Source: Clostridia bacterium
GTDB taxonomy: Bacteria; Bacillota; Clostridia; Oscillospirales; Acutalibacteraceae
Direction of reading: 5' to 3'
DNA: 64,000 nucleotides
Assembly (NCBI GenBank): GCA_017613735.1
Contig: JAGADF010000010.1
Coordinates: 1 to 64,000, forward strand
Part shown: one piece after another, positions 1-64,000 of the stretch
How positions within the stretch are numbered: position 1 is the stretch's first letter
Layout of the letters: each line of letters begins with the position of its first letter
Notes under the pieces: model-generated
What the model was told of the DNA's origin: nothing
Seen by the model: the letters and a program-made list of their open reading frames with translations, nothing else
Databases searched by the model: none
Position numbers and translations under genes: made by a program

Positions 1-92
1 CCCCGTTTTATTCATTGTTCTGACGAAAAATTATCTTATTTTAGGGTGCAAAGCAGTTTTGGCAAAGTAATTTTAGTTCATAAAGTGATTAT

Positions 93-128
93 AAAATCTC
101 CTGCATACTTTCGTATTCAGGAGATTTT
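93..128. terminator. Bidirectional intrinsic terminator
   Basis: An 11-bp perfect inverted repeat (AAAATCTCCTG / CAGGAGATTTT) with a 14-nt loop. A run of T follows on both strands. On the minus strand it lies about 65 nt past the stop of the sugar kinase and probably ends that transcript. It could also end a plus-strand gene that lies before the window. The first 190 bases hold nothing else that I can support. Confidence 0.65.
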
Positions 129-191
129 TAATTGCTTTAGGAACAAAAGGACAAAGCCAAAACCTAAACATCCTTATCGGTATCGCCCTTT

Positions 192-1289
192 TTACTGCAC
201 TTTTTTTATGATTTCTTCCATCTGCGGAAGCTTTTTTTCAATATCTTCGACAAGCTTCAGCTGAACCCTTGTTCTTACGAGATTTTGGTCGGGAAAATCC
301 GTTTTGAAATACTCGTCGCCGTTAAGATAGTCCTCGAGAAAACGGATTGCAAGTTCAAGCGAGAGAATTTTCGGGGACACGGCGAGCAGGTCTTTTTCCT
401 TCTGAGTCAGGGAACCGCCCGCGGTTTCGAGGTAACCCTTCGCGTAAGAATCAAAAAGATTTAAATCAAGCGACACGAGCGACAAATCCCTTTCGTCCTC
501 TTTTGCGGTTGACGCGCCGTAACGGATGCAGTCGCCGAAATCGTAGAGCGAAAGGCCGGGCATTACCGTATCGAGGTCGATAACGCAGATGCCCTTGTCC
601 GTTTTTTTATCGAACAGAATGTTGTTGAGCTTTGTGTCGTTGTGGGTAACTCTTACCGGTAATTCACCGCTTTCAATAAGGTCGGTGAAAAGGTGAGTGT
701 CCTCTTTTCTTTTTCTTATGAATTCAATTTCGTCTTTGACCTGAGAAACCCTGTTCGCCCTGTCGTTTTTTATTGCGCTTTCAAGGCTTTCATACCTCTT
801 TTTCGTATTGTGAAAATCGGGAATTGTCTCGAAAAGAGTGTCAATCGGGTAATCGGCGAGAAGATTCTGAAAATTGCCGAAAGCCCTTCCCGCCTCGCAA
901 AAGATTTCGGGGCTGTCGATTGAATTAAGGGCGTAAGCGTCGTCTACGAATACGTAGCATCTGTAGCATTCGCCGTCGGCGGTTTTAAAATAATTACTGC
1001 CGTCCTTCGTTTTTATGAAATTGAGAGTTTCCCTTTTTTCGTCGCCGCCGTTTTCACGGATTTTTTTCTTAAGAAAGCGGGTTACGTTAAAAATATTTTG
1101 CATAAGAATATCGGGATTTTTAAAAACAAAGGTGTTTATTCTCTGTAAAAGATATTTGGCTTTTTCGCCTTTGTCGTCAACCTCGACGCGGTATGTGCGG
1201 TTGATATGGCCGTCCGTAATAACGCTTACGCTTACGGGCTCGCCCTGAATGTCAAATGAATTTATTATGCTGCGGATTTCTTCGTTCAT
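192..1289 (-). CDS. Aminoglycoside-phosphotransferase-fold sugar kinase, NahK (N-acetylhexosamine 1-kinase)-like
   Basis: The 365-residue product has the APH/choline-kinase fold. The catalytic loop HNDTKLNN is near residues 216-223 and the metal-binding IDLDT is near 237-241, followed by VMPGLSLYDFGDCIR. These match the family that includes bifidobacterial NahK (LnpB), which phosphorylates N-acetylhexosamines at C1. I chose the ATG at 1289 because GAGGAAG sits about 7 nt upstream; an in-frame ATG 63 nt earlier has no ribosome site. It is monocistronic, divergent from pyrH, and no lacto-N-biose phosphorylase is adjacent, so the substrate is an inference. The fold is certain; the sugar specificity is not. 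Confidence 0.75.
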   Translation of the reverse strand: MNEEIRSIINSFDIQGEPVSVSVITDGHINRTYRVEVDDKGEKAKYLLQRINTFVFKNPDILMQNIFNVTRFLKKKIRENGGDEKRETLNFIKTKDGSNYFKTADGECYRCYVFVDDAYALNSIDSPEIFCEAGRAFGNFQNLLADYPIDTLFETIPDFHNTKKRYESLESAIKNDRANRVSQVKDEIEFIRKRKEDTHLFTDLIESGELPVRVTHNDTKLNNILFDKKTDKGICVIDLDTVMPGLSLYDFGDCIRYGASTAKEDERDLSLVSLDLNLFDSYAKGYLETAGGSLTQKEKDLLAVSPKILSLELAIRFLEDYLNGDEYFKTDFPDQNLVRTRVQLKLVEDIEKKLPQMEEIIKKVQ

Positions 1290-1367
1290 AATTTTCTTCC
1301 TCTCATTTTCAACAAAATTTATTATAAAATTTTTACATAGAATAGTCAACATTAAATCAAAATTGTC

Positions 1368-1396
1368 TTTACATATAAAAGTAAATATTATAAAAT
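1368..1396 (+). promoter_or_regulatory. Candidate sigma-A promoter for the pyrH operon
   Basis: TTTACA at 1368-1373 and TAAAAT at 1391-1396 with a 17-bp spacer, in an AT-rich gap between the divergent kinase and pyrH. A TATAAT at 1396-1401 is also present but has no -35 at a suitable distance. No rpsB-tsf lies upstream, so pyrH probably starts its own transcript here. Confidence 0.5.
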
Positions 1397-1433
1397 ATAA
1401 TCAATATGGAAAATTATGTTTGGAGGAATTGAA

Positions 1434-2138
1434 ATGGCTCCCGTTTACAAAAGAATATTACTCAAACTCAGTGGCGAGGTGCTCGCGGGGGATGAGAAAA
1501 AGGGAATTGATTTTGACACGGTTGAGAGCATATGCTCCGCCGTCAAGCAGGTTACCGAGCTCGGCGTTCAGGTCGGCATAGTAGTCGGCGGCGGCAACTT
1601 CTGGAGAGGAAGAAGCTCCGGCAAGATGGACAGAACAAGGGCCGACCATATGGGTATGCTCGCTACCGTTATGAATTCACTTGCCCTTTGCGACTCGCTT
1701 GAACAGATGGGCGTCCCCGTCAGAGTACAGACCGCTATTGAAATGCGCCAGATTGCAGAGCCTTATATCAGAAATAAGGCGACGCGTCATTTCGAAAAGG
1801 GCAGGGTGGTTATCTTCGGTTGCGGAACGGGCAATCCGTTCTTCACAACCGATACCGCGGCGGCTCTAAGAGCGGCTGAAATTGACGCGGACATAATCTT
1901 TAAGGCGACGAACGTTGACGGCGTTTACGATAAAGACCCGAACAAGTTCAGCGACGCGAAAAAGTATGACGAGCTCAGTCATAACGAGGTTCTTGCAAAG
2001 GGACTTGCGGTTATGGACAGCACCGCCGCTTCGCTTTGCAGGGATAACGGAATCGCTATTCTTGTATTTAATCTCAACAATCCGCAAAACATTGTCGATG
2101 CCGTTTGCGGCAAGAAAATCGGCACAATCGTTAAATAA
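1434..2138 (+). CDS. pyrH: UMP kinase
   Basis: Bacterial UMP kinase of the amino-acid kinase fold (234 aa) converts UMP to UDP with ATP in the cytoplasm. The N-terminal [12 protein letters not shown], the phosphate-binding GGGNFWRG (residues 52-59), the [11 protein letters not shown] segment and the C-terminal [12 protein letters not shown] are all present, and the length is normal. The start at 1434 is chosen over an ATG at 1416 because TGGAGGAA stands just upstream and [14 protein letters not shown] matches the family start. It leads the conserved pyrH-frr-uppS-cdsA-dxr-rseP-ispG-polC unit. In many Firmicutes rpsB and tsf precede it; here a divergent kinase does. Confidence 0.97.
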
Positions 2139-2150
2139 AGGAGAATTATT

Positions 2151-2705
2151 ATGCAGACAGTTTTTAATCATGCAGAAGAAAAAATGCAGAAAACCGTTGA
2201 CGCGCTCAATCACGAGTACGCTTCAATGAGAGCGGGCAGGGCTACCGCTTCGGTTCTTGATAAGATTCTTGTTGACTATTACGGAGTTCCCACCCCGATT
2301 AATCAGATGGCAGCCGTTTCCGTTGCCGAGGCGAGAATTCTTACGATTCAGCCCTGGGACGCGAGTACGCTTAATCCCATTATGAAAGCCATTCAGGCTT
2401 CAGACCTCGGTATAAATCCCATGAACGACGGAAGAGTAATCCGCCTTACCTTCCCGCCTCTTACCGAGGAGAGAAGAATTCTTCTTACAAAGGACGTTGC
2501 CAAATACGGCGAGGAAGCTAAGGTTTCGGTCAGAAACACAAGACGCGACGCCATTGAAAAGCTTGAAAAGATGAAGAAGGACTCCGAAATCACAGAGGAC
2601 GACCTCAAGGAAGGCAAGGAGAAAATCCAGAAGATTACGGACAAATTCACAAAGCTCATCGACGAATCAAGCGAAGAAAAGAAAAAGGAAATAATGGAAA
2701 TCTGA
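2151..2705 (+). CDS. frr: Ribosome recycling factor
   Basis: The 184-residue protein has the family's typical length and sequence, including RAGRATASVLDKI near the N-terminus, the IQPWD segment, and the charged three-helix region with VSVRNTRRDAIEKLEKMKK. With EF-G it splits post-termination ribosomes into subunits. AAGGAG lies 7 nt before the ATG. It starts 12 nt after pyrH and ends 4 nt before uppS, so the three are cotranscribed. Confidence 0.98.
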   Translation: MQTVFNHAEEKMQKTVDALNHEYASMRAGRATASVLDKILVDYYGVPTPINQMAAVSVAEARILTIQPWDASTLNPIMKAIQASDLGINPMNDGRVIRLTFPPLTEERRILLTKDVAKYGEEAKVSVRNTRRDAIEKLEKMKKDSEITEDDLKEGKEKIQKITDKFTKLIDESSEEKKKEIMEI

Positions 2706-2709
2706 CATT

Positions 2710-3444
2710 ATGGAAGATAACAGTTTACCTAAATTTGAGGTCCTGCCGAAGCATGTCGGCTTTATAATGGACGGTAACGGCAGGTGGGCGCAGCAACGCG
2801 GTCTGCCCCGTTACAAGGGTCATATCGAGGGCGCGAAAAACTTTCGCGTCATAGGCGAGTATGCCGCGGACATAGGAATTAAGTGTATGACCTTTTACGC
2901 CTTTTCCACCGAGAACTGGCGCAGACCCAAGGAAGAGGTCAACGCTATTATGGAGCTTTTCAGGGAATACCTTAAGGAAGCCGACGAACGCAAGGCGGAA
3001 AACGAGGAAAAGGGTATTCATATGACTTTTCTCGGCGACAGAAGTCAGCTGCCGATGGATATGAAACTGCTGATGAATAAAATCGAGCGTGTCAGCGGCA
3101 AACAGCATAAGGTTATCGTCAATATTGCGATTAATTACGGCAGCCGCGAGGAGATTACCCATTCGGCGAGAGAAATTGCAAAGCTTGTAAAATCCGGCAA
3201 GCTTTCTCCCGACGATATAACCGAGGACACGGTGTCGCAGCACCTTTATACCGCCGGTCAGCCCGACCCCGATTTGATTATCCGTCCGAGCGGCGAACAC
3301 AGGCTGTCTAACTTTTTGCTCTGGCAGGCGGCTTACGCCGAGTTCTGGTCGTCGAATGTGCTCTGGCCCGATTTTTCAAAAGAGGACCTGAATGAAGCGT
3401 TAAGAGAATTTGAGAAAAGGAACCGTCGTTTCGGCGGCGTGTGA
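2710..3444 (+). CDS. uppS: Isoprenyl transferase (undecaprenyl diphosphate synthase)
   Basis: This cis-prenyltransferase (244 aa) adds isopentenyl units to farnesyl diphosphate to make the C55 carrier lipid for peptidoglycan. The signature HVGFIMDGNGRWAQ holds the catalytic Asp21. FYAFSTENWRRP and the C-terminal IIRPSGEHRLSNFLLWQ with its arginine and serine pyrophosphate ligands are intact. There is no strong Shine-Dalgarno before the ATG, which lies 4 nt after frr, so translational coupling to frr is likely. Together with dxr and ispG in the same operon it ties isoprenoid precursor supply to cell-wall lipid synthesis. Confidence 0.97.
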   Translation: MEDNSLPKFEVLPKHVGFIMDGNGRWAQQRGLPRYKGHIEGAKNFRVIGEYAADIGIKCMTFYAFSTENWRRPKEEVNAIMELFREYLKEADERKAENEEKGIHMTFLGDRSQLPMDMKLLMNKIERVSGKQHKVIVNIAINYGSREEITHSAREIAKLVKSGKLSPDDITEDTVSQHLYTAGQPDPDLIIRPSGEHRLSNFLLWQAAYAEFWSSNVLWPDFSKEDLNEALREFEKRNRRFGGV

Positions 3445-3452
3445 GGTTGGTT

Positions 3453-4322
3453 ATGTTAAAGAGAACAGTTTTCGGAATACTTGCCGCGATTTTCGGCATT
3501 ACTATTATTGTCTTTTGTTATACGCCCGCAATGGTTGTTACCGTAGCGGCTCTTTCGGCGACGGCGTGCTTTGAGCTGAATAAGTGCATAGGTCTTAAAA
3601 ACAAGCCTATTTATTATCTGTCCGTTGCCATGGCGGCTGTTATTCCCGTTTATTACGAATACGCGACCGAGATTAACGAGCTTCTTAATATTAAGTTTTC
3701 AACAGTCGGATTTCTTGTATTTTACGTAATTCTTCTTATGGGACTTATGATTGCAAAGTACGAGGAAACCAAATTCGAAGAGGTAGCTTCCGTTATAGTT
3801 ACTTCGATTTTTGTTCCCTACGTTTTTTCATCCCTTTTCAGATTAAGGGATATGTGGATTACATACCCGAATGTATACGACAGGTCCTACGGAAGGTTCT
3901 TTATTCTTTTCGCCCTTTTCGGCGCATGGCTTACGGATACGTTCGCGTACTTTACGGGCAGTCTTTGCGGCAAGCATAAAATGTGCCCGAACATAAGCCC
4001 TAAAAAAACCGTTGAGGGCGCTATAGGCGGCGTGGTCGGCGGAGTGCTCAGCTGCGTAATTCTTTTCGCCGTTTATGATAATTTCTTCTTCGAAAAGCAT
4101 AGTATGAATTACGTTGAGGTTATTATCATTTCGCTTCTTCTCGCGCTTATAAGTATGGTCGGCGACCTTTCGGCGTCGGTTATCAAGCGCAATTTCGGCG
4201 TAAAGGATTTCGGAAACGTAGTTCCCGGTCACGGCGGAGTTATGGACAGATTTGATTCAGGTCTGTTCGTAATCGGCGCGCTTAACGCGATAATTGTTAT
4301 TTACAGAGGCATTTTATCATGA
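3453..4322 (+). CDS. cdsA: Phosphatidate cytidylyltransferase
   Basis: An integral membrane enzyme (289 aa, about seven or eight hydrophobic segments) that makes CDP-diacylglycerol from phosphatidate and CTP. The family signature is at the C-terminus: SASVIKRNFGVKDFGNVVPG followed by HGGVMDRFDS. The ATG at 3453 is chosen over an overlapping GTG at 3441 because GAGG (3443-3446) fits as its ribosome site. The stop overlaps the dxr start by 4 nt (ATGA). Confidence 0.96.
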   Translation: MLKRTVFGILAAIFGITIIVFCYTPAMVVTVAALSATACFELNKCIGLKNKPIYYLSVAMAAVIPVYYEYATEINELLNIKFSTVGFLVFYVILLMGLMIAKYEETKFEEVASVIVTSIFVPYVFSSLFRLRDMWITYPNVYDRSYGRFFILFALFGAWLTDTFAYFTGSLCGKHKMCPNISPKKTVEGAIGGVVGGVLSCVILFAVYDNFFFEKHSMNYVEVIIISLLLALISMVGDLSASVIKRNFGVKDFGNVVPGHGGVMDRFDSGLFVIGALNAIIVIYRGILS

Positions 4323-5461
4323 CAAAGGTGCTTTCGGTTTTAGGCTCTACGGGTTCAATAGGCACGCAGAGCCTTGACGTCGCAAGAAAAAGAGGTTATC
4401 AAATCTCTGCTCTTGCGGCATTTTCTAATGCTGAATTAATTGAAAAGCAGGCCCGTGAATTCAAGCCCGCAACAGTCGCTCTTGTCGACGAAAAGGCGGC
4501 TTCGGACCTTAAAATCCGTCTGGCAGACACGTCGGTGAAAGTGCTTGCCGGTCTTGAGGGCGTATGCGAATGCGCGAGAGAAGAAACCTGCGATACGGTT
4601 CTCAACTCCGTTGTCGGTATGGCGGGGCTCAAGCCTACTCTTGCGGCAATAGAGGCGAAAAAGAAAATCGCTCTTGCGAATAAGGAAACTCTTGTAGCGG
4701 GCGGTAAGCTCGTTTACGAAAAGGCGAGGGAAAACGGCGTGGATATTCTTCCCGTTGACAGCGAGCATTCGGCGATTTTTCAGTGCCTTCAGGGCTGTTA
4801 TGATAAAAAGCAGCTTAAAAAAATAATTCTCACCGCATCGGGCGGCCCGTTTTTCGGGAAAACTACTGAGGAATTAAAGAACGTAACCGTTGCCGACGCG
4901 TTAAAACACCCGAACTGGTCAATGGGTGCAAAAATAACCGTCGACTCTGCTACAATGATGAATAAGGGGCTTGAATTAATCGAAGCGGTATGGCTTTTCG
5001 ATATGGACCCGAAGGACATTGACATAGTAGTCCACAGGCAGAGCATAATTCATTCCCTTATTGAATTTGACGACAATTCCGTGCTCGCTCAGCTCGGACT
5101 TCCCGATATGAGAATACCTATTCAGTATGCGCTGACATATCCCGACAGGTTTGAGTCGCCCGTAGGCGAATTGAACCTTGCGAAATGCGGCGAGCTTACC
5201 TTCTTTGAGCCGGATTATGACACCTTTAAGTGTATAAATCTCTGCCGTAAGGCGATTTCAATGGGCGGGCTTTATCCCGCGGCGGTCAACTCCGCAAACG
5301 AGCAGGCGAATAAGCTTTTCAGAGAGGGAAAGATAGGCTTCCTCGATATTTATGAGAGAGCGGCTTTTGTTCTTGAAAAGATTCCCGAATATAAGAATTA
5401 TTCATACGAAAACGTTATGGAAATCGACGCTCTTGCAAGAGAGCTTGTAGACAATTATTGA
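4319..5461 (+). CDS. dxr: 1-deoxy-D-xylulose 5-phosphate reductoisomerase
   Basis: Second enzyme of the MEP isoprenoid pathway (380 aa, usual size): DXP plus NADPH gives MEP. The Rossmann motif GSTGSIG is at residues 9-15. NKETLVAGG, the metal/substrate segment PVDSEHSAIFQCL, the ILTASGGPF loop and MGAKITVDSATMMNKGLE are all recognisable. It starts with an ATGA overlap with cdsA and is followed closely by rseP. With ispG it gives two MEP enzymes in this operon. Confidence 0.98.
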   Translation: MTKVLSVLGSTGSIGTQSLDVARKRGYQISALAAFSNAELIEKQAREFKPATVALVDEKAASDLKIRLADTSVKVLAGLEGVCECAREETCDTVLNSVVGMAGLKPTLAAIEAKKKIALANKETLVAGGKLVYEKARENGVDILPVDSEHSAIFQCLQGCYDKKQLKKIILTASGGPFFGKTTEELKNVTVADALKHPNWSMGAKITVDSATMMNKGLELIEAVWLFDMDPKDIDIVVHRQSIIHSLIEFDDNSVLAQLGLPDMRIPIQYALTYPDRFESPVGELNLAKCGELTFFEPDYDTFKCINLCRKAISMGGLYPAAVNSANEQANKLFREGKIGFLDIYERAAFVLEKIPEYKNYSYENVMEIDALARELVDNY

Positions 5462-5468
5462 TTAGTAG

Positions 5469-6554
5469 GTGATTTGTATTTTAGCTGCAATAAGCGTTGC
5501 CGTTATCTGGGGCAAAGCGTGGAAAATACTTCTTGCAATACTGTTTTTCGGAATTATCGTAATGATTCACGAATTCGGTCATTTTTCCACTGCAAAGCTT
5601 TTTAAGGTTAAGGTTAATGAGTTCGCTATCGGCATGGGACCGGCCATTTTTAAAAAACAGAAGGGCGAAACCCTTTATGCCGTCCGTCTTTTCCCGATTG
5701 GCGGTTACGTCAGCATGGAGGGTGAGGATGAGGAGAGCGAGGACGAGCGCGCCTTTAACCGCCAGAAGGTCTGGAAAAGGATTATAATAGTTGCCGCGGG
5801 CGCGATAATGAATATCATTTTAGGTCTTATTATCGTTGCGGTTATGCTTTCGACAAGCGGCGAGCTTATAGGTACAAATACAATTCATTCCTTTTATGAT
5901 AACGCCGTAAGCGAGCAGAACGGACTTAAGGTCGGCGACAGATTTCTCAAAATTGACGGTCACCGTCTCTATTCCGATATAGACCTTATGTTCCTTCTGA
6001 GCCGCAGCGAGGACGGCGTTTACGACCTCGTTGTTGAAAGGGACGGCGAAAAGGTCAAGCTTGACAACCTTCAGTTCGAAACCCATAAGGTCGAGGGCGT
6101 TACGGTTATTACCTATGACTTCGTAATAGTCGGTCAGGACCCGACCGCGTGGAATATTTTCAAAAACACATTTAAGGAAGCGGCCTCAATAGTCCGCCTT
6201 GTACGGCTGTCGCTGTTTGACCTCGTTACGGGACGGTACGGTCTTTCGGATTTGTCGGGGCCTGTGGGCACCATAAACGTAATAGTTGACGCGACCGAGG
6301 ACGCGACAAGTCAGGGAGACTGGCAAACCCTGCTTCTTATTATGGCTCTTATAACGATTAATATAGGCGTATTTAACCTTTTGCCTCTTCCCGCGCTTGA
6401 CGGCGGCAGACTGTTCTTTATGCTTATTGAACTTATTCGCCGCAAGCCCATAAAGCCGAAATATGAGGGCATTGTTCACGCCGTAGGTCTTGCGCTGCTT
6501 CTTATTCTTATGGCGGTAGTGACCTTCAGCGATATTATGAAACTGGTGAAATAG
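5469..6554 (+). CDS. rseP: Site-2 zinc metalloprotease RseP/RasP
   Basis: Intramembrane metalloprotease (361 aa) that cleaves anti-sigma factors and leftover signal peptides. HEFGH at residues 34-38 lies in the first membrane helix. A single PDZ-like domain occupies roughly residues 125-210, and the third metal ligand is in LPLPALDGGRLFF (Asp about 311). The start is a GTG at 5469 with only a weak upstream site, 7 nt after dxr. At 361 residues it is shorter than the 420-450 of B. subtilis or E. coli homologues, consistent with one PDZ domain and a short periplasmic loop. Confidence 0.94.
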   Translation: MICILAAISVAVIWGKAWKILLAILFFGIIVMIHEFGHFSTAKLFKVKVNEFAIGMGPAIFKKQKGETLYAVRLFPIGGYVSMEGEDEESEDERAFNRQKVWKRIIIVAAGAIMNIILGLIIVAVMLSTSGELIGTNTIHSFYDNAVSEQNGLKVGDRFLKIDGHRLYSDIDLMFLLSRSEDGVYDLVVERDGEKVKLDNLQFETHKVEGVTVITYDFVIVGQDPTAWNIFKNTFKEAASIVRLVRLSLFDLVTGRYGLSDLSGPVGTINVIVDATEDATSQGDWQTLLLIMALITINIGVFNLLPLPALDGGRLFFMLIELIRRKPIKPKYEGIVHAVGLALLLILMAVVTFSDIMKLVK

Positions 6555-6555
6555 T

Positions 6556-7605
6556 ATGGAAAGAAGAAAAAGCCGCGTCGTTACCGCGGGTAACGTAAAA
6601 ATCGGCGGCGACAGTAAAATAACCGTTCAGTCAATGCTTAACGTAATTGCGTCCGACATTGAGGGCAACGTCCGTCAGGCAAAGGAACTTGAAAAAGCGG
6701 GCTGTGAAATAGTCCGTCTGACTGTGCCCGACATTCAGGCTGTCAAAACCCTTGAGGCCGTTAAAAATGCGGTAAGCATTCCCGTTGTCGCGGATATTCA
6801 TTTTGACTATAAATGCGCGCTTGAAGCCGTTGCGGCGGGCGTTGATAAAATCCGTATAAACCCCGGAAATATCGGCTCGGACGACAGAATAAAGGCGGTT
6901 GCCGACGCCTGCAGACAGAAGAATATACCTATACGCATAGGCGTAAACTCCGGCTCGCTTGAAAAGGACATTCTCGCTAAATACGGCGGCGTAACGGCCG
7001 AGGGTATGGCTGAAAGCGCGTTCCGTCATATCCGTCTGCTCGAAAAATTCGATTTTAACGATATCGTTGTTTCCATTAAATCGTCCGACGTTGAAAAAAT
7101 GGTCAATGCCTACAGAATTGTGGCCTCAAAGTGCGATTACCCGCTTCATTTAGGCGTTACCGAGGCGGGAACCGAAAGAATGGGACTTATCAAGTCGGCG
7201 GCGGGCATAGGCTCGCTTCTTCTCGACGGAATCGGCGATACAATCCGCGTTTCAATGACCGCAGACCCTGTAAAGGAAATCGCTGCGGGCAACGATATTT
7301 TAAAGGCGGTCGGCATTAAGACGGACTGCCCGTACATAGTTTCGTGCCCTACCTGCGGAAGAACTAAAATTGACCTTATTTCACTCGCCAACGAGATTGA
7401 AGAAAGACTTCGTTCCTGCAATAAACCGATTAAGGTTGCCGTAATGGGCTGCGCCGTCAACGGCCCCGGCGAGGCTAAGGAAGCCGACATAGGCGTTGCC
7501 GGCGGCGACGGAAACGGACTTATTTTCAAAAAAGGCGAGATACTGCGCAAGGTCGACGAAAAGGATATAGTAAACGAACTTATGAAAGAAATTGAGGAAT
7601 TATAA
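6556..7605 (+). CDS. ispG: 4-hydroxy-3-methylbut-2-en-1-yl diphosphate synthase
   Basis: The 4Fe-4S enzyme of the MEP pathway that makes HMBPP from MEcPP (349 aa). The N-terminus KIGGDSKITVQSM and the TIM-barrel segment VVADIHFDYKCALEA fit. The cluster ligands are the two cysteines of SCPTCGRT and the one in VMGCAVNGPGEAKEADIG. It begins 1 nt after the rseP stop and abuts polC with no gap. Its place between rseP and polC is where B. subtilis has proS. Confidence 0.98.
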   Translation: MERRKSRVVTAGNVKIGGDSKITVQSMLNVIASDIEGNVRQAKELEKAGCEIVRLTVPDIQAVKTLEAVKNAVSIPVVADIHFDYKCALEAVAAGVDKIRINPGNIGSDDRIKAVADACRQKNIPIRIGVNSGSLEKDILAKYGGVTAEGMAESAFRHIRLLEKFDFNDIVVSIKSSDVEKMVNAYRIVASKCDYPLHLGVTEAGTERMGLIKSAAGIGSLLLDGIGDTIRVSMTADPVKEIAAGNDILKAVGIKTDCPYIVSCPTCGRTKIDLISLANEIEERLRSCNKPIKVAVMGCAVNGPGEAKEADIGVAGGDGNGLIFKKGEILRKVDEKDIVNELMKEIEEL

Positions 7606-10600
7606 ATGGCTGCGTTACAGGATTTATTCGGCGCCGTTGTATGTAAAGGCTTTCCCGAAAATAATCAGATTATCGCAACAACCCTTGACGACGAGAAGAG
7701 GGTTGTTGAATTTACGGTCAAATTGGGCGAGTATGCCGACGTTGACCTTCTTAACCGCGTTGAAAAAAGAATAGCCAACGCGCTTGAGCTTTCCGACAGC
7801 CGTATTTTTCCCCGCTTTGACAGAGAACTGTTTTCTGCCGATAAAATGGACGACATATTCCTTCTTACAAAAAGTGCCATTCCCATCGCGAACGGTTTTT
7901 TCGAGAAAGCGAAAACAGTTGTCGACGGAAATACGCTTACAATAAAGCTTAAAAACGGCGGCGAAAAGATTATAAACGACGCTAAATGCCCCGAGTATAT
8001 CGCTTCGCTTATAAGCGAAAGATTTTCGCTTGATTTCACGGTTGAAATCGAGAGCGAATATTCTTCCGATATGCCCTCGCTTGAGGAACTTCAGCAGGAA
8101 ATTGATAAGCAGTCCGCCATTAAGAAACAGCGCGAAGAGGTTATTCCCGCCCCGAGCGAGAGAAAGGTTATTGAAGGCTTCCCGATTATTTTTGAAAGTC
8201 TTCATCCGATTTTCGGCGCGCCGATAAAAAAGGACCCGATTCACATAAGCGACATACACTTTGATTCGGGAAGAGTTACCGTCTGGGGCGAAGTATTTGA
8301 CCTTGACGTAAGGACTACAAAGGATAACAGAAGTTACATAATCACCTTTAATATCACCGACTACACGTCCTCTTACACCTGTAAGATTTTTGACGAAAAG
8401 GACAAGACCCAGCTTCTTGTCAATAAGCTTGCGGACGGTATGACCGTTATGGTTACAGGCGACGTCAGGCTTGACACCTACGCGAATGATTACAGAATAA
8501 ACGTTAGAAATATCTCGACCGTTAAAACGATTGAAAAAACCGACGACGCCGAGGAAAAAAGAGTTGAGCTCCATCTTCATACAAAGATGTCCGACCTCGA
8601 CGCGGTTACAAGCGCGACCGACCTTGTTAAGAGAGCCATCAAATGGGGACACAAGGCTATTGCCATTACCGACCACGGCTGTGTTCAGGCTTTTCCCGAG
8701 GCTATGAACGCCGCTGGAGATAAAATAAAGATTCTTTACGGCGTTGAGGCGTATTTTGTAAATGACGACGGCGTTCAGAATATTGAGGACAAGGAAGTTC
8801 TAAAAACGCTTCCGTACTATCATCAGATTATTATTGCGAAGGACCTTAAGGGACTCAAAAATCTTTATGAGCTCATTTCCGTAAGCAATCTCAAATACTT
8901 CTATTACCGCCCGAGGATTCCGAAGAGCGAACTTGTAAAACACCGCGAGGGACTTATTATCGGTTCTGCCTGCGAAGCGGGCGAGCTCTACAGGGCGATA
9001 GTTGAGGGAAAAAGCGAGGAAGAGATTGAAAAAATCGCGTCCTTCTATGATTATCTCGAAATTCAGCCGACTACAAATAACTCCTTTATGATAAGAAGCG
9101 ACAAGGAGTTGTATGCCGATATAAAATCGGAGGCTGACATTGAAAATATCAACCGAAGAATTGTCGCTCTGGGCGATAAACTCGGCAAAAAGACCGTTGC
9201 GACCTGCGACGTGCATTTTATGGACGAAAAGGACGGCGTTTTCAGAAAAATCCTTAAAGCCGGTCAGGGCTACGCCGACGCCGACGAGCAGCCCGATATT
9301 TATTTCAGAACTACCGACGAAATGCTTAAGGAATTCGCTTATCTTGGCGAAGAAACCGCAAAGCAGGTCGTTATAACAAATCCGAATAAAATTGCCGATA
9401 TGGTTGAGGTTATCCGTCCGTTCCCCGACGGCGTTTTTCAGCCGTCAATCGAGGGCAGTGAAGAAAAGCTGCGCGAAATCTGCTGGACAAAGGCGAAACA
9501 GCTTTACGAAAAGGACGGAAAAATCCCCGAATATGTTTCCGACCGCCTGACAAGAGAGCTTGATTCGATTATTGAAAACGGCTTTGCGGTTCTTTATATA
9601 ATCGCTCAGAAGCTCGTCTGGGATTCCGAGGAGCACGGTTATCACGTAGGCTCGCGAGGCTCTGTCGGTTCGTCGTTTGTTGCGACGATGGCGGGCATTT
9701 CCGAGGTTAACCCTCTTGCGCCTCACTACCGTTGCCCGAAGTGCAATCACACGGAGTTCTTCCTGAACGGCGAATACGGAAGCGGCTTTGATATGCCCGT
9801 TAAAAACTGCCCCGAATGCGGCGAGCCGATGAAACGCGACGGACACGAAATTCCGTTCGAGACATTCCTCGGTTTTAAGGGCGATAAGCAGCCCGATATC
9901 GACCTTAATTTCTCGGGCGAGTATCAGTGGTACGCCCACCGCTATACCGAGGAGCTTTTCGGCAAGGACCACGTTTTCAAGGCCGGCACAATCCAGACTG
10001 TCGCCGACCAGACGGCGTACGGCTACGTACGCAAATACGCGGAGGACAGGGGAATAGTCTATAACAAGGCTGAAATCGAACGCCTTAAAAACGGCTGCAC
10101 GGGCATAAAGAGAACTACCTCTCAGCATCCCGGCGGAATGGTCGTTGTTCCGAATGAATTTGACGTTACCGATTTTACCCCCGTTCAGCATCCTGCGAAC
10201 GACGAAAGCAAGGGTATGATTACCACTCACTTCGACTTCCGTTCGCTTCACGATACCATTCTTAAGCTTGACCTTCTCGGCCACGATGTACCGAGCATAT
10301 ATAAACACCTTGAGGATTTGACGGGAATTAACGTAAATGACGTCGATTTGTGCGACCCCGAGGTTATAAAGCTTTGCACAAGCACAGAGCCTCTGGGCGT
10401 TACTCCCGAGGACATAGGCTTCGACATAGGCACTCTTTCAATTCCCGAAATGGGCACTCCGTTCGTTGCGGAAATGCTCAAGGAAGCCAAACCGCAGAAG
10501 TTCTCCGACCTTTTACAGATTTCGGGACTTTCTCACGGTACGGACGTCTGGCTCGGCAACGCGCAGGAATTAATCAAAAACGGCACCTGCACCATTTCAA

Positions 10601-11343
10601 GCGTTATCGGTACGCGTGACAGTATTATGATTTACCTTATGCATAAGGGACTCGAGCCGAGCTCGGCTTTCAGTATTATGGAGTCCGTCCGTAAGGGAAA
10701 GGTTGCCAAGGGCGCGGAAAAGAACTGGGAAAAATACAAAGAGGAAATGCGTTCGCACGACGTTCCCGAATGGTATATTTCTTCGTGTGAAAAGATTAAA
10801 TATATGTTCCCGAAGGCTCACGCGGCGGCGTACGTCATAGCGGCTCTTCGCCTCGGCTGGTTCAAGATTTACAGACCGCTTGAATACTATGCGGCAATGC
10901 TTACCGTCCGCGGTGAGGATATGGACGCGGTTACTGTGCTTCAGGGAAAGGGCGCAATCAAAAGGAATATGGAAGCAATAAAGCAAAAGGGCAAGGACGC
11001 TTCCAAAAAGGAAGAGGACCAGTTTACCATTATGCAGATAGCGAGCGAAATGCTTTCGCGCGGGATTGAGCTTCTTCCGGTTGACTTGTATAAATCCCAC
11101 GCCACAACCTACAGAATCGAAAACGGTAAACTCAGAATGCCGTTTGTCGCGCTCAGCGGCGTAGGCGAAAACGCCGCCAATGCGCTTTATGAAGCGCAGA
11201 ATGACGGCGAAGGCGAATTTCTTGCCGTTGACGATATTCAACGCAGAAGCGGTGCTTCAAGTGCGGTTATTGCTGCGCTGCGTGAGGTCGGCGCATTAAA
11301 AGGTATTCCCGAATCAATGCAGATGAGCTTTTTCGGAATATAG
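7606..11343 (+). CDS. polC: DNA polymerase III alpha subunit, PolC type, lacking the internal 3'-5' exonuclease
   Basis: Replicative polymerase of low-GC Gram-positives. Order of parts: N-terminal domain (about 1-170), OB fold (about 205-310), PHP domain starting at ELHLHTKMSD (His323), TDHG, a zinc site (Cys710, Cys713, Cys735, Cys738), and the palm with PDIDLNFSG (Asp764, Asp766) and LKLDLLGHD (Asp889). The normal PolC has a DnaQ-like exonuclease inserted in the PHP domain with a VFDVETTG-type motif. Here GVEAYFVNDDG (about residues 378-390) runs within some 20 residues into HQIIIAKDLKGLKNLYELI, the segment that normally follows the exonuclease. The length, 1245 aa against about 1430, is short by roughly that domain. 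ATG abuts ispG. Confidence 0.96.
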   Translation: MAALQDLFGAVVCKGFPENNQIIATTLDDEKRVVEFTVKLGEYADVDLLNRVEKRIANALELSDSRIFPRFDRELFSADKMDDIFLLTKSAIPIANGFFEKAKTVVDGNTLTIKLKNGGEKIINDAKCPEYIASLISERFSLDFTVEIESEYSSDMPSLEELQQEIDKQSAIKKQREEVIPAPSERKVIEGFPIIFESLHPIFGAPIKKDPIHISDIHFDSGRVTVWGEVFDLDVRTTKDNRSYIITFNITDYTSSYTCKIFDEKDKTQLLVNKLADGMTVMVTGDVRLDTYANDYRINVRNISTVKTIEKTDDAEEKRVELHLHTKMSDLDAVTSATDLVKRAIKWGHKAIAITDHGCVQAFPEAMNAAGDKIKILYGVEAYFVNDDGVQNIEDKEVLKTLPYYHQIIIAKDLKGLKNLYELISVSNLKYFYYRPRIPKSELVKHREGLIIGSACEAGELYRAIVEGKSEEEIEKIASFYDYLEIQPTTNNSFMIRSDKELYADIKSEADIENINRRIVALGDKLGKKTVATCDVHFMDEKDGVFRKILKAGQGYADADEQPDIYFRTTDEMLKEFAYLGEETAKQVVITNPNKIADMVEVIRPFPDGVFQPSIEGSEEKLREICWTKAKQLYEKDGKIPEYVSDRLTRELDSIIENGFAVLYIIAQKLVWDSEEHGYHVGSRGSVGSSFVATMAGISEVNPLAPHYRCPKCNHTEFFLNGEYGSGFDMPVKNCPECGEPMKRDGHEIPFETFLGFKGDKQPDIDLNFSGEYQWYAHRYTEELFGKDHVFKAGTIQTVADQTAYGYVRKYAEDRGIVYNKAEIERLKNGCTGIKRTTSQHPGGMVVVPNEFDVTDFTPVQHPANDESKGMITTHFDFRSLHDTILKLDLLGHDVPSIYKHLEDLTGINVNDVDLCDPEVIKLCTSTEPLGVTPEDIGFDIGTLSIPEMGTPFVAEMLKEAKPQKFSDLLQISGLSHGTDVWLGNAQELIKNGTCTISSVIGTRDSIMIYLMHKGLEPSSAFSIMESVRKGKVAKGAEKNWEKYKEEMRSHDVPEWYISSCEKIKYMFPKAHAAAYVIAALRLGWFKIYRPLEYYAAMLTVRGEDMDAVTVLQGKGAIKRNMEAIKQKGKDASKKEEDQFTIMQIASEMLSRGIELLPVDLYKSHATTYRIENGKLRMPFVALSGVGENAANALYEAQNDGEGEFLAVDDIQRRSGASSAVIAALREVGALKGIPESMQMSFFGI

Positions 11344-11355
11344 AGGAGTGAAAAA

Positions 11356-12831
11356 ATGGGTTTAAAGATTCTTTACGGCGTTTTGATTTTTATCGGAGCG
11401 TTTACCGTTCTGACCTTTATTAGGGCGGCATTTTACATACCTAAGAAAAAAACCTTTGAACCGTTGCCCGCGGAAGAGGTTGACCTTGAAAGGTATATAA
11501 AAAATCTTCAGACGGCTATTTCCATCCCCACGATTTCTTATGCTACGGACGAAGAATACGACTGGGCACCGTTTGACGAGTTTCACGCGTTTCTTGAAAA
11601 GGCTTATCCGCTTGTTCACAAAACGCTTAAGAAGGAAAATATTTCAAAAGCGAGCCTGCTTTATACCTGGGAGGGTAAAAATCCCGAGCTTGACGCGATA
11701 GCTCTTCTTTCGCATCAGGACGTCGTTCCCGATGACGAAAAGCGTAAAAACGAGTGGGAGCACCCGGCGTTTGAAGGCTTTAACGACGGCGAGTTTATCT
11801 GGGGACGCGGCGCTTTGGATATGAAAAACCATCTTATCGGCGTTATGGAAAGCGTCGAAAAGCTTATTGCCGAGGGATTTGAGCCGGAAAGGACGGTCTA
11901 TCTCTGCTTCGCTCACGATGAGGAGCCGATGATTCACGGCGGCAGCGGTGCGGACGTAATTTGCGAAACCCTTAAGAACAGGGGAGTTCATCTTGACTGT
12001 ATTCTTGACGAGGGCGGCGCGATTTTGCCGGTAAATGTCAAGGGACTTATTGATAACAAATATCTTGCGGGAATAGGCGTTGCCGAAAAAGGCTATGCGG
12101 ATTACAGAATAGCAATAAAAGGTCATTCGGGACATTCCTCGCAACCGCCTAAACATACTGCTCTTGGTAAAATGGCAAAGGTTATAAGAAAGATTGAAAA
12201 CCATCAGTTCAAAGCTCACCTGAGCAAGAATATGTATAAGCTTTTTACCGAAATCGGAAGAAATTCAAGCTACCCCGTAAGGCTTTTCGCGTGCAATCTC
12301 TGGCTTTTAAAGCCGCTGATTACGAAGATTATGACCTTTATTCCGCCCGCCGCTTCAATGGTGAGAACGACTACTGCCGTTACAATGGCTGAGGGCAGCC
12401 CCGCGGCGAACGTCCTTCCCGGAAAGGCGGTTATAAACGTCAATTTCAGAATTATGCAGGGCGACAGCGTTGAGGGCGTTAAAAAGCATATTTTGAAATA
12501 TGTCGGCAGGAAGATTGACTCAATCGAATTTGTAAAGGGCAAGGAGCCGTCATACGTTTCGCCCACGGATTCCCGCTGCTTCAATGTCATAAGGGAAATC
12601 TGCGACGGGACCAGTCCCGACTACATTGTCGCGCCTTATCTCGTTATGGGCGGTACGGACGCGTGCAAGTATGAAGGTATTTGCGAAAACATATACCGCT
12701 TTTCGCCTTATGTTGCGGACACGTCACTGCTTCTGAGAACTCATAATACGAATGAAAGAATACCCGTTTCCTCGCTTGAGGACGGAGTGGCGTTTTTCAA
12801 GAGATATATAAGAAAACTCGCCGGTCAATAA
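11356..12831 (+). CDS. M20-family zinc peptidase with N-terminal membrane anchor (carboxypeptidase S-like)
   Basis: A 491-residue M20/M28-superfamily dizinc peptidase. Residues 4-26 form one hydrophobic helix. Metal and catalytic motifs follow: LLSHQDVVPDD, WGRGALDMKN, the catalytic pair in AHDEEPMIHGG, LDEGG, and a late MGGTDACKY. The dimerisation domain (about 225-340) has SGHSSQPPK. The family cleaves C-terminal residues or N-acyl amino acids; the substrate is unknown. GAGGAG precedes the ATG 12 nt after polC, so it is probably the last gene of that operon. Confidence 0.85.
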   Translation: MGLKILYGVLIFIGAFTVLTFIRAAFYIPKKKTFEPLPAEEVDLERYIKNLQTAISIPTISYATDEEYDWAPFDEFHAFLEKAYPLVHKTLKKENISKASLLYTWEGKNPELDAIALLSHQDVVPDDEKRKNEWEHPAFEGFNDGEFIWGRGALDMKNHLIGVMESVEKLIAEGFEPERTVYLCFAHDEEPMIHGGSGADVICETLKNRGVHLDCILDEGGAILPVNVKGLIDNKYLAGIGVAEKGYADYRIAIKGHSGHSSQPPKHTALGKMAKVIRKIENHQFKAHLSKNMYKLFTEIGRNSSYPVRLFACNLWLLKPLITKIMTFIPPAASMVRTTTAVTMAEGSPAANVLPGKAVINVNFRIMQGDSVEGVKKHILKYVGRKIDSIEFVKGKEPSYVSPTDSRCFNVIREICDGTSPDYIVAPYLVMGGTDACKYEGICENIYRFSPYVADTSLLLRTHNTNERIPVSSLEDGVAFFKRYIRKLAGQ

Positions 12832-12859
12832 TTGACAAATTCCCCGTAAATGCTATAAT
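12832..12859 (+). promoter_or_regulatory. Consensus sigma-A promoter for the zinc-ribbon membrane protein
   Basis: Perfect TTGACA (12832-12837) and perfect TATAAT (12854-12859) with a 16-bp spacer. The -35 box begins right after the stop codon of the M20 peptidase. This is one of the strongest promoters in the window. Confidence 0.88.
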
Positions 12860-12877
12860 ATAAGTGTTAAAATAAAT

Positions 12878-12892
12878 TCCTGATTATCAGGA
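12878..12892 (+). promoter_or_regulatory. Candidate operator dyad in the leader of the zinc-ribbon gene
   Basis: TCCTGATTATCAGGA is a 7-bp inverted repeat about a single central T. It lies about 19 nt past the -10 box and ahead of the AAGAGG ribosome site. A stem with a one-base loop cannot fold as RNA, so a dimeric DNA-binding protein is the more likely reader. No candidate regulator is adjacent. Confidence 0.4.
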
Positions 12893-12915
12893 TTATAAAA
12901 GAAAGAGGTATTATT

Positions 12916-13389
12916 ATGAAAAATTGTGTTAGTTGCGGCGCTCAGTTAAACGACGACCAGGCTTTCTGCACAGCGTGCGGCGCTCAGCAGCCGGCGGCTG
13001 CTCCCGCAGGCGGACAGATTCCCGTTTATGCTCCTCCCGCTCCGGCATACGACCCTACGGACCATACGGCAGAATTTGACGCTCAGGACATTTCTGACAA
13101 CAAGCCCTTTGCTATGCTCGTTTATCTTGCAAGCATTTTCGGCGTAATTGTCGCTCTTCTTGCATGCAAGGATTCCGAATATCTTAAGTTCCATATCAGA
13201 CAGGAAATCAAACTTGACGTTTGCCTTGTCCTTGCCGCTTTCCTCTGCGTAATTCCTTTCCTCGGCTGGCTTTGCTTCGGCGTTTGCTCGGCAATCATCA
13301 CCGTTCTTAAGATTATCGCTTTCTTCCAGGTATGCGGTAATAAATCCAAGGAGCCGGCTATCATCAAGAGCCTCAAGTTCCTTAAATAA
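12916..13389 (+). CDS. Zinc-ribbon membrane protein, DUF4870-like
   Basis: A 157-residue protein of unknown function. The N-terminus is a double-CxxC zinc ribbon (Cys4, Cys7, Cys18, Cys21). A Pro/Ala-rich linker follows (about 24-50), then a membrane part with two or three hydrophobic helices. The phrase YLKFHIRQEIKLDVCL resembles the HxxQ region of DUF4870-type small membrane proteins. It has its own strong promoter and terminator, which suggests steady high expression as a single gene. Confidence 0.75.
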   Translation: MKNCVSCGAQLNDDQAFCTACGAQQPAAAPAGGQIPVYAPPAPAYDPTDHTAEFDAQDISDNKPFAMLVYLASIFGVIVALLACKDSEYLKFHIRQEIKLDVCLVLAAFLCVIPFLGWLCFGVCSAIITVLKIIAFFQVCGNKSKEPAIIKSLKFLK

Positions 13390-13408
13390 TTTTAAGAATT
13401 ATGTTTTG

Positions 13409-13439
13409 ACGGCTCCCTCGTTTGAGGGAGCCGTTTTTT
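13409..13439 (+). terminator. Intrinsic terminator after the zinc-ribbon membrane protein
   Basis: An 11-bp perfect GC-rich stem (ACGGCTCCCTC / GAGGGAGCCGT) with a GTTT loop, followed by TTTTT. Its arms share ten bases with the terminator at the far end of the aromatic operon (20522-20548). Confidence 0.93.
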
Positions 13440-13511
13440 GCTCGGAAGATGACCGTTTCCGCAATATAAATTTACTGCTTTAAACTATTAAAACTTTTTT
13501 GTCTGTTTCTA

Positions 13512-13540
13512 TTGACAAATGCGTTTTTCTTTGATATATT
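13512..13540 (+). promoter_or_regulatory. Sigma-A promoter of the aromatic amino-acid operon
   Basis: TTGACA (13512-13517), a 17-bp spacer, then TATATT (13535-13540). It lies 33 nt before the leader-peptide ATG, so transcripts start about 25 nt before the leader. Confidence 0.88.
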
Positions 13541-13573
13541 TATTTCAACAAAACCGAAAGGATATTATTTATA

Positions 13574-13624
13574 ATGAAAAGCGTTTTCGCAGCAGAATAC
13601 TATTATTACTCTGTCAATAATTGA
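13574..13624 (+). CDS. Aromatic operon leader peptide with four consecutive Tyr codons
   Basis: A 16-codon reading frame, MKSVFAAEYYYYSVNN, ending in TGA. GAAAGG lies 12 nt before the ATG. Tyr codons 9-12 (13598-13609) are consecutive and one Phe codon comes earlier. Four tyrosines in sixteen residues, placed exactly 3' of attenuator segment 1, mark it as a control peptide rather than a functional protein. Ribosome stalling when charged tRNA-Tyr is scarce would open the downstream genes. It is too short for usual gene finders. Evidence is by reading alone, but the pairing scheme described for 13589-13696 supports it strongly. Confidence 0.85.
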   Translation: MKSVFAAEYYYYSVNN

Positions 13625-13696
13625 TAGGGCTGATTTTGCTGCACATAAGGACTTTTCATTTATCTCTCCGCAGTGAAATCACTTCGGGGATTTTTT
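13589..13696 (+). promoter_or_regulatory. Tyrosine-responsive transcription attenuator
   Basis: Three mutually exclusive pairings can be read. Segment 1 (GCAGCAGAAT, 13589-13598, inside the leader) pairs with segment 2 (GATTTTGCTGC, 13632-13642) over 10 bp, including one G-U. Segment 2 pairs with segment 3 (GCAGTGAAATC, 13670-13680) over 11 bp, with two G-U pairs: the antiterminator. Segment 3 is also the 5' arm of the terminator (13665-13696). The Tyr codons start at the last base of segment 1. A ribosome stalled there masks segment 1 and frees 2 for 3, giving readthrough. A ribosome reaching the stop at 13622-13624 covers segment 2, so the terminator forms. Confidence 0.82.
13665..13696 (+). 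terminator. Attenuator terminator hairpin
   Basis: TCTCCGCAGTG pairs with CACTTCGGGGA (one T-G wobble, one C/T mismatch) around an AAAT loop, followed directly by TTTTTT. It lies between the leader peptide and the DAHP synthase gene, about 40 nt before the latter's start, and is the default stop of the aromatic operon transcript. Confidence 0.85.
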
Positions 13697-13728
13697 AATG
13701 TCGTAAATCATTTAAAGAGGTAATAAAT

Positions 13729-14733
13729 ATGGTAGTTGTAATCAAAAAGAATACTGATGAAGAACAGCTCAATAATTTAAAGGAATGGTTAAAAAGCTTC
13801 GGCGTTGACATTCACGAAAGCCACGGCGAATACGAAACCGTTCTGGGACTTATCGGCGACACGAGTCATATCGATACCGACCTTTTAAGCTCTCTTTCGA
13901 TTATTGAAAGCGTTACGAGAATAAGCGAGCCTTTTAAGGCGGCAAACCGTAAATTTCACCCCGACGACACCGTAATCGAGGTCGCGGGACTTAAAATCGG
14001 CGGCGGTAATTTTCAGTATATCGCGGGCCCGTGTTCGGTTGAAAGCGAGGAACAGATTACATATATCGCCAAAGAGGTAAAAAAGGCGGGCGCGGCATTT
14101 CTTCGCGGCGGCGCATTCAAGCCGAGGACCTCTCCCTATGCTTTTCAGGGGATGAGAGCCGAGGGACTTCGCCTTCTTGAAGAGGCGAAGGAACAGACGG
14201 GTATGCCCATTGTCACCGAGATTATGGACATTTCCCATCTCGAGCTTTTTGAAAATGTTGACGTTATTCAGGTCGGCGCAAGAAATATGCAGAATTTTGA
14301 GCTCTTAAAGGAATTAGGTCATACAAACAAACCCATTCTTTTAAAGAGGGGACTTGCCGCGACGATTCAGGAGCTTTTAATGAGCGCCGAATACATTATG
14401 GCGGGAGGAAACGACAAAGTAATTCTCTGCGAAAGAGGTATCCGTACCTTCGAAACCTATACGAGAAATACAATGGATATTTCCGCTATCGCTCTTTTAA
14501 AAGAGAAAACTCATCTTCCCGTTATAGCCGACCCGAGCCATGCGGCTGGCTTTTCACGGCTTGTAAAGCCGCTCGCTCTTGCGGCGACTGCGGCGGGCGC
14601 GGACGGAATAATGATTGAGGTTCATAACGACCCCGCTCACGCGCTTTGCGACGGACCTCAGGCGCTTACTCCCGAACAGTTCAGCGACGTTGTGAGCGAC
14701 TGTAATTCAATAAGAGATATACTTAATAAATAA
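13729..14733 (+). CDS. aroF: 3-deoxy-7-phosphoheptulonate (DAHP) synthase, AroA-beta/KdsA-like type
   Basis: First enzyme of the shikimate pathway (334 aa): PEP plus erythrose 4-phosphate gives DAHP. An N-terminal ferredoxin-like domain (about 1-70), of the kind that carries feedback inhibition in Thermotoga-type enzymes, precedes the TIM barrel. GPCSVES is at about 100-106, and RGGAFKPRTSPYAFQG, VGARNMQNFELL, LLKRG and ADPSHAAG are intact. AGAGG precedes the ATG. It is the first structural gene after the Tyr attenuator, so it should be controlled both by attenuation and allosterically. The feedback amino acid cannot be told from sequence. Confidence 0.96.
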   Translation: MVVVIKKNTDEEQLNNLKEWLKSFGVDIHESHGEYETVLGLIGDTSHIDTDLLSSLSIIESVTRISEPFKAANRKFHPDDTVIEVAGLKIGGGNFQYIAGPCSVESEEQITYIAKEVKKAGAAFLRGGAFKPRTSPYAFQGMRAEGLRLLEEAKEQTGMPIVTEIMDISHLELFENVDVIQVGARNMQNFELLKELGHTNKPILLKRGLAATIQELLMSAEYIMAGGNDKVILCERGIRTFETYTRNTMDISAIALLKEKTHLPVIADPSHAAGFSRLVKPLALAATAAGADGIMIEVHNDPAHALCDGPQALTPEQFSDVVSDCNSIRDILNK

Positions 14734-14742
14734 GGTGATAAA

Positions 14743-15573
14743 ATGACTGTCGGAATAGTCGGACTCGGTCTAATAGGCGGCTCCTTCGCGCGTTCGCTTA
14801 AGGAAATGACAAATCATAAGGTGCTCGGCGCGGACATTTCACAGAAAGCGCTGTATGCGGCGAAGCTTCTTAACGTCATTGACGGCGAGCTGACGGGCGA
14901 AAATATCGGGAAATGCGATATAGTGCTTGTTTCCCTTTACCCCGAAAAAGCGGTTGAATACATAAAGGAAAACGCAAAAAAATTTAAAAAAGGCGCGTAT
15001 GTAATTGATTGCTGCGGCGTAAAGAGATTCGTATGCGAAAGTCTTTTGCCCGTCGCCGAAAAAAACGGCTTTGTATTTTTAGGCGGTCATCCTATGGCGG
15101 GAACTCAGACCTGGGGCTTCGAGCATTCGAGAAGCTCGATGTTTAAGGGCGCGCCGATGATTATAACCTGCTTTGAAAAGCTCGATATTTCGGAGCTTGA
15201 AGAATTAAAGAACTTTTTTGTTTCTCTGGGCTTTGCGAAATTACAGCTGACAACTCCCGACGAGCACGACAGGATTATTGCCCTTACGTCACAGCTTGCT
15301 CACGTCGTTTCAAACGCTTATGTTAAAAGCCCGACCGCGAAAAAACGTATGGGTTTTTGCGCGGGCAGTTACAGAGATATGACAAGAGTTGCGGATTTGA
15401 ACGACGAAATGTGGACGGAGCTGTTTCTTGAAAACAGGGATTACCTTGCCGAAGAAATCGACTTTCTTGCGGACAATCTTAAAAAATACAGCAAAGCTTT
15501 GAAAAATAATGACGCCGACGCCCTGCGCAGGCTTCTTGAAGAAGGCAAAGAGGGCAAGCGGGAGGACAGATAA
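14743..15573 (+). CDS. tyrA: Prephenate dehydrogenase
   Basis: NAD(P)-dependent enzyme of tyrosine synthesis (276 aa). The Rossmann motif GIVGLGLIGGSFA is at residues 3-15. GGHPMAGTQTWG and TSQLAHVVSNAY match the catalytic and substrate regions of TyrA. It has no C-terminal ACT domain, unlike B. subtilis TyrA, so feedback control may rest on the attenuator and the DAHP synthase. It starts 9 nt after aroF with AAGGTG as ribosome site, and its stop overlaps aroB. Confidence 0.93.
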   Translation: MTVGIVGLGLIGGSFARSLKEMTNHKVLGADISQKALYAAKLLNVIDGELTGENIGKCDIVLVSLYPEKAVEYIKENAKKFKKGAYVIDCCGVKRFVCESLLPVAEKNGFVFLGGHPMAGTQTWGFEHSRSSMFKGAPMIITCFEKLDISELEELKNFFVSLGFAKLQLTTPDEHDRIIALTSQLAHVVSNAYVKSPTAKKRMGFCAGSYRDMTRVADLNDEMWTELFLENRDYLAEEIDFLADNLKKYSKALKNNDADALRRLLEEGKEGKREDR

Positions 15574-16637
15574 TGAAAACGGTTACCGTTGACGCATCAA
15601 AAAAATACGATATAACAATCGGATATGATATTCTCGCTTCGGTCGGCGAAAGACTTTCGGGTAAATTCGGCGGCTGTAAGATTACGCTTGTAACCGATTC
15701 AAGGGTTGATACTCTTTATTCAAAAACCGTTATCGACTCGCTTTCCGACAACGGCTTTTCGGTTGAAAAGTTCGTTTTTCCAGAGGGCGAAAAGAGCAAG
15801 AACAAAGATGTTCTTTTTGAACTGCTTGAATTTTTAGCCGAAAAAAGAATGACGAGAAACGACCTTCTTATAGCTCTCGGCGGAGGCGTCGTCGGCGATA
15901 TGACGGGCTTTGCGGCGGCATGCTATTTAAGGGGAATCCGTTTTGTCCAGATTCCCACAACCCTGCTTGCCTGCGTTGATTCGTCGGTTGGCGGCAAGAC
16001 GGGAATCAATCTTGAACACGGCAAAAATCTTGCGGGCGCGTTCTGGCAGCCGGAGGCGGTTTTCTGCGATTTAAAAACCCTTGACACCCTTGATGAAAAA
16101 ATCTTTTCCGACGGTATGGCGGAGGTTATTAAATACGGCGTAATAGCCGACAGAGAACTGTTTGACACGGTAAAAAACGGCGGCTTAAGAAATAATGCGG
16201 AATTGCTTGAAAACGTTGTTGCGCGCTGCGTTTCGATTAAAAGGGACATTGTAAACGAGGACGAGCGAGAGAACGGAGTAAGAAAGCTTCTTAATTTCGG
16301 TCACACCGTGGGACACGCGGTTGAAAAATGCAGCGATTTTAAGGTTTCGCACGGCAGCGCGGTTGCCGTCGGTATGGTAATCGCGGCGAGGGCTGCTTAT
16401 AAAAACGGTCTGAGCGAAACTGACTGCTCGGATGAAATAATCAAAGCGTTAATCGGTAACGGTTTGCCCGTAAGCTGTGATTTTTCGGCTGAAAAGCTTT
16501 CCGCAGTCGCGCTTTCGGACAAAAAAATGTCTATGGGGAACGTTTCTTTTATAGTTCCCGAAAAGATAGGCAAGTGTAAAATTGTAAAAATCGGGTCGCT
16601 CGAGCTTATTTCGTTTATCGGCGACGGATTGGAGTAG
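15573..16637 (+). CDS. aroB: 3-dehydroquinate synthase
   Basis: Cyclises DAHP to 3-dehydroquinate with NAD+ and a metal ion (354 aa, normal length). FPEGEKSKN, ALGGGVVGDMTGFAA, the phosphate-binding DSSVGGKTGIN and the metal ligands in LNFGHTVGHAVE are present. The start codon shares one base with the tyrA stop (TAATG), a sign of translational coupling. Confidence 0.97.
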   Translation: MKTVTVDASKKYDITIGYDILASVGERLSGKFGGCKITLVTDSRVDTLYSKTVIDSLSDNGFSVEKFVFPEGEKSKNKDVLFELLEFLAEKRMTRNDLLIALGGGVVGDMTGFAAACYLRGIRFVQIPTTLLACVDSSVGGKTGINLEHGKNLAGAFWQPEAVFCDLKTLDTLDEKIFSDGMAEVIKYGVIADRELFDTVKNGGLRNNAELLENVVARCVSIKRDIVNEDERENGVRKLLNFGHTVGHAVEKCSDFKVSHGSAVAVGMVIAARAAYKNGLSETDCSDEIIKALIGNGLPVSCDFSAEKLSAVALSDKKMSMGNVSFIVPEKIGKCKIVKIGSLELISFIGDGLE

Positions 16638-16639
16638 AA

Positions 16640-17872
16640 ATGGACGTCAGAATTACGCCTTCTCCCATGTCGGGGGCAATAAGAGCCATAGCCTCAAAGT
16701 CCTATGCGCACAGGGCTTTGATTTGCGCTGCCCTTGCGGATTCTGACAGCTTTATAAGACTTAACACGGTTTCAAAGGATATTGAGGCTACTGTCGAATG
16801 CCTGATATCGCTCGGCGCGAGAATCAGCCGTGAGGACGGCGTTACGAGAGTAACGCCTATAAAAGATATTAAATACAACGAGCTTTTCTGTAACGAAAGC
16901 GGCTCGACGCTCAGGTTTCTTTTACCCGTTGCCGCGGCGTTAAAGGAAAAAACTGTTTTTACGGCTTCGGGCAAGCTTCCCGAAAGACCGCTTTCGCCGT
17001 TAAAGGAAGAAATGGAGCGTCACGGCGTTTCGTTTTCGGATTCGTTTCCGCTTGAAATCAGCGGCTTTCTTAAGAGCGGCGAATTCGTTCTTGAAGGCAA
17101 CGTCAGCTCGCAGTTCGTTTCGGGACTTCTTTTCGCTTTGCCTTTGCTTCCCGGCGACAGCGTTATAAAGCTTATTCCGCCCGTTGAGTCGAAACCGTAT
17201 ATTGATATGACTGTCGAGGTTTTAAGACAGTTCGGAATTGAAATTACACAGGGCTTTAATTCCTATTCGGTGCCCGGAAATCAGACCTATAAAAAATGCG
17301 ATTACACGGTTGAGGGCGACTGGTCTAACGCGGCGTATTTTCTTGCTATGGGCGTTCGCGTTACCGGACTTGATTTAAGCTCAACTCAGGGCGACAGAGC
17401 CTTTCTTGAAATAATGCACTCGCTCGGGGCGGACGTTGATTATCAGGGCGAATTTCTTTTGCTTAAAACCGATAATCTTTACGGCGGAAGAATCGACGCC
17501 AGAAACATTCCGGACCTTGTTCCGCTTCTTGCCGCGGTTACGGCGACCGCAAAGGGCAGGACGGAAATAATCAACGCCGGCAGGCTTAGATTAAAGGAAA
17601 GCGACCGTCTTGTTTCGACCTTTGAAATGCTGAAAAATCTCGGCGCGGACATTGAAAAAACGGACGACGGCTTTATTATTCAGGGAGTTGAAAGGCTTAA
17701 AGGCGGAACCGTCGATTCGTATAACGACCACAGGATTGTAATGAGCGCCGCGGTCGCTTCGCTCAAATGCGAAAATGAGGTTTACATAAAGGACGCCATC
17801 GCGGTTGCGAAATCGTACCCGACATTTTTTGAGGATTTTAACTCGGCAGGGGGGAACGCTCAATGTCTATGA
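16640..17872 (+). CDS. aroA: 3-phosphoshikimate 1-carboxyvinyltransferase (EPSP synthase)
   Basis: Transfers enolpyruvate from PEP to shikimate 3-phosphate (410 aa). The N-terminal AIASKSYAHRALICAAL carries the catalytic lysine region, with ESGSTLRFLLPVAA, ERPLSPL, GDWSNAAYFLAMG, LKESDRL and YNDHRIVMSAAVA following in order. It is slightly shorter than the usual 425-430 residues. ATG is 2 nt after aroB, and its end overlaps aroC by 10 nt. Confidence 0.96.
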   Translation: MDVRITPSPMSGAIRAIASKSYAHRALICAALADSDSFIRLNTVSKDIEATVECLISLGARISREDGVTRVTPIKDIKYNELFCNESGSTLRFLLPVAAALKEKTVFTASGKLPERPLSPLKEEMERHGVSFSDSFPLEISGFLKSGEFVLEGNVSSQFVSGLLFALPLLPGDSVIKLIPPVESKPYIDMTVEVLRQFGIEITQGFNSYSVPGNQTYKKCDYTVEGDWSNAAYFLAMGVRVTGLDLSSTQGDRAFLEIMHSLGADVDYQGEFLLLKTDNLYGGRIDARNIPDLVPLLAAVTATAKGRTEIINAGRLRLKESDRLVSTFEMLKNLGADIEKTDDGFIIQGVERLKGGTVDSYNDHRIVMSAAVASLKCENEVYIKDAIAVAKSYPTFFEDFNSAGGNAQCL

Positions 17873-18951
17873 CCTTCGGTGAAAATATAAAAATGACCGT
17901 TTTCGGGCAATCTCATTCCGAAGAAATCGGCGTAATAATCGAGGGAATTGAGAAAGGGACAAGAATTGATACCGACTTTGTTAAGGAATATCTTTCGCGT
18001 CGCGCTCCGGGTAAAAACGCATATTCGACCCCGAGAAAAGAGGCGGACGAGCCGATTTTTGAAGAAGGCGTTGAAAACCTTTTAGCCACGGGAGAGCCAA
18101 TTAAGGTTGTAATTAAAAATACAAATACCCGTTCGTCGGATTATGATAATATAAAAAATCTTCCCCGCCCCGGACACGCCGATTTTACGGCTTACGTTAA
18201 AGAAAACGGCAAAAATGACGTCAGCGGAGGCGGAGCGTTCTCGGGAAGAATGACGGCGCCGCTTGTTATCGCGGGCGCAATAGCTTCTTCGATTCTCAGT
18301 CAAAGCGGAATTGAAATCGGCGCGCATATTTTAAAAATTAAGGACGTTGCCGATTCGGCATTTGACAGCGTGAATATCGCTCCGGACGAATTGAAAAGCA
18401 TAAAGAAAAAGGCTTTTCCCGTTATCGATGACCTTAAGGGCGAAGAAATGATTGAAACAATTCTTTCAGCCAAAGAACGCGGCGATTCGGTAGGCGGAAT
18501 AATTGAATGCGCGGTTGTCGGTCTGCCCGCGGGCGTAGGCTCGCCTATGTTTGACGGGCTTGAAAATGTTATTTCAAAGGCGGTTTTCGCCATCCCCGCG
18601 GTTAAGGGAATCGAATTCGGTTCCGGCTTTGAGGGCAGTTCGCTTTTCGGCAGCGAGAACAACGACGCCTTTACCGTAAAAGACGGAAAAATAAAAACCG
18701 AAACGAATAATCACGGCGGAATTTTAGGCGGTATTTCAAGCGGAATGCCCCTTGTGTTCAGACTTGCCGTCAAGCCCACTCCGTCAATTTCGGTACCGCA
18801 GAAAAGCGTGAACCTTAAAACGCTTAAAGAAGAAACTCTTGAAATAAACGGCAGGCACGACCCGTGCATCGTTCCCAGAGCCGTGCCCGTTGCGGAGGCG
18901 ATTACGGCGTTTTGCTTACTTGATATAATGAAAGGCGAGGGCAGAATATGA
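17863..18951 (+). CDS. aroC: Chorismate synthase
   Basis: Final step of the common pathway (362 aa): reduced FMN-dependent loss of phosphate from EPSP. GQSHSEEIGVIIEGI, RRAPGKNAYSTPRKE, RPGHADFTAYVK, SGGGAFSGRMTAPLVIAGAI and GRHDPCIVPRAVPVAEA match the family. GGGGGAAC lies just before the ATG at 17863; a second ATG two codons later is possible. It overlaps aroA by 10 nt and pheA by 4 nt. Confidence 0.97.
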   Translation: MSMTFGENIKMTVFGQSHSEEIGVIIEGIEKGTRIDTDFVKEYLSRRAPGKNAYSTPRKEADEPIFEEGVENLLATGEPIKVVIKNTNTRSSDYDNIKNLPRPGHADFTAYVKENGKNDVSGGGAFSGRMTAPLVIAGAIASSILSQSGIEIGAHILKIKDVADSAFDSVNIAPDELKSIKKKAFPVIDDLKGEEMIETILSAKERGDSVGGIIECAVVGLPAGVGSPMFDGLENVISKAVFAIPAVKGIEFGSGFEGSSLFGSENNDAFTVKDGKIKTETNNHGGILGGISSGMPLVFRLAVKPTPSISVPQKSVNLKTLKEETLEINGRHDPCIVPRAVPVAEAITAFCLLDIMKGEGRI

Positions 18952-20087
18952 ATATTGACGAACTCAGAAATGAAATTGACTCAATCGACTCACAGCTTAT
19001 CGGATTGTTTGAAAAAAGGATGAATGTCGCAAGGGATATTGCGCAGTATAAAAGCGAAAACTCGCTTCCCGTCGCTGACAAGGGCAGGGAAAGAGATGTG
19101 CTTAACCGTGTGACTTCATGCGTTTCACCCGAAATTGAGGATTATGCCCGCTCGCTTTATATCACGGTTTTTGAACTGAGCCGTTCATATCAGAAAAAGC
19201 TGCTCGGTAAAAAATCGGCTTTGGCGGAAAAAATTGAAAATGCGCTTGAAAATTCACCTGAAACCATGCCTGAAAGGGCAACCGTTGCCTGCCAGGGCGT
19301 TGAGGGCTCATATTCGTCGCTCGCAGGCGAAAAGCTTTTCAAATACCCGACGGTTATGTTTTTTAAAAACTTTGAGGGCGTGTTTGCGGCGGTTGACAGA
19401 GGTCTTTGCAAATACGGAGTTTTGCCGATTGAAAACAGTAACGCCGGCTCTGTCAACGAGGTCTATGACCTTATGAACAAATATAACTTTTATATCACCC
19501 GTTCCATAAAGCTGTGGATAAGTCACAGTCTGCTTGTGAACGAGGGCGCAAAGCTTGAAAATATAAAGGAAATCTTTTCGCACCGTCAGGCGATAGAGCA
19601 ATGCTCGGATTTTCTTTCGGGGCTTGACGGCGTAAAGGTCACGGTCTGTGAAAACACCGCCGCCGCCGCAAAAAAGGTGCGTGAAAGCAAACGCACGGAT
19701 GTTGCGGCAATCGGCTCAAAGGATTGCGCTGAGATTTATTCGCTTTCGGAGCTTGATTCAAATATTCAGAATTCCGACAACAACTACACAAGATTTATAT
19801 GTATTTCAAAGAATATTGAAATCTACGCAGGCGCTGACAAAACGAGCATTGTGCTTGTGCTTCCTCATAAGCCCGGCTCGCTTTACAATGCGATTTCCCG
19901 CTTTGCGGCACTCGGGCTGAATCTGACAAAGCTCGAAAGCCGACCGATTGAGGGAAGTAATTTTGAATTTATGTTTTACTTTGATGTTGACGCGTCTGTC
20001 TATTCGCCGCAGCTTTGCACGCTGATTTCCCAGCTTGAAAACGACTGCGAAAAGTTTGTGTATCTGGGCAGCTACTCGGAGGTGTGA
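18948..20087 (+). CDS. pheA: Bifunctional chorismate mutase / prephenate dehydratase (P-protein)
   Basis: A 379-residue fusion. AroQ-type chorismate mutase occupies residues 1-85 (IDSIDSQLIGLFEKRM, VADKGRERDVLNRV), prephenate dehydratase about 105-285 (VACQGVEGSYSS, ILPIENSNAGSVNEVYDLM, HRQAIEQCSDFL), and a C-terminal ACT domain about 295-370 with ALGLNLTKLESRP for phenylalanine binding. It channels chorismate to phenylpyruvate. ATGA overlap with aroC. The operon thus makes both Tyr (tyrA) and Phe (pheA) branches from one attenuated promoter. Confidence 0.97.
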   Translation: MNIDELRNEIDSIDSQLIGLFEKRMNVARDIAQYKSENSLPVADKGRERDVLNRVTSCVSPEIEDYARSLYITVFELSRSYQKKLLGKKSALAEKIENALENSPETMPERATVACQGVEGSYSSLAGEKLFKYPTVMFFKNFEGVFAAVDRGLCKYGVLPIENSNAGSVNEVYDLMNKYNFYITRSIKLWISHSLLVNEGAKLENIKEIFSHRQAIEQCSDFLSGLDGVKVTVCENTAAAAKKVRESKRTDVAAIGSKDCAEIYSLSELDSNIQNSDNNYTRFICISKNIEIYAGADKTSIVLVLPHKPGSLYNAISRFAALGLNLTKLESRPIEGSNFEFMFYFDVDASVYSPQLCTLISQLENDCEKFVYLGSYSEV

Positions 20088-20088
20088 A

Positions 20089-20514
20089 ATGAAAAAAATA
20101 CTTGTTATTAACGGACCCAATCTTAATATGCTTGGCATACGCGAGCCCGATATTTACGGGAAACAGGATTATGAGGCGCTGTGCGAATATATAGACGAAT
20201 GCGCCAAAAAGCTTGATATAGCGGTTGATATTTTCCAGTCCAATCACGAGGGCGACCTTGTTGACGAAATTCAGGCGGCGTACGGCGAGTATGACGGAAT
20301 TATAATCAATCCCGCGGCGTATACCCATACAAGCGTTGCCATTCTTGACGCGCTCAAAGCGGTGGGAATTCCCGCGGTTGAGGTTCACCTTTCCGACGTT
20401 TCAAAGCGCGAGGATTTCAGAAGAATTTCTTACGCGGGTTTAGCCTGCGAAGAGCACTTTATCGGTCTTGGCTTTGAGGGCTACAAAAAAGCGCTCGAGT
20501 GGTTTGTAAAGTAA
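20089..20514 (+). CDS. aroQ: Type II 3-dehydroquinate dehydratase
   Basis: Dodecameric type II dehydroquinase (141 aa) that converts 3-dehydroquinate to 3-dehydroshikimate. VINGPNLNMLGIREPDIYG holds the conserved Asn, Arg and flexible-loop Tyr region. FQSNHEGDLVDEI, INPAAYTHTSVAILDAL and VEVHLSDV are the other family motifs. The start at 20089 follows GGAGGTG; an upstream in-frame ATG lies inside pheA. It is the last gene of the operon. Shikimate dehydrogenase (aroE) and shikimate kinase (aroK) are not in the window and must be elsewhere. Confidence 0.97.
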   Translation: MKKILVINGPNLNMLGIREPDIYGKQDYEALCEYIDECAKKLDIAVDIFQSNHEGDLVDEIQAAYGEYDGIIINPAAYTHTSVAILDALKAVGIPAVEVHLSDVSKREDFRRISYAGLACEEHFIGLGFEGYKKALEWFVK

Positions 20515-20521
20515 AAAATAC

Positions 20522-20548
20522 AACGGCTCCCTGAATAAGGGAGCCGTT
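20522..20548. terminator. Bidirectional terminator between the aromatic operon and a convergent lipoprotein gene
   Basis: AACGGCTCCCT and AGGGAGCCGTT form an 11-bp stem with a GAATA loop. On the minus strand it is followed by GTATTTTTTAC. On the plus strand the tail is ATTTATG, weaker. It serves both convergent units. Confidence 0.85.
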
Positions 20549-20565
20549 ATTTATGTGATTTATAA

Positions 20566-21693
20566 TTATTCGCCCTCGCTTGTGTGCCAGCCGAAGTGAT
20601 AATACATCTGGTCGGTGCAGTTAAAGCTTAAGCCTACCGTTCCGAGCGAAGCGAAATCGTTTACGCCGGTTATCTCGGTCGTGACGGTCATATTCTTCTG
20701 ATACGTCAGGCTTGTGATTTCATCCGTCACTGCGTCAAAAACTGCGGTGATGACGCATTCGCCGAAGCTTATGTCATAATCCTCAACCGTGAAATAGTTT
20801 CCCGATTTTTTAAGCTCGTCAAGGACGGGCTTTTTATCGTGCATACTGAATGCCTTTTTAACAGTTTCTTCGCCGGGCTTCAGGGTGATGACGACCGTTC
20901 TTGTAAGACCTGTTACGTAGTCCTTTTCATCAACGGTTTCAACGTCTTTCTTGACGGATGAAATCGCGGATTCGATATCGTCATAAGTCAGGCGGCTGAC
21001 GTCTTTTTCGCCCCAGAGATAAAGAATATCGTCAAGGCTGTCGCTGCCCTCGGCAAGATTTTTTGTGTCGCCGTTTTCATCCTTGATGTGACCCATAAGA
21101 AAACCGTACACGCCGTCTACGACGTACTTTTTATAAACAACCGCAGCCGAGCGAAGAGCCTTGTATTCGTCGGTGGATTTGTCGATTTCCTTGCCGTCTT
21201 TTGTAAAGGTGACGGAATCTGTCGAGTCGTCCGTCCAGAAATCCTCGTTGTATTCGGTCTTTGCGGGTTTATTCGTTTTAAGGTCGTTTACGAGATTGTT
21301 GAAATAGTCGACTACTTCTTTTTTATTGGCTTTAAGGGCGTTTAATTCCTCGTCCGAAGCGAGCGACCATATGTCTTCAAGCGCTTTGCCGTCGTCCTTC
21401 ATAACGTCGGGCGAAAACCTCGTGACAATTTCATTGTATGAAAGAGTGATTTCGGTGTCGGGATTTTTTTCCTCATAGTTTTCGAAAAGAGGCGCAAGCT
21501 TGTCAAGCGGTATAACCTTTTTAAGCTCCCCGTAAGTGAAGGTGAACGACGCGTCCTTCAAATCGGTTTTAAGCTTTACCTCATTAGGAATAACCTTTTC
21601 GGGTTTGAACGGATTACTGCACGAGGAAAAAGCCGTCAGAATTATGACGAGCGATAAAAGAGCGCCGATTATTCTGATAGAATTCTTTTTCAT
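20566..21693 (-). CDS. Secreted lipoprotein of unknown function
   Basis: A 375-residue protein with a signal peptide and lipobox ending in FSSC (Cys near residue 26), so it is probably anchored on the outer face of the membrane. The mature part is Asp/Lys/Glu-rich with no motif I recognise; the C-terminal half is predicted mostly beta. AAGGAG precedes the ATG. It lies 32 nt after the degenerate M28-like gene in the same direction, so the two form one unit. Confidence 0.7.
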   Translation of the reverse strand: MKKNSIRIIGALLSLVIILTAFSSCSNPFKPEKVIPNEVKLKTDLKDASFTFTYGELKKVIPLDKLAPLFENYEEKNPDTEITLSYNEIVTRFSPDVMKDDGKALEDIWSLASDEELNALKANKKEVVDYFNNLVNDLKTNKPAKTEYNEDFWTDDSTDSVTFTKDGKEIDKSTDEYKALRSAAVVYKKYVVDGVYGFLMGHIKDENGDTKNLAEGSDSLDDILYLWGEKDVSRLTYDDIESAISSVKKDVETVDEKDYVTGLTRTVVITLKPGEETVKKAFSMHDKKPVLDELKKSGNYFTVEDYDISFGECVITAVFDAVTDEITSLTYQKNMTVTTEITGVNDFASLGTVGLSFNCTDQMYYHFGWHTSEGE

Positions 21694-21725
21694 TTTTTTG
21701 CTCCTTTTTATTTATTTAAAACCGT

Positions 21726-22880
21726 TTAAATTCCTTTTTCGTCAAAAATATACGCCGTTTCAAGCGAGAGCTTAAGTCCCGCCTCGATAGCCATGGGCGA
21801 AAGCGAGGTGACAACGTCCTCGCGTGTTGAATAAACGAAATTCTCTTTTTCGTCAGCGGCGCTGATGCGTATTGCCTTGTATTTGCCGGGCTTTGCAATA
21901 AGCGATGATGAAAGCGTGTCTTTGCCTTTCTTTATTTCAACGCCTGAATTTGCCGCAGCCGATTTAATAAGCCCGTCACTCATATTGAACGTCGTGTAAT
22001 TAAACCATTTGTCAGACTGAAGACAGTCAACCGAAACAAATACGGTTTCCGCGTCGCCGAAAGAATTGCCGTATTCATTTAAGAATTCCGCCGCTCCCCA
22101 GGCGCCCGCGCTGACGCTGACGCTTACAAGCTGGGTATTTTCAAGCTTGAGGTTATTGTATGAAAGGTACTGCATAACGGCAAGCGAGTCGAATGTGCCC
22201 GTAAGATTTCCGTTTGCGCCGTTTACAACCTGCTTTGAATTGTAAAGCAACATTGTAAGAACGGCAACGGGAATGAAAATCAGTTCAACGAAGTTGGCGT
22301 ACGGAACTTCCCCGAAAAAACAATAGAATATATCGTAAACTGCGCACAGGAAAATTGCGCACAGAAAACCGGTGACGGCGATGCTTTCAAGCTTTGTTCC
22401 GCTTATGCGAAGCAGCCTTCTTTCAACGGGAGAATTGATATTGCCGATGAAAACAATCCGCCTTTTGATTTCTCCCGAAGGGTTTTTGATACAAACGATA
22501 TTCTGTACGGGCGTTTTTGTCTTTGCCGAGACGAGAAACAACGCGACCGAAAGGCAAAAAACCGCGGAAAGCATAAGATAAACCGTAATTGCGGGAATGA
22601 AGCCGGCAACGCAGGCGAATATAATCGAAATAATCAGAAACAGTCCGCTTGGTACAGGCGTGGATGTTTTAGGGTATTTAACAACGGAATTCTGAGTTTT
22701 TATTTCATCCGCAAATGATGCCATTGTGTCTTTTACATACTGCTGGGCTTTCTGTTCGTCCTCGCTGCCCGCAGGCCTTGAGGGAAAGACTTTACAGGTC
22801 TGTTTAATGCTTTTTATAATAAAGTTTGTGGATTCCCTTACTTTTGAATCGTAATTCGGCAAGCTTTCACTGGCTTTCAT
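21726..22880 (-). CDS. M28-like membrane protein that appears to have lost its zinc site
   Basis: The 384-residue protein starts like an M28 aminopeptidase (SRPAGSEDEQKAQQYV, residues 34-49) and has four or five membrane helices between about 78 and 215. The expected first metal His of M28 enzymes is replaced in GNINSP (146-151). GTFDSLAVM (228-236) keeps the bridging Asp231. The usual catalytic EE pair reads SAGAWGAAEF (257-266). It is therefore probably not an active peptidase. GGAGGTG precedes the ATG. A TATAAT with a poor -35 lies upstream in the divergent gap with the VanY-like gene. Confidence 0.6.
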   Translation of the reverse strand: MKASESLPNYDSKVRESTNFIIKSIKQTCKVFPSRPAGSEDEQKAQQYVKDTMASFADEIKTQNSVVKYPKTSTPVPSGLFLIISIIFACVAGFIPAITVYLMLSAVFCLSVALFLVSAKTKTPVQNIVCIKNPSGEIKRRIVFIGNINSPVERRLLRISGTKLESIAVTGFLCAIFLCAVYDIFYCFFGEVPYANFVELIFIPVAVLTMLLYNSKQVVNGANGNLTGTFDSLAVMQYLSYNNLKLENTQLVSVSVSAGAWGAAEFLNEYGNSFGDAETVFVSVDCLQSDKWFNYTTFNMSDGLIKSAAANSGVEIKKGKDTLSSSLIAKPGKYKAIRISAADEKENFVYSTREDVVTSLSPMAIEAGLKLSLETAYIFDEKGI

Positions 22881-22959
22881 TTTCGCACCTCCGAAAAGAA
22901 AATGAATTCAAATTATATATTACCATATTTTCATAAAAAAGTCGAGAATTTTTATATAC

Positions 22960-22988
22960 TTGTCATTTGAAGATGAGTGTGGTAAAAT
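22960..22988 (+). promoter_or_regulatory. Sigma-A promoter of the VanY-like/two-component operon
   Basis: TTGTCA (22960-22965) and TAAAAT (22983-22988), 17-bp spacer, 35 nt before the carboxypeptidase start. No other promoter is obvious before the kinase stop, so the three genes are likely one transcript. Confidence 0.7.
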
Positions 22989-23023
22989 AATAAATTACAG
23001 AGTTTGTCCGGGGAGGCAAATAA

Positions 23024-23929
23024 ATGAGTACAAAAAGACGCAGAAAATCAATGACAAAATATAAAAGAACAGAACTGAAAATAGTTTTCGGCGGTTTTGT
23101 CGCCGTGCTTATCATCACGCTTATTCTCGGCTTTTCAATTATAAGCAAGAGAAAGGCGAATACGGTTGTAACGACTACCGAGAAACAGACAACTCAGCAG
23201 ACGGAAGAAAAAACCGAAAAACCCGAAGATAAAACCGAGGAGCCTTCGAGCGAGGAGGACTCAACCGAGGAAAAGACGACCGAGGACGAAACCGAGGAAA
23301 GCACGGACGGGGAAGATACTACTGCTGACGAAAACTCAAGCCCGTTTAATCCGAGCACGATTTCCATTGACGAAAGCAAATGGGAGCTGACGCTTCTTAA
23401 CGCTAATTACAAGCTTCCCGACGGCTATGTTCCCGAGCTCGCTCCCGCAATACCGGGCAGCGGCGAATCGCTTGACAAGAGGGTTCAGCCCTATTACGAA
23501 AAGATGTATAATGCGGCTAAGGCAGAGGGCGTTCTGCTCACGCCTTATTCGGGTTACAGAAGCATAGCCACTCAGACAAGACTTCATACAAATAAGGTCG
23601 ATTCATACAAGAGTCAGGGCTATTCGAATTACGAAGCCGAAAAAATGGCTACGCGCTGGAGTATGCTTCCGGGATGCAGCGAGCACAATTTCGGAGTTGC
23701 TATGGATATATGCAACACCAGAGACGATTTCAATATGACCGAGCAGTACGCGTGGCTCGTAAAGCACGCCGCAGAATACGGCTTTATTGAAAGATATAAG
23801 GGCGAGAAGGAACAGTACACCGGCGTAGCGGCTGAGCCGTGGCACTGGCGTTTTGTCGGCGTTGAAAACGCAAAGGCAATCAACGAAAGCGGGCTTTGCC
23901 TTGAAGAGTATTTAGGCAAGACCGATTAA
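23024..23929 (+). CDS. D-alanyl-D-alanine carboxypeptidase, VanY/M15B family
   Basis: A 301-residue membrane-anchored LAS peptidase that trims the terminal D-Ala from peptidoglycan stem peptides outside the cell. One N-terminal membrane helix (about 24-44) is followed by an acidic Thr/Glu-rich linker (about 48-108). The catalytic domain has YSGYRSIATQ, SEHNFGVAMDI with metal ligands His221 and Asp228, and AEPWHW with catalytic Glu271 and metal ligand His274. GGGGAGG precedes the ATG. It starts 17 nt before a two-component system, which suggests control by that system. Confidence 0.9.
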   Translation: MSTKRRRKSMTKYKRTELKIVFGGFVAVLIITLILGFSIISKRKANTVVTTTEKQTTQQTEEKTEKPEDKTEEPSSEEDSTEEKTTEDETEESTDGEDTTADENSSPFNPSTISIDESKWELTLLNANYKLPDGYVPELAPAIPGSGESLDKRVQPYYEKMYNAAKAEGVLLTPYSGYRSIATQTRLHTNKVDSYKSQGYSNYEAEKMATRWSMLPGCSEHNFGVAMDICNTRDDFNMTEQYAWLVKHAAEYGFIERYKGEKEQYTGVAAEPWHWRFVGVENAKAINESGLCLEEYLGKTD

Positions 23930-23946
23930 TAATCAGGAGTTAAACA

Positions 23947-24636
23947 ATGACAAAGATAATTGTCGCAGATGACGAGCAGCTGATTAGAAGGCTCGTCTGC
24001 GATTTTCTTAAAAAAGAAGGCTACGAAACGCTTGAGGCAGAGGACGGCGCTCAGGCTTTTGAGCTTTATAAGGCGAATCCCGACGTTGCTTTGCTTATTC
24101 TTGATATTATGATGCCCGAGCTCGACGGCTGGGAGCTTTGCCGAAGAATCAGACAAAAGTCCGACGTGCCGGTTGTTCTTCTTTCGGCGCGCAGTCAGGA
24201 ATTTGACCAGCTTACGGGCTTTGAGGTCGGTGCGGACGACTATGTTACAAAGCCGTTCAGCCCGACTGTTCTTATGAAGCGCGTTGAGGTGCTTCTTAAA
24301 AGAAAAGGAAATGCTCCAAAGGACGGCGGCAAGATTTTTCTTGACAAGCTTATTCTCGATAAGGAAGCTCACGCCGTTACGGTTGACGGCGAAGAGATTT
24401 CGCTTACGTTAAAGGAATTTGAATTGCTCGAAAAAATGCTTATCTCCGTTGACAGGGTGTTCTCAAGAGAACAGCTTCTTGACGATATCTGGGGCTATAC
24501 TTATGAGGGCGACACGAGGACTGTCGACAGCCATCTTGCGCGCCTTCGCACAAAGCTCGGCGATTGGGGAGAACGCCATATCATAACCGTTTACGGACTC
24601 GGCTATAAGCTTGACAGAGAGGGCGTAACCGAATGA
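23947..24636 (+). CDS. OmpR-family response regulator
   Basis: A 229-residue regulator. The receiver domain has acidic DDE at residues 8-10, phosphoacceptor Asp53 in LILDIMMPELDG, and TKPFSP at the lysine. A winged-helix DNA-binding domain follows (about 130-225), with LTLKEFELLEKML and the C-terminal VDSHLARLRTKLG plus TVYGLGYKL. It is coupled to its kinase by an ATGA overlap and lies 17 nt after the VanY-like gene. The VanR group of regulators is the closest functional analogy, but orthology cannot be judged by eye. Confidence 0.93.
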   Translation: MTKIIVADDEQLIRRLVCDFLKKEGYETLEAEDGAQAFELYKANPDVALLILDIMMPELDGWELCRRIRQKSDVPVVLLSARSQEFDQLTGFEVGADDYVTKPFSPTVLMKRVEVLLKRKGNAPKDGGKIFLDKLILDKEAHAVTVDGEEISLTLKEFELLEKMLISVDRVFSREQLLDDIWGYTYEGDTRTVDSHLARLRTKLGDWGERHIITVYGLGYKLDREGVTE

Positions 24637-26072
24637 AAAAACCTTCAGTCAGCATAAGAATAAAGCTCTTCGCTCAGGTCGGCGCAATACTGATTCTGGC
24701 AATTTTTGCCTTTCTTGCGCTTAACTATTGGTACCTGGGCGATGTTTATATTGAGAACGAAAAGAAGAGCATGATTGATATTGCCGAAAGAATATCGGAT
24801 TTTGACGTCTCGCGCGAGGACTTTTCTTCTATCATTAATCAGTATGAAAGCGACGGCAGAATTCTTATAAACGTCTATGACAAAAACGGCGAATTCGAGT
24901 ATAAAAGCTCGCTGGTTTTTACAAACTATTCGGGCAGAATTGAAATTGTTGAGAAGCAGGAAAACAACGACGGCAGTCACTTCGAAATTCAGCAGTCAAA
25001 AAAGAACAACACCCAGTACATAGTTTATTATAAACCGCTTGATAACGGCGGCGAAATTGAGATGTTCAGCCGCAAGGACATAATCGACAAAAACGTCAAG
25101 GTCGCTTTGAACACTATGGGCGTTACTGCCGTAATCGCGGTTGTTGTTGCTCTTCTTATCATCTTTATTTATTCGGGAAGATTTACGCGCCCTCTTATTA
25201 AAATGAGCGAGATTACAAATCGTATGGCAAAGCTTGATTTCTCCCAGAAGGTTAAGACCAAACAGAATGATGAGATAGGAAAACTCGGCGGCAGTATCAA
25301 TAATCTTTCGGACTCCCTTAACGACGCGCTTGTTGACCTTAATGAAAAGAACAAGCGTCTGCTTGATGAGGTTGAGCAGGAAAAGAAGCTTGACAGAATA
25401 AGAAAGAGCTTTATTTCAAACGTCTCACACGAGCTTAAAACCCCGATTTCAATTATTCAGGGTTATGCGGAGGGACTTAAATTAATGAATGAGGGCGACG
25501 GCTCTTCGTCCGCGGAATACTGCGATATAATAATGCACGAAACCGAAAAAATGAATGAGCTTGTGCTTCAGCTTCTTGAGCTTTCCTCGCTCGAATCGGG
25601 CGGAAATCAGCTTAATACGGAGCCGTTTGTTTTAAGCGAGTTTGTAAATAACTATTTCAAGGGAATAAAGATTGTACTTGACGAAAAGCAGATTAAGCAC
25701 GAGACTGACGTTAATCCCGATTTTGTCGGTCAGGGCGATAAAATCAAGCTTAATATGGTGCTTAACAATTACGTTTCAAATGCTATTTCCCATATTGACG
25801 GCGAAAGGCTTATAAAGGTCAGCGCCGAGGACATGGGCGAAACGTACAGAGTCTATGTTTTCAATACGGGCGAGCATATTAGAAATGAGGATATTGACAA
25901 TATCTGGCAGAGCTTTTACAGAGCGGATAAGTCCCGCTCGCGCAGTCAGGGACGCTTCGGACTCGGTCTGTCTATCGTCAGCGCAATCTGTAATCTTCAC
26001 GAAACCGAATACGGCGTTGAAAACGTTGAAAACGGCGTAAGGTTTTATTTCGATATTAAAAAGGCGGATTAA
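24633..26072 (+). CDS. Membrane sensor histidine kinase
   Basis: A 479-residue kinase with two membrane helices (about 10-32 and 163-186) flanking an extracellular sensor of about 130 residues. A HAMP domain (about 187-240), the H-box SHELKTPIS with His266, and the ATP-binding N-box (NYVSNAISH) and G-box (GRFGLGLSIV) follow. The sensor domain sits outside, as fits detection of cell-wall or antibiotic stress, but the ligand is unknown. It ends 17 nt before a strong terminator. Confidence 0.93.
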   Translation: MKKPSVSIRIKLFAQVGAILILAIFAFLALNYWYLGDVYIENEKKSMIDIAERISDFDVSREDFSSIINQYESDGRILINVYDKNGEFEYKSSLVFTNYSGRIEIVEKQENNDGSHFEIQQSKKNNTQYIVYYKPLDNGGEIEMFSRKDIIDKNVKVALNTMGVTAVIAVVVALLIIFIYSGRFTRPLIKMSEITNRMAKLDFSQKVKTKQNDEIGKLGGSINNLSDSLNDALVDLNEKNKRLLDEVEQEKKLDRIRKSFISNVSHELKTPISIIQGYAEGLKLMNEGDGSSSAEYCDIIMHETEKMNELVLQLLELSSLESGGNQLNTEPFVLSEFVNNYFKGIKIVLDEKQIKHETDVNPDFVGQGDKIKLNMVLNNYVSNAISHIDGERLIKVSAEDMGETYRVYVFNTGEHIRNEDIDNIWQSFYRADKSRSRSQGRFGLGLSIVSAICNLHETEYGVENVENGVRFYFDIKKAD

Positions 26073-26088
26073 AAATCCGATATATGTC

Positions 26089-26127
26089 AAAAATAGAGAC
26101 GGAAGTATTTTCCGTCTCTATTTTTTT
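26089..26127 (+). terminator. Intrinsic terminator after the histidine kinase
   Basis: A 16-bp perfect stem, AAAAATAGAGACGGAA against its complement at 26110-26125, with a GTATT loop and a T tract. Because of the A-run on the left it may act on both strands. Confidence 0.93.
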
Positions 26128-26140
26128 CGGAGTTGATTAA

Positions 26141-26932
26141 ATGGTTAAAATCAAAGCAAAACAGCTTCTTTCGGGAAGAATTACGGGCGCGTTTTTTTAT
26201 CTGCTTTTTTCATTTGCGGTCTCTTTGGCAGGCGCGGCGGCAGTTATATTTTCACTTGTTATTCTTTCAGGCGAAGAAATAAATCTGCCTTTTGAAATAA
26301 GCCCTGCCGTAAGAATTGCCGCCGGTGTTATTTTTATTGTTTTCGGGCTTTTTCTGATATCGCTCGGTAAGAATATGGGCGAAAAAAAGGTAGGTGAAAC
26401 CGTAAGCGGAAAAGGCTTTTATGTTTCGGTTAAAAAGTCTTTTCAGTTTCTTCTTTACCTGTGCGTGAAAACTCTTTTTACGCTCTGCTGGGCGTTTTTA
26501 TACCTTCTTCCGTGCGGGGTATGTCTGTCGTTTCTGATTATGAGTCTGTCGCAGGGCGCGATGGAGAAAAACGTGCTGTATTCGTGGATTACGGGTTGTA
26601 TAGCGCTGTTTTTATCGGGACTGTTTTTCCTCTTTGTCACGTTTCAGAGATACAGCCTCTGGGGCTATTATCTCTGCCAAAGAAACGGCGTTATATCCTC
26701 GCTTTATAAAAGTCTTGAAAAAACGGACGGCAGAAGCGTTAAAATCGCATTTTTCAAACTGTCTATGCTCGGCTGGATTTTAAGCTGTGTTTTCGTTTTC
26801 CCCGTTGTATTCGTGTTGCCGTATTACAGGGTTTGCGTATGTCTTTTTGCAACCGGCTATAAGGAAAAAGAGGACGAAAAAAAGCGGGAGGAAATTCCTC
26901 CCGCAGTATTCAGAATTATCAGAGATTTATAA
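26141..26932 (+). CDS. Polytopic membrane protein of unknown function (DUF975-like layout)
   Basis: A 263-residue protein with about six hydrophobic helices and a charged C-terminal tail. It starts [18 protein letters not shown]. The helix layout and the basic first segment recall DUF975-type membrane proteins, but I see no diagnostic motif. The gene starts 14 nt past the kinase terminator with a poor ribosome site (GGAG, 26129-26132), so its expression may depend on readthrough. Its 3' end holds the hppA terminator and overlaps hppA by 14 nt tail to tail. Confidence 0.65.
26877..26904 (-). terminator. hppA terminator embedded in the opposing coding sequence
   Basis: Read on the minus strand, GCGGGAGGAA and TTCCTCCCGC form a stem followed by seven T. 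It lies 15 nt past the hppA stop, but entirely inside the last 20 codons of the plus-strand membrane protein, where it encodes part of KKREEIPPA. Confidence 0.85.
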
Positions 26933-28991
26933 GTCCCATACCGTCGTTTATGAGCATGAACGTAGTTGCAAAAACGAGCGAAACAATCGTCATAAGCTTA
27001 ATAAGAATATTGATTGACGGGCCGGATGTGTCCTTGAACGGGTCGCCTACGGTGTCGCCGACAACCGCCGCCTTATGAGCCTCGCTGCCCTTGCCGTCTT
27101 CTCTGAGGGATTCTATGTATTTCTTTGCATTGTCCCAGGCACCGCCGGAGTTCGCCATAAATATAGCGAGCATTACGCCGCTGACAAGAGCGCCCGCAAG
27201 AAGACCGCCGAGAGCCTCAACGCCGAGCATAAAGCCTACAATCAGGGGGGCGATAACAGCCATAACGCCGGGTAAAATCATTTCGTGAAGAGCCGCCGTT
27301 GTTGAAATGGCGACGCATTTTTTATAGTCGGGAGTATCGGTGCCTTCAAGGATTCCGGGCTTCTGTTTAAACTGATGACGAACTTCTTCAATCATCTTGT
27401 TGGCCGCTCTGCCGACGCTGTTCATTGTGAATGCCGAGAACAGGAACGGAAGCATACCGCCTAAGAACAGACCGACAACAACCTTCGCGTTGAGAATACT
27501 CATTCCGTTTTCGCTGATGCCCGTTGTATGGGCGTAGGAAGCGAAGAGAGCAAGCGCCGTAAGCGCCGCGGAGCCGATTGCGAAGCCCTTGCCGATAGCC
27601 GCCGTTGTATTGCCTACCGAGTCAAGCTTGTCGGTGATATTTCTGACCTCCTCTTCAAGCTCGCTCATTTCCGCAATACCGCCCGCGTTGTCCGCTATGG
27701 GACCGTACGCGTCGACGGCAACGGTCATACCGGTGGTCGAAAGCATACCGACGGCCGCAAGCGAAATGCCGTAAAGTCCGCCGAATTTATATGCGATAAG
27801 AATGCCTATGCCGATGAAAAGAATGGGCATGGCGGTTGATTTCATACCTACGCCGATACCGCTTATGATATTTGTAGCGGAACCGGTTTTTGAGGCGTCA
27901 GCGATTTCCTTAACGGCCTTATATCTGTCGGAGGTATAAAGCTCCGTCAGCTTGCCGATTATAGTGCCGACGACAAGTCCCGCGAGCACGCACCAGAAGC
28001 CGCTCCAGTTTTCCGCCTTTGAATACTCGCCCGTGCCGAGAATGTTGACGCTCATAAACGCCGCCGTGATAATAACTATTCCGGTTGTAAAGTATTCGCC
28101 GATATTAAGAGACCTCTGCGGGTCCTTTGACCTTGAAAGCTTAACAATAAGCGATGAAATAATGGAAGCGATTATGCCTACTGCGCAAAGCAGAAGAGGA
28201 AATACCGCGCGGTTGACGATTTCCTGCTTTGAGGAAGCGGCAAATGCAAGAGTGATTGCCGAAATGATTGAGCCTACATAGGATTCAAAAAGGTCCGCGC
28301 CCATACCCGCGACGTCGCCTACGTTATCGCCGACGTTGTCCGCGATAGTAGCGGGGTTTCTCGGGTCGTCCTCGGGGATGCCCGCTTCGACCTTGCCTAC
28401 GAGGTCAGCGCCTACGTCAGCCGCTTTTGTGTAAATGCCGCCGCCGACTCTTGCGAAAAGAGCTATCGAGGAAGCTCCGAGGCTGAAGCCGGTAAGGATA
28501 TTGAACGATTCCGCTTCAAGCTCGGGCGAAACCTTTGTGAGAATAAGGAAGATTGCGCCTATGCCGATAACGCCTAAGCCAACTACGCTCAGTCCCATAA
28601 CCGTACCGCCGCTGAACGCTACGCCAAGAGCCTTTGTCAGTCCGCCTTCTTTCGCGGCCTGCGCAGTCCTGACGTTAGCCTTTGTGGCGACCGTCATGCC
28701 AAAGTAACCCGCAAGCGTTGAAAACAGAGCGCCCGCGAGGAAACAGAATGCGGTCGACAGATTGATTAAAAGGGTAATAAGTCCGAAAAGAACTGTCGCG
28801 AAGCCGACGAGAATTCTGTATTCCGAATACAGAAACGCCTTTGCGCCGGCGGCGATATTACCCGAAATCTCACGCATTTTTTCATTACCGCTGTCTTTTT
28901 TTGAAATAGAAAAGGCGGCAATAATTGCAAAGCAGATTGCAATTAAACCTGCCGCAACGGTAAGCAGGAGATACAGTGTCGTTTTGTCCAT
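26919..28991 (-). CDS. hppA: K+-dependent membrane-bound pyrophosphatase (Na+ or H+ pump)
   Basis: Integral membrane enzyme (690 aa, about 16 helices) that couples pyrophosphate hydrolysis to ion export. The substrate motif lies at residues 184-234, with [36 protein letters not shown] and [20 protein letters not shown] at 460-465 has alanine where K+-independent enzymes have lysine, so it should need K+. Many clostridial enzymes of this type pump Na+; which ion is moved here is an inference. ATG follows GGAAGTG. It recycles the pyrophosphate released by biosynthesis and saves ATP. Confidence 0.95.
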
Positions 28992-29053
28992 ATAATCACT
29001 TCCGCAAAAAAAGTTTAGGGATTGAACTCCCGATAATGTTAATTAGTTTTATT

Positions 29054-29082
29054 ATTATATCATAAAAAGAAAATCAATTCAA
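29054..29082 (-). promoter_or_regulatory. hppA promoter
   Basis: On the minus strand, TTGAAT (29082-29077), a 17-bp spacer and TATAAT (29059-29054), about 60 nt before the hppA start. Confidence 0.7.
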
Positions 29083-29091
29083 TCTAATCAA

Positions 29092-29126
29092 AGTAAAAAA
29101 TCTTCACGCTTTTTTGTGAAGATTTT
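29092..29126 (-). terminator. Terminator of the transglutaminase-like gene
   Basis: AAAATCTTCAC and GTGAAGATTTT form an 11-bp stem with an 8-nt loop, and a T tract follows on the minus strand. It begins 4 nt past the stop codon. Confidence 0.9.
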
Positions 29127-29130
29127 ACTG

Positions 29131-30426
29131 CTATTCTATTGTCCAGCGTATTTCGAATACGTTTCTTTTATAAACGGGCGAGTCCGACGGGGAGAAATAA
29201 ATCGAGTAACCGCCGGTGGAATAAAGCTGTTCAAAAAAGTCCTGAAAATCCGCCTGAAGCTTTTCCGTTGACGGCATTTCGCCTTTGAAAAATACCGCCG
29301 CGCGTTTTTCGGAGGAGTTTTTTTCGAGGATGTATTTGAACTGTTCGCTGTTTTCAACCATAAGTCCTCTTATGCGGTAATAGTTGAATTCAAAGCTGTT
29401 GCATTCGGGCAGAATAAGATTCTGGTACGCGCCGTATCTGTCCTTTGAGCCGCTTTCGCTTATCGAATGAGTTTTTGAAATAATCTCCGACGGAATATTA
29501 AAGCACGAATGACCGATTTCATTTTCCCTGTAAGAGGTTTTTTCGGTCTCGGCGGAGTTGTCGTCAAAGGTGACGTCTGTGAAATAGCATTCGCCGTAAA
29601 GGTCAACCGCGTTCCACATATGCCTTTCGCCGTCTGCCATTCCTATAACCGAAAAGGTCGGAGCGCCGAGCCGAAGCATTATAAGCTGAAACGCTCTTGC
29701 GTAGCCCTCGCACCTTGCTTTGCCGTTAATCAGCGCGCCGTAGGCAGTGCCTGTATCGCCGTTGTCGACAAGGTAAACGGTGTTGTTTACAAGATAGTCG
29801 TGAACAAACAGCTCGCGTTCAAAAAGATTCGGGTATTTATTCGCCTCGGCGACAACCGAACCGACTTTTTTTTCAAGAGAAACTGCCCTTTCGGAAACGT
29901 CCTTAAAAAAGAACTGAAAATCGACCTCGGCGACCTTGTCGTCGGAGGTGGTTTTGTAATTATACATACTCCAGTCAATGAAAAACAGTTCGGGATTCAA
30001 ATCCCTTACGTATATCAGCGCATGAAGAAACGCGTCCTCGTTGACGGGCGAAGAAAATGATATTTCCTTTTCGTACTTTTTTAATCCGCCGAGTATTTCA
30101 AAATAGACGCTGCGGTATTCTTCCGGTACAAGATAGTGAAGCGTTACGGGTTGCTTTACGGTTTCGCTCGCTATTGTTATCGGGTAGACGGGCTCGTATT
30201 TTGTAGCGGACGCGCCAGAAACAGATGACGTCTGAGGCTTTTCGTTTGAAGCAGGCTCGTCGAACGAAAAATCCAAAGAGTATTCGGATGAAGAATCACT
30301 GCTTGAAGCGGTGCTTTTTTCTGAGCCGGAGGGCAGGGGAGAACCGGTTAATTTTGTTACGGTAAACATTACCGCAGCAAGCAGAATTACGGCGCAGATT
30401 AACGCCAAAAGAGTCTTGTTTTTCAC
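29131..30426 (-). CDS. Secreted or membrane-anchored transglutaminase-like protein
   Basis: A 431-residue protein with one N-terminal hydrophobic helix (about 5-24), a Ser-rich linker (about 32-75) and a transglutaminase-like domain. The Cys-His-Asp triad is visible: Cys239 in KARCEGYARAFQ, His269 in ERHMWNAVDL and Asp284 in YFTDVTFDD. Bacterial members act as proteases or amidases outside the cell. The start is GTG with GGAGG 8 nt upstream. The remaining C-terminal 120 residues match nothing I know. Monocistronic, with its own promoter and terminator. Confidence 0.82.
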   Translation of the reverse strand: MKNKTLLALICAVILLAAVMFTVTKLTGSPLPSGSEKSTASSSDSSSEYSLDFSFDEPASNEKPQTSSVSGASATKYEPVYPITIASETVKQPVTLHYLVPEEYRSVYFEILGGLKKYEKEISFSSPVNEDAFLHALIYVRDLNPELFFIDWSMYNYKTTSDDKVAEVDFQFFFKDVSERAVSLEKKVGSVVAEANKYPNLFERELFVHDYLVNNTVYLVDNGDTGTAYGALINGKARCEGYARAFQLIMLRLGAPTFSVIGMADGERHMWNAVDLYGECYFTDVTFDDNSAETEKTSYRENEIGHSCFNIPSEIISKTHSISESGSKDRYGAYQNLILPECNSFEFNYYRIRGLMVENSEQFKYILEKNSSEKRAAVFFKGEMPSTEKLQADFQDFFEQLYSTGGYSIYFSPSDSPVYKRNVFEIRWTIE

Positions 30427-30465
30427 CTGCTTCGCCTCCTTTACGATAACGGTGTCCGTTTTTTG

Positions 30466-30494
30466 ATTTTATCATTATTTTTTTATGTTGTAAA
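30466..30494 (-). promoter_or_regulatory. Promoter of the transglutaminase-like gene
   Basis: On the minus strand, TTTACA (30494-30489), 17-bp spacer, TAAAAT (30471-30466), 40 nt before the GTG start. The divergent mannosidase/iol promoter must lie within the same 160-bp gap. Confidence 0.65.
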
Positions 30495-30527
30495 GTGTAT
30501 AAAAGTGTGGAAATTATAAACTAATTG

Positions 30528-30536
30528 TGTTACAAT
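30528..30536 (+). promoter_or_regulatory. Possible extended -10 promoter of the mannosidase/iol unit
   Basis: TGTTACAAT reads as an extended -10 (TGn then TACAAT) about 52 nt before the GH38 start. No good -35 stands 17 bp upstream. This is the best candidate in the gap, not a firm call. Confidence 0.35.
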
Positions 30537-30588
30537 AAAATATATCTGTAAATAAAAACATATAAAAGAGAAAGGTCAGGGCAAAAAA

Positions 30589-33500
30589 ATGGGAAACGGC
30601 AATAAAAAGAAACAGCTTCTTACCATCGCAACCGCGCATCTTGACACAATCTGGAACTGGGATTTTGAATATGTGATTTCGAAGTGCATTCCCAAAACTC
30701 TTAATGACAATTTCCGTTTATTTGAAATATTTGACGAGTATAAATTCAACTTTGAAGGCGCGTACAGATATGAGCTTATGGAGGAGTATTACCCCGAACA
30801 GTTCAAAAAGCTCAGGGAGTATGTTGAACAGGGCAGATGGGCACCCTGCGGCTCGTCGTACGAAAACGGCGACGTCAACGTTCCTTCGCCCGAGGCGCTT
30901 ATAAGAAACGTGCTTATCGGCAACGGCTATTTTGACGACAAATTCGGTATACGCACAAATGAAATATATCTTCCCGACTGCTTCGGCTTCGGCTACGCCC
31001 TGCCCGCAGTCGCTTCTCATACAAACCTCAAAGGTTTTACCACCCAGAAATTAAGCTGGGGCTCGGCGTACGGCAATCCGTTCGATATAGGCAAATGGTA
31101 CGGCGTTGACGGTTCGTTTATTTACGGCGTTCTCCGTCCGGGCTCATACGTAACAGATTTTTCAAAGAAAAGCTACGTAAAAACACGCGATTTACATAAC
31201 TGGGATTTCATAAAGAAAAAGCTTGAAGAAAACGGTCAGTACGGTCTTGATTTCACGGTCGCGTTTCACGGCGTCGGCGACCAGGGCGGCGCGCCGAGCG
31301 TAGCCTCGGTAAGAGCTATGCACAAGGCCGTTGAAAAGAACAACGAAAGCAACGAGGACGTAAGCTCCGATTTTATTATTGACGTTTTCGATAAGATTTC
31401 CGCTCTTGACGACGAGGTTTTAGAAAAGCTTCCCGTATGGGACAATGAGCTCGTTATGACCTATCACGCCGTTGGCGGTTACACATCGAGGGCTATAGGC
31501 AAGCGCTGGAATTCCCAGAACGAAATTCTTGCCGACGCCGCCGAAAGAGCCGCGGTCACGGGAGAGTATCTCGGCGTGGCGCAGTATCCGAAAAAGGCGT
31601 TCAATACCGCTTGGAAGCGCGTTATCGCGCACCATTTCCACGACGACCTTCCCGGCACGTCCGTTCAGCGCGCTTATAAGAGAAGCTGGAACGACCTTGC
31701 GGTTTCGATTAATCAGTTTTCGAATGAATACGCTTCCTCGGTCGGCGCGGTAGCGGGAATGCTCACTACCGAAGTCGCGGGAAGATGCATAGTGGTTAAT
31801 AATCCGCTTGAATTTGAAAGAAAGGAAACAGTTACGGCTGTTCTTGACAGCGACGCCGAATACTTCCGTGTTTACGACGGCGCGGTCGAGGTTCCCTCGC
31901 AGACGAGAAAACGCCCCGACGGTAAAACCGAGGTAGTTTTCCTTGCTGAAATGAAACCGCTTTCGTTCAAGGTTTTTTCATTCAGGGAATCCGCCAATCC
32001 ATATTATAACGATAAAGACGTTATCGTCACCTGTAAGGCGATTGACGATATTATCAACAGCTTTTCCATCTGTAATGAAAAAATACGCGTAACTATCGAC
32101 AGGGACGGTTGTATTTCAAGCATTTACGATATCGAGCACGAAAAGGAAACTCTTTCGGCTCCGATTAAATTCGATATATACGAGTATTTCGGTTCAAAGG
32201 TTTACCCCGCCTGGGAAATCCTTTATAAAGATATTTCCGGTCAGCCCGATTATGAGGCAAAGGTCGAGAAGATTGAAATAGTCGACTGCGGTCCGGTTAA
32301 AGGCTCGATAAAGGTTACTCAGGTCTGCGACGGCTCGATATTCAATTACACCGTTTCTCTTTCGGCTTGTTCTGACAGGGTAGAGGTGTTTAACGAAATT
32401 GAATGGCGCGGAAGGCACAGGCTTCTTAAGGTCCGTTTCCCGCTTGAGGCTTCAAACGAAAAGGCTGTTTACGACCTTGGCATAGGCGCGATTGAAAGGG
32501 GCAATAACACTGAGAATCTTTATGAGGTTCCCGCCCAGAAATGGGTTGACCTTATGGACTTTACGGGCGAATTCGGCACCGCCGTTTTAAGCGATTGCAA
32601 ATACGGCTGGGATAAGCCCGACAATTCGACCTTAAGGCTTACCGCGGTTCATACGCCTATGATGAACTATCACGATGACAGTATGCAGAGTATGATGGAT
32701 TTAGGTCTTAACCGTTTTTCATACGCTATTGTTTCCCATTTCGATTACGGCAGAGCGGACGTCGTCAGAAATTCAAGGGAGTTTTCATTCCCGATGCAGG
32801 CCTTCGAGGTCGGCAAGCATATGGGCGCGCTCGGCAAGGAGTATTCATTCGGCAGCGTCAGCAATCCCGCCGCGGTTATCCGCGCAATCAAGAAGAGCGA
32901 AAAAACCGACGAAATTATTATAAGGGTAACCGAGGTCGAGAATAAAAAGCAGACCGACGTTTCTCTTACGCTCGGTAACGGAATTCTTTTCGCGCGCGAG
33001 GTTTACGGCAGCGAGGAGGACAGGGGCGAAGCCGTTGTCAAGGACGGTTCGCTTGTGTTTGACCTTGAGCCTTATGAAATCAAATCCTTTGCCGTTACGT
33101 TAAAGGACGCCGCCGAATACGAAAACAGCGGCAAACAGATTTTTGTGGATTTGCCTTTCGATATACGCGCGTGTTCATATAACGGCGAAAAGAAAACAGA
33201 CGATATCGGCGGTATACATTACACCGTTCCCGCCGAGCAGTTCCCCGAAACAATCACTGCGGGCGCAATTACCTTTAAGCTCGGCGATAAGGACGGGAAA
33301 AACTCAATGCTCTGCTCGCGTCAGAGGATTCCTCTTCCCGAGGGCGCGAAGAAGCTCTATGTTCTTGCCGCTGATTTGTACGGAGACAGGGACGAGGTAT
33401 TTGAAATCGGTCTTCATACCGTTAAACGCCGCGTAGCCGCTATTGACGAAAAGGTGGGCGGCTGGGACCTTTACGATTTGGGCGAAACCGCTTTCACTAA

Positions 33501-33798
33501 GGACGATACCGTGGCTTTCGAATTCACTCACGCCCATAAGTACGGCAAGGACGTCGTCGCAAAACAGAGCTATCTCTTCGTTTATGAATTCGACGTTTCA
33601 AACGAATCATATTTCGCTTTCCCGAAGGGTCAGACGACTCTTGTCTTCGGCGCGACGGTTACGACGGACGACAATTCGGCGGTATCGGTAAGCGAATATA
33701 CCGATAAAATCAGCGGAAGAAAATTCGATTACGAAATACCGAAGAGCGATAAATCGAATTACCGTAAATACAAATTCAAATCATATTTTAAAGGATAA
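30589..33798 (+). CDS. GH38 family alpha-mannosidase
   Basis: A 1069-residue glycoside hydrolase of family 38. The zinc-binding TAHLDTIWNWDF carries His17 and Asp19, and the nucleophile is Asp130 in YLPDCFGFGYALP. HHFHDDLPGTSVQ is the later zinc-ligand region. The rest is the long beta-sandwich C-terminal part. No signal peptide, so it acts in the cytoplasm on imported oligosaccharides or glycosides. AAAGG precedes the ATG. It lies 25 nt before the iol genes in the same direction, which hints that its substrate also yields inositol; that is an inference. Confidence 0.9.
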   Translation: MGNGNKKKQLLTIATAHLDTIWNWDFEYVISKCIPKTLNDNFRLFEIFDEYKFNFEGAYRYELMEEYYPEQFKKLREYVEQGRWAPCGSSYENGDVNVPSPEALIRNVLIGNGYFDDKFGIRTNEIYLPDCFGFGYALPAVASHTNLKGFTTQKLSWGSAYGNPFDIGKWYGVDGSFIYGVLRPGSYVTDFSKKSYVKTRDLHNWDFIKKKLEENGQYGLDFTVAFHGVGDQGGAPSVASVRAMHKAVEKNNESNEDVSSDFIIDVFDKISALDDEVLEKLPVWDNELVMTYHAVGGYTSRAIGKRWNSQNEILADAAERAAVTGEYLGVAQYPKKAFNTAWKRVIAHHFHDDLPGTSVQRAYKRSWNDLAVSINQFSNEYASSVGAVAGMLTTEVAGRCIVVNNPLEFERKETVTAVLDSDAEYFRVYDGAVEVPSQTRKRPDGKTEVVFLAEMKPLSFKVFSFRESANPYYNDKDVIVTCKAIDDIINSFSICNEKIRVTIDRDGCISSIYDIEHEKETLSAPIKFDIYEYFGSKVYPAWEILYKDISGQPDYEAKVEKIEIVDCGPVKGSIKVTQVCDGSIFNYTVSLSACSDRVEVFNEIEWRGRHRLLKVRFPLEASNEKAVYDLGIGAIERGNNTENLYEVPAQKWVDLMDFTGEFGTAVLSDCKYGWDKPDNSTLRLTAVHTPMMNYHDDSMQSMMDLGLNRFSYAIVSHFDYGRADVVRNSREFSFPMQAFEVGKHMGALGKEYSFGSVSNPAAVIRAIKKSEKTDEIIIRVTEVENKKQTDVSLTLGNGILFAREVYGSEEDRGEAVVKDGSLVFDLEPYEIKSFAVTLKDAAEYENSGKQIFVDLPFDIRACSYNGEKKTDDIGGIHYTVPAEQFPETITAGAITFKLGDKDGKNSMLCSRQRIPLPEGAKKLYVLAADLYGDRDEVFEIGLHTVKRRVAAIDEKVGGWDLYDLGETAFTKDDTVAFEFTHAHKYGKDVVAKQSYLFVYEFDVSNESYFAFPKGQTTLVFGATVTTDDNSAVSVSEYTDKISGRKFDYEIPKSDKSNYRKYKFKSYFKG

Positions 33799-33823
33799 AC
33801 ATTTTTGAAAGAGGGTGTTGAAA

Positions 33824-34663
33824 ATGGCTCTTGTTTCAATGAAAAAGCTTCTTAAAAAGGCGCAGGAACAGAACAGGGCAGTCGGCGCGTTTTCCGTAGG
33901 AAATATGGAAATGGTTATGGGCGCGGTAAAGGCGGCGCAGGAACTGAATACTCCGATTATTCTTCAGATAGCCGAGGTCAGACTGAAGAATTCACCGCTT
34001 GAGCTTATGGGACCTATGATGCTCGCCGCGGCGAAGAATGCGTCGGTTGATATCGCCGTTCACCTTGACCACGGACTGACTCTTGAAACGGTTGACAGGG
34101 CGCTTGAACTCGGCTTTACGTCGGTTATGTTTGACGGCTCGCTTCTCGATTTTGAGGAGAATGTCGGAAAAGTCCAGAAAGTCGTTGAAAAGGCTTCCAG
34201 ATATAAGGCTTCCGTTGAGGCGGAACTCGGCGTGGTAGGCGGCAACGAGGGCGAGGGCAAGGCGCATAAGATTTTATGCACCGACCCCGAAAAAGCAAGG
34301 GAGTTTTGTCTGAGGACGGGCGTAAACGCGCTTGCGGTAGCCATAGGCAACGCCCACGGCAACTATCCCGTGTTACCCGAACTTCGTTTCGACGTGCTTG
34401 AACAAATCAATAAAAAGGTCGATACTCCGCTTGTGCTTCACGGCGGCACGGGTATTACCGACGAGATGTTCAGAAAAGCGATTTCCCTGGGCGTTCGTAA
34501 AATAAATATCGCAACCGCTTCGTTTGACCACCTTGCGAATTATGCGAAAAACTACTGCGACAAGGTTGACAGGGCTAATTATTTTGAACTGTCCGCAAAC
34601 GAGGTTCAGGGCGTTTACGAAAATGTTAAAAGGCATATAAAAGTTTTTAATTGCGCGGATTAA
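33824..34663 (+). CDS. iolJ: Class II aldolase, probable 6-phospho-5-dehydro-2-deoxy-D-gluconate aldolase
   Basis: A zinc-dependent class II aldolase (279 aa). VHLDHGLTLETVDRALE holds the catalytic Asp and a zinc His. VEAELGVVGGNE, AIGNAHGNY and LHGGTGITDEM give the other metal and phosphate sites. A separate fructose-bisphosphate aldolase is at 56532-57467, and this gene lies directly before iolC, so the inositol-pathway aldolase (DKGP to dihydroxyacetone phosphate and malonate semialdehyde) is the better role. Start at 33824 with GAGGG 8 nt upstream; a GTG at 33815 was rejected. Confidence 0.88.
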   Translation: MALVSMKKLLKKAQEQNRAVGAFSVGNMEMVMGAVKAAQELNTPIILQIAEVRLKNSPLELMGPMMLAAAKNASVDIAVHLDHGLTLETVDRALELGFTSVMFDGSLLDFEENVGKVQKVVEKASRYKASVEAELGVVGGNEGEGKAHKILCTDPEKAREFCLRTGVNALAVAIGNAHGNYPVLPELRFDVLEQINKKVDTPLVLHGGTGITDEMFRKAISLGVRKINIATASFDHLANYAKNYCDKVDRANYFELSANEVQGVYENVKRHIKVFNCAD

Positions 34664-34683
34664 TAATTTACGGAGGTAAATTT

Positions 34684-35700
34684 ATGAACTATATTGAATT
34701 TGACAACAGCAAAAAATACGATTTAATCCTTCTCGGCAGAGTTGCGGTTGACCTCAATCCCGTCGACTACTACTGCCCGCTTAATGAGAGCACGACCTTC
34801 AAGCGCTATCTCGGCGGCTCGCCCGCGAATATAGCCGTAGGCCTTGCAAGGCTCGGTAAAAACTGCGGATTCTTCGCCCGCGTTTCGGATGACCAGCTCG
34901 GAACATTCGTAACCGATTACTTCAAAAAAGAGGGTATTGATATTTCTCACATTGTCCGTTGCAAAAACGGTGAGAAAATAGGTCTTACCTTTACCGAAAT
35001 CAAATCGGAGACCGAAAGCTCGATAGTTATGTACAGAAATGTCGCCGCCGACCTTAAGCTCGACGTTGAGGACATTGACGAGGATTATTTAAAACAGGGC
35101 AAAGCTGTTCTTATAAGCGGTACTTCACTCGCCGAAAGCCCGTCAAGAGAGGCGGCGTTAAAGGCGGTAATGCTTGCTAAGAGGAATAACATTCCCGTAA
35201 TCTTCGATATCGACTACCGCGCTTATAACTGGAAGAATGCGGATGAAATCTCGATTTATTATTCCGCGGTCGCAAAGCAGGCTGATATCATTTTAGGCTC
35301 AAGGGAGGAATACGACCTTACCGAAAAGCTTATAAAAGAGGGTATGAACGATACCGAATCCGCCGCTTACTGGCATTCGCAGAATGCTAAAATCGTTATC
35401 ATAAAGCACGGCAAGGAGGGCTCGACCGCCTATACCAATGACGGCAAGAGCTATTCCATAAAGCCCTTCCCGATTAAAAAGCTCAAGTCCTTCGGAGGCG
35501 GCGACGGTTATGCCTCGGCGTTCCTTTACGGACTTTTAGAGGGCTGGGACATTATGGACTGCCTTGAATTCGGTTCGGCTTCGGCTTCGCTTCTTATAGC
35601 TTCGCACGCCTGCTCGGAGGATATGCCTTCGGTAGAAAAGATTAAGGAGTTTATAAGAAAAGAAAAAGAAGAATTCGGCGAAATGGTTGTAAGAGGATAA
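34684..35700 (+). CDS. iolC: 5-dehydro-2-deoxygluconokinase
   Basis: PfkB-family sugar kinase (338 aa) that phosphorylates 5-dehydro-2-deoxygluconate in inositol breakdown. GGSPANIAVGLARLGKN matches the PfkB first signature in its IolC form, and FGGGDGYASAFLYGLL the second, with its catalytic Asp. GGAGG is 9 nt before the ATG at 34684; an in-frame ATG at 34651 overlapping iolJ was rejected. Confidence 0.93.
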   Translation: MNYIEFDNSKKYDLILLGRVAVDLNPVDYYCPLNESTTFKRYLGGSPANIAVGLARLGKNCGFFARVSDDQLGTFVTDYFKKEGIDISHIVRCKNGEKIGLTFTEIKSETESSIVMYRNVAADLKLDVEDIDEDYLKQGKAVLISGTSLAESPSREAALKAVMLAKRNNIPVIFDIDYRAYNWKNADEISIYYSAVAKQADIILGSREEYDLTEKLIKEGMNDTESAAYWHSQNAKIVIIKHGKEGSTAYTNDGKSYSIKPFPIKKLKSFGGGDGYASAFLYGLLEGWDIMDCLEFGSASASLLIASHACSEDMPSVEKIKEFIRKEKEEFGEMVVRG

Positions 35701-35708
35701 GTTAAAAA

Positions 35709-36401
35709 ATGGAGAAAAAACCATTTTTCAAAAGAAAAAGCGTTAAAATCATCCTTGCGGTGATTTTGTCGCTGTGCGTTCTTTCGGGCGTGTTCGCCGT
35801 ATTTGCGAATGTGTATATAGTTCAATATGCAAAGCAGTATATTCTTGAATATGACGAGCTTAATCAAAAGAACACGGACTGTATTATGGTTCTCGGAGCG
35901 GGGCTCTGGGACGGTAAGCCGTCGCCTATGCTTAAAGAGCGGCTTGACTTCGGACTTGAGGCTTTTAAAAGCGGATGCAGCGAAAAAATGCTTATGTCCG
36001 GTGACCACGGCACCGAATTTCATGACGAGGTCAACGCCATGAAGGATTACCTTGCTGAAAACGGCGTTGACAGAGACGTGATTTTTCTTGACCACGCGGG
36101 CTTTTCGACTTATGAATCAATGTATCGCGCAAGAGACGTCTTTGACGTAAAGAGTATGGTAATAGTCACTCAGACGTATCATCTTTACAGGGCGGTTTAT
36201 GACGCGCGAAAACTCGGCATTGAGGCTTACGGCTACAAGGCGGAAAGACTTCAGTATCCCGCACTGAATTATATGAGAGAACCTCTTGCGAGAATTAAGG
36301 ATTTTATCTGGTGTATTATAAAACCCGAGCCTACATTTTTAGGCGAGGAAATACCCATCAGCGGCTCGGCCGCGGCTACTGACGATAAAACACAGGTTTA
36401 A
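35709..36401 (+). CDS. SanA/YdcF-like DUF218 membrane protein inside the iol operon
   Basis: A 230-residue protein with one N-terminal membrane helix (about 12-38) and a DUF218 (ElyC/SanA/YdcF) domain outside or at the membrane. IMVLGAGLWDGKPSPMLKER, LMSGDHGTEFHDEV, DHAGFSTYESMYRA and VTQTYHLYRAVYDA follow the family pattern. SanA and ElyC affect envelope integrity in E. coli; the molecular activity is unclear. It has no known part in inositol breakdown, yet it sits 8 nt after iolC and 14 nt before iolB, with only a weak ribosome site. Confidence 0.85.
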   Translation: MEKKPFFKRKSVKIILAVILSLCVLSGVFAVFANVYIVQYAKQYILEYDELNQKNTDCIMVLGAGLWDGKPSPMLKERLDFGLEAFKSGCSEKMLMSGDHGTEFHDEVNAMKDYLAENGVDRDVIFLDHAGFSTYESMYRARDVFDVKSMVIVTQTYHLYRAVYDARKLGIEAYGYKAERLQYPALNYMREPLARIKDFIWCIIKPEPTFLGEEIPISGSAAATDDKTQV

Positions 36402-36415
36402 AAGGATGGTTTATT

Positions 36416-37183
36416 ATGTACGAAAGACCTTCATTTGACGAAAACAATGAAAAAATACTCTGCCTGAGAAACGGCAAAAACTCCGATATGCTTATGGACA
36501 TACGCGTAAAGCTTCTGAAAGCGGGGGAGAGCGTTTCCCTTTGCGACAGAGAGCAGGAAACGGCTGTTCTTCTTATGCAGGGCGAGGTTGAATTTATTTT
36601 TGACGGCAAAGCCGAAAAGGCTTCAAGAAGAAGTCCGTTTCTTGACAAGGCGACCGCAATTCACTTTTCAAGGGGACTTACGGTTGAAATCAAGGCTCTT
36701 GCCGACAGCCGCATTGTCATAGAACAGACCGATAACGAAAACGATTTCGGCTATCATTTCTATACCGCGGACGACCTTATGATTCAGCATTTCGGCGCCG
36801 ACCAGTGGGACGGCACGGCGGACAGACAGGTGCTTACCGTTTTTGACTATGAGTCCGCGCCGTATTCAAATCTTGTTCTCGGCGAGGTGTTCCATAAGCC
36901 GGGTTGCTGGACGAGTTACCCGCCGCATTATCATCCCCAGCCAGAGGTTTATTACTATGAATTTGAAAAGCCCCAGGGCTTCGGCGTAGGCTTTAACGGC
37001 GACGACTGCTATAAGGTTGAGGACGGCGGCTGCCTTTGCATAACTCCTATGCACACTCATCAGCAGGCGGCGGCTCCCGGTTATAAAATGTGCTATGTTT
37101 GGATGATTCGCCATCTTGAAAACGACCCGTGGAGAAAGACGAGAATCGACGCTCCCGAGCACAAATGGCTTCTTGATATGTAA
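36416..37183 (+). CDS. iolB: 5-deoxy-glucuronate isomerase
   Basis: Cupin-fold isomerase (255 aa) that converts 5-deoxyglucuronate to 5-dehydro-2-deoxygluconate. The metal-binding motif is SYPPHYHPQPEVYYYEFEK, and a second His set is in CITPMHTHQQAAAPGYKM. The C-terminal MCYVWMIRHLENDPW is typical of IolB. AAAGGATGG lies before the ATG. Confidence 0.95.
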   Translation: MYERPSFDENNEKILCLRNGKNSDMLMDIRVKLLKAGESVSLCDREQETAVLLMQGEVEFIFDGKAEKASRRSPFLDKATAIHFSRGLTVEIKALADSRIVIEQTDNENDFGYHFYTADDLMIQHFGADQWDGTADRQVLTVFDYESAPYSNLVLGEVFHKPGCWTSYPPHYHPQPEVYYYEFEKPQGFGVGFNGDDCYKVEDGGCLCITPMHTHQQAAAPGYKMCYVWMIRHLENDPWRKTRIDAPEHKWLLDM

Positions 37184-37214
37184 AATAATTAATTAAAATA
37201 AATGAGGTGACTTT

Positions 37215-39131
37215 ATGGCAAAAATGACAATGGCTCAGGCGCTTGTTAAGTTCCTTGACAATCAGTACGTGTCCTTTGACGGTAAAGAGACAAAGTTCGT
37301 TGACGGCATCTTTACTATTTTCGGTCACGGTATTGTCTGCGGTTTAGGTCAGGCGCTTGATGAGAACAGAGGCTCGCTTAAGGTTTATCAGGGCAAAAAT
37401 GAGCAGGGTATGGCTCACGTTGCGACGTCCTTTGCCAAGCAGAACAACAGAAGAAAGATTATCGCCTGTTCGTCCTCAATAGGACCGGGCGCGGCTAATA
37501 TGATTACCGCCGCGGCTACGGCTACGGTTAATCACGTTCCGCTTCTTCTTTTCCCTGCGGACGCATTCGCTTCCCGTCAGCCCGACCCCGTGCTTCAGCA
37601 GTTTGAGCAGGTAAACTCCCTTGCGACAACTACGAATGACGCTTACAAGGCTGTCACAAGGTACTGGGACAGAGTTGTCCGTCCCGAACAGCTTATGAGC
37701 GCGATGATTAACGCTATGAGGGTATTGACCGATACCGCCGAAACCGGCGCGGTCGCAATTTGCCTGCCGCAGGATGCCGAGGGCGAAAGCTACGACTACC
37801 CCGACGAATTCTTTGAAAAAAGAGTTCACAAAATCACCCGCACGGCTCCCGTGTATGAGGAACTTGAGGACGCATTAAAGGTAATCGCGAAAGCGAAAAA
37901 ACCGCTTGTTATCTGCGGCGGCGGCGTCCGTTATTCGGAGGCGGGCGACGCGCTTGAAAGCTTCTGCGAGCAGTTTAATATTCCCTTTGCCGAAACCCAG
38001 TCGGGTAAATCCGCCTGCCGTTCGTCGAGCGAATACAATCTCGGCGGCTTAGGCGTAACGGGCAATTCCGCGGGTAACGATATCGCCAAGGAGGCTGACG
38101 TCATTATCGGCGTAGGCACCCGTTTTTCGGATTTCACAACAGCATCAAAGTCACTCTTTAAGTCCGACGCAAAGGTTGTTACGATTAACACCTCGCGTTT
38201 TGACGCCTATAAATTAAATGCCGTTAAAATTGTTGCCGACGCTAAGGCGGGTCTTGAGGCTCTTGCTCTTTTACTTGCCGACGCGGGTTATAAATCGGCT
38301 TATACCGACGAATATAAAAACGCAAAAGCAAAGTGGGACAAAGAAATGGAACGTCTTGCGGCTTACAGATACGGCGCGGATTTCGAGCCTCTTATCGCCG
38401 CGCGCGACGAGAGAACCATTCCCGAATTTGCTGAAAAGTTCGGTACGATTACTCAGGTTTCGGCTCTTTCGCTTATCCGCGAAAAGATTGCCGATGACGC
38501 TATAGTCGTTGCCGCTTCGGGTTCGCTTCCGGGCGATTTACAGAGAATGTGGACAACTGACAGCAAGTATTCGTACAATATGGAATACGGTTATTCATGT
38601 ATGGGTTATGAAATTGCAGGCGCTCTTGGTTCAAAACTTGCCGAGCCCGATAAAGAGGTATATGCCATGGTCGGCGACGGCGGTTATCTTATGCTTCATT
38701 CCGAGCTTGTTACTTCGGTTCAGGAGAAGAAAAAGATTAACGTCCTTCTTTTCGATAACGCGGGCTTCGGCTGCATTAACAACCTCGAAATGTCTAACGG
38801 CATAGGCAATCTCGCTACGGAATTCCGTTTTCGCGACGACAACGGCGAACTTCTGGGCGACCTTGTCCCGATTGATTTCGCAAAGTCGGCTTCGGGTTAC
38901 GGAGTAAAGACCTATACCGCGAGAACGCTTGAAGAACTTGAGGCGGCTCTTGAGGACAGTAAAAAGCAGACCGTTTCGACTCTTATCGATATAAAGGCTT
39001 TGCCCAAGACCATGACCGACGGCTACGGCGCATGGTGGCACGTAGGTATTGCCTCAACTTCGTCAAAACCCGAAGTCAATAAGGCATATGAGAATAAAGA
39101 AGAAAACAGAAAGAAAGCGAGGAAATACTGA
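37215..39131 (+). CDS. iolD: 3D-(3,5/4)-trihydroxycyclohexane-1,2-dione hydrolase
   Basis: Thiamine-diphosphate enzyme (638 aa) that opens the inositol ring. The N-terminal pyrimidine-binding domain has [20 protein letters not shown] with its catalytic Glu. A central domain carries [15 protein letters not shown]. The C-terminal ThDP domain has [15 protein letters not shown] followed by [11 protein letters not shown], the metal-binding GDG...N signature. The start follows GAGGTG. Its stop overlaps the iolE start by one base. Confidence 0.96.
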
Positions 39132-40027
39132 TGCTTGATAAAAATAAGGTTAAATTAGGTATTGCGCCTATCGCGTGGACAAACGACGATATGCCCGACC
39201 TCGGAAAGGAAAACACCTACGAACAGTGCATTTCCGAGATGGCTCTTGCGGGCTTTACGGGCTGCGAGGTCGGTAACAAATACCCGAGAAACGATATGGA
39301 TTTTCTTAAAAAATCCCTTAAACTGCGCAATATGCAGATTTGCAACGCGTGGTTTTCGGCGTTCCTTACGACAAAGCCCTATGAAGAGGTCGAAAAGGAT
39401 TTCATTGAGCATATCACTTTTTTGAAGGAAATGGGCGCGAAGGTTGTCGGCATTTCCGAGCAGGGACATTCGATTCAGGGTACCGACAAGTCAATTTTTG
39501 ACGATAAGTACATAATGAACGACGACGAATGGGAGCTTCTCTGCACGGGCGTAAACAAGCTCGGCAAGGTTGCTAAGGATATGGGAATTACTCTCACGTT
39601 CCATCACCATATGGGCACGGTAGTTCAGACTGCGGCTGAAATTGACCGTCTTATGGAGAATACGGACCCCGAGCTTTTCAATCTTCTGTTTGATTCAGGT
39701 CATCTTGCTTATTGCGGCGAGGATTATATGTATATTCTCAGGAAGTACATTAATCGCATAAAGCACGTTCACTTAAAGGACATCCGTCCCGAGGTTATTG
39801 AAAAGGTTAAGGCTGAACACCTGAGCTTTCTTCAGGGCGTAAGGCTCGGTACGTTTACCGTTCCCGGCGACGGTGCAATTGATTTCAAACCGATTTTTGA
39901 CGTTCTTGACGAAAACGGCTACGAGGGCTACGTCCTTGTAGAAGCGGAGCAGGACCCCGCAATAGCGAATCCGTTTGAATATGCCCTCAAGGCGCGTAAA
40001 TACATAAACGAAGTTTCAGGACTTTGA
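39131..40027 (+). CDS. iolE: Inosose dehydratase
   Basis: AP-endonuclease-2 fold TIM barrel (298 aa) that dehydrates scyllo-inosose. [16 protein letters not shown] at the N-terminus is the IolE hallmark. Metal ligands are in [29 protein letters not shown] and EAEQDP. Its start shares a base with the iolD stop (TGATG), so translation is coupled. Confidence 0.96.
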
Positions 40028-40045
40028 TAACTTAGGGGATTTTTT

Positions 40046-40363
40046 ATGGCACTTAATTATGAAAAATATTCGGACGAATATGATTCGATAGTCAATTATT
40101 ATAAACCGCTTATAAAAAAATATTTTTTAATTGGTTTAGTATTATGTATAGTTGATTTAATTATTATATTTGCAGCACTTTACTTGTTGTTCAATAATGA
40201 TGGTTCAAAAGGTAAGGTAGTAATTGTTCTATTGATTTTGGCATCTGTTTTGACAAGTATAATCGGAAGATTAAAGGCAAAGAGAACAGAGGCAAGAAGA
40301 GAAATGAACAAAGAGCTTAATCAATTGGAATTAGCTCGCAAACAGGCTTCAATAAGTGATTAA
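40046..40363 (+). CDS. AT-rich two-helix membrane protein of unknown function
   Basis: A 105-residue protein with two hydrophobic helices (about 26-50 and 56-72) and a basic, coiled-coil-prone C-terminal tail (about 73-100). I do not recognise the family. Its codons (TTA, ATA, AAT, ATT) are clearly richer in A and T than those of iolE and iolA on either side. It sits 18 nt after iolE and 17 nt before iolA, with GGGG as a weak ribosome site. This suggests a later insertion into the operon. Confidence 0.65.
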   Translation: MALNYEKYSDEYDSIVNYYKPLIKKYFLIGLVLCIVDLIIIFAALYLLFNNDGSKGKVVIVLLILASVLTSIIGRLKAKRTEARREMNKELNQLELARKQASISD

Positions 40364-40380
40364 TTAAAAGGAGAAATAAA

Positions 40381-41889
40381 ATGGCTGTAGAAAGATTAAA
40401 GTATTTTGTAAACGGTGAATTCCGTGATTCAAAAACAGACGTATGGTATGACCTGCACAACCCCTCAACCGGTGAAATCACAGGTCAGGCGCCCTGCTGC
40501 ACAAATGACGAGGTGCTTGAGGCTATTGAGGCGGCAAAGAAAGCTTATCCCGGCTGGAGAGCAGTTCCCGCTATCAAGAGAGCGCAGATTATGTATAAAA
40601 TCCGCGACCTCATTGTTGAAAGAATGGAAGAGCTCACAATGTCCGTCGCAAAGGAAAACGGCAAGGTCTGGGGCGAAGCAGAGGGCGACGTCTTAAAGGC
40701 GAAGGAGGGCACCGAGCTTGCTACTCAGGTTCCGTCGCTTATGATGGGCGAAAGCATTATGGACGCGTCAAGAGGTTACGATACGGTTAAATACCGCGAG
40801 CCTCTCGGCGTATTCGCAGGTATCGTTCCGGTTAATTTCCCCGCTATGATTCCGTTCGGCTGGATGGCTCCGACCTGTATTGCATGCGGTAATACAATGG
40901 TTCTTAAAGCCGCTTCGCTTACACCCAAGACCGCTATGCTTCTTGCGCAGATTTATAAGGACGCGGGCGTTCCCGACGGCGTTATCAATGTTGTAACCTG
41001 CTCGAGAAACGAGATTAACACAATTCTTGACCATCCCGACGTTAAGGGCATTACATTCGTCGGCTCGACTCCCGTAGGTCTTAAGATTTATCAGCGCGCG
41101 GCTGCCGCGGGCAAACGCTGTCAGGCTCTCTGCCAGGCTAAAAACCACGCTCTCGTTATGAGCGACTGCGCTCTTGAAAGAACGGTTGCGGGCGTTATCA
41201 ATTCCGCATACGGCTGCGCAGGTCAGCGCTGTATGGCTCTTTCGTGCTGCGTTGTTGAAGAGGCTATTGCAGATAAGTTTGTAGCAGAACTTAAAAAGCA
41301 GGCTGAAAAAATCAAGGTCGGTCCGTCCTGGGAAAAGGACTCGAAACTCGGCCCGATTACATACGAAAAGCATTATAAGGAAGTTCTTGCCGATATCGAC
41401 AAGGGCGTTGCAGAAGGCGCAGAGCTCGTTCTCGACGGCAGAAACTGCGTAGTCGAGGGATATGAAAACGGTTACTTCGTAGGCCCGACAATCTTTGACC
41501 ACGTCACCGAGGATATGTCCATCGGCCGCGAAGAGGTATTCGGCCCCGTTCTTTGCATCAAGCGCTGCAAGAATTTTGAAGAGGGCTTGAAGATAATGAA
41601 CGACAATCCCTATGCAAACGGCTCGGTTATCTATACCCAGAGCGGCTACTTTGCAAGAGAGTTCGCCCGTCATACCGACGGCGGTCAGGTCGGCATAAAC
41701 GTCGGTATTCCCGTTCCCGTAGGTTTCTTCCCGTTCTCGGGACATAAGAAATCATTCTTCGGCGATTTGCATTGTCTTGGTAAGGACGCGTACCGTTTCT
41801 ACACCGAGTCAAAGGCAGTTACAACCCATTGGTTTGACGAAGAGGAAAAAACGTCAACAAACGTTTCCACCTGGGACGGAACAATTTAA
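40381..41889 (+). CDS. iolA: CoA-acylating (methyl)malonate-semialdehyde dehydrogenase
   Basis: NAD-dependent aldehyde dehydrogenase (502 aa) that turns malonate semialdehyde to acetyl-CoA and CO2, the last step of inositol breakdown. The family features are GIVPVNFPAMIPFGWMAP, CQAKNHALVM in place of the usual ELGG motif, and the catalytic Cys in AGQRCMALS. MMSDH-type enzymes need CoA. AAGGAG precedes the ATG. Confidence 0.95.
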   Translation: MAVERLKYFVNGEFRDSKTDVWYDLHNPSTGEITGQAPCCTNDEVLEAIEAAKKAYPGWRAVPAIKRAQIMYKIRDLIVERMEELTMSVAKENGKVWGEAEGDVLKAKEGTELATQVPSLMMGESIMDASRGYDTVKYREPLGVFAGIVPVNFPAMIPFGWMAPTCIACGNTMVLKAASLTPKTAMLLAQIYKDAGVPDGVINVVTCSRNEINTILDHPDVKGITFVGSTPVGLKIYQRAAAAGKRCQALCQAKNHALVMSDCALERTVAGVINSAYGCAGQRCMALSCCVVEEAIADKFVAELKKQAEKIKVGPSWEKDSKLGPITYEKHYKEVLADIDKGVAEGAELVLDGRNCVVEGYENGYFVGPTIFDHVTEDMSIGREEVFGPVLCIKRCKNFEEGLKIMNDNPYANGSVIYTQSGYFAREFARHTDGGQVGINVGIPVPVGFFPFSGHKKSFFGDLHCLGKDAYRFYTESKAVTTHWFDEEEKTSTNVSTWDGTI

Positions 41890-41892
41890 CAA

Positions 41893-42441
41893 ATGCAGGG
41901 AAATCATTTACCCGAAAGAAAAAGAAACAGATTAAGCCAATACGATTATTCCGAAAACGGCGCATATTTTATAACGATATGCACAAAGGATATGAAATGC
42001 ATTTTATCGCATATTGCCGGTGGTAAATCCGTAGGGGACGGCGTCCTCGACGTCCCGCAGGTAAAACTGACAAAATTCGGGAAAATCATAAATGACAGAA
42101 TAATCGAAATGAATAGCATTTACAAAAATGTAAATGTTGAAAAATTCGTAATAATGCCTAATCATATCCATCTGTTAATTATAATAGATAATTACAATGA
42201 AGATATAACAGAAGGGCTCGGGACGTCGAGGACGCCGTCCCCTACGAGGCAAAATTCGGTTATTTCAAGCTTTGTTTCTACGTTAAAAAGATATACCAAT
42301 AAGCAAATCGGGTATAACATATGGCAACGGTCATTCCACGACCACGTCGTAAGAAACGAAGAAGATTTCTTAACTCGTTGGCAGTACATTGACGAAAATC
42401 CGAAAAAGTGGCTTTTGGGTAAAGACGAATATTATAAATAA
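41893..42441 (+). CDS. REP-associated tyrosine transposase (RAYT, Y1/HUH family)
   Basis: A 182-residue single-strand DNA transposase of the TnpA_REP group. The HUH motif is MPNHIHLL (His91, His93), the catalytic tyrosine is Tyr134 in TLKRYTNKQ, and IWQRSFHDHVVRNEEDF plus YIDENPKKW close the family pattern. It starts 3 nt after iolA with no clear ribosome site and ends 13 nt before iolG, so it fills the iolA-iolG gap exactly. The frame is intact but holds two 27-bp inverted REP-like elements coding for residues 46-55 and 109-118. It may be active or domesticated. Confidence 0.9.
   Translation: MQGNHLPERKRNRLSQYDYSENGAYFITICTKDMKCILSHIAGGKSVGDGVLDVPQVKLTKFGKIINDRIIEMNSIYKNVNVEKFVIMPNHIHLLIIIDNYNEDITEGLGTSRTPSPTRQNSVISSFVSTLKRYTNKQIGYNIWQRSFHDHVVRNEEDFLTRWQYIDENPKKWLLGKDEYYK
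42031..42057 (+). repeat. REP-like element, copy 1, in frame within the RAYT gene
   Basis: Starts with GTAG, then a hairpin of 6-bp arms GGGACG and CGTCCC around a 10-nt loop, then G. GTAG followed by a hairpin is the layout recognised by TnpA_REP enzymes in enterobacteria. It encodes VGDGVLDVP in a loop of the protein. Its perfect reverse complement lies at 42219-42245. Confidence 0.8.
42219..42245 (-). repeat. REP-like element, copy 2, inverted, in frame within the RAYT gene
   Basis: All 27 bases are the exact reverse complement of 42031-42057, so the GTAG head lies at 42245-42242 on the minus strand. It encodes GTSRTPSPT in a variable loop before the tyrosine. The two copies together look like a BIME-type inverted pair, 161 bp apart. 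Confidence 0.8.
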
Positions 42442-42454
42442 GGAGAAAAAAATT

Positions 42455-43468
42455 ATGTTAAATATCGGTATTATCGGCGCGGGCAGAATCGGTAAAGTTC
42501 ACCTCGAGTCAATTTCCTATCACGTTAATAACGCAACGGTTAAGGCTGTTGCCGACCCGTTTATGAATGAAGAAACAGAGGCGTTTATAAAGTCCTTCGG
42601 CGTTGAAAAGATTTCAAAGGACTATCACGATATCCTTAATGACGCCGAAATTGACGCAGTTCTTGTCTGCTCGTCAACCGACACTCATTCTTCAATTTCG
42701 GTTGAGGCTATTAAAGCGGGCAAGCACGTTTTCTGCGAAAAGCCCGTTGACCATTCAATAGCTAAAATTCAGGCGGTTGCAGATGCTCTTAAAGAAAACC
42801 CGTCAATTAAATTCCAGGTCGGCTTTAACCGCCGCTTCGACCATAACTTCGCGGCTATACGCAAGGCTTATGACGAGGGTAAAATCGGTGAGGCTCACAT
42901 TCTTAAGATTACCTCGCGTGACCCCGAGCCGCCTAACCCGAAGTATATTGCGGTTTCGGGCGGTATCTTCCTTGATATGACAATTCACGATTTCGATATG
43001 GCGTGCTTCCTTACGAACAGCGACGTCGAAGAAATCTACGTCAATTCCGCAGTCCTTGTTGACCCCGCTATCGGCGAGCAGGGCGATGTTGACACGGCTA
43101 TTATCACGATGAAGATGGCTAACGGCGCTCTCGCGGTTATCGACAATTCAAGAAGAGCCGCTTACGGCTATGACCAGAGAGCGGAGCTTTTCGGCTCGAA
43201 GGGTATGGTTGCAACCTCAAATGACACTCTGTCAAGTGCAGTTCTTTCGAACGCTGACGGCGTAACGGGTGAAAAACCGCTGTTCTTCTTCCTTGAAAGA
43301 TATATGGAGTCATTCTCGGAGGAAATGCGTCAGTTTGTCGCTGCGGTTGAAAACGACACCGAAGTTCCCGTCGGTATTCACGCGGGAATGCAGTCGGTTA
43401 AAATCGGACTTGCGGCCAAGAAGAGCGTTGCTGAGCACAGACCCGTTCTTCTTTCGGAAATTGAATAA
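42455..43468 (+). CDS. iolG: Inositol 2-dehydrogenase
   Basis: GFO/IDH/MocA oxidoreductase (337 aa) that oxidises myo-inositol to scyllo-inosose, the first pathway step. The NAD motif GIIGAGRIGKVHLES is at the N-terminus, the EKP motif in HVFCEKPVDHS, and FNRRFDHNF and GGIFLDMTIHDFDM hold the catalytic Lys/Asp/His region. AAGGAG precedes the ATG at 42455; an ATG inside the transposase gene at 42389 was rejected. It is the last gene of the unit. No inositol transporter or IolR-type repressor is in the window. Confidence 0.94.
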   Translation: MLNIGIIGAGRIGKVHLESISYHVNNATVKAVADPFMNEETEAFIKSFGVEKISKDYHDILNDAEIDAVLVCSSTDTHSSISVEAIKAGKHVFCEKPVDHSIAKIQAVADALKENPSIKFQVGFNRRFDHNFAAIRKAYDEGKIGEAHILKITSRDPEPPNPKYIAVSGGIFLDMTIHDFDMACFLTNSDVEEIYVNSAVLVDPAIGEQGDVDTAIITMKMANGALAVIDNSRRAAYGYDQRAELFGSKGMVATSNDTLSSAVLSNADGVTGEKPLFFFLERYMESFSEEMRQFVAAVENDTEVPVGIHAGMQSVKIGLAAKKSVAEHRPVLLSEIE

Positions 43469-43483
43469 TTCAAAGCAAATTAA

Positions 43484-43516
43484 AAGAGCCATCCGTTTGG
43501 ATGGCTCTTAATTTTT
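43484..43516. terminator. Bidirectional terminator between iolG and the GH30-like gene
   Basis: AAGAGCCATCC and GGATGGCTCTT form an 11-bp stem with a GTTT loop, followed by AATTTTTT on the plus strand and TTTAATTT on the minus strand. It closes both convergent units. Confidence 0.9.
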
Positions 43517-43521
43517 TATTC

Positions 43522-45048
43522 TTATTCAAAAACAACCGTCACAATACTGTTCTTTGCAACCGTGATTTGTTTTTGCATTTCGCCGGCGTAAGTCTTTTCA
43601 AGGTTCTTTTCGCTGTCGGTTGTATAAACCGTCATTTCCTTTGCCTTAACGTCAAGGACGATATCTCTGTCGTCGCCCTCGTTGACGATAACAAGAACGA
43701 TTTTTCCGTCGGGCGTTTTATACGCCGACTGGGTTATTTCGAAGTGACCGACTTTTCGGCGGATATCCCATTCGGCAAGGTTTTCGTCCTCGGTGATATT
43801 GAGCGTTGAAATGTTGTTTTCGCATTCAAGCATTACCGAGCCGTTTGGAATGAATTCCGAATAATGAGCTACTGCGTAATATCTTTTTGAAATACTGTAG
43901 GCGGAAAAATCGTTTTCAGCCGAAAGAAGACCGTCTGAATAGTTAAGCCCGTCATCCTGATTTATTCCGAGCTGATTTACCGCAACCCATGCAGTCCATG
44001 AATTAACGTGCGAAAGGCGCATGTCGTCGCCTATAACCCTTGCCATAATCAGCGCGCTTTCAACCGAGGTTGTGTCGTGCTTGCAGGGAAGCTCACACCA
44101 TTCGCTCATATCGACTCTCGTATTTGAGAAATTGTCCTTTATAAAGTTTCCGAAATCCTCTTTGAAAAGGGAATAATCGTCGGACCAGTAACTGTGATAG
44201 CAAAGAGCGCCGAGAACATCCGAAATGTCCTTGTCGTCGCGCATTCTTTCAAACCAGCCGTTTGTCTGCCAGCTTATGTCGCCGCTTTCAGGACCGTAAA
44301 GCTTTACGTCAAGACCGCGTTTTTTAATCTCTTTTGCGAACATACGCATAAGCGTTATAACGTCGTCAACCTCGTAATGACAGCCCTCCTGACGCACGCT
44401 GTCTCCGCCCCACGCCCACTGAGGCTCGTTGATGGGGGAGATGTGCGTTACGGGAATGCCCTCGTCAATAAAATGCTCGGTAATGTCAAGAAAATAATCA
44501 ACGTAGTCCTCGTAGCATTCTCTTTTAAGGTTATTTTTATAAGCCGTCATTCCGCCCGAGGACTGACCCGAAACGGTAAAGCTGTAATGAGGGGAATTAG
44601 CAAAAAATACAACCGTATCAATGCAGCCGTAGGACAGGCATTTTTTCATCATTTCAACCGCGTTTTTGTCGCGAGTGAAATCATATTCCCATTTGCCCGT
44701 TTCCTCATTTTTAACGAGAAAGCTTTCGGTCAGTCGCCAGGGATTGTCAACGCGGTTGTTCTTTTCGTCATAACCCGCGCCGACGTTATAGCGGTAGATG
44801 TTAAGAGCGAGACCGTCCTTTGAGTAAAGGTATTTCGCAATTTCGTCTCTCGTTTTTTCGTCAGACACGTTCTGACTCCACCAGCAGGCGGAAGCGCCCC
44901 AGCCGTAAATGCTCTGGAGCTCGGTTTTTTCGTTAATGGTGATTTTCATTTTGTCGTCCCCGTTCTTATGAGTTAAAAGCAGTATTGCGCCGATAATAAT
45001 TATTGCTGCCAGCAGGGAAATTGCGATAAACAGAAATTTCTTTTTCAT
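43522..45048 (-). CDS. GH30-like glycoside hydrolase, membrane-anchored
   Basis: A 508-residue enzyme with an uncleaved-looking N-terminal helix (about 5-26). The TIM-barrel clan A pattern has the acid/base Glu208 in HISPINEPQWAW and the nucleophile Glu316 in VDMSEWCEL. IYGWGASACWWSQ near residue 48 and the C-terminal beta-sandwich fit family GH30, whose members cleave beta-1,6-galactan, beta-glucans or xylan. The substrate is unknown. The start overlaps the previous gene by 4 nt, so it belongs to the proBA unit. Confidence 0.8.
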   Translation of the reverse strand: MKKKFLFIAISLLAAIIIIGAILLLTHKNGDDKMKITINEKTELQSIYGWGASACWWSQNVSDEKTRDEIAKYLYSKDGLALNIYRYNVGAGYDEKNNRVDNPWRLTESFLVKNEETGKWEYDFTRDKNAVEMMKKCLSYGCIDTVVFFANSPHYSFTVSGQSSGGMTAYKNNLKRECYEDYVDYFLDITEHFIDEGIPVTHISPINEPQWAWGGDSVRQEGCHYEVDDVITLMRMFAKEIKKRGLDVKLYGPESGDISWQTNGWFERMRDDKDISDVLGALCYHSYWSDDYSLFKEDFGNFIKDNFSNTRVDMSEWCELPCKHDTTSVESALIMARVIGDDMRLSHVNSWTAWVAVNQLGINQDDGLNYSDGLLSAENDFSAYSISKRYYAVAHYSEFIPNGSVMLECENNISTLNITEDENLAEWDIRRKVGHFEITQSAYKTPDGKIVLVIVNEGDDRDIVLDVKAKEMTVYTTDSEKNLEKTYAGEMQKQITVAKNSIVTVVFE

Positions 45049-46301
45049 ACCTTTAAAATAACCGTCTTATAGTTTTCGCCGTCCGAATAGGTATAGGCGA
45101 AGGTTTCATTGTCAATAAACGTAGGATTGAAAAGAGTTTCAAACTCGTCCTTGATATAGAGCGAAGCCTTTTCGGTTTCAAAATTATAAGTGTAAACGCC
45201 GTATTCAAGCGCGTTTGTCACCGTGCCCGTAAGAAGAACGGTGTTGCCGTCCTCGCTGATATTAAACGACATCGCGCTTATTGAATAATCCTTAAGCTCA
45301 CGCTTTGAGCCGTCAAGAAGCGAATAGATAACGCCGTTTTCCTTATCTAAAAGGTAGTTTCCGCTTCTCGCGTAAGCCGTGTCATAGTCGCCGGGGAGCG
45401 TAAGCATATTCGTACCGCCGATTTCCTCTTCAAAGGCTTTGAAAACAGTGAAGCCCGAGGAGGATTTTTTAATATAGATGAGTCCGCCGTCCTCTTCCTC
45501 GCTCATAGCCGCGAAATAACCTATCGCGCCCTGAGCCTGCTTTTCCTCGGAAGAGCCGCTTTTGAGATAAATGTCAAGCGGAGCCTTACCGCTTTCGTCG
45601 GTCTGGTAATCGCGCGACGAGAAGAAAACAATGCCATCTCCGAAAGAGGTAACGCTGTCCTCGGTTGTGACAAAGAAATCGCGTCTGTGCGCGCCCGAAA
45701 TGTCAACGCCGCGGTTGCGGTTTGAAAAATACCTTTCGGTTTTACCCGTTTCAAGGTCAATTTCAAACATATCGTCCCAAATCCTGAAATTGTTATATGC
45801 GGTTGACGGGTCCGAATTGACAAGCAGAACCGTGTCGCCGTTGGAAAGCTTTATAAGATTGAAAAGGATAAACGAATAAACCTTTACCGAAGAATCGGAC
45901 TTATCCGTGAAAACGCCGTAGCCGCAAAGGTCGTCGCCGTTATCAAGATAGTAAACCGTGGCTTTAATCGTGTCGTCGCTCATAGGTACGCTTATGTCGA
46001 CGCTCTTTACTTCGTCGGTGACCTTTTTAAGCTCTTTCTTTTCGTACTTATAAAAAGTGACCTTGTTGTCGTCGTCAAAGGAATAGAAAACCCCGTCTGC
46101 CCTCGCTTTGATTAAGGGATTGTCGTGACGCATTTCAAAAATGACTTCCTGCTCGTCGGATTTTCTTGTGTCAACATCCCCTATGGACGCCTGAGGATTT
46201 TCCTTCTGCTGTTCGAGTTTGTCTTTCATATAGAATGAAAAGGCAACCGAAGCGGCGGCGAGAAGAACAAGAATAATTGTAAAGATGTTTTTCGCTTTCA
46301 T
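45045..46301 (-). CDS. Membrane-anchored beta-rich protein of unknown function
   Basis: A 418-residue protein with one N-terminal helix (about 6-24) and a long extracellular part. Repeated strand-rich blocks (for example SFNISEDGNTVLL, and YTYNFETEKASLY) suggest a beta-propeller of the TolB/YncE kind, but no repeat is exact. It starts 6 nt after the next upstream gene and overlaps the GH30-like gene by 4 nt. Function unknown. Confidence 0.65.
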   Translation of the reverse strand: MKAKNIFTIILVLLAAASVAFSFYMKDKLEQQKENPQASIGDVDTRKSDEQEVIFEMRHDNPLIKARADGVFYSFDDDNKVTFYKYEKKELKKVTDEVKSVDISVPMSDDTIKATVYYLDNGDDLCGYGVFTDKSDSSVKVYSFILFNLIKLSNGDTVLLVNSDPSTAYNNFRIWDDMFEIDLETGKTERYFSNRNRGVDISGAHRRDFFVTTEDSVTSFGDGIVFFSSRDYQTDESGKAPLDIYLKSGSSEEKQAQGAIGYFAAMSEEEDGGLIYIKKSSSGFTVFKAFEEEIGGTNMLTLPGDYDTAYARSGNYLLDKENGVIYSLLDGSKRELKDYSISAMSFNISEDGNTVLLTGTVTNALEYGVYTYNFETEKASLYIKDEFETLFNPTFIDNETFAYTYSDGENYKTVILKV

Positions 46302-46307
46302 TTACTA

Positions 46308-47141
46308 TTAATTCTCCTCTGAATCTTCCGTTGTTTTGTCGTCTTCTTTTTCGCCTGTGTCCTCGGAGCTTTCCCCTTCGGCAGTGCTTTCAGGAGCGGC
46401 GGTTGTTGAAATAAGAACCGTTGCGTCCTCGGCGACCGTAAGAGCCTCGGCGGTTGTTACCGTTTCGGGCGCGTCGGTGCCCTGAATCGCGCTGATATAC
46501 GCCGTGCCGTCCTTGTCGGCGCGAAGGGTGATGCGGACGTATTTGTCGGGTTCGGGAGCTACCATATCGCCTGAAGCGGTCTGCGCCCATTCGTTACCCG
46601 CGAGAAGACCCACCGTAAGAATTGTCGCCGAGCCTTTTTTGCTTATGTCGACAACTCTCGGAGTGTATACGGGAACAATGCCCGTAAGGGGAATGACATA
46701 GTTGTTTTCAGCCGAATCAAAGGTGAAGGTGTAGCCGTAACCCTCGATTGTTGCGTGAGTCATTTCGGTATCTTTTCCGAAAAGCTCGTGGAATTTCTTT
46801 TCAACGTCCTCGGCGGGAATTACCATTCCCTCGTCCGTGTATTCGTATTTCTGAGGCGTTAATTCGTCAACAAGAATTGACCAGATTGCTATGTCCGCAA
46901 GCTGCTTCTTATCGGCGAGCGTGACGTCGTCAAAATTTGCCGGGTCGTTCATTACAACGGGGCGAAGAAGCTTGTTGTATTCTTCAATCTGCTTGCTGTT
47001 GTCAAAAGCCTTGCTTATTCCCTTAGCGGAGGAAACAATAATGAATACAAGACCTACGACCGCAAGAAGAACGATAATAAGCCCGACGGGGAACGCCCAT
47101 TTATGAGTTCTGTTATGCTTTTTTACTGTTGTTTCACTCAT
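46308..47141 (-). CDS. Single-pass membrane protein with acidic C-terminal tail
   Basis: A 277-residue protein: basic N-terminus, one membrane helix (about 15-38), an extracellular domain (about 50-230) of no family I know, and a disordered Ser/Thr/Glu/Asp tail (about 235-277). AGGGGTG lies before the ATG, 11 nt after proA. It is the first of three envelope-type genes that follow proBA. Confidence 0.65.
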   Translation of the reverse strand: MSETTVKKHNRTHKWAFPVGLIIVLLAVVGLVFIIVSSAKGISKAFDNSKQIEEYNKLLRPVVMNDPANFDDVTLADKKQLADIAIWSILVDELTPQKYEYTDEGMVIPAEDVEKKFHELFGKDTEMTHATIEGYGYTFTFDSAENNYVIPLTGIVPVYTPRVVDISKKGSATILTVGLLAGNEWAQTASGDMVAPEPDKYVRITLRADKDGTAYISAIQGTDAPETVTTAEALTVAEDATVLISTTAAPESTAEGESSEDTGEKEDDKTTEDSEEN

Positions 47142-47152
47142 TTCAACACCCC

Positions 47153-48397
47153 TTATCTGATTTGCCCGTTGCCGCGGACAACATATTTCATACTTGTAAG
47201 CTCGTTAAGTCCCAGCGGACCGCGAGCATGTAATTTCTGAGTCGAAATGCCGATTTCGGCGCCGAGACCGAAAACTCCGCCGTCTGTAAAGCGCGTGCTC
47301 GCGTTATGATAAACCGCGGCGGCGTCAACCCTGTCAAGAAACTTTTTCGCCTGAGCCTCGTCCTTGGTGACGATAGCTTCGCTGTGCTTTGTTCCGTATT
47401 TATAAATCCAGTCGATTGCTTCGTCGGTATCGTTTACAATTTTAACCGACATATCGAAGCTGAGATATTCCTTTCCCCAGTCGTCTTCGGTTGCTCGAAG
47501 AATATCGGGACAGATTTCAACTGCTTTTTCGTCGCCGTGAAGAGTAACGCCCTTTTCGTCAAGCCTTGCTTTTATTGCAGGCAGAGCCTTTTCGGCTATA
47601 TCCTTATGAATCAAAAGACTTTCAGCCGCGTTGCATACTGACGGACGCGAGGTTTTTGCGTTGAAAACAATTTCAACCGCCATTTCGAGGTTTGCGCTTT
47701 TGTCAACGTAAATATGACAGTTGCCCGTGCCGGTTTCGATTACGGGAACGGTCGCGTTTTTAACGCACGCCTGAATAAGTCCCGCGCCGCCTCTGGGAAT
47801 AAGGACGTCAACGTATTCGTTCATTGTCATAAGCTCGGTTGCGCTCTGCCTTGAAGTATCTTCGACAAAGTTAATGCAGTCCGCGGGGAAACCGGCCTTT
47901 TCAAGCGCGGTTCTCATAATATCTGCAATAGCGGCGTTTGAATGAATTGCTTCCTTGCCGCCGCGAAGAATTACGCAGTTTCCCGCCTTAAGGCAAAGCG
48001 AAGCCGCATCCGACGTTACATTCGGTCTTGCCTCAAAAATAACCGCGATAACGCCGATGGGAACGCTCACCTTAGTTATTTCAAGCCCGTTGGGACGGGT
48101 AACTTCGTCAAGAATTCTGCCTACGGGGTCGGGCAATTCGGCAACCTCTCTTACGCCGTCAGCCATACCCTTTATGCGTTCTTTTGTTAAAAGAAGTCTG
48201 TCAAGCATGGTCGGGTTAATACCGCTGTTTTCGGCGTTCTTCATATCAACAGAGTTTTGTTCTATTATCTTTTCACAATTTTCTTCAAGAGCGCAAGCTA
48301 TTGATAAAAGAGCCTTATTCTTTTCTTTGGTAGAGGCGACAGCCAAAAAACGCGAAGCCTCTTTCGCTCTTTTGCCGAGTTCAAAAACGCCTGTCAT
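47153..48397 (-). CDS. proA: Gamma-glutamyl phosphate reductase
   Basis: Second enzyme of proline synthesis (414 aa): NADPH reduction of glutamyl 5-phosphate to the semialdehyde. The aldehyde-dehydrogenase-like catalytic Cys is in TSRPSVCNAAESLLIH, with VPIGVIAVIFEARPNVTSDA, LIPRGGAGLI and FGLGAEIGISTQKLHARGPLGL also intact. ATGA overlap with proB. Confidence 0.97.
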   Translation of the reverse strand: MTGVFELGKRAKEASRFLAVASTKEKNKALLSIACALEENCEKIIEQNSVDMKNAENSGINPTMLDRLLLTKERIKGMADGVREVAELPDPVGRILDEVTRPNGLEITKVSVPIGVIAVIFEARPNVTSDAASLCLKAGNCVILRGGKEAIHSNAAIADIMRTALEKAGFPADCINFVEDTSRQSATELMTMNEYVDVLIPRGGAGLIQACVKNATVPVIETGTGNCHIYVDKSANLEMAVEIVFNAKTSRPSVCNAAESLLIHKDIAEKALPAIKARLDEKGVTLHGDEKAVEICPDILRATEDDWGKEYLSFDMSVKIVNDTDEAIDWIYKYGTKHSEAIVTKDEAQAKKFLDRVDAAAVYHNASTRFTDGGVFGLGAEIGISTQKLHARGPLGLNELTSMKYVVRGNGQIR

Positions 48398-49173
48398 TTT
48401 TTCACCGCCTTAAATACAGTGCCGACCTTTTTGCCGTCAAGCAGGTCGTAAAGAAGAGCGGGATTATTGCCGTTCATTACGACCGTATCAATGCCCGCCT
48501 CGGTGGCAATTTTTGCCGCCTGAACCTTTGTCGCCATACCGCCCGTGCCTAAAAATGAGCCGTGAGGGGAGGCGATAGAGATGATTTTATCGTCAATTAC
48601 GTCAACCGTATCGATTAGCTTTGCGTCCTCAAATTCATTCGGATTTTTATCGAACAATCCGTCGGCGTCGGTAAGAATTACAAGTAAATCCGCATTTATA
48701 AGCTTTGCGACTATCGCCGAAAGGTTATCGTTGTCGCCGTAAACTATTTCGTCGACCGCGATACTGTCGTTTTCGTTTACAACGGGGATTGCGCCGAATT
48801 CAAACAGCTTATTGAACGTGTTTATAAGATTATTTCTTCTCTCTTCGCTGTCGACGTCGCTCTTTGTAATAAGAAGCTGACCTATCGTATGGTTGAATTC
48901 GGAGAAATATTTGTCGTAAATGAACATCAGCTCGCACTGACCTATACTTGAAGCCGCCTGTCTGCCCTCGGTGTCGGTCGGTCTTTCCTTAAGACCTAAT
49001 TTGCCTACGCCGACGCCTATCGCGCCAGATGAAACAAAGCAAAGCTCGACGCCCGAGTTAGCAATATCAGAAAGCACCTCGGCGAGTTCCTTAATTCTTT
49101 TGATATTTGTTTTGCCGTTTGAGTGAGTCAGAGAGGATGTGCCGACCTTTACGACAATTCTTTTTGCTGACAT
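48394..49173 (-). CDS. proB: Glutamate 5-kinase without PUA domain
   Basis: First enzyme of proline synthesis (259 aa). The amino-acid kinase domain is complete: VVKVGTSSLTH, FVSSGAIGVGVGKL, NENDSIAVDEIVYGDNDNLSA and the late GTGGMATKVQAAKIA. The E. coli enzyme has 367 residues with a C-terminal PUA domain; here it is absent, as in some other bacteria. GGAAGTGG precedes the ATG. A TATAAT lies about 40 nt upstream without a good -35. It leads the unit proB-proA and three envelope genes. Confidence 0.96.
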   Translation of the reverse strand: MSAKRIVVKVGTSSLTHSNGKTNIKRIKELAEVLSDIANSGVELCFVSSGAIGVGVGKLGLKERPTDTEGRQAASSIGQCELMFIYDKYFSEFNHTIGQLLITKSDVDSEERRNNLINTFNKLFEFGAIPVVNENDSIAVDEIVYGDNDNLSAIVAKLINADLLVILTDADGLFDKNPNEFEDAKLIDTVDVIDDKIISIASPHGSFLGTGGMATKVQAAKIATEAGIDTVVMNGNNPALLYDLLDGKKVGTVFKAVKK

Positions 49174-49232
49174 AAAACCACTTCCGATAAAAATTACATA
49201 TATTATATAATACCATATTACATTAAAAAACG

Positions 49233-49267
49233 CAATAAAAAGCAGCCGTTATTTAACGGCTGCTTTT
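49233..49267 (-). terminator. Terminator of the amino-acid ABC transporter unit
   Basis: AAAAGCAGCCGTT and AACGGCTGCTTTT form a 13-bp stem with an ATTT loop; T-rich sequence follows on the minus strand. It lies 31 nt past the ATPase stop. Confidence 0.88.
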
Positions 49268-49298
49268 CGGCAACAATATATATTTTTCCGGAGGAATA

Positions 49299-50093
49299 TC
49301 AGAGGACCTTTGAAAGGAAGTCCTTTAACCTGTCTGATTTGGGATTTGCGAAAAATTCGTCGGGTGTGTTTTCCTCAACGATTTTTCCCTCGTCCATAAA
49401 GATAACGCGTGAACCGACCTCGCGCGCGAAGCCCATTTCGTGAGTTACGACAACCATTGTCATACCGTCTTTTGCAAGTTCTTTCATTAATTCAAGTACT
49501 TCACCGACCATTTCCGGGTCAAGTGCCGAAGTCGGTTCGTCAAAGAGCATTACTTCGGGATTCATTGCGAGTGAACGCACAATGGCAACACGTTGCTTTT
49601 GACCGCCTGAAAGAGAAGCGGGATAGGCATCTGCTTTATCTTGTAAATCTATTCGCTCCAATAGCTCCATCGCACGTTTCTTTTCTTTTTCAATGATTTG
49701 TTTTTTTGTAAGAATGTCTTCGTTTATATCCTTGCCGAGTAATTTTTGTTTTTTCAGCTTTTTCATTTTTTGACACTGAATGTGAACGGGGGCAAGCATA
49801 ATGTTTTCAAGTACGGTTTTGTTGTTGAAAAGATTAAAATGCTGGAAAACCATTCCCATCTTTTGTCGGTGAACATTAATGTCAACATTCATATCGGCAA
49901 TGTCCACACCGTCAAAAATTATTTTCCCGTCAGTTGGATCTTCCATGCAGTTTAGACATCTTAAAAAAGTTGATTTACCGCTACCTGAGGGGCCTATAAT
50001 AACTACTTTTTCGCCCTCGTTGATGGTGGTTGAAATATCCTTGAGAACCTCAACGGAATTGAATGATTTTTTAAGATTCACTACTTCTATCAC
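49299..50093 (-). CDS. Polar amino-acid ABC transporter ATP-binding protein (GlnQ type)
   Basis: ATPase of a PAAT importer (264 aa). Walker A is GPSGSGKST (34-42), the Q-loop MVFQHFNLF, the signature [10 protein letters not shown] (161-170) and Walker [14 protein letters not shown] (181-193). GlnQ homologues are about 240 residues; the extra length is a Lys-rich insert at about 104-132, between [11 protein letters not shown] and [10 protein letters not shown]-type sequence. The start is GTG with AGGAGG 10 nt upstream, inside the permease gene; the overlap is 23 nt. Confidence 0.94.
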
Positions 50094-50790
50094 TCTTTTT
50101 CAACCTCCTTTCAGTCAACTTAATGAGGGCTGTAATCATAAGCACCATAACAATGTAAATGAGCGCCATAATAAGATACGGAACCATAAATTCGTAGTTA
50201 TTTGTACCTATGTACTTGAAAGCAACATAAAGATCCTTTGCTCCGACAAAGCTCACAATAGAGGTATCTTTAATGAGCGCAATAAACTCGTTTCCGAGAG
50301 AGGGGAGAATATTCTTTATTGCTTGAGGGATAACAATTTTAAGCATTGTTGTTGAATAGGAAAGTCCGACCGAACGGCCGCCTTCCATCTGTCCGGGGTC
50401 AACCGAATTGATTCCGCCACGCATTATTTCCGAAACATACGCTCCGCTGTTCATACCGAAAATAATGATACATGAGGTTAATGCGTTAATTGTCTGAAGG
50501 CCGAGAAGCGGTCTTAAAACAAAATAACCTACAAGAAGTTGAACAACAATCGGGGTGCCCCTGAAGAATGCAACGTAAGTATGACTTATTTTATTAAGTA
50601 TTTTCGGCAAGGTTTTATATTGAGGCATAACTTCTGCAATGGCAAGAAGAGTTCCGAGAACTATACCTATCGCAAGGCCTATAACGGCTATAAGAACCGT
50701 GTTCTGAAGCCCTGATAAAACCTCTTTATATCCGCCGTTATCAAAGAAAGCCCTTGAAAAGGCTTCCCATTTAACCTGAAAATTACCCAT
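50071..50790 (-). CDS. Polar amino-acid ABC transporter permease
   Basis: HisM/GlnP-family permease (239 aa, about five helices). The conserved cytoplasmic EAA loop is at [26 protein letters not shown], read in two parts, and the N-terminal [20 protein letters not shown] and [12 protein letters not shown] are family features. GAGGAA precedes the ATG. It lies 64 nt after the binding-protein gene, with a strong hairpin between. Confidence 0.94.
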
Positions 50791-50805
50791 TCGGTTCCTC
50801 TTTCA

Positions 50806-50843
50806 AACCAATAAACCCCTCAAACCCGAGGGGTTTATTGGTT
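50806..50843 (-). promoter_or_regulatory. Intercistronic hairpin between binding-protein and permease genes
   Basis: A perfect 16-bp stem (arms AACCAATAAACCCCTC and complement) with a 6-nt loop. No U tract follows on the minus strand. This is typical of 3'-end stabilising hairpins that let the binding protein be made in excess of permease and ATPase. Partial termination is possible. Confidence 0.65.
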
Positions 50844-50854
50844 AATTATTTAGT

Positions 50855-51754
50855 TTAGTTCATTGCATTGACTGCTTTTGCAATACAATTTGCAGGTGCT
50901 TCGTCAATGATTACATAACTTACATCTCCGTTAAGCATTGCGGAAACTGCAAGAGAACCTGTGTTGAAGCCAACGTCAGTTGCACTGAGACCTGCGAAAC
51001 CGAAACCTTCGTCTCCCTTGACATATGCCTGACCTGTTGTGCCTGTCTGAACACCGATTTTAACTGAAGAATCAAATGTTGCAAGGATGGCGTCAACATC
51101 TTCCTTTGTTTTGCACTCGTCAAATTTAGTGTCGTTACCGAGAACGATAAGTTTCTGAGCAGCGTCATAATATGTATCAGTGAAATTAACAAGCTTTGCG
51201 CGGTCCGGTTTTACCGTAATGCCGGCCATACCAATGTCTGCGCCGCCGCTGTTAAGTGTTGAGAAAATTGCATCAAAGTCGATTGATTTGATAACAAGCT
51301 CTTTGTTAAGATAATCGGCAAGAAGCTGTGCCATTTCCATATCAATACCTGTGTAATACTCGCCCTGAGTGTATTCAAAGGGTTCGAATCCGGGCTCAGT
51401 AATGACAATAAGCTGGTCTTTCGAGGAGTCTTCCTCTGCAGATGAAATCATTGCCGGCTCGCCATCGCCGAAATAATGGTTGATTATTTCGTCAAACTTA
51501 CCGTTTGATTTAATCTCGGCAAGGAATTTGTTTGCTGATTCAAGCAACTCGCTGTCGTTGGGGTTAACTGCAAAAGCATATTCTTCACTTGAAAGAGCGA
51601 TGTCAATAACTTTTACTGCTACCGATGCATTGTTTTCCGATGGTTCCGTCGAGGGTTCTGTTTCGCCGCCTTTTTTTGTGCACGCTGCAAGAACGCCTAC
51701 CGATACAACGAGAACTACTGCCAAAATAATAGCTATAACCTTTTTGTTTTTCAT
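50855..51754 (-). CDS. Circularly permuted amino-acid ABC substrate-binding lipoprotein
   Basis: A 299-residue lipoprotein with lipobox LAAC (Cys25). After a short linker, residues 47-98 read YAFAVNPNDSELLESANKFL and AEIKSNGKFDEIINHYFG, which is the C-terminal end of an SBP_bac_3 protein. The normal N-terminus comes next: LIVITEPGFEPFEYTQGEY (115-133), FDAIFSTLNSGGADIGMAGIT, then VGVQTGTTG-like sequence. The chain stops at YVIIDEAPANCIAKAVNAMN (280-299), just where family members continue into the C-terminal block now at the front. Joining end to start restores the usual order. Nothing is missing, so it should fold. GGAGGAAAC precedes the ATG. Confidence 0.85.
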   Translation of the reverse strand: MKNKKVIAIILAVVLVVSVGVLAACTKKGGETEPSTEPSENNASVAVKVIDIALSSEEYAFAVNPNDSELLESANKFLAEIKSNGKFDEIINHYFGDGEPAMISSAEEDSSKDQLIVITEPGFEPFEYTQGEYYTGIDMEMAQLLADYLNKELVIKSIDFDAIFSTLNSGGADIGMAGITVKPDRAKLVNFTDTYYDAAQKLIVLGNDTKFDECKTKEDVDAILATFDSSVKIGVQTGTTGQAYVKGDEGFGFAGLSATDVGFNTGSLAVSAMLNGDVSYVIIDEAPANCIAKAVNAMN

Positions 51755-51794
51755 TTCTGTTTCCTCCTGAAATTTGTTTTTGGTTTTAACTTGC

Positions 51795-51827
51795 GTATAA
51801 TATACACTCGATTATGCATAATGTCAA
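51795..51827 (-). promoter_or_regulatory. Promoter of the ABC transporter with two overlapping dyads
   Basis: On the minus strand TTGACA (51827-51822), 17-bp spacer, TATATT (51804-51799). Two palindromes overlap it: ATTATGCATAAT (51811-51822) in the spacer and GTATAATATAC (51795-51805) on the -10. Their centres are about 16 bp apart. This placement suits a repressor such as an amino-acid-responsive one; the protein is unknown. Confidence 0.8.
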
Positions 51828-51877
51828 CCCTTTTTTGCAAAAAAACTGCATATTTTTGTATATTTATACATTTTACA

Positions 51878-51912
51878 TAAAAAATATACAGGACATATAC
51901 AATGCCCTGTAT
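51878..51912 (-). terminator. Terminator of the membrane-anchored protein at 51932
   Basis: On the minus strand ATACAGGGCAT and ATGTCCTGTAT form an 11-bp stem (one G-T pair), followed by ATTTTTTA. It begins 20 nt past the stop codon. Confidence 0.78.
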
Positions 51913-51931
51913 AAATTATTACCAAAAAATG

Positions 51932-52846
51932 TTATTTTGCGATATCCACATACCACTGAGAGCCGATTTTTATGAGCGTAAGCTCTGCCGGGGAAGCGGA
52001 AAACTCTTTGTTTTGCTTGTCTATAGCGGCTTTATCGCCTTCGCCCGAAATGGTATTTGTAACCTTGACAACGGCATAAGCGGTTATATCGTCCGTATTA
52101 ATACCGAAGGACTCGTATGCTTTCTTCTGAGAATCCGAAAGAGAGTCAATGTAAGATTTGACCTTTGCCGAATCCTTTTCGATATTTATTTCGGTTGCCT
52201 CGGTATCAATATAGTATCCTGCAATATAAGGATCGTCCTCGTCATTTTCCGTATTCTTTGTGCCGAGGTATTTTCTTGCATACTGGTCGCCGTTACCGTA
52301 GAGGCTTTCGTTCTGGAACTTTATTATATTAAGGTATGTCGAAAGGTTGCCCTCGATGCAGGTGAACATATCCTCGTCCGAAATAAAATCGTGTCCGTAA
52401 ATTTCCTTATGGGCTTTCTGATACTCGGCAAAGTACGTTGAGAAAAATTCGTCATAGTTCTCGAAGCCTACCGTATCGTTGAGCAAAACAAATTCGGGAT
52501 ACATTTTTTCGAGTATCTCCGTCAGCTTTTCGCCCTCCTCTTCCGCAGTAAGCGCGGGAGCGGAGCCGTCGTTCTCTTTGACATACTGATTAATATAATG
52601 CTCGCGAAGATAGTCGCCCATTTTCTTGCTGACGCTCATAGTTGAATACTTCAGCGCGTCATAGCCGTCGCCCTCAACAGTATTCATAACATACTGTCTT
52701 GCAACCTTTTCGGGCGAGAACATTATGAAATGAGATATATAATAATATGTAATAAGTCCTGCCGCAACAACTATAAAGGCAATAACTGAAACTACGGCAT
52801 AGGTTATGTTGAACTTTTTGCTTTCCTGCTTAATCTCTTTAGCCAT
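51932..52846 (-). CDS. Single-pass membrane protein of unknown function
   Basis: A 304-residue protein with one helix (about 15-38) and an acidic, helix-rich outer domain. No family is recognised. The AAGGAGG ribosome site is excellent, and the gene begins 12 nt after the GPH-type transporter, so the two are cotranscribed. It may assist that transporter, but this is only suggested by position. Confidence 0.65.
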   Translation of the reverse strand: MAKEIKQESKKFNITYAVVSVIAFIVVAAGLITYYYISHFIMFSPEKVARQYVMNTVEGDGYDALKYSTMSVSKKMGDYLREHYINQYVKENDGSAPALTAEEEGEKLTEILEKMYPEFVLLNDTVGFENYDEFFSTYFAEYQKAHKEIYGHDFISDEDMFTCIEGNLSTYLNIIKFQNESLYGNGDQYARKYLGTKNTENDEDDPYIAGYYIDTEATEINIEKDSAKVKSYIDSLSDSQKKAYESFGINTDDITAYAVVKVTNTISGEGDKAAIDKQNKEFSASPAELTLIKIGSQWYVDIAK

Positions 52847-52858
52847 GTTATTACCTCC

Positions 52859-54298
52859 TTATTCCTCGATTACGCCGCGGCGTTCGATAAGCTCTGCGGA
52901 AATCTGTTCTCTCTTTTTACTGTTCAGGTCATAGAACAGAATCGGAATCATCTGACCGATAACAAATACCGCGGGAATGATTGTATAAATCATAAGGAAC
53001 TTATTAAGCGTTTCGGGTGTCTGTGTTGCATAAGCAATATTCATATTTGTTGACTGCTTATAGCCTGCCCATACAACAAGAGCCGGACCGAAGGACTTTG
53101 TGAGAGCGGAAGCGACCTTTGCGAAAAAGCCGAAGCCCGCGTAGCAAAGACCTTCCTGACGCTGACCTGTTTTCCATTCGATTTCGTCGACGCAGTCGGC
53201 AATCATTACGTTGGGCGTAAGGTTGGTATTACCGTGCTGAAGTCCGACAAAGAAGTTTATGATAAGGAAGGGGATTGTAAGCGAACTGTTGAAGCCGACA
53301 ATCTTTGAAACGATAAAAAGAATTGCAAGACTTGTCGCGCCGTATACGCAGCCGATAATGTAAACCGTTTTTGTGCTGAATTTTTTAAGCAGCTTTTTAA
53401 CTACGAGCATACCGACCGCCGTGCCTATGCCCATAGGCAGAAGAAGAGCAATCTTCAAATCCTTTGAGCCGAGCATATAAACGGCGATATAAAGTGAAAC
53501 CGTGCCGTAGACACCTCTGCCGAAACCGGTGAATTTTGTAAGGGAAACCATAAGAAGATTCTTGTTTGTGAAAACAAACTTAAGGCTTTCCTTAAGGCTT
53601 ACCTTTTCTTCGGTATAGGGAACGCGCTCTTTGTTATTTACGAAGAAAATCATTGTGAAAAGCACGCAGCCCAGAGCGCAGATGCCCGTTGAAATAAGCA
53701 GGTCCATGCCCTGACCTTCGGCAACCTTGTACTGCTGTTTGCCGATAGCCGCTTTCATAATCGCGCCTACAACGATAAGCACGACCATGCCGCCCGACTG
53801 ACCGACAGCCTTAAAAATACTCGCTATTGAAATTGCGTCGCCGCGTTCCTTCGGGTTGGGCGTACAGCACGCGCCGAAACAGCCCGCAGGGCTTTCAACC
53901 GCAGTTGCAATCATAGTCCAGAGCGAATAGATGATAAACATCCATACTATTGCGAAAGTAGCGTTGTTCGTTTTCGGAGCGAGGAAAACGAGAATTGCGA
54001 TAACGCCCATCGGGATTACGCCGAAACCAATCCACGGGCGGATTTTACCCCATTTCGTCCTTGTACGGTCGACAAGATAGCCGACAACCAGCTCACAGAC
54101 CGCGCCGACAACTCCGGCTACGCCGAAAACGAGCGCAAGCACCTTTGAAATGACCGCGGGGTCAATGCTCGTACCCTTAAAGGCAAAGTCGTTGAAATAT
54201 GTATAGGTGTAATCGGGCATCCAGCCTGTTAAAAGGCAAACGCCGAAAAGACCTATTCCGAAAGTCCACATTTCGGACTTTCTCATATACTTTTTCAT
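52859..54298 (-). CDS. GPH/MelB-type MFS sugar symporter
   Basis: A 479-residue transporter with about 12 membrane helices. The GPH signature is VDRTRTKWGKIRPWI after helix 2, with the helix-4 region WTMIATAVESPAGCFGACC and PKERGDAIS. The family imports sugars or glucuronides with Na+ or H+. The substrate cannot be read from sequence. AAGGAGAG precedes the ATG. It lies 33 nt after the lipid kinase in the same direction. Confidence 0.88.
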   Translation of the reverse strand: MKKYMRKSEMWTFGIGLFGVCLLTGWMPDYTYTYFNDFAFKGTSIDPAVISKVLALVFGVAGVVGAVCELVVGYLVDRTRTKWGKIRPWIGFGVIPMGVIAILVFLAPKTNNATFAIVWMFIIYSLWTMIATAVESPAGCFGACCTPNPKERGDAISIASIFKAVGQSGGMVVLIVVGAIMKAAIGKQQYKVAEGQGMDLLISTGICALGCVLFTMIFFVNNKERVPYTEEKVSLKESLKFVFTNKNLLMVSLTKFTGFGRGVYGTVSLYIAVYMLGSKDLKIALLLPMGIGTAVGMLVVKKLLKKFSTKTVYIIGCVYGATSLAILFIVSKIVGFNSSLTIPFLIINFFVGLQHGNTNLTPNVMIADCVDEIEWKTGQRQEGLCYAGFGFFAKVASALTKSFGPALVVWAGYKQSTNMNIAYATQTPETLNKFLMIYTIIPAVFVIGQMIPILFYDLNSKKREQISAELIERRGVIEE

Positions 54299-54331
54299 AA
54301 AGTATTCTCTCCTTATATAAAAACTCTTTTA

Positions 54332-55282
54332 TTATCTTTCGCCGGAGATTTTTCCGCTTGCCCTGTCCTCAAAATATGTTGAGTTTTTGGGAACTACAAA
54401 GGAAATGCCATGCTCAATTATTTCAAACGTAGCTTCGGTTACGTATTCGCATTCGCCGTCGACGTTGACCGCGGCGGGCTTTTTACTTTCAATATGAAGC
54501 TTTTTGCCCCTCATAAAAGTTGTGATGTCCCAGTCAAGATGCTCGCCCTTTTTGTATTTTCCCATAAGGGAGGCAAGCTTAAGACGGGAGACCTTGCTTC
54601 TGACCAGAATCATATCGAGAAGCCCGTCGTCGGGAATGGCGAGCGGAGCGCCCTTGTAACCGCCGCCGTACCAGCGCGAATTTCCGCAAAGGGAAAAGAG
54701 CATTGAATCCTCGATTACGAGCTTGTCGTCAACGTAGACCTTGAAATCGCTCTTGAGCTTTTTGAAAAGGCAGTAGACAAGCGCGAAGGTATAAGCCATT
54801 TCACCCGAAACAAGAGGCAGTTTTTTGAAGTAGACCTGCTTTGCGCAGACCTCGGCGTCAATACCCATTGAGCACTGATTAATCGCTATCTTATCGCCGC
54901 ACCTGATAAGGTCAAGCTTAATCGGCGTGCCGTTGACGTGGTCGTCGATATTTGTCATTTCGCTCGCTTTGCCGAAAAGACGGATGAAGTCGTTTCCGCT
55001 TCCGAGCGGAATAACCGCAACCTCGGTCGTGTCGGGATAAAGATACGCGCCGTTTACAACCTCGAAAAGAGTTCCGTCACCGCCGCAGGCGTAAAAGCGT
55101 ATATGCTCGCCGCTGCTTGCTCTTTCCTTTACGAAGGTTATTCCCTCATACGGAGCCGTCGTAATATGTACTTCAATTTCGAGCTCGGGATGCGCTTTTG
55201 CATATTCATCAATTTTCGGTTTGATGAATTCAAGCACCTTGCCCTTGCCCGATTTCGGGTTGACTATGAATACGTGCTTCAT
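54332..55282 (-). CDS. Diacylglycerol/sphingosine kinase-family lipid kinase
   Basis: DagK/YegS/BmrU-type kinase (316 aa). VNPKSGKGK at the N-terminus, the nucleotide-binding GGDGTLFEVVNG at about 69-80 and PLGSGNDFIRLFG at about 94-106 are diagnostic. The C-terminal half is the usual beta-sandwich. It probably phosphorylates diacylglycerol for return to phospholipid synthesis. GGAGG is 8 nt before the ATG, 25 nt after the rRNA methyltransferase. Confidence 0.92.
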   Translation of the reverse strand: MKHVFIVNPKSGKGKVLEFIKPKIDEYAKAHPELEIEVHITTAPYEGITFVKERASSGEHIRFYACGGDGTLFEVVNGAYLYPDTTEVAVIPLGSGNDFIRLFGKASEMTNIDDHVNGTPIKLDLIRCGDKIAINQCSMGIDAEVCAKQVYFKKLPLVSGEMAYTFALVYCLFKKLKSDFKVYVDDKLVIEDSMLFSLCGNSRWYGGGYKGAPLAIPDDGLLDMILVRSKVSRLKLASLMGKYKKGEHLDWDITTFMRGKKLHIESKKPAAVNVDGECEYVTEATFEIIEHGISFVVPKNSTYFEDRASGKISGER

Positions 55283-55307
55283 TTTTCATTCCTCCGGTTA
55301 ATAAAGG

Positions 55308-56423
55308 TTATTTATAATACATATATAACTGACATTTTATCATCCCGTTATAAAGCTTGCGGCGTTTGTCCGCAGTTCTTCCAAAAAGCTGTTCAAAGTT
55401 TTCGTGCGGGGTAATAACGGAATAGCTGAAACCGTGCTTTTGCGTAAATACCTTTCCGAGTTCGCGGTATAATTCGTCGACCTCGCCCGATTCCATAAGC
55501 CTTTCGCCGTATGGGGGATTTGTGATTACCGTTCCCGTTTCGGTCTGCGGTGAAAAGTTTTTCACGTCGCACCGTGAAAAATCAATGTATTTTTCGACGC
55601 CCGCCCTTTTTGCGTTTTCCTTTGCGAATTCAAGAGCGTGCCTGTCAATGTCGCTTCCGAATGCGTGAAAATCCTCGCAGATATTTATATTCGCCTTCGC
55701 TCTTTCCCTTTCGTCGTCCCAGACCTTTCTGTCTATAAACGAAAACCTTTCGGCAGAAAAATTACGGTTTATGCCCGGGGCGATATTGTGAGCCATAAGC
55801 GCGCCCTCAATTAAAAGCGTGCCGCTGCCGCACATGGGGTCATATAATTTATGGTATGGGCGAAGACGCGAAAAATAACACAGAGCCGCCGCAAGCGTTT
55901 CCTTAATCGGAGCCTCGTTCGCGCTTAAACGATAACCGCGCTTATGTAAAGCCACGCCCGACGTATCAATGAGCAAAAGGACTCTGTCCTTCATAACGGA
56001 AAACTGAATCTGATAAATGCTTCCCGTTTCCTCAAACCATTCGACACTGTATTTTGACTTAAGCCTTTCGACAACTGCTTTTTTTATAATCGACTGGCAG
56101 TCGCGAACGCTGAAAAGAGTTGACGAAACGCAGTAGCCCTTTACGGGAAAAGCGTCGGTTTTGCCGATATATCTTTCCCATTCAAGAGCCTTGGTTCCCT
56201 CGAACAGTTCCTCAAAGCTTTTTGCCGTAAACGAGCCGACAAGAATCTGAACCCTTTCGGAAAAACGCGAACAGATATTTGCCCTTGCAATAACGCTTTC
56301 GTCGCCCGTGAAGAACACTCTTCCGTTTTCACTTGTCACATTTTCGGCGCCCAGTTGTTTGAGCTCGTCCGAAATCGGTTTTTCGAGACCTAAAAGAGTA
56401 GGCACTGTCAGATTAAAAATCAT
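55308..56423 (-). CDS. THUMP-domain 23S rRNA N2-guanine methyltransferase (RlmL N-terminal/YpsC type)
   Basis: A 371-residue SAM-dependent methyltransferase. The N-terminal ferredoxin-like and THUMP part covers about 1-155. The Rossmann domain has motif I DPMCGSGTLLIEGALM (195-210) and the catalytic NPPYGERL (302-309). E. coli RlmL modifies 23S rRNA G2445, and this is the Gram-positive single-domain form. TTTGGAG precedes the ATG. It leads the unit with the lipid kinase, symporter and membrane protein. Confidence 0.9.
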   Translation of the reverse strand: MIFNLTVPTLLGLEKPISDELKQLGAENVTSENGRVFFTGDESVIARANICSRFSERVQILVGSFTAKSFEELFEGTKALEWERYIGKTDAFPVKGYCVSSTLFSVRDCQSIIKKAVVERLKSKYSVEWFEETGSIYQIQFSVMKDRVLLLIDTSGVALHKRGYRLSANEAPIKETLAAALCYFSRLRPYHKLYDPMCGSGTLLIEGALMAHNIAPGINRNFSAERFSFIDRKVWDDERERAKANINICEDFHAFGSDIDRHALEFAKENAKRAGVEKYIDFSRCDVKNFSPQTETGTVITNPPYGERLMESGEVDELYRELGKVFTQKHGFSYSVITPHENFEQLFGRTADKRRKLYNGMIKCQLYMYYK

Positions 56424-56450
56424 ACTTGCTCCAAAATAGAATTATACTTT

Positions 56451-56479
56451 ATTATACTAAAATCCTTTTAATATATCAA
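56451..56479 (-). promoter_or_regulatory. Promoter of the rRNA methyltransferase unit
   Basis: On the minus strand TTGATA (56479-56474), 17-bp spacer, TATAAT (56456-56451), 28 nt before the ATG. The -35 box begins 1 nt after the terminator stem of the aldolase gene. Confidence 0.8.
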
Positions 56480-56480
56480 T

Positions 56481-56510
56481 AAAGGACTCTTCCAAAAAGA
56501 AGAGCCCTTT
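56481..56510. terminator. Terminator after the class II aldolase gene
   Basis: AAAGGACTCTTC and GAAGAGCCCTTT form a 12-bp stem with one wobble and a 6-nt loop. The T tract is strong on the plus strand and short (TTTATT) on the minus strand, where it is needed. Confidence 0.7.
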
Positions 56511-56531
56511 TTTGTTTAATTTGTTGTTAAA

Positions 56532-57467
56532 TTACGCCTTGTCCTTGCAACCGAAAACAACGTCGATTTTATGGGAAACAACTTCTTCGATAGCGTCTCT
56601 TGCGGGTGTGAGGTATTTTCTCGGGTCAAAATCCTTCGGATTTTCGGCAAGGTGCTTCCGAAGAGCCGCCGTCATAGCGATACGGATATCCGAGTCAACG
56701 TTAATCTTGCAGACTGCCATTGACGAAGCCTTTCTGAGCATATCTTCGGGAATGCCGATAGCATCGGGCATTTCACCGCCGAACTCGTTGATTGTCTTTA
56801 TATGTTCTTGATTAACCGAGCTTGCGCCGTGAAGAACAATCGGGAAACCGGGAAGGCGCTTGCCTACCTCTTCAAGAATGTCAAAACGAAGCTGCGGCTT
56901 CTGACCGGGCTTGAACTTGTATGCGCCGTGAGAAGTGCCTATAGCGATAGCAAGTGAATCAACGCCTGTTCTTGTTACGAAATCGACAACCTGGTCGGGA
57001 TTCGTATAGCTTTCGTGACCTTCCTCGACAACTACGTCGTCCTCAACGCCTGCGAGAGTGCCTAATTCGCCTTCGACGACTACGCCGTGAGCGTGAGCGT
57101 ATTCAACTACCTTTTTGGTAAGAGCTACGTTCTCTTCATAGGGCAGCGAGCTGCCGTCAATCATAACCGAGGTGAAACCGCCGTCAATACAGCTTTTGCA
57201 GGTTTCAAAATCGGGGCCGTGGTCAAGGTGAAGGGCGATGGGAAGTCCCGTTTCGTCAGCGGCAGCCTTTACCATAGCGTAAAGATAACCGTGAGAAGCG
57301 TACTTTCTCGCGCCGGCGGAAACCTGAAGAATAACGGGCGCGTTGAGCTTTTTAGCCGCTCTTGTGATGCCCTGAATAATCTCCATATTATTTACGTTGA
57401 AAGCGCCTATCGAATAGCCGCCCTCATAAGCCTTTTTAAACATTTCGGTTGTTGTTACCAATGGCAT
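56532..57467 (-). CDS. fba: Class II fructose-bisphosphate aldolase
   Basis: Zinc-dependent glycolytic aldolase (311 aa). IALHLDHGPDFETCKSC gives the catalytic Asp and zinc His, VEGELGTLAG a metal Glu, AIGTSHGAYKF a second His, and VLHGASSVN the phosphate loop. Start at 57467 with AGGAG 9 nt upstream; an earlier in-frame ATG lacks a site. Distinct from the iolJ-type aldolase at 33824, which is shorter and in the inositol operon. Single-gene unit. Confidence 0.95.
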   Translation of the reverse strand: MPLVTTTEMFKKAYEGGYSIGAFNVNNMEIIQGITRAAKKLNAPVILQVSAGARKYASHGYLYAMVKAAADETGLPIALHLDHGPDFETCKSCIDGGFTSVMIDGSSLPYEENVALTKKVVEYAHAHGVVVEGELGTLAGVEDDVVVEEGHESYTNPDQVVDFVTRTGVDSLAIAIGTSHGAYKFKPGQKPQLRFDILEEVGKRLPGFPIVLHGASSVNQEHIKTINEFGGEMPDAIGIPEDMLRKASSMAVCKINVDSDIRIAMTAALRKHLAENPKDFDPRKYLTPARDAIEEVVSHKIDVVFGCKDKA

Positions 57468-57499
57468 AAAAACATCTCCTAATAAAAAATTACTCAAAT

Positions 57500-57528
57500 A
57501 TTATATTACATTGTCAAAATAAAGTCAA
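57500..57528 (-). promoter_or_regulatory. Promoter of the fba gene
   Basis: On the minus strand TTGACT (57528-57523), 17-bp spacer, TATAAT (57505-57500), 33 nt before the ATG. Confidence 0.8.
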
Positions 57529-57534
57529 ACTATT

Positions 57535-57564
57535 TTAACAAAGGCAAAACGTCCCGAATATAAT
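57535..57564 (+). promoter_or_regulatory. Promoter of the P-loop ATPase gene
   Basis: TTAACA (57535-57540), 18-bp spacer, TATAAT (57559-57564), 30 nt before the ATG. It is nearly back to back with the divergent fba promoter. Confidence 0.65.
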
Positions 57565-57593
57565 ATGTAAAGGCTATTTCAGGAGGTAAGACA

Positions 57594-58664
57594 ATGATTA
57601 AGTATTTTTTGGGCGCGAATACGCCCGGCGGTTTCTATTCGCTTTTTGACGAACTGTATTTTCCGCATTACGACGGCAGGCTTTTTGTGATAAAGGGCGG
57701 TCCCGGCACGGGTAAGTCCTCGGTTATGAAAAGAGTAGCCGATGAGGCGGAAAAGAGGGGATTTGAGGTTGAACGGATTTTCTGTTCGTCGGACTCTTCC
57801 TCGCTTGACGGCGTTATCATTCCTGAGCTTAAAACCGCTGTCGCGGACGGTACGCCGCCTCATATTATTGAGCCTAAATATCCCGGCGCGGTTGAACAGA
57901 TTGTAAATCTCGGCGACTGCTGGGACGCGGGCTTTCTTCGTATCAATAAAGAAAACATAATCGAAAAAAGCTTCGAGTGCTCCGCATATCACAAGCGGTG
58001 CGTCAGGTTTTTAAAGGCGTACGAAGCCCTTGAAAACGACAGCCGAAGACTTGTCGAACCCGCGGTTGACGTGAAAAAGCTTTCGGACTATGCCGAAAGG
58101 CTTTCAATACGTCTTTTCCCGTTTGACGGAGGAAAAAAGCAGGGGAGAGTAACCCGAAGATTTTTAAGCGCGGTTACGAACGAGGGCATAACTGTTTTTG
58201 AGGAAAGCGTAAAAACGCTGTGCGACAGAGTTTATTCCTTCGGCGACGAATACGGCGTATGCTCGAATCTGTTTATGGGTTACATTCTTAAAGCCGCGTT
58301 AAGAAGCGGCTTCGACGCGGTGGTTTGTCCGTGCGTCACAAACCCGAAAAGGAAAATTGACCATGTAATAATCCCCGAAAAACGGCTGTGCTTTGTAAGT
58401 GAAAACAGCTTTCATTCCTTTGACGTTGAAAAGGAAAAGACCGTATCGGCAAACAGATTTACCGACACGGCGGTAATGAAAAAGCATTCCGCAAGGCTTG
58501 GCTTTAACCGCCGCGCTTCGTCGGAGCTTCTTGACGAAGCCGCGCTTTCGCTTACAAATGCGAAGACGGTTCACGACGAGCTTGAGGAATACTATATTTC
58601 GGCTATGGATTTTTCGTTTGTCCGCAAAAAAGCTCAAAAACTCATTGACGAAATATTTGACTAA
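57594..58664 (+). CDS. P-loop ATPase of unknown function (PRK06851-like)
   Basis: A 356-residue protein with a clean Walker A GGPGTGKSS at residues 35-43 near the N-terminus. The start MIKYFLGANTPGGFYS and the mid-protein SLDGVIIPELKTAVADGT resemble a Firmicutes family of uncharacterised ATPases. Cysteines are frequent. No helicase or transporter motif is seen. AGGAGG precedes the ATG. It is followed 63 nt later by a small zinc-ribbon gene in the same direction. The family assignment is from memory and not certain. Confidence 0.65.
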   Translation: MIKYFLGANTPGGFYSLFDELYFPHYDGRLFVIKGGPGTGKSSVMKRVADEAEKRGFEVERIFCSSDSSSLDGVIIPELKTAVADGTPPHIIEPKYPGAVEQIVNLGDCWDAGFLRINKENIIEKSFECSAYHKRCVRFLKAYEALENDSRRLVEPAVDVKKLSDYAERLSIRLFPFDGGKKQGRVTRRFLSAVTNEGITVFEESVKTLCDRVYSFGDEYGVCSNLFMGYILKAALRSGFDAVVCPCVTNPKRKIDHVIIPEKRLCFVSENSFHSFDVEKEKTVSANRFTDTAVMKKHSARLGFNRRASSELLDEAALSLTNAKTVHDELEEYYISAMDFSFVRKKAQKLIDEIFD

Positions 58665-58727
58665 TCCGTACGGGAAGATTATAATAAAAAAGCAGGCAAT
58701 AACTATTTTAAGAAAAGGAGAATAATT

Positions 58728-58928
58728 ATGAGAAAATGCACAAGATGCGGCGTAGATATGATTGAAAATCTTGAATCCGGACTCAGATTAAAGCGCACCC
58801 CGAATTTCAGGGTAGTCGAGGTTGACTTAAAGGCGGCTATGTGCCCGAAATGCGGATACACCGAGTTTTATACCGACGAGCTTTCGGTTATTGAAAAAGC
58901 AAATGTAATGAAGGCTATGGACAAATAA
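58728..58928 (+). CDS. Small zinc-ribbon protein
   Basis: A 66-residue protein with two CxxC knuckles, Cys4/Cys7 and Cys39/Cys42, the spacing of a zinc ribbon. Basic residues between them (LRLKRTPNFR) suggest nucleic-acid or protein contact. AAGGAG is 7 nt before the ATG, and a strong terminator follows 11 nt after the stop. Role unknown. Confidence 0.78.
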   Translation: MRKCTRCGVDMIENLESGLRLKRTPNFRVVEVDLKAAMCPKCGYTEFYTDELSVIEKANVMKAMDK

Positions 58929-58939
58929 ATGGCAATAAA

Positions 58940-58971
58940 AAACGGCTGATTGATTTCTCAATCAGCCGTTT
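58940..58971. terminator. Bidirectional terminator between the zinc-ribbon and DUF3021 genes
   Basis: A 14-bp perfect stem (AAACGGCTGATTGA and complement) with a TTTC loop. TTTCTTTCTGTTT follows on the plus strand and TTTTTATTG on the minus strand. Confidence 0.93.
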
Positions 58972-58983
58972 CTTTCTGTTTAA

Positions 58984-59409
58984 TTACTGCTCCGTGATTT
59001 TTTTGTTAAGCTTCTTTGTAACGCTTTTTGTAATTACGGAAACAACAATCCATATAATCGCGTACACAAGTACAAAGATTGCGGTATAAATTGCAACTAC
59101 CTCCCATTTAAGCGGCATCCAGCTGTTTACAAGATAAGCCGCGGTGTAGACTGCGTAAATGCTTAAAAGCTGCGCAAGAGCCGCTTTGAGCGGCGACCAG
59201 TGTTCGATTCTGTGAAATACGCTGCTTCCCGCCTGAACAAAGGCGATTATATATGTGCTGACAATCGCGAGGAATACCTGACCGCCCGTGAGCGAAAGAT
59301 TTGCAGGGCTTAAAATAAGCCATAAAATCATACCGCCGACAATCGGACCGAGTCCCGCAAAGCATGCGCCGATTAATAAAAACTGTTTACCATAACTGAG
59401 GTTTTTCAT
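58984..59409 (-). CDS. DUF3021-type four-helix membrane protein
   Basis: A 141-residue protein with four hydrophobic helices and a basic C-terminal tail (TKKLNKKITEQ). It starts at 59409 with MKNLSYGKQFLLIG, 4 nt inside the end of the LytTR gene (ATGA); an ORF extension upstream overlaps the regulator and was rejected. Pairing of a short LytTR regulator with a DUF3021 membrane protein is a common Firmicutes layout, in which the membrane protein is thought to inhibit the regulator. Confidence 0.82.
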   Translation of the reverse strand: MKNLSYGKQFLLIGACFAGLGPIVGGMILWLILSPANLSLTGGQVFLAIVSTYIIAFVQAGSSVFHRIEHWSPLKAALAQLLSIYAVYTAAYLVNSWMPLKWEVVAIYTAIFVLVYAIIWIVVSVITKSVTKKLNKKITEQ

Positions 59410-59837
59410 TTTATACCCATCCTTTCCATAACATATTTCTGCTGACGTCTTGAAATGTAGTCCGTTTCTCCGTTTTTGAGTTCGACAATAAGAGAACCCC
59501 ATGAGCTTGAAAACTTTTTAATCTGTTTTTTATTTACAAGCGAGGACTGATTAACCTTTATAAACTGTTCGCCGAGCATTTCCTCGAGCTGATACAGCCT
59601 GTTTTTAATCTGATAAACTCCGCTGTCGGTTGAGGCGAATACCTTATTGGATTCAACAAAAATGCGGTAAATGCCTTCTGCATTCAGCGGGGCGATTTCG
59701 CCGTCCTTAAAACCGTTGATATTCACTCCGTAGTTACTGACAAGCTCTTCAATCTGTTCAACAAGGGCGTCGCGCTTGTGAGAATAAATCTCAATTCTCT
59801 CTTCTGCATTTTCATCTATCTTTGTAATGATTTTCAT
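59406..59837 (-). CDS. LytTR-family DNA-binding regulator
   Basis: A 143-residue regulator without a receiver domain. The LytTR domain covers about 45-140: GIYRIFVESNKVFAST, LEEMLGEQFIKVNQSSLVNK and the C-terminal YISRRQQKYVMERM. GGAGGG precedes the ATG. It is coupled to the DUF3021 protein, its likely membrane inhibitor, and probably controls its own promoter. The target genes are unknown. Confidence 0.9.
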   Translation of the reverse strand: MKIITKIDENAEERIEIYSHKRDALVEQIEELVSNYGVNINGFKDGEIAPLNAEGIYRIFVESNKVFASTDSGVYQIKNRLYQLEEMLGEQFIKVNQSSLVNKKQIKKFSSSWGSLIVELKNGETDYISRRQQKYVMERMGIK

Positions 59838-59859
59838 ACGCGCCCTCCTTTCACTTGAG

Positions 59860-59888
59860 ATTTAACCACAAAGCCGGACCGTTTGCAA
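59860..59888 (-). promoter_or_regulatory. Candidate promoter of the LytTR/DUF3021 pair
   Basis: On the minus strand TTGCAA (59888-59883), 17-bp spacer, TTAAAT (59865-59860), 22 nt before the ATG. The close spacing leaves a very short leader. Confidence 0.5.
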
Positions 59889-59947
59889 CAGTTTTTAAGT
59901 ACTCGGTCGTTTTTTGAATGTAAGCGGTAAAACAAGCATCTTTTTTC

Positions 59948-59976
59948 TTGACAAATCGTGCGAGCAAATATATAAT
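59948..59976 (+). promoter_or_regulatory. Promoter of tRNA-Ala
   Basis: Perfect TTGACA (59948-59953), 17-bp spacer, perfect TATAAT (59971-59976), 11 nt before the first base of the mature tRNA. Confidence 0.92.
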
Positions 59977-59987
59977 ATTTTTGCTTT

Positions 59988-60060
59988 GGGCCCGTAGCTC
60001 AGCTGGGAGAGCGTACGGTTCGCATCCGTAAGGTCGAGAGTTCGATCCTCTTCGGGTCCA
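59988..60060 (+). tRNA. tRNA-Ala (anticodon CGC)
   Basis: A 73-nt cloverleaf. Acceptor arms GGGCCCG and CGGGTCC include the G3-U70 pair that marks alanine tRNAs. D arm AGCTCAGCTGGGAGAGC, anticodon stem TACGG/CCGTA around loop TTCGCAT (anticodon CGC, reads GCG), and a T arm with GTTCGATC. The discriminator is A, and CCA is not encoded, so it must be added. Confidence 0.97.
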
Positions 60061-60064
60061 TAAA

Positions 60065-60100
60065 AAGAGCAGATGCCATTTGGTATCTGCTCTTGTTCTT
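60065..60100 (+). terminator. Terminator of tRNA-Ala
   Basis: AAGAGCAGATGCC and GGTATCTGCTCTT form a 13-bp stem with one G-T pair and an ATTT loop, followed by GTTCTTTT. It starts 5 nt after the tRNA. Confidence 0.85.
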
Positions 60101-60112
60101 TTATTGGAAAAA

Positions 60113-60156
60113 GCAACCGTCAGTTGCTTGTAAAAACCGGTTGCATATATTATAAT
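60113..60156 (+). promoter_or_regulatory. Promoter and candidate operator of the XRE/zinc-ribbon regulator
   Basis: TTGTAA (60128-60133), 17-bp spacer, TATAAT (60151-60156). The half-site GCAAC/GTTGC occurs three times around it: 60113-60117 (GCAAC), 60123-60127 and 60140-60144 (GTTGC). The outer pair extends to a 7-bp inverted repeat GCAACCG / CGGTTGC. This fits autoregulation by the encoded HTH protein. Confidence 0.6.
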
Positions 60157-60176
60157 TCATATCAGGAGGTGTTATT

Positions 60177-60941
60177 ATGAACACAAAGGACGTATTACAT
60201 AATCTTCGTATAAAAAACGGCCTGTCGCAGGACGAGCTGGCAGAGAGGGTTTTTGTTACCCGTCAGGCTGTATCACGTTGGGAAAACGGTGAAACCGTAC
60301 CGAATACGGAAACCCTCAAAATGCTTTCGAATCTTTTTAACGTTTCAATAAATACGCTTCTCGGTTCGCCTCGGAAGCTTATATGTCAGTGCTGCGGAAT
60401 GCCTCTTGAAGATGAAATGATAGGCAGAAATAAGGACGGCACGCTGAATGAAGAATATTGTAAGTGGTGCTACGCCGACGGAACCTATACATACAGCGAT
60501 ATGGACAACCTTATTGACGTGTGTATTCCTCATATGACAAAAGACGGCTTCACCGAGGAGCAGGCGAGAGAATATATGAAAAAGATGCTCCCGACGCTGA
60601 ATTACTGGAAAAAGTATGAGCAGTTAAGCGATGACGGTCAGTTTGATCAGTTTAAGCAAAAACTTGTTGAAGAAATAAATGTACTCGGCATTGAGGGTAT
60701 GCCTAAGGTTGAAAAACTCAATGCGCTTGTAGGCGCTTTTGTAAATCTCGAATACCCGTTACCGAGCGGAATAAAGGCAAAATTTCTTGATGACGGTGTA
60801 ACTTATCTCGGTGCTCAGCTTGAATGCGAATTCGGTGGCGAACGGTGTTTCGGAGTGCTTGCAAATATGGATTTCATACTCATTTGCACATACGAAGCAG
60901 AAGGTAAAAACCCCGAGCTTGTGCTTTACAAAAAAAGATAG
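60177..60941 (+). CDS. XRE-family regulator fused to a zinc-ribbon domain
   Basis: A 254-residue protein. An XRE helix-turn-helix occupies about 6-60 (LRIKNGLSQDELAERV, VTRQAVSRWENG). A zinc ribbon follows at 70-100, with CQCCGMPL (Cys70, Cys73) and EYCKWCYADG (Cys95, Cys98). The C-terminal 150 residues are of unknown role and could be a sensor. Such HTH plus zinc-ribbon proteins are common and uncharacterised in Clostridia. AGGAGGTG precedes the ATG. Its own promoter and terminator make it monocistronic. Confidence 0.85.
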   Translation: MNTKDVLHNLRIKNGLSQDELAERVFVTRQAVSRWENGETVPNTETLKMLSNLFNVSINTLLGSPRKLICQCCGMPLEDEMIGRNKDGTLNEEYCKWCYADGTYTYSDMDNLIDVCIPHMTKDGFTEEQAREYMKKMLPTLNYWKKYEQLSDDGQFDQFKQKLVEEINVLGIEGMPKVEKLNALVGAFVNLEYPLPSGIKAKFLDDGVTYLGAQLECEFGGERCFGVLANMDFILICTYEAEGKNPELVLYKKR

Positions 60942-60944
60942 TAT

Positions 60945-60982
60945 AAAAAACGAGGGACTGCATTGGCAGTCCCTCGTTTTTT
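60945..60982. terminator. Bidirectional terminator between the XRE regulator and secA
   Basis: A 17-bp perfect stem (AAAAAACGAGGGACTGC and complement) with an ATTG loop, T tracts on both strands. It serves the two convergent genes. Confidence 0.95.
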
Positions 60983-60995
60983 GCCCTGAATGGCT

Positions 60996-63716
60996 TTATT
61001 CGTCTTTACCGCAACAGTGCTTGTATTTCTTGCCGCTTCCGCACGGGCATGGGTCGTTCCTGCCGACCTTTTTGCCCTTTCTTACGGGCTGCTGCTTTTC
61101 GCTGCCGTCATTGGCTCCGCTTGTCGCGGTGATTTTAGCCTGCTGTTCGCGTTTGACGTCTTCTTCTGTCATAATACGGACTGTCATTAAATCCTGAACC
61201 GTTCCCTCGCGGATGGCGTCGGTCATCTCGTCAAAGATATCAAAGCTTTCCATCCTGAATGCGACAATGGGGTCTTGCTGACCGTAGGAGCGAAGCGAAA
61301 TGCCCTGCTTTAACTGCTCCATATCGTCAATATGGCTCATCCAGCGCTGGTCGACATTCTTAAGAAGAAGCTTGCGCTGAAGCTCGTCCATAAGAGCGTC
61401 GCCGTATTTTTCTTTCTTTTCCTCGTAAATCTTATGCGCCTTGTCGATAAGGTAATCCTTCATCTGCGCATTGTCAAAATCTTCAATCTTATCGTTGCCG
61501 ATAATATAGGCGAATTTGCTTTCCATACCCGCTATGTTCCAGTCCTCGCGGCTGTTTGAGGTCGGGCAGTAGAAGTCGACCATATCGCTGTAATAACCGT
61601 CAATCATCTTCATAATTGTCGGCGTAAGGTCAAGTCCGTCAAGAACCTGGTTGCGCTGGCCGTAAATAACCTCACGCTGCATATTCATAACGTCGTCGTA
61701 GCTTAAAACGTGACGGCGTACCGAGAAGTTATTGCTTTCAACCTTTTTCTGCGCGTTTTCTATCTGCTTCGTGAGCATTCCTATTTCAAACGGCATATCG
61801 CCGACGGATTTGAACGTGTCGAGAATCTGATAGAATCTGTCCCCCGCGAAAAGACGGAGCAAATCGTCCTCAGCCGAAAGATAGAACTGACTTTCGCCGG
61901 GGTCTCCCTGACGTCCGGAACGGCCGCGCAGCTGGTTGTCGATACGCCTTGACTCGTGTCTTTCCGTACCGATAATGCACAGACCGCCCGCTTCGCGGAC
62001 TCTGTCCGCTTCCTGCTGAATCTGTTCTTTGAATTCTTTCTGGAGCGCGTGATATTCCTTCCTCGCGGCGAGGATTTCCTCGTCGTCCGTATCCGCAAAG
62101 CTTTCGGCTTCGACAATCATATCGTCCTCGTAGCCGCGCTTTCTCATCTCGATTTTGGCAAGCAGTTCGGGATTGCCGCCGAGAATAATATCGGTGCCTC
62201 GTCCCGCCATATTTGTAGCGATTGTGACTGCGCCGTATTTACCCGCCTGGGCGATAATCTCCGCCTCCTGCGCGTGGAATTTAGCGTTAAGAACTTCGTG
62301 CTGAATATGCTGTTTTTTAAGCATACGGCTGAGCTTTTCGCTCTTTTCGATATTAATCGTACCTACAAGTACGGGCTGACCTTTTTCGTGACATTCGAGA
62401 ATTCTCTGAATAATCGCGTTGAATTTAGCGTCTTCGGTCTTATAGAGAACGTCGTCGCGGTCAACTCTTATCATCGGCTTGTTCGTGGGGATTGCGATAA
62501 CGTCGAGGTTATAAATCTCCTGAAATTCTTCCTTTTCGGTCATGGCGGTACCGGTCATACCCGAAAGCTTGTCGTAAAGACGGAAATAATTCTGGAACGT
62601 AATAGTTGCAAGAGTTTTGCTTTCGTGTTCTACCTTTACGCCTTCCTTGGCTTCAATAGCCTGATGAAGACCGTCGGAATAACGTCTGCCGAGCATAATT
62701 CTGCCCGTGAATTCGTCGACGATAAGCACCTGACCGTCCTGAACGACGTAGTCGACGTCGCGTTTCATAACGCCGTTGGCGTGCAGAGCCTGAGTCAGGT
62801 GGTGCATAAGCGTCATATTTTCCGCGTCCATAAGGTTGTCAAGATTGAAATATGCCTCGGCCTTTGCGATACCCGATTTCGTAAGCGAAGCGGACTTGCC
62901 CTTTTCGTCCACGAGGTAGTCGCCGTCTTCTACAACGTCGTCGGCTTCGGTTTTGCTGTCAAGCTCTTTGACAACGGTCTTTTTAAGGCTTTTTACAAAT
63001 CTGTCCGCCGCTTCGTAAAGGTCGGTCGATTTTTCGCCTATGCCCGAAATAATAAGCGGCGTTCTCGCCTCGTCTATAAGAATTGAGTCAACCTCGTCGA
63101 CGATTGCGAACGAGTGGCCCCTCTGTACTCTCTGGTCCTTATAGGTAACCATATTGTCACGAAGGTAGTCGAAGCCCATTTCGTTATTGGTGCCGTATGT
63201 AATGTCCGCGGCATAGGCTTCCTTTCTTTCGTCGTTATTCTTTTCGTGAATTATAAGTCCGACCTTAAGGCCTAAAAACTCATAAAGCTTGCCCATCCAT
63301 TCCGAGTCGCGGCGCGCAAGGTAATCGTTAACCGTTACTATGTGAACGCCTTTGCCCGCAAGCGCGTTGAGGTAGGCGGGGAGGGTGGCGACAAGCGTTT
63401 TGCCTTCGCCCGTTTTCATCTCGGCAATTCTTCCCTGATGAAGAACGATGCCGCCGAGAACCTGAACGGGGAAGTGCTTCATATTAAGAACTCTTACCGA
63501 AGCCTCGCGGCAGACCGCAAACGCTTCCGGAAGAATATCGTCAAGTGTTTCGCCGTTCGCGAGCCTTTCCTTAAACTCGTCGGTCTTTGCGCGAAGCTGA
63601 GAATCGGTCAGCTTTTCATACTCGCTTTCAAGGTCAAGAACCGCCTGCTGAACAGGCATAATCCTTTTCAATTCCTTGGCTGAATAGTCGCCGAAAATTT
63701 TTGTAATAATAGACAT
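60996..63716 (-). CDS. secA: Protein translocase ATPase SecA
   Basis: Motor ATPase of the Sec pathway (906 aa). Walker A is in [18 protein letters not shown], the DEAD motif in [16 protein letters not shown], then [13 protein letters not shown], the arginine-finger region [13 protein letters not shown], and the C-terminal zinc motif [16 protein letters not shown] for SecB or ribosome contact. Start at 63716 with AGGAGA 6 nt upstream; an earlier in-frame ATG at 63755 was rejected. Full length, single gene unit. Confidence 0.98.
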
Positions 63717-63770
63717 TTCTTTCTCCTGCTTTTTTGTAGTCGGGTTTAATCCCAAATTAACCTATTTTAA

Positions 63771-63779
63771 AGTATACCA
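63771..63779 (-). promoter_or_regulatory. Possible extended -10 promoter of secA
   Basis: On the minus strand TGGTATACT (63779-63771) reads as TGn plus a TATACT -10 box, 55 nt before the secA start. The -35 region is poor, as extended -10 promoters allow. Confidence 0.45.
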
Positions 63780-63862
63780 CATATTTTTTAAAATTCCTAT
63801 CATAAAATGTAAAAAAATTGTAAAGTGAGAATTTTCCGAACAAATTATTCTGCAAAATAACC

Positions 63863-63898
63863 AAAAAACAGGGCGATTTTTCTATTTATCGCGCCCTG
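63863..63898 (-). terminator. Terminator-like hairpin in the secA upstream region
   Basis: On the minus strand CAGGGCGCGAT and ATCGCCCTG form a 9-bp stem with a 2-nt bulge and a 10-nt loop, followed by TTTTTT. No minus-strand gene within the window ends here. It would matter to secA only if a second promoter lies beyond 63898. Confidence 0.45.
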
Positions 63899-63906
63899 CG
63901 TTTTCG

Positions 63907-63935
63907 TTGACGGAGCATATATTATTTGGTAAAAT
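63907..63935 (+). promoter_or_regulatory. Promoter of the gene at the right edge
   Basis: TTGACG (63907-63912), 17-bp spacer, TAAAAT (63930-63935), 36 nt before the ATG. Confidence 0.7.
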
Positions 63936-63971
63936 ATTATTGTATATTTTAATACGAAGGAGGAATTGCGC

Positions 63972-64000
63972 ATGACAGATGCCAAAACCCTATCTTACAT
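63972..64000 (+). CDS. Start of an unidentified gene, cut by the window edge
   Basis: ATG at 63972 preceded by AAGGAGG and a consensus-like promoter. Only MTDAKTLSY can be read before the end, too little to name a product. Confidence 0.7.

Follow-up and report, generated by a model that had tools for sequence, protein, structure and literature searches.

A circularly permuted SBP_bac_3 binding protein at a Clostridia amino-acid importer locus, and the probable recurrence of such permutations in its family

How does an amino-acid-binding protein come to carry, directly behind its signal peptide, the block that closes other members of its family, and can it still work? This question is raised by a gene at 50855-51754 in the window, by which we mean the whole 64,000-nucleotide stretch analyzed here, which comes from a 16-contig draft genome of a Clostridia bacterium (91% complete). 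The gene, like all features of the locus described below, lies on the minus strand. It is one intact ORF of 299 amino acids with a Shine-Dalgarno-like AGGAGG (51763-51768) 5' of its ATG. The protein starts with a predicted signal peptide and lipobox (residues 1-25, 51680-51754; LAAC), whose Cys25 was invariant in an alignment of four sequences. Pfam SBP_bac_3 (PF00497) matched it with 101.9 bits, against a curated cut-off of 26.4. The canonical chain order of this family (large-lobe N-terminal part, small lobe, large-lobe C-terminal part) was not found; the C-terminal block came first. We consider it highly probable, judging from the sequence comparisons below, that the gene encodes a functional binding protein serving an amino-acid ABC importer, with a circularly permuted mature domain and its anchor on the small lobe.

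An earlier note on this DNA had proposed that the C-terminal block of the protein (residues 47-98) stands ahead of the block that normally opens the family (about 120-131) through circular permutation, and had named a single continuous profile match across the rejoined ends as support. Both were borne out, with refined limits of residues 44-98 for the first block and about 115 onward for the second. Against the PDB entry AncQR 4zv1, chain residues 12-172 aligned with query residues 115-289 and chain residues 177-233 with query residues 41-97; the two stretches are complementary, and their order is swapped in the window protein. Using an HMM built from 14 canonical relatives (259 positions), we found that residues 44-95 matched model positions 206-257 and residues 106-295 matched positions 29-206. 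Residues 44-98 alone scored 38.0 bits (model 209-257), while the top score of 2000 shuffles was 6.6. With this HMM, the native order gave two pieces (34.6 and 149.4 bits), as did a control rotated at the wrong place (123.3 and 32.1 bits), whereas the rotated protein gave a single domain covering positions 30-257 of 259 at 193.9 bits. Rotation also produced one stretch against TIGR01096 (20-250 of 250) and GlnH (22-244 of 248), for which the best native stretches were 15-148 and 17-131, respectively. Whole-protein scores stayed nearly constant from native to rotated order (TIGR01096, 91.0 to 95.5 bits; GlnH, 92.2 to 90.9 bits), indicating that the benefit of rotation is continuity.

Because the rotated sequence spans almost the full length of standard profiles without a break, the window protein contains a complete two-lobe SBP_bac_3 domain, in agreement with the view that both lobes are present. 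Completeness after rotation and an intact frame likewise uphold the proposal of a rotation as opposed to a truncation or a fusion of fragments. Two alternatives that had been raised, a different domain at residues 47-98 and a second C-terminal block, both failed: the match at these residues is the family's own C-block, and none of 174 classified ORFs carried a C-block at both ends. The codon for residue 299 is followed by a stop, after which lie a hairpin and the permease gene. The current Pfam model matches the window gene in two pieces, out of order. As chain order is not part of the profile cut-off, the window protein is a member of SBP_bac_3 by descent, namely a permuted one.

In GlnBP, the large domain comprises residues 5-84 and 186-224, the small domain residues 90-180, and the hinge residues 85-89 and 181-185, according to PMC7400645; PMC13229503 gives the same domain limits and prints the hinge as 85-89, 181 and 189. 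By alignment to these limits, Tyr195-Tyr196 of the window protein correspond to GlnBP 85-86, within hinge strand 1 (51158-51172), which spans residues 195-199 and is the counterpart of GlnBP 85-89. Tyr59, which is Tyr in 77 of 77 rows sharing the window's order, presumably corresponds to GlnBP 185, within hinge strand 2 (residues 55-59, presumably GlnBP 181-185; 51578-51592). On the basis of this homology, the moved block (residues 44-98, 51461-51625; HMM 206-257) would comprise the small-lobe edge strand, hinge 2 and the C-terminal part of the large lobe. It would be followed by a new linker between the old C- and N-termini (residues 99-114, 51413-51460; 10 residues by HMM limits) and by the N-terminal part of the large lobe (residues 115-194, 51173-51412), with ligand residues G178, T180 and R185. 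Beyond hinge strand 1, the small lobe would extend to the new C-terminus (residues 200-299, 50858-51157), with ligand residues T239, T240 and D284.

Three cut positions were found, two of them common (A, that of the window protein, and B) and one rarer (C). The type A cut falls before the last small-lobe strand (model 204-213), and the type B cut after the strand following hinge 1, the chains ending at about model 127-143. The type C cut falls within the small lobe (model ~160) and was seen in L177, L180 and L181, from three genomes of family f173; the gene of a fourth f173 genome examined (L182, G990) was canonical. Taken together with the GlnBP domain limits, the alignment places all three cuts in the small domain, with both hinge strands retained. 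This small-lobe bias may partly come from the survey query, as large-lobe cuts could be under-detected. The new termini had been thought to lie at the hinge; by alignment they would lie near it, about 10 residues off on the small-lobe side, and not in the hinge itself. A single-crossover reading, with each lobe contiguous after permutation, was ruled out by the residue mapping, in which both hinge strands are kept.

Ahead of the first block, 77 of the 78 type A proteins and 45 of the 48 type B proteins showed a lipobox pattern. L040 and L086 were without the pattern but had a similar Cys site, and two type B permease fusions (L095 and L148) had neither. Since the lipobox stands before the first permuted block, the anchor would now be joined to the small lobe, and each kind of permutation found appears to move the lipid anchor from the large to the small lobe. 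None of the 46 canonical ORFs passed this pattern test, since in them the HMM match already starts within the signal peptide; on their anchors the test is uninformative. In all five fused proteins scanned (L059, type A; L095, L096, L147 and L148, type B), the permuted domain runs into the permease. A further ORF (L183, 1129-3393, plus strand; 754 amino acids) reads as two tandem type B domains followed by a permease-like tail, the tail being read from the sequence.

At the window locus, the binding-protein gene adjoins genes for a permease of the polar amino-acid family (50071-50790; profile matches to BPD_transp_1 and TIGR01726) and a GlnQ-like ATPase (49299-50093; profile matches). Between the binding-protein and permease genes lies a hairpin with a 17-bp stem (50806-50843; -28.5 kcal/mol, z -4.6), which has no T run and perhaps stabilizes the binding-protein message. 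An Rfam search over 48-53 kb of the window gave no matches at the gathering score. The ATPase seemingly carries a lysine-rich insert of ~30 residues and gave two-stretch matches in many models; we take the insert to lie around residues 88-118 from a comparison by eye with GlnQ. On the same strand, 3' of the importer, two genes at 47153-49173 are, judging from their sequences, apparently proB and proA. They were considered as a conserved importer partner and rejected: at E 1e-10, none was found in any of 15 other A1 loci, whose sequence reached 0 to about 5 kb past the ATPase, and they were therefore not used for substrate inference. On the 5' side of the binding-protein gene, 51932-52846 encodes a 304-amino-acid protein with one N-terminal hydrophobic stretch by eye, for which there were no Pfam matches above cut-off and no NCBIfam matches.

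Several observations bear on function. At E 0.001, this 91% complete draft contained no second PF00497 gene and no second TIGR01726 permease. Binding-protein, permease and ATPase genes stood together in all 15 A1 loci examined, and, on the same strand, a window-like permease lay downstream of the binding-protein ORF in 76 of 79 cases for type A, 48 of 49 for type B and 40 of 46 for the canonical order, counts that include one gene pair fetched twice (L058/L072). The equivalents of GlnBP G68, T70, R75 and D157 in the window protein are G, T, R and D; we take D157 to be an amino-acid contact. In an alignment with 77 rows of type A, 47 of type B and 42 canonical ones, the Arg75 equivalent was R throughout (77/77, 47/47 and 42/42), and the Asp157 equivalent was D in 77/77, 46/47 and 42/42 rows, the remaining type B row having N. 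The Gly68 equivalent was A in 6 of the 47 type B rows and S in 4 of the 42 canonical rows. G68, T70 and R75 have alpha-amino-acid contact roles in GlnBP, according to PMC7400645. The permuted genes show signs of purifying selection: dN/dS was ~0.03-0.18 in 13 of 14 permuted pairs, the 14th being without a usable dS, although dS exceeded 1 in 10 of the 13 usable pairs, making those ratios rough. With its ligand and hinge residues kept, the window protein is very probably functional, and its ligand would be a polar amino acid.

Orthologues with the same order, which the earlier note had suggested looking for in related Clostridia, were common. The survey counted genes that were fetched and HMM-classified, with the best candidates of each genome scored, so that the following numbers are lower bounds; the genome draws overlap. 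Among 40 near genomes, including the window's own, type A was present in at least 14, of which 12 were among the 25 of the window's genus, and type B in at least G004 and G031. At least 62 of 394 genomes of the order had a permuted gene (type A in at least 32, type B in at least 31); in 391 genomes of the class, type A was present in at least 36 and type B in at least 22. Across 299 genomes of the phylum, a permuted gene occurred in at least 8, 5 of these outside the class. A named-genome scan found type A in three further rumen genomes (L031-L033), among 8 loci. The single-contig genomes G599, G627 and G746 each had a type A gene together with genes with a canonical PF00497 match, and in single-contig G266 the search at E 0.001 gave two PF00497 genes, of which one is type A, the other type B and neither canonical. 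G448, G453 and G647 gave no permuted matches. Of the plasmid records, searched for the type A order, 85 had a match to the query, and none of them, among the 30 listed, covered 80% of it in one place. Canonical, type A and type B genes all occurred within one genus. In genome G288, type A and type B genes lie side by side on one strand (L072, 1516-2349 and 2429-3292, minus strand).

The permuted order could in principle be an artefact of assembly, of annotation or of a frameshift, or come from fused gene fragments, and the draft state of the window's genome would favor such a reading. We regard it as extremely improbable, because the same order occurs in single-contig genomes and in 65 A1 proteins, and because the frame is intact, dN/dS is low in permuted pairs and the domain is complete once rotated. 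In genus g220, moreover, a type A gene (G606) and a canonical gene (G496) occupy the same syntenic locus, with flanks matching over 1929 bp (76%) and 3765 bp (68%) and with neighboring permease and ATPase genes 73% and 88% identical. Compared with G496, the signal peptide of G606 is unmoved, and a 150-bp C-block stands directly behind it, not at the gene end. In the window's genus, the type B gene of G004 and the canonical gene of G008 are followed by matching genes for a permease (78%), an ATPase (90%) and one more protein (88%), and the halves of the two binding proteins are 78% and 76% identical in swapped order; upstream, the sole match was a 267-bp stretch (73%) at a different distance. 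The same-locus pairs, G606/G496 above all, rule out assembly error and show that a resident gene was altered. Also to be weighed is one ancient permutation with vertical inheritance, the canonical relatives being separate paralogues. This would fit the large clade of the window protein (65 type A proteins, with 12 type B alongside, in the FastTree tree), but we consider it very unlikely, as permuted genes branch from among canonical genes of their own genus, once at the same locus, and AU tests under the model used rejected a single clade both for A (dlnL 278, p 4.5e-7) and for B (dlnL 255, p 3e-45).

The trees point to repeated change. FastTree, with 177 rotated proteins, required 12 state changes, and an IQ-TREE mixture-model tree of 111 proteins required 5 for A, all of them forced by starred branches, 5 for B, 4 of which are forced, and 10 across all states; in these parsimony counts, gain and reversion are inseparable, and the placement of the root on a single long Bacillus branch is uncertain. 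The 66 rows excluded from the smaller tree (41 A, 7 B, 9 canonical and 9 tandem) were chosen for being nearly identical to others, for belonging to the crowded A1 clade, or for a long branch or a fusion. None of 200 bootstrap trees, in a bootstrap that had not fully settled, contained A or B as one group. Taking the canonical order as ancestral, we infer at least three origins for A (the window clade, genus g220 and the f14/f44/f55 group), three or four for B and one for C. Linker sequences differ among the g220, f14/f44/f55 and B groups, as expected given separate origins. None of the permuted clades was found to contain a tandem intermediate. Tandem ORFs formed a separate tree group (L097-L101); L097 (554-3535, plus strand) and L098-L101 each carry three or two canonical SBP_bac_3 domains within one ORF, possibly the kind of intermediate through which a permutation could pass.

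If the permuted window protein is a working binding protein, a linker of 10 to 16 residues would join its former N- and C-termini, which both belong to the large lobe, and its new termini would open in the small lobe, immediately ahead of the strand into hinge 2. The chain would then pass from the lipid anchor through the small-lobe edge strand, hinge 2, the large lobe and hinge 1 to the remaining small lobe. Because the hinge strands and amino-acid contacts are kept, ligand capture would proceed through lobe closure as in GlnBP. What would change is the tether, the membrane anchor pulling the small lobe, not the large one. The signal peptide is unmoved and the mature domain alone rotated, most simply through a tandem duplication in frame whose outer portions were then lost. 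Both the duplication route and the effect of the new tether are what we infer.

The permutation may be functionally neutral: small-lobe cuts near the hinges would be tolerated, duplication would supply the copies, drift would fix them, and the anchor site would be inert. We give this about an even chance. It is in keeping with the similar permeases beside canonical and permuted proteins (the 73% and 78% pairs described above), with the sharing of one genus by canonical, A and B, and with the A and B cuts, which lie close to the borders of conserved segments in the model. Three cut positions used on separate occasions, with the termini always in the same lobe, count against neutrality, as does the linker of the 65 A1 proteins, in which the motif SAxxDxSKDQL (residues 105-115) is about as conserved as the N-part of the domain (mean consensus 0.75 vs 0.76; 0.53 for residues 99-104), yet neutrality is still compatible with both. 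Alternatively, re-anchoring may have been selected, a small-lobe tether altering how fast the lobes close, how far the protein reaches or how it is presented to the permease, and being repeatedly favored, a reading that we hold only tentatively. Several origins at two main positions, each bringing the N-terminus to the small lobe, speak for it, and in the five scanned fusions it is the new C-terminus that is joined to the permease. In PMC4990184, the authors likewise weighed membrane anchoring as a reason for permutation of the type I protein Tp0684. On the other hand, canonical proteins persist within the same genus, and the absence of a lipobox from L095 and L148 means that the lipid anchor is not universal. 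That the Clostridia possess a recurrent switch near the hinges, which shifts the anchor or permease fusion point to the small lobe and is selected since the tether tunes closure or docking, strikes us as somewhat doubtful.

Most known circular permutations in nature are isolated events, old and distant. In SBP_bac_3, we see several separate permutations, at two main positions and a rarer third, with a same-locus pair in one genus. Tp0684 (TpMglB-2) of Treponema pallidum, termed 'Type Ic', is a naturally permuted type I glucose-binding lipoprotein (PMC4990184) and resembles the window protein in being a natural permutation of a lipid-anchored ABC binding protein with Gram-positive relatives. 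In Tp0684, however, the permutation added a fourth hinge crossing, whereas the window protein would keep both crossings; the moved part of Tp0684 is poorly conserved, and its authors suggested a source in another gene, whereas that of the window protein shows plain homology. No type I glucose/galactose-binding entry was present among the Pfam and NCBIfam matches of the window protein or the best 60 of its 76 PDB matches. A structural survey (PMC2395249) links glycine-betaine binders, molybdate binders and CysB by permutation, also between bilobed binding-protein folds. Those proteins are distant (<24% identity) and were found by structure, whereas here one canonical and one permuted relative (G008 and G004) are 76-78% identical per half, and a second such pair (G496 and G606) sits at one syntenic locus.

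Among canonical proteins, GlnBP/GlnH and AncQR 4zv1 are homologous to the window protein across the whole mature domain once it is rotated, and ligand-contact residues, hinge residues and operon partners are alike. Their termini lie in the large lobe, whereas those of the rotated window protein would, by homology, lie in the small lobe. GlnPQ (6h30) has two head-to-tail SBP_bac_3 domains fused to a permease and presents the permuted order across their junction, whereas the window protein is single-domain; tandem domains of this type are a possible evolutionary source of the permuted order. By best stretch, tandem 6h30 was the only junction-spanning PDB chain among the best 60 of 76 and the best 60 of 88 matches. 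The impression that permutation is undescribed in this family held within the open-access literature matches listed, where titles and abstract openings named no permuted SBP_bac_3 protein, but it does not extend to other binding-protein families, in which permutation is known; within those matches, only the family and the recurrence look new.

The permuted SBP_bac_3 set makes the genomic origin of permutations and the effect of the tether site on transport testable. Profile-based annotation can misread permuted importers as broken, and the out-of-order PF00497.25 pattern could serve an unbiased genome-wide screen for permuted genes. This model has 132 positions and apparently covers the large lobe alone; permuted genes show its positions 97-131 upstream of positions 1-97.
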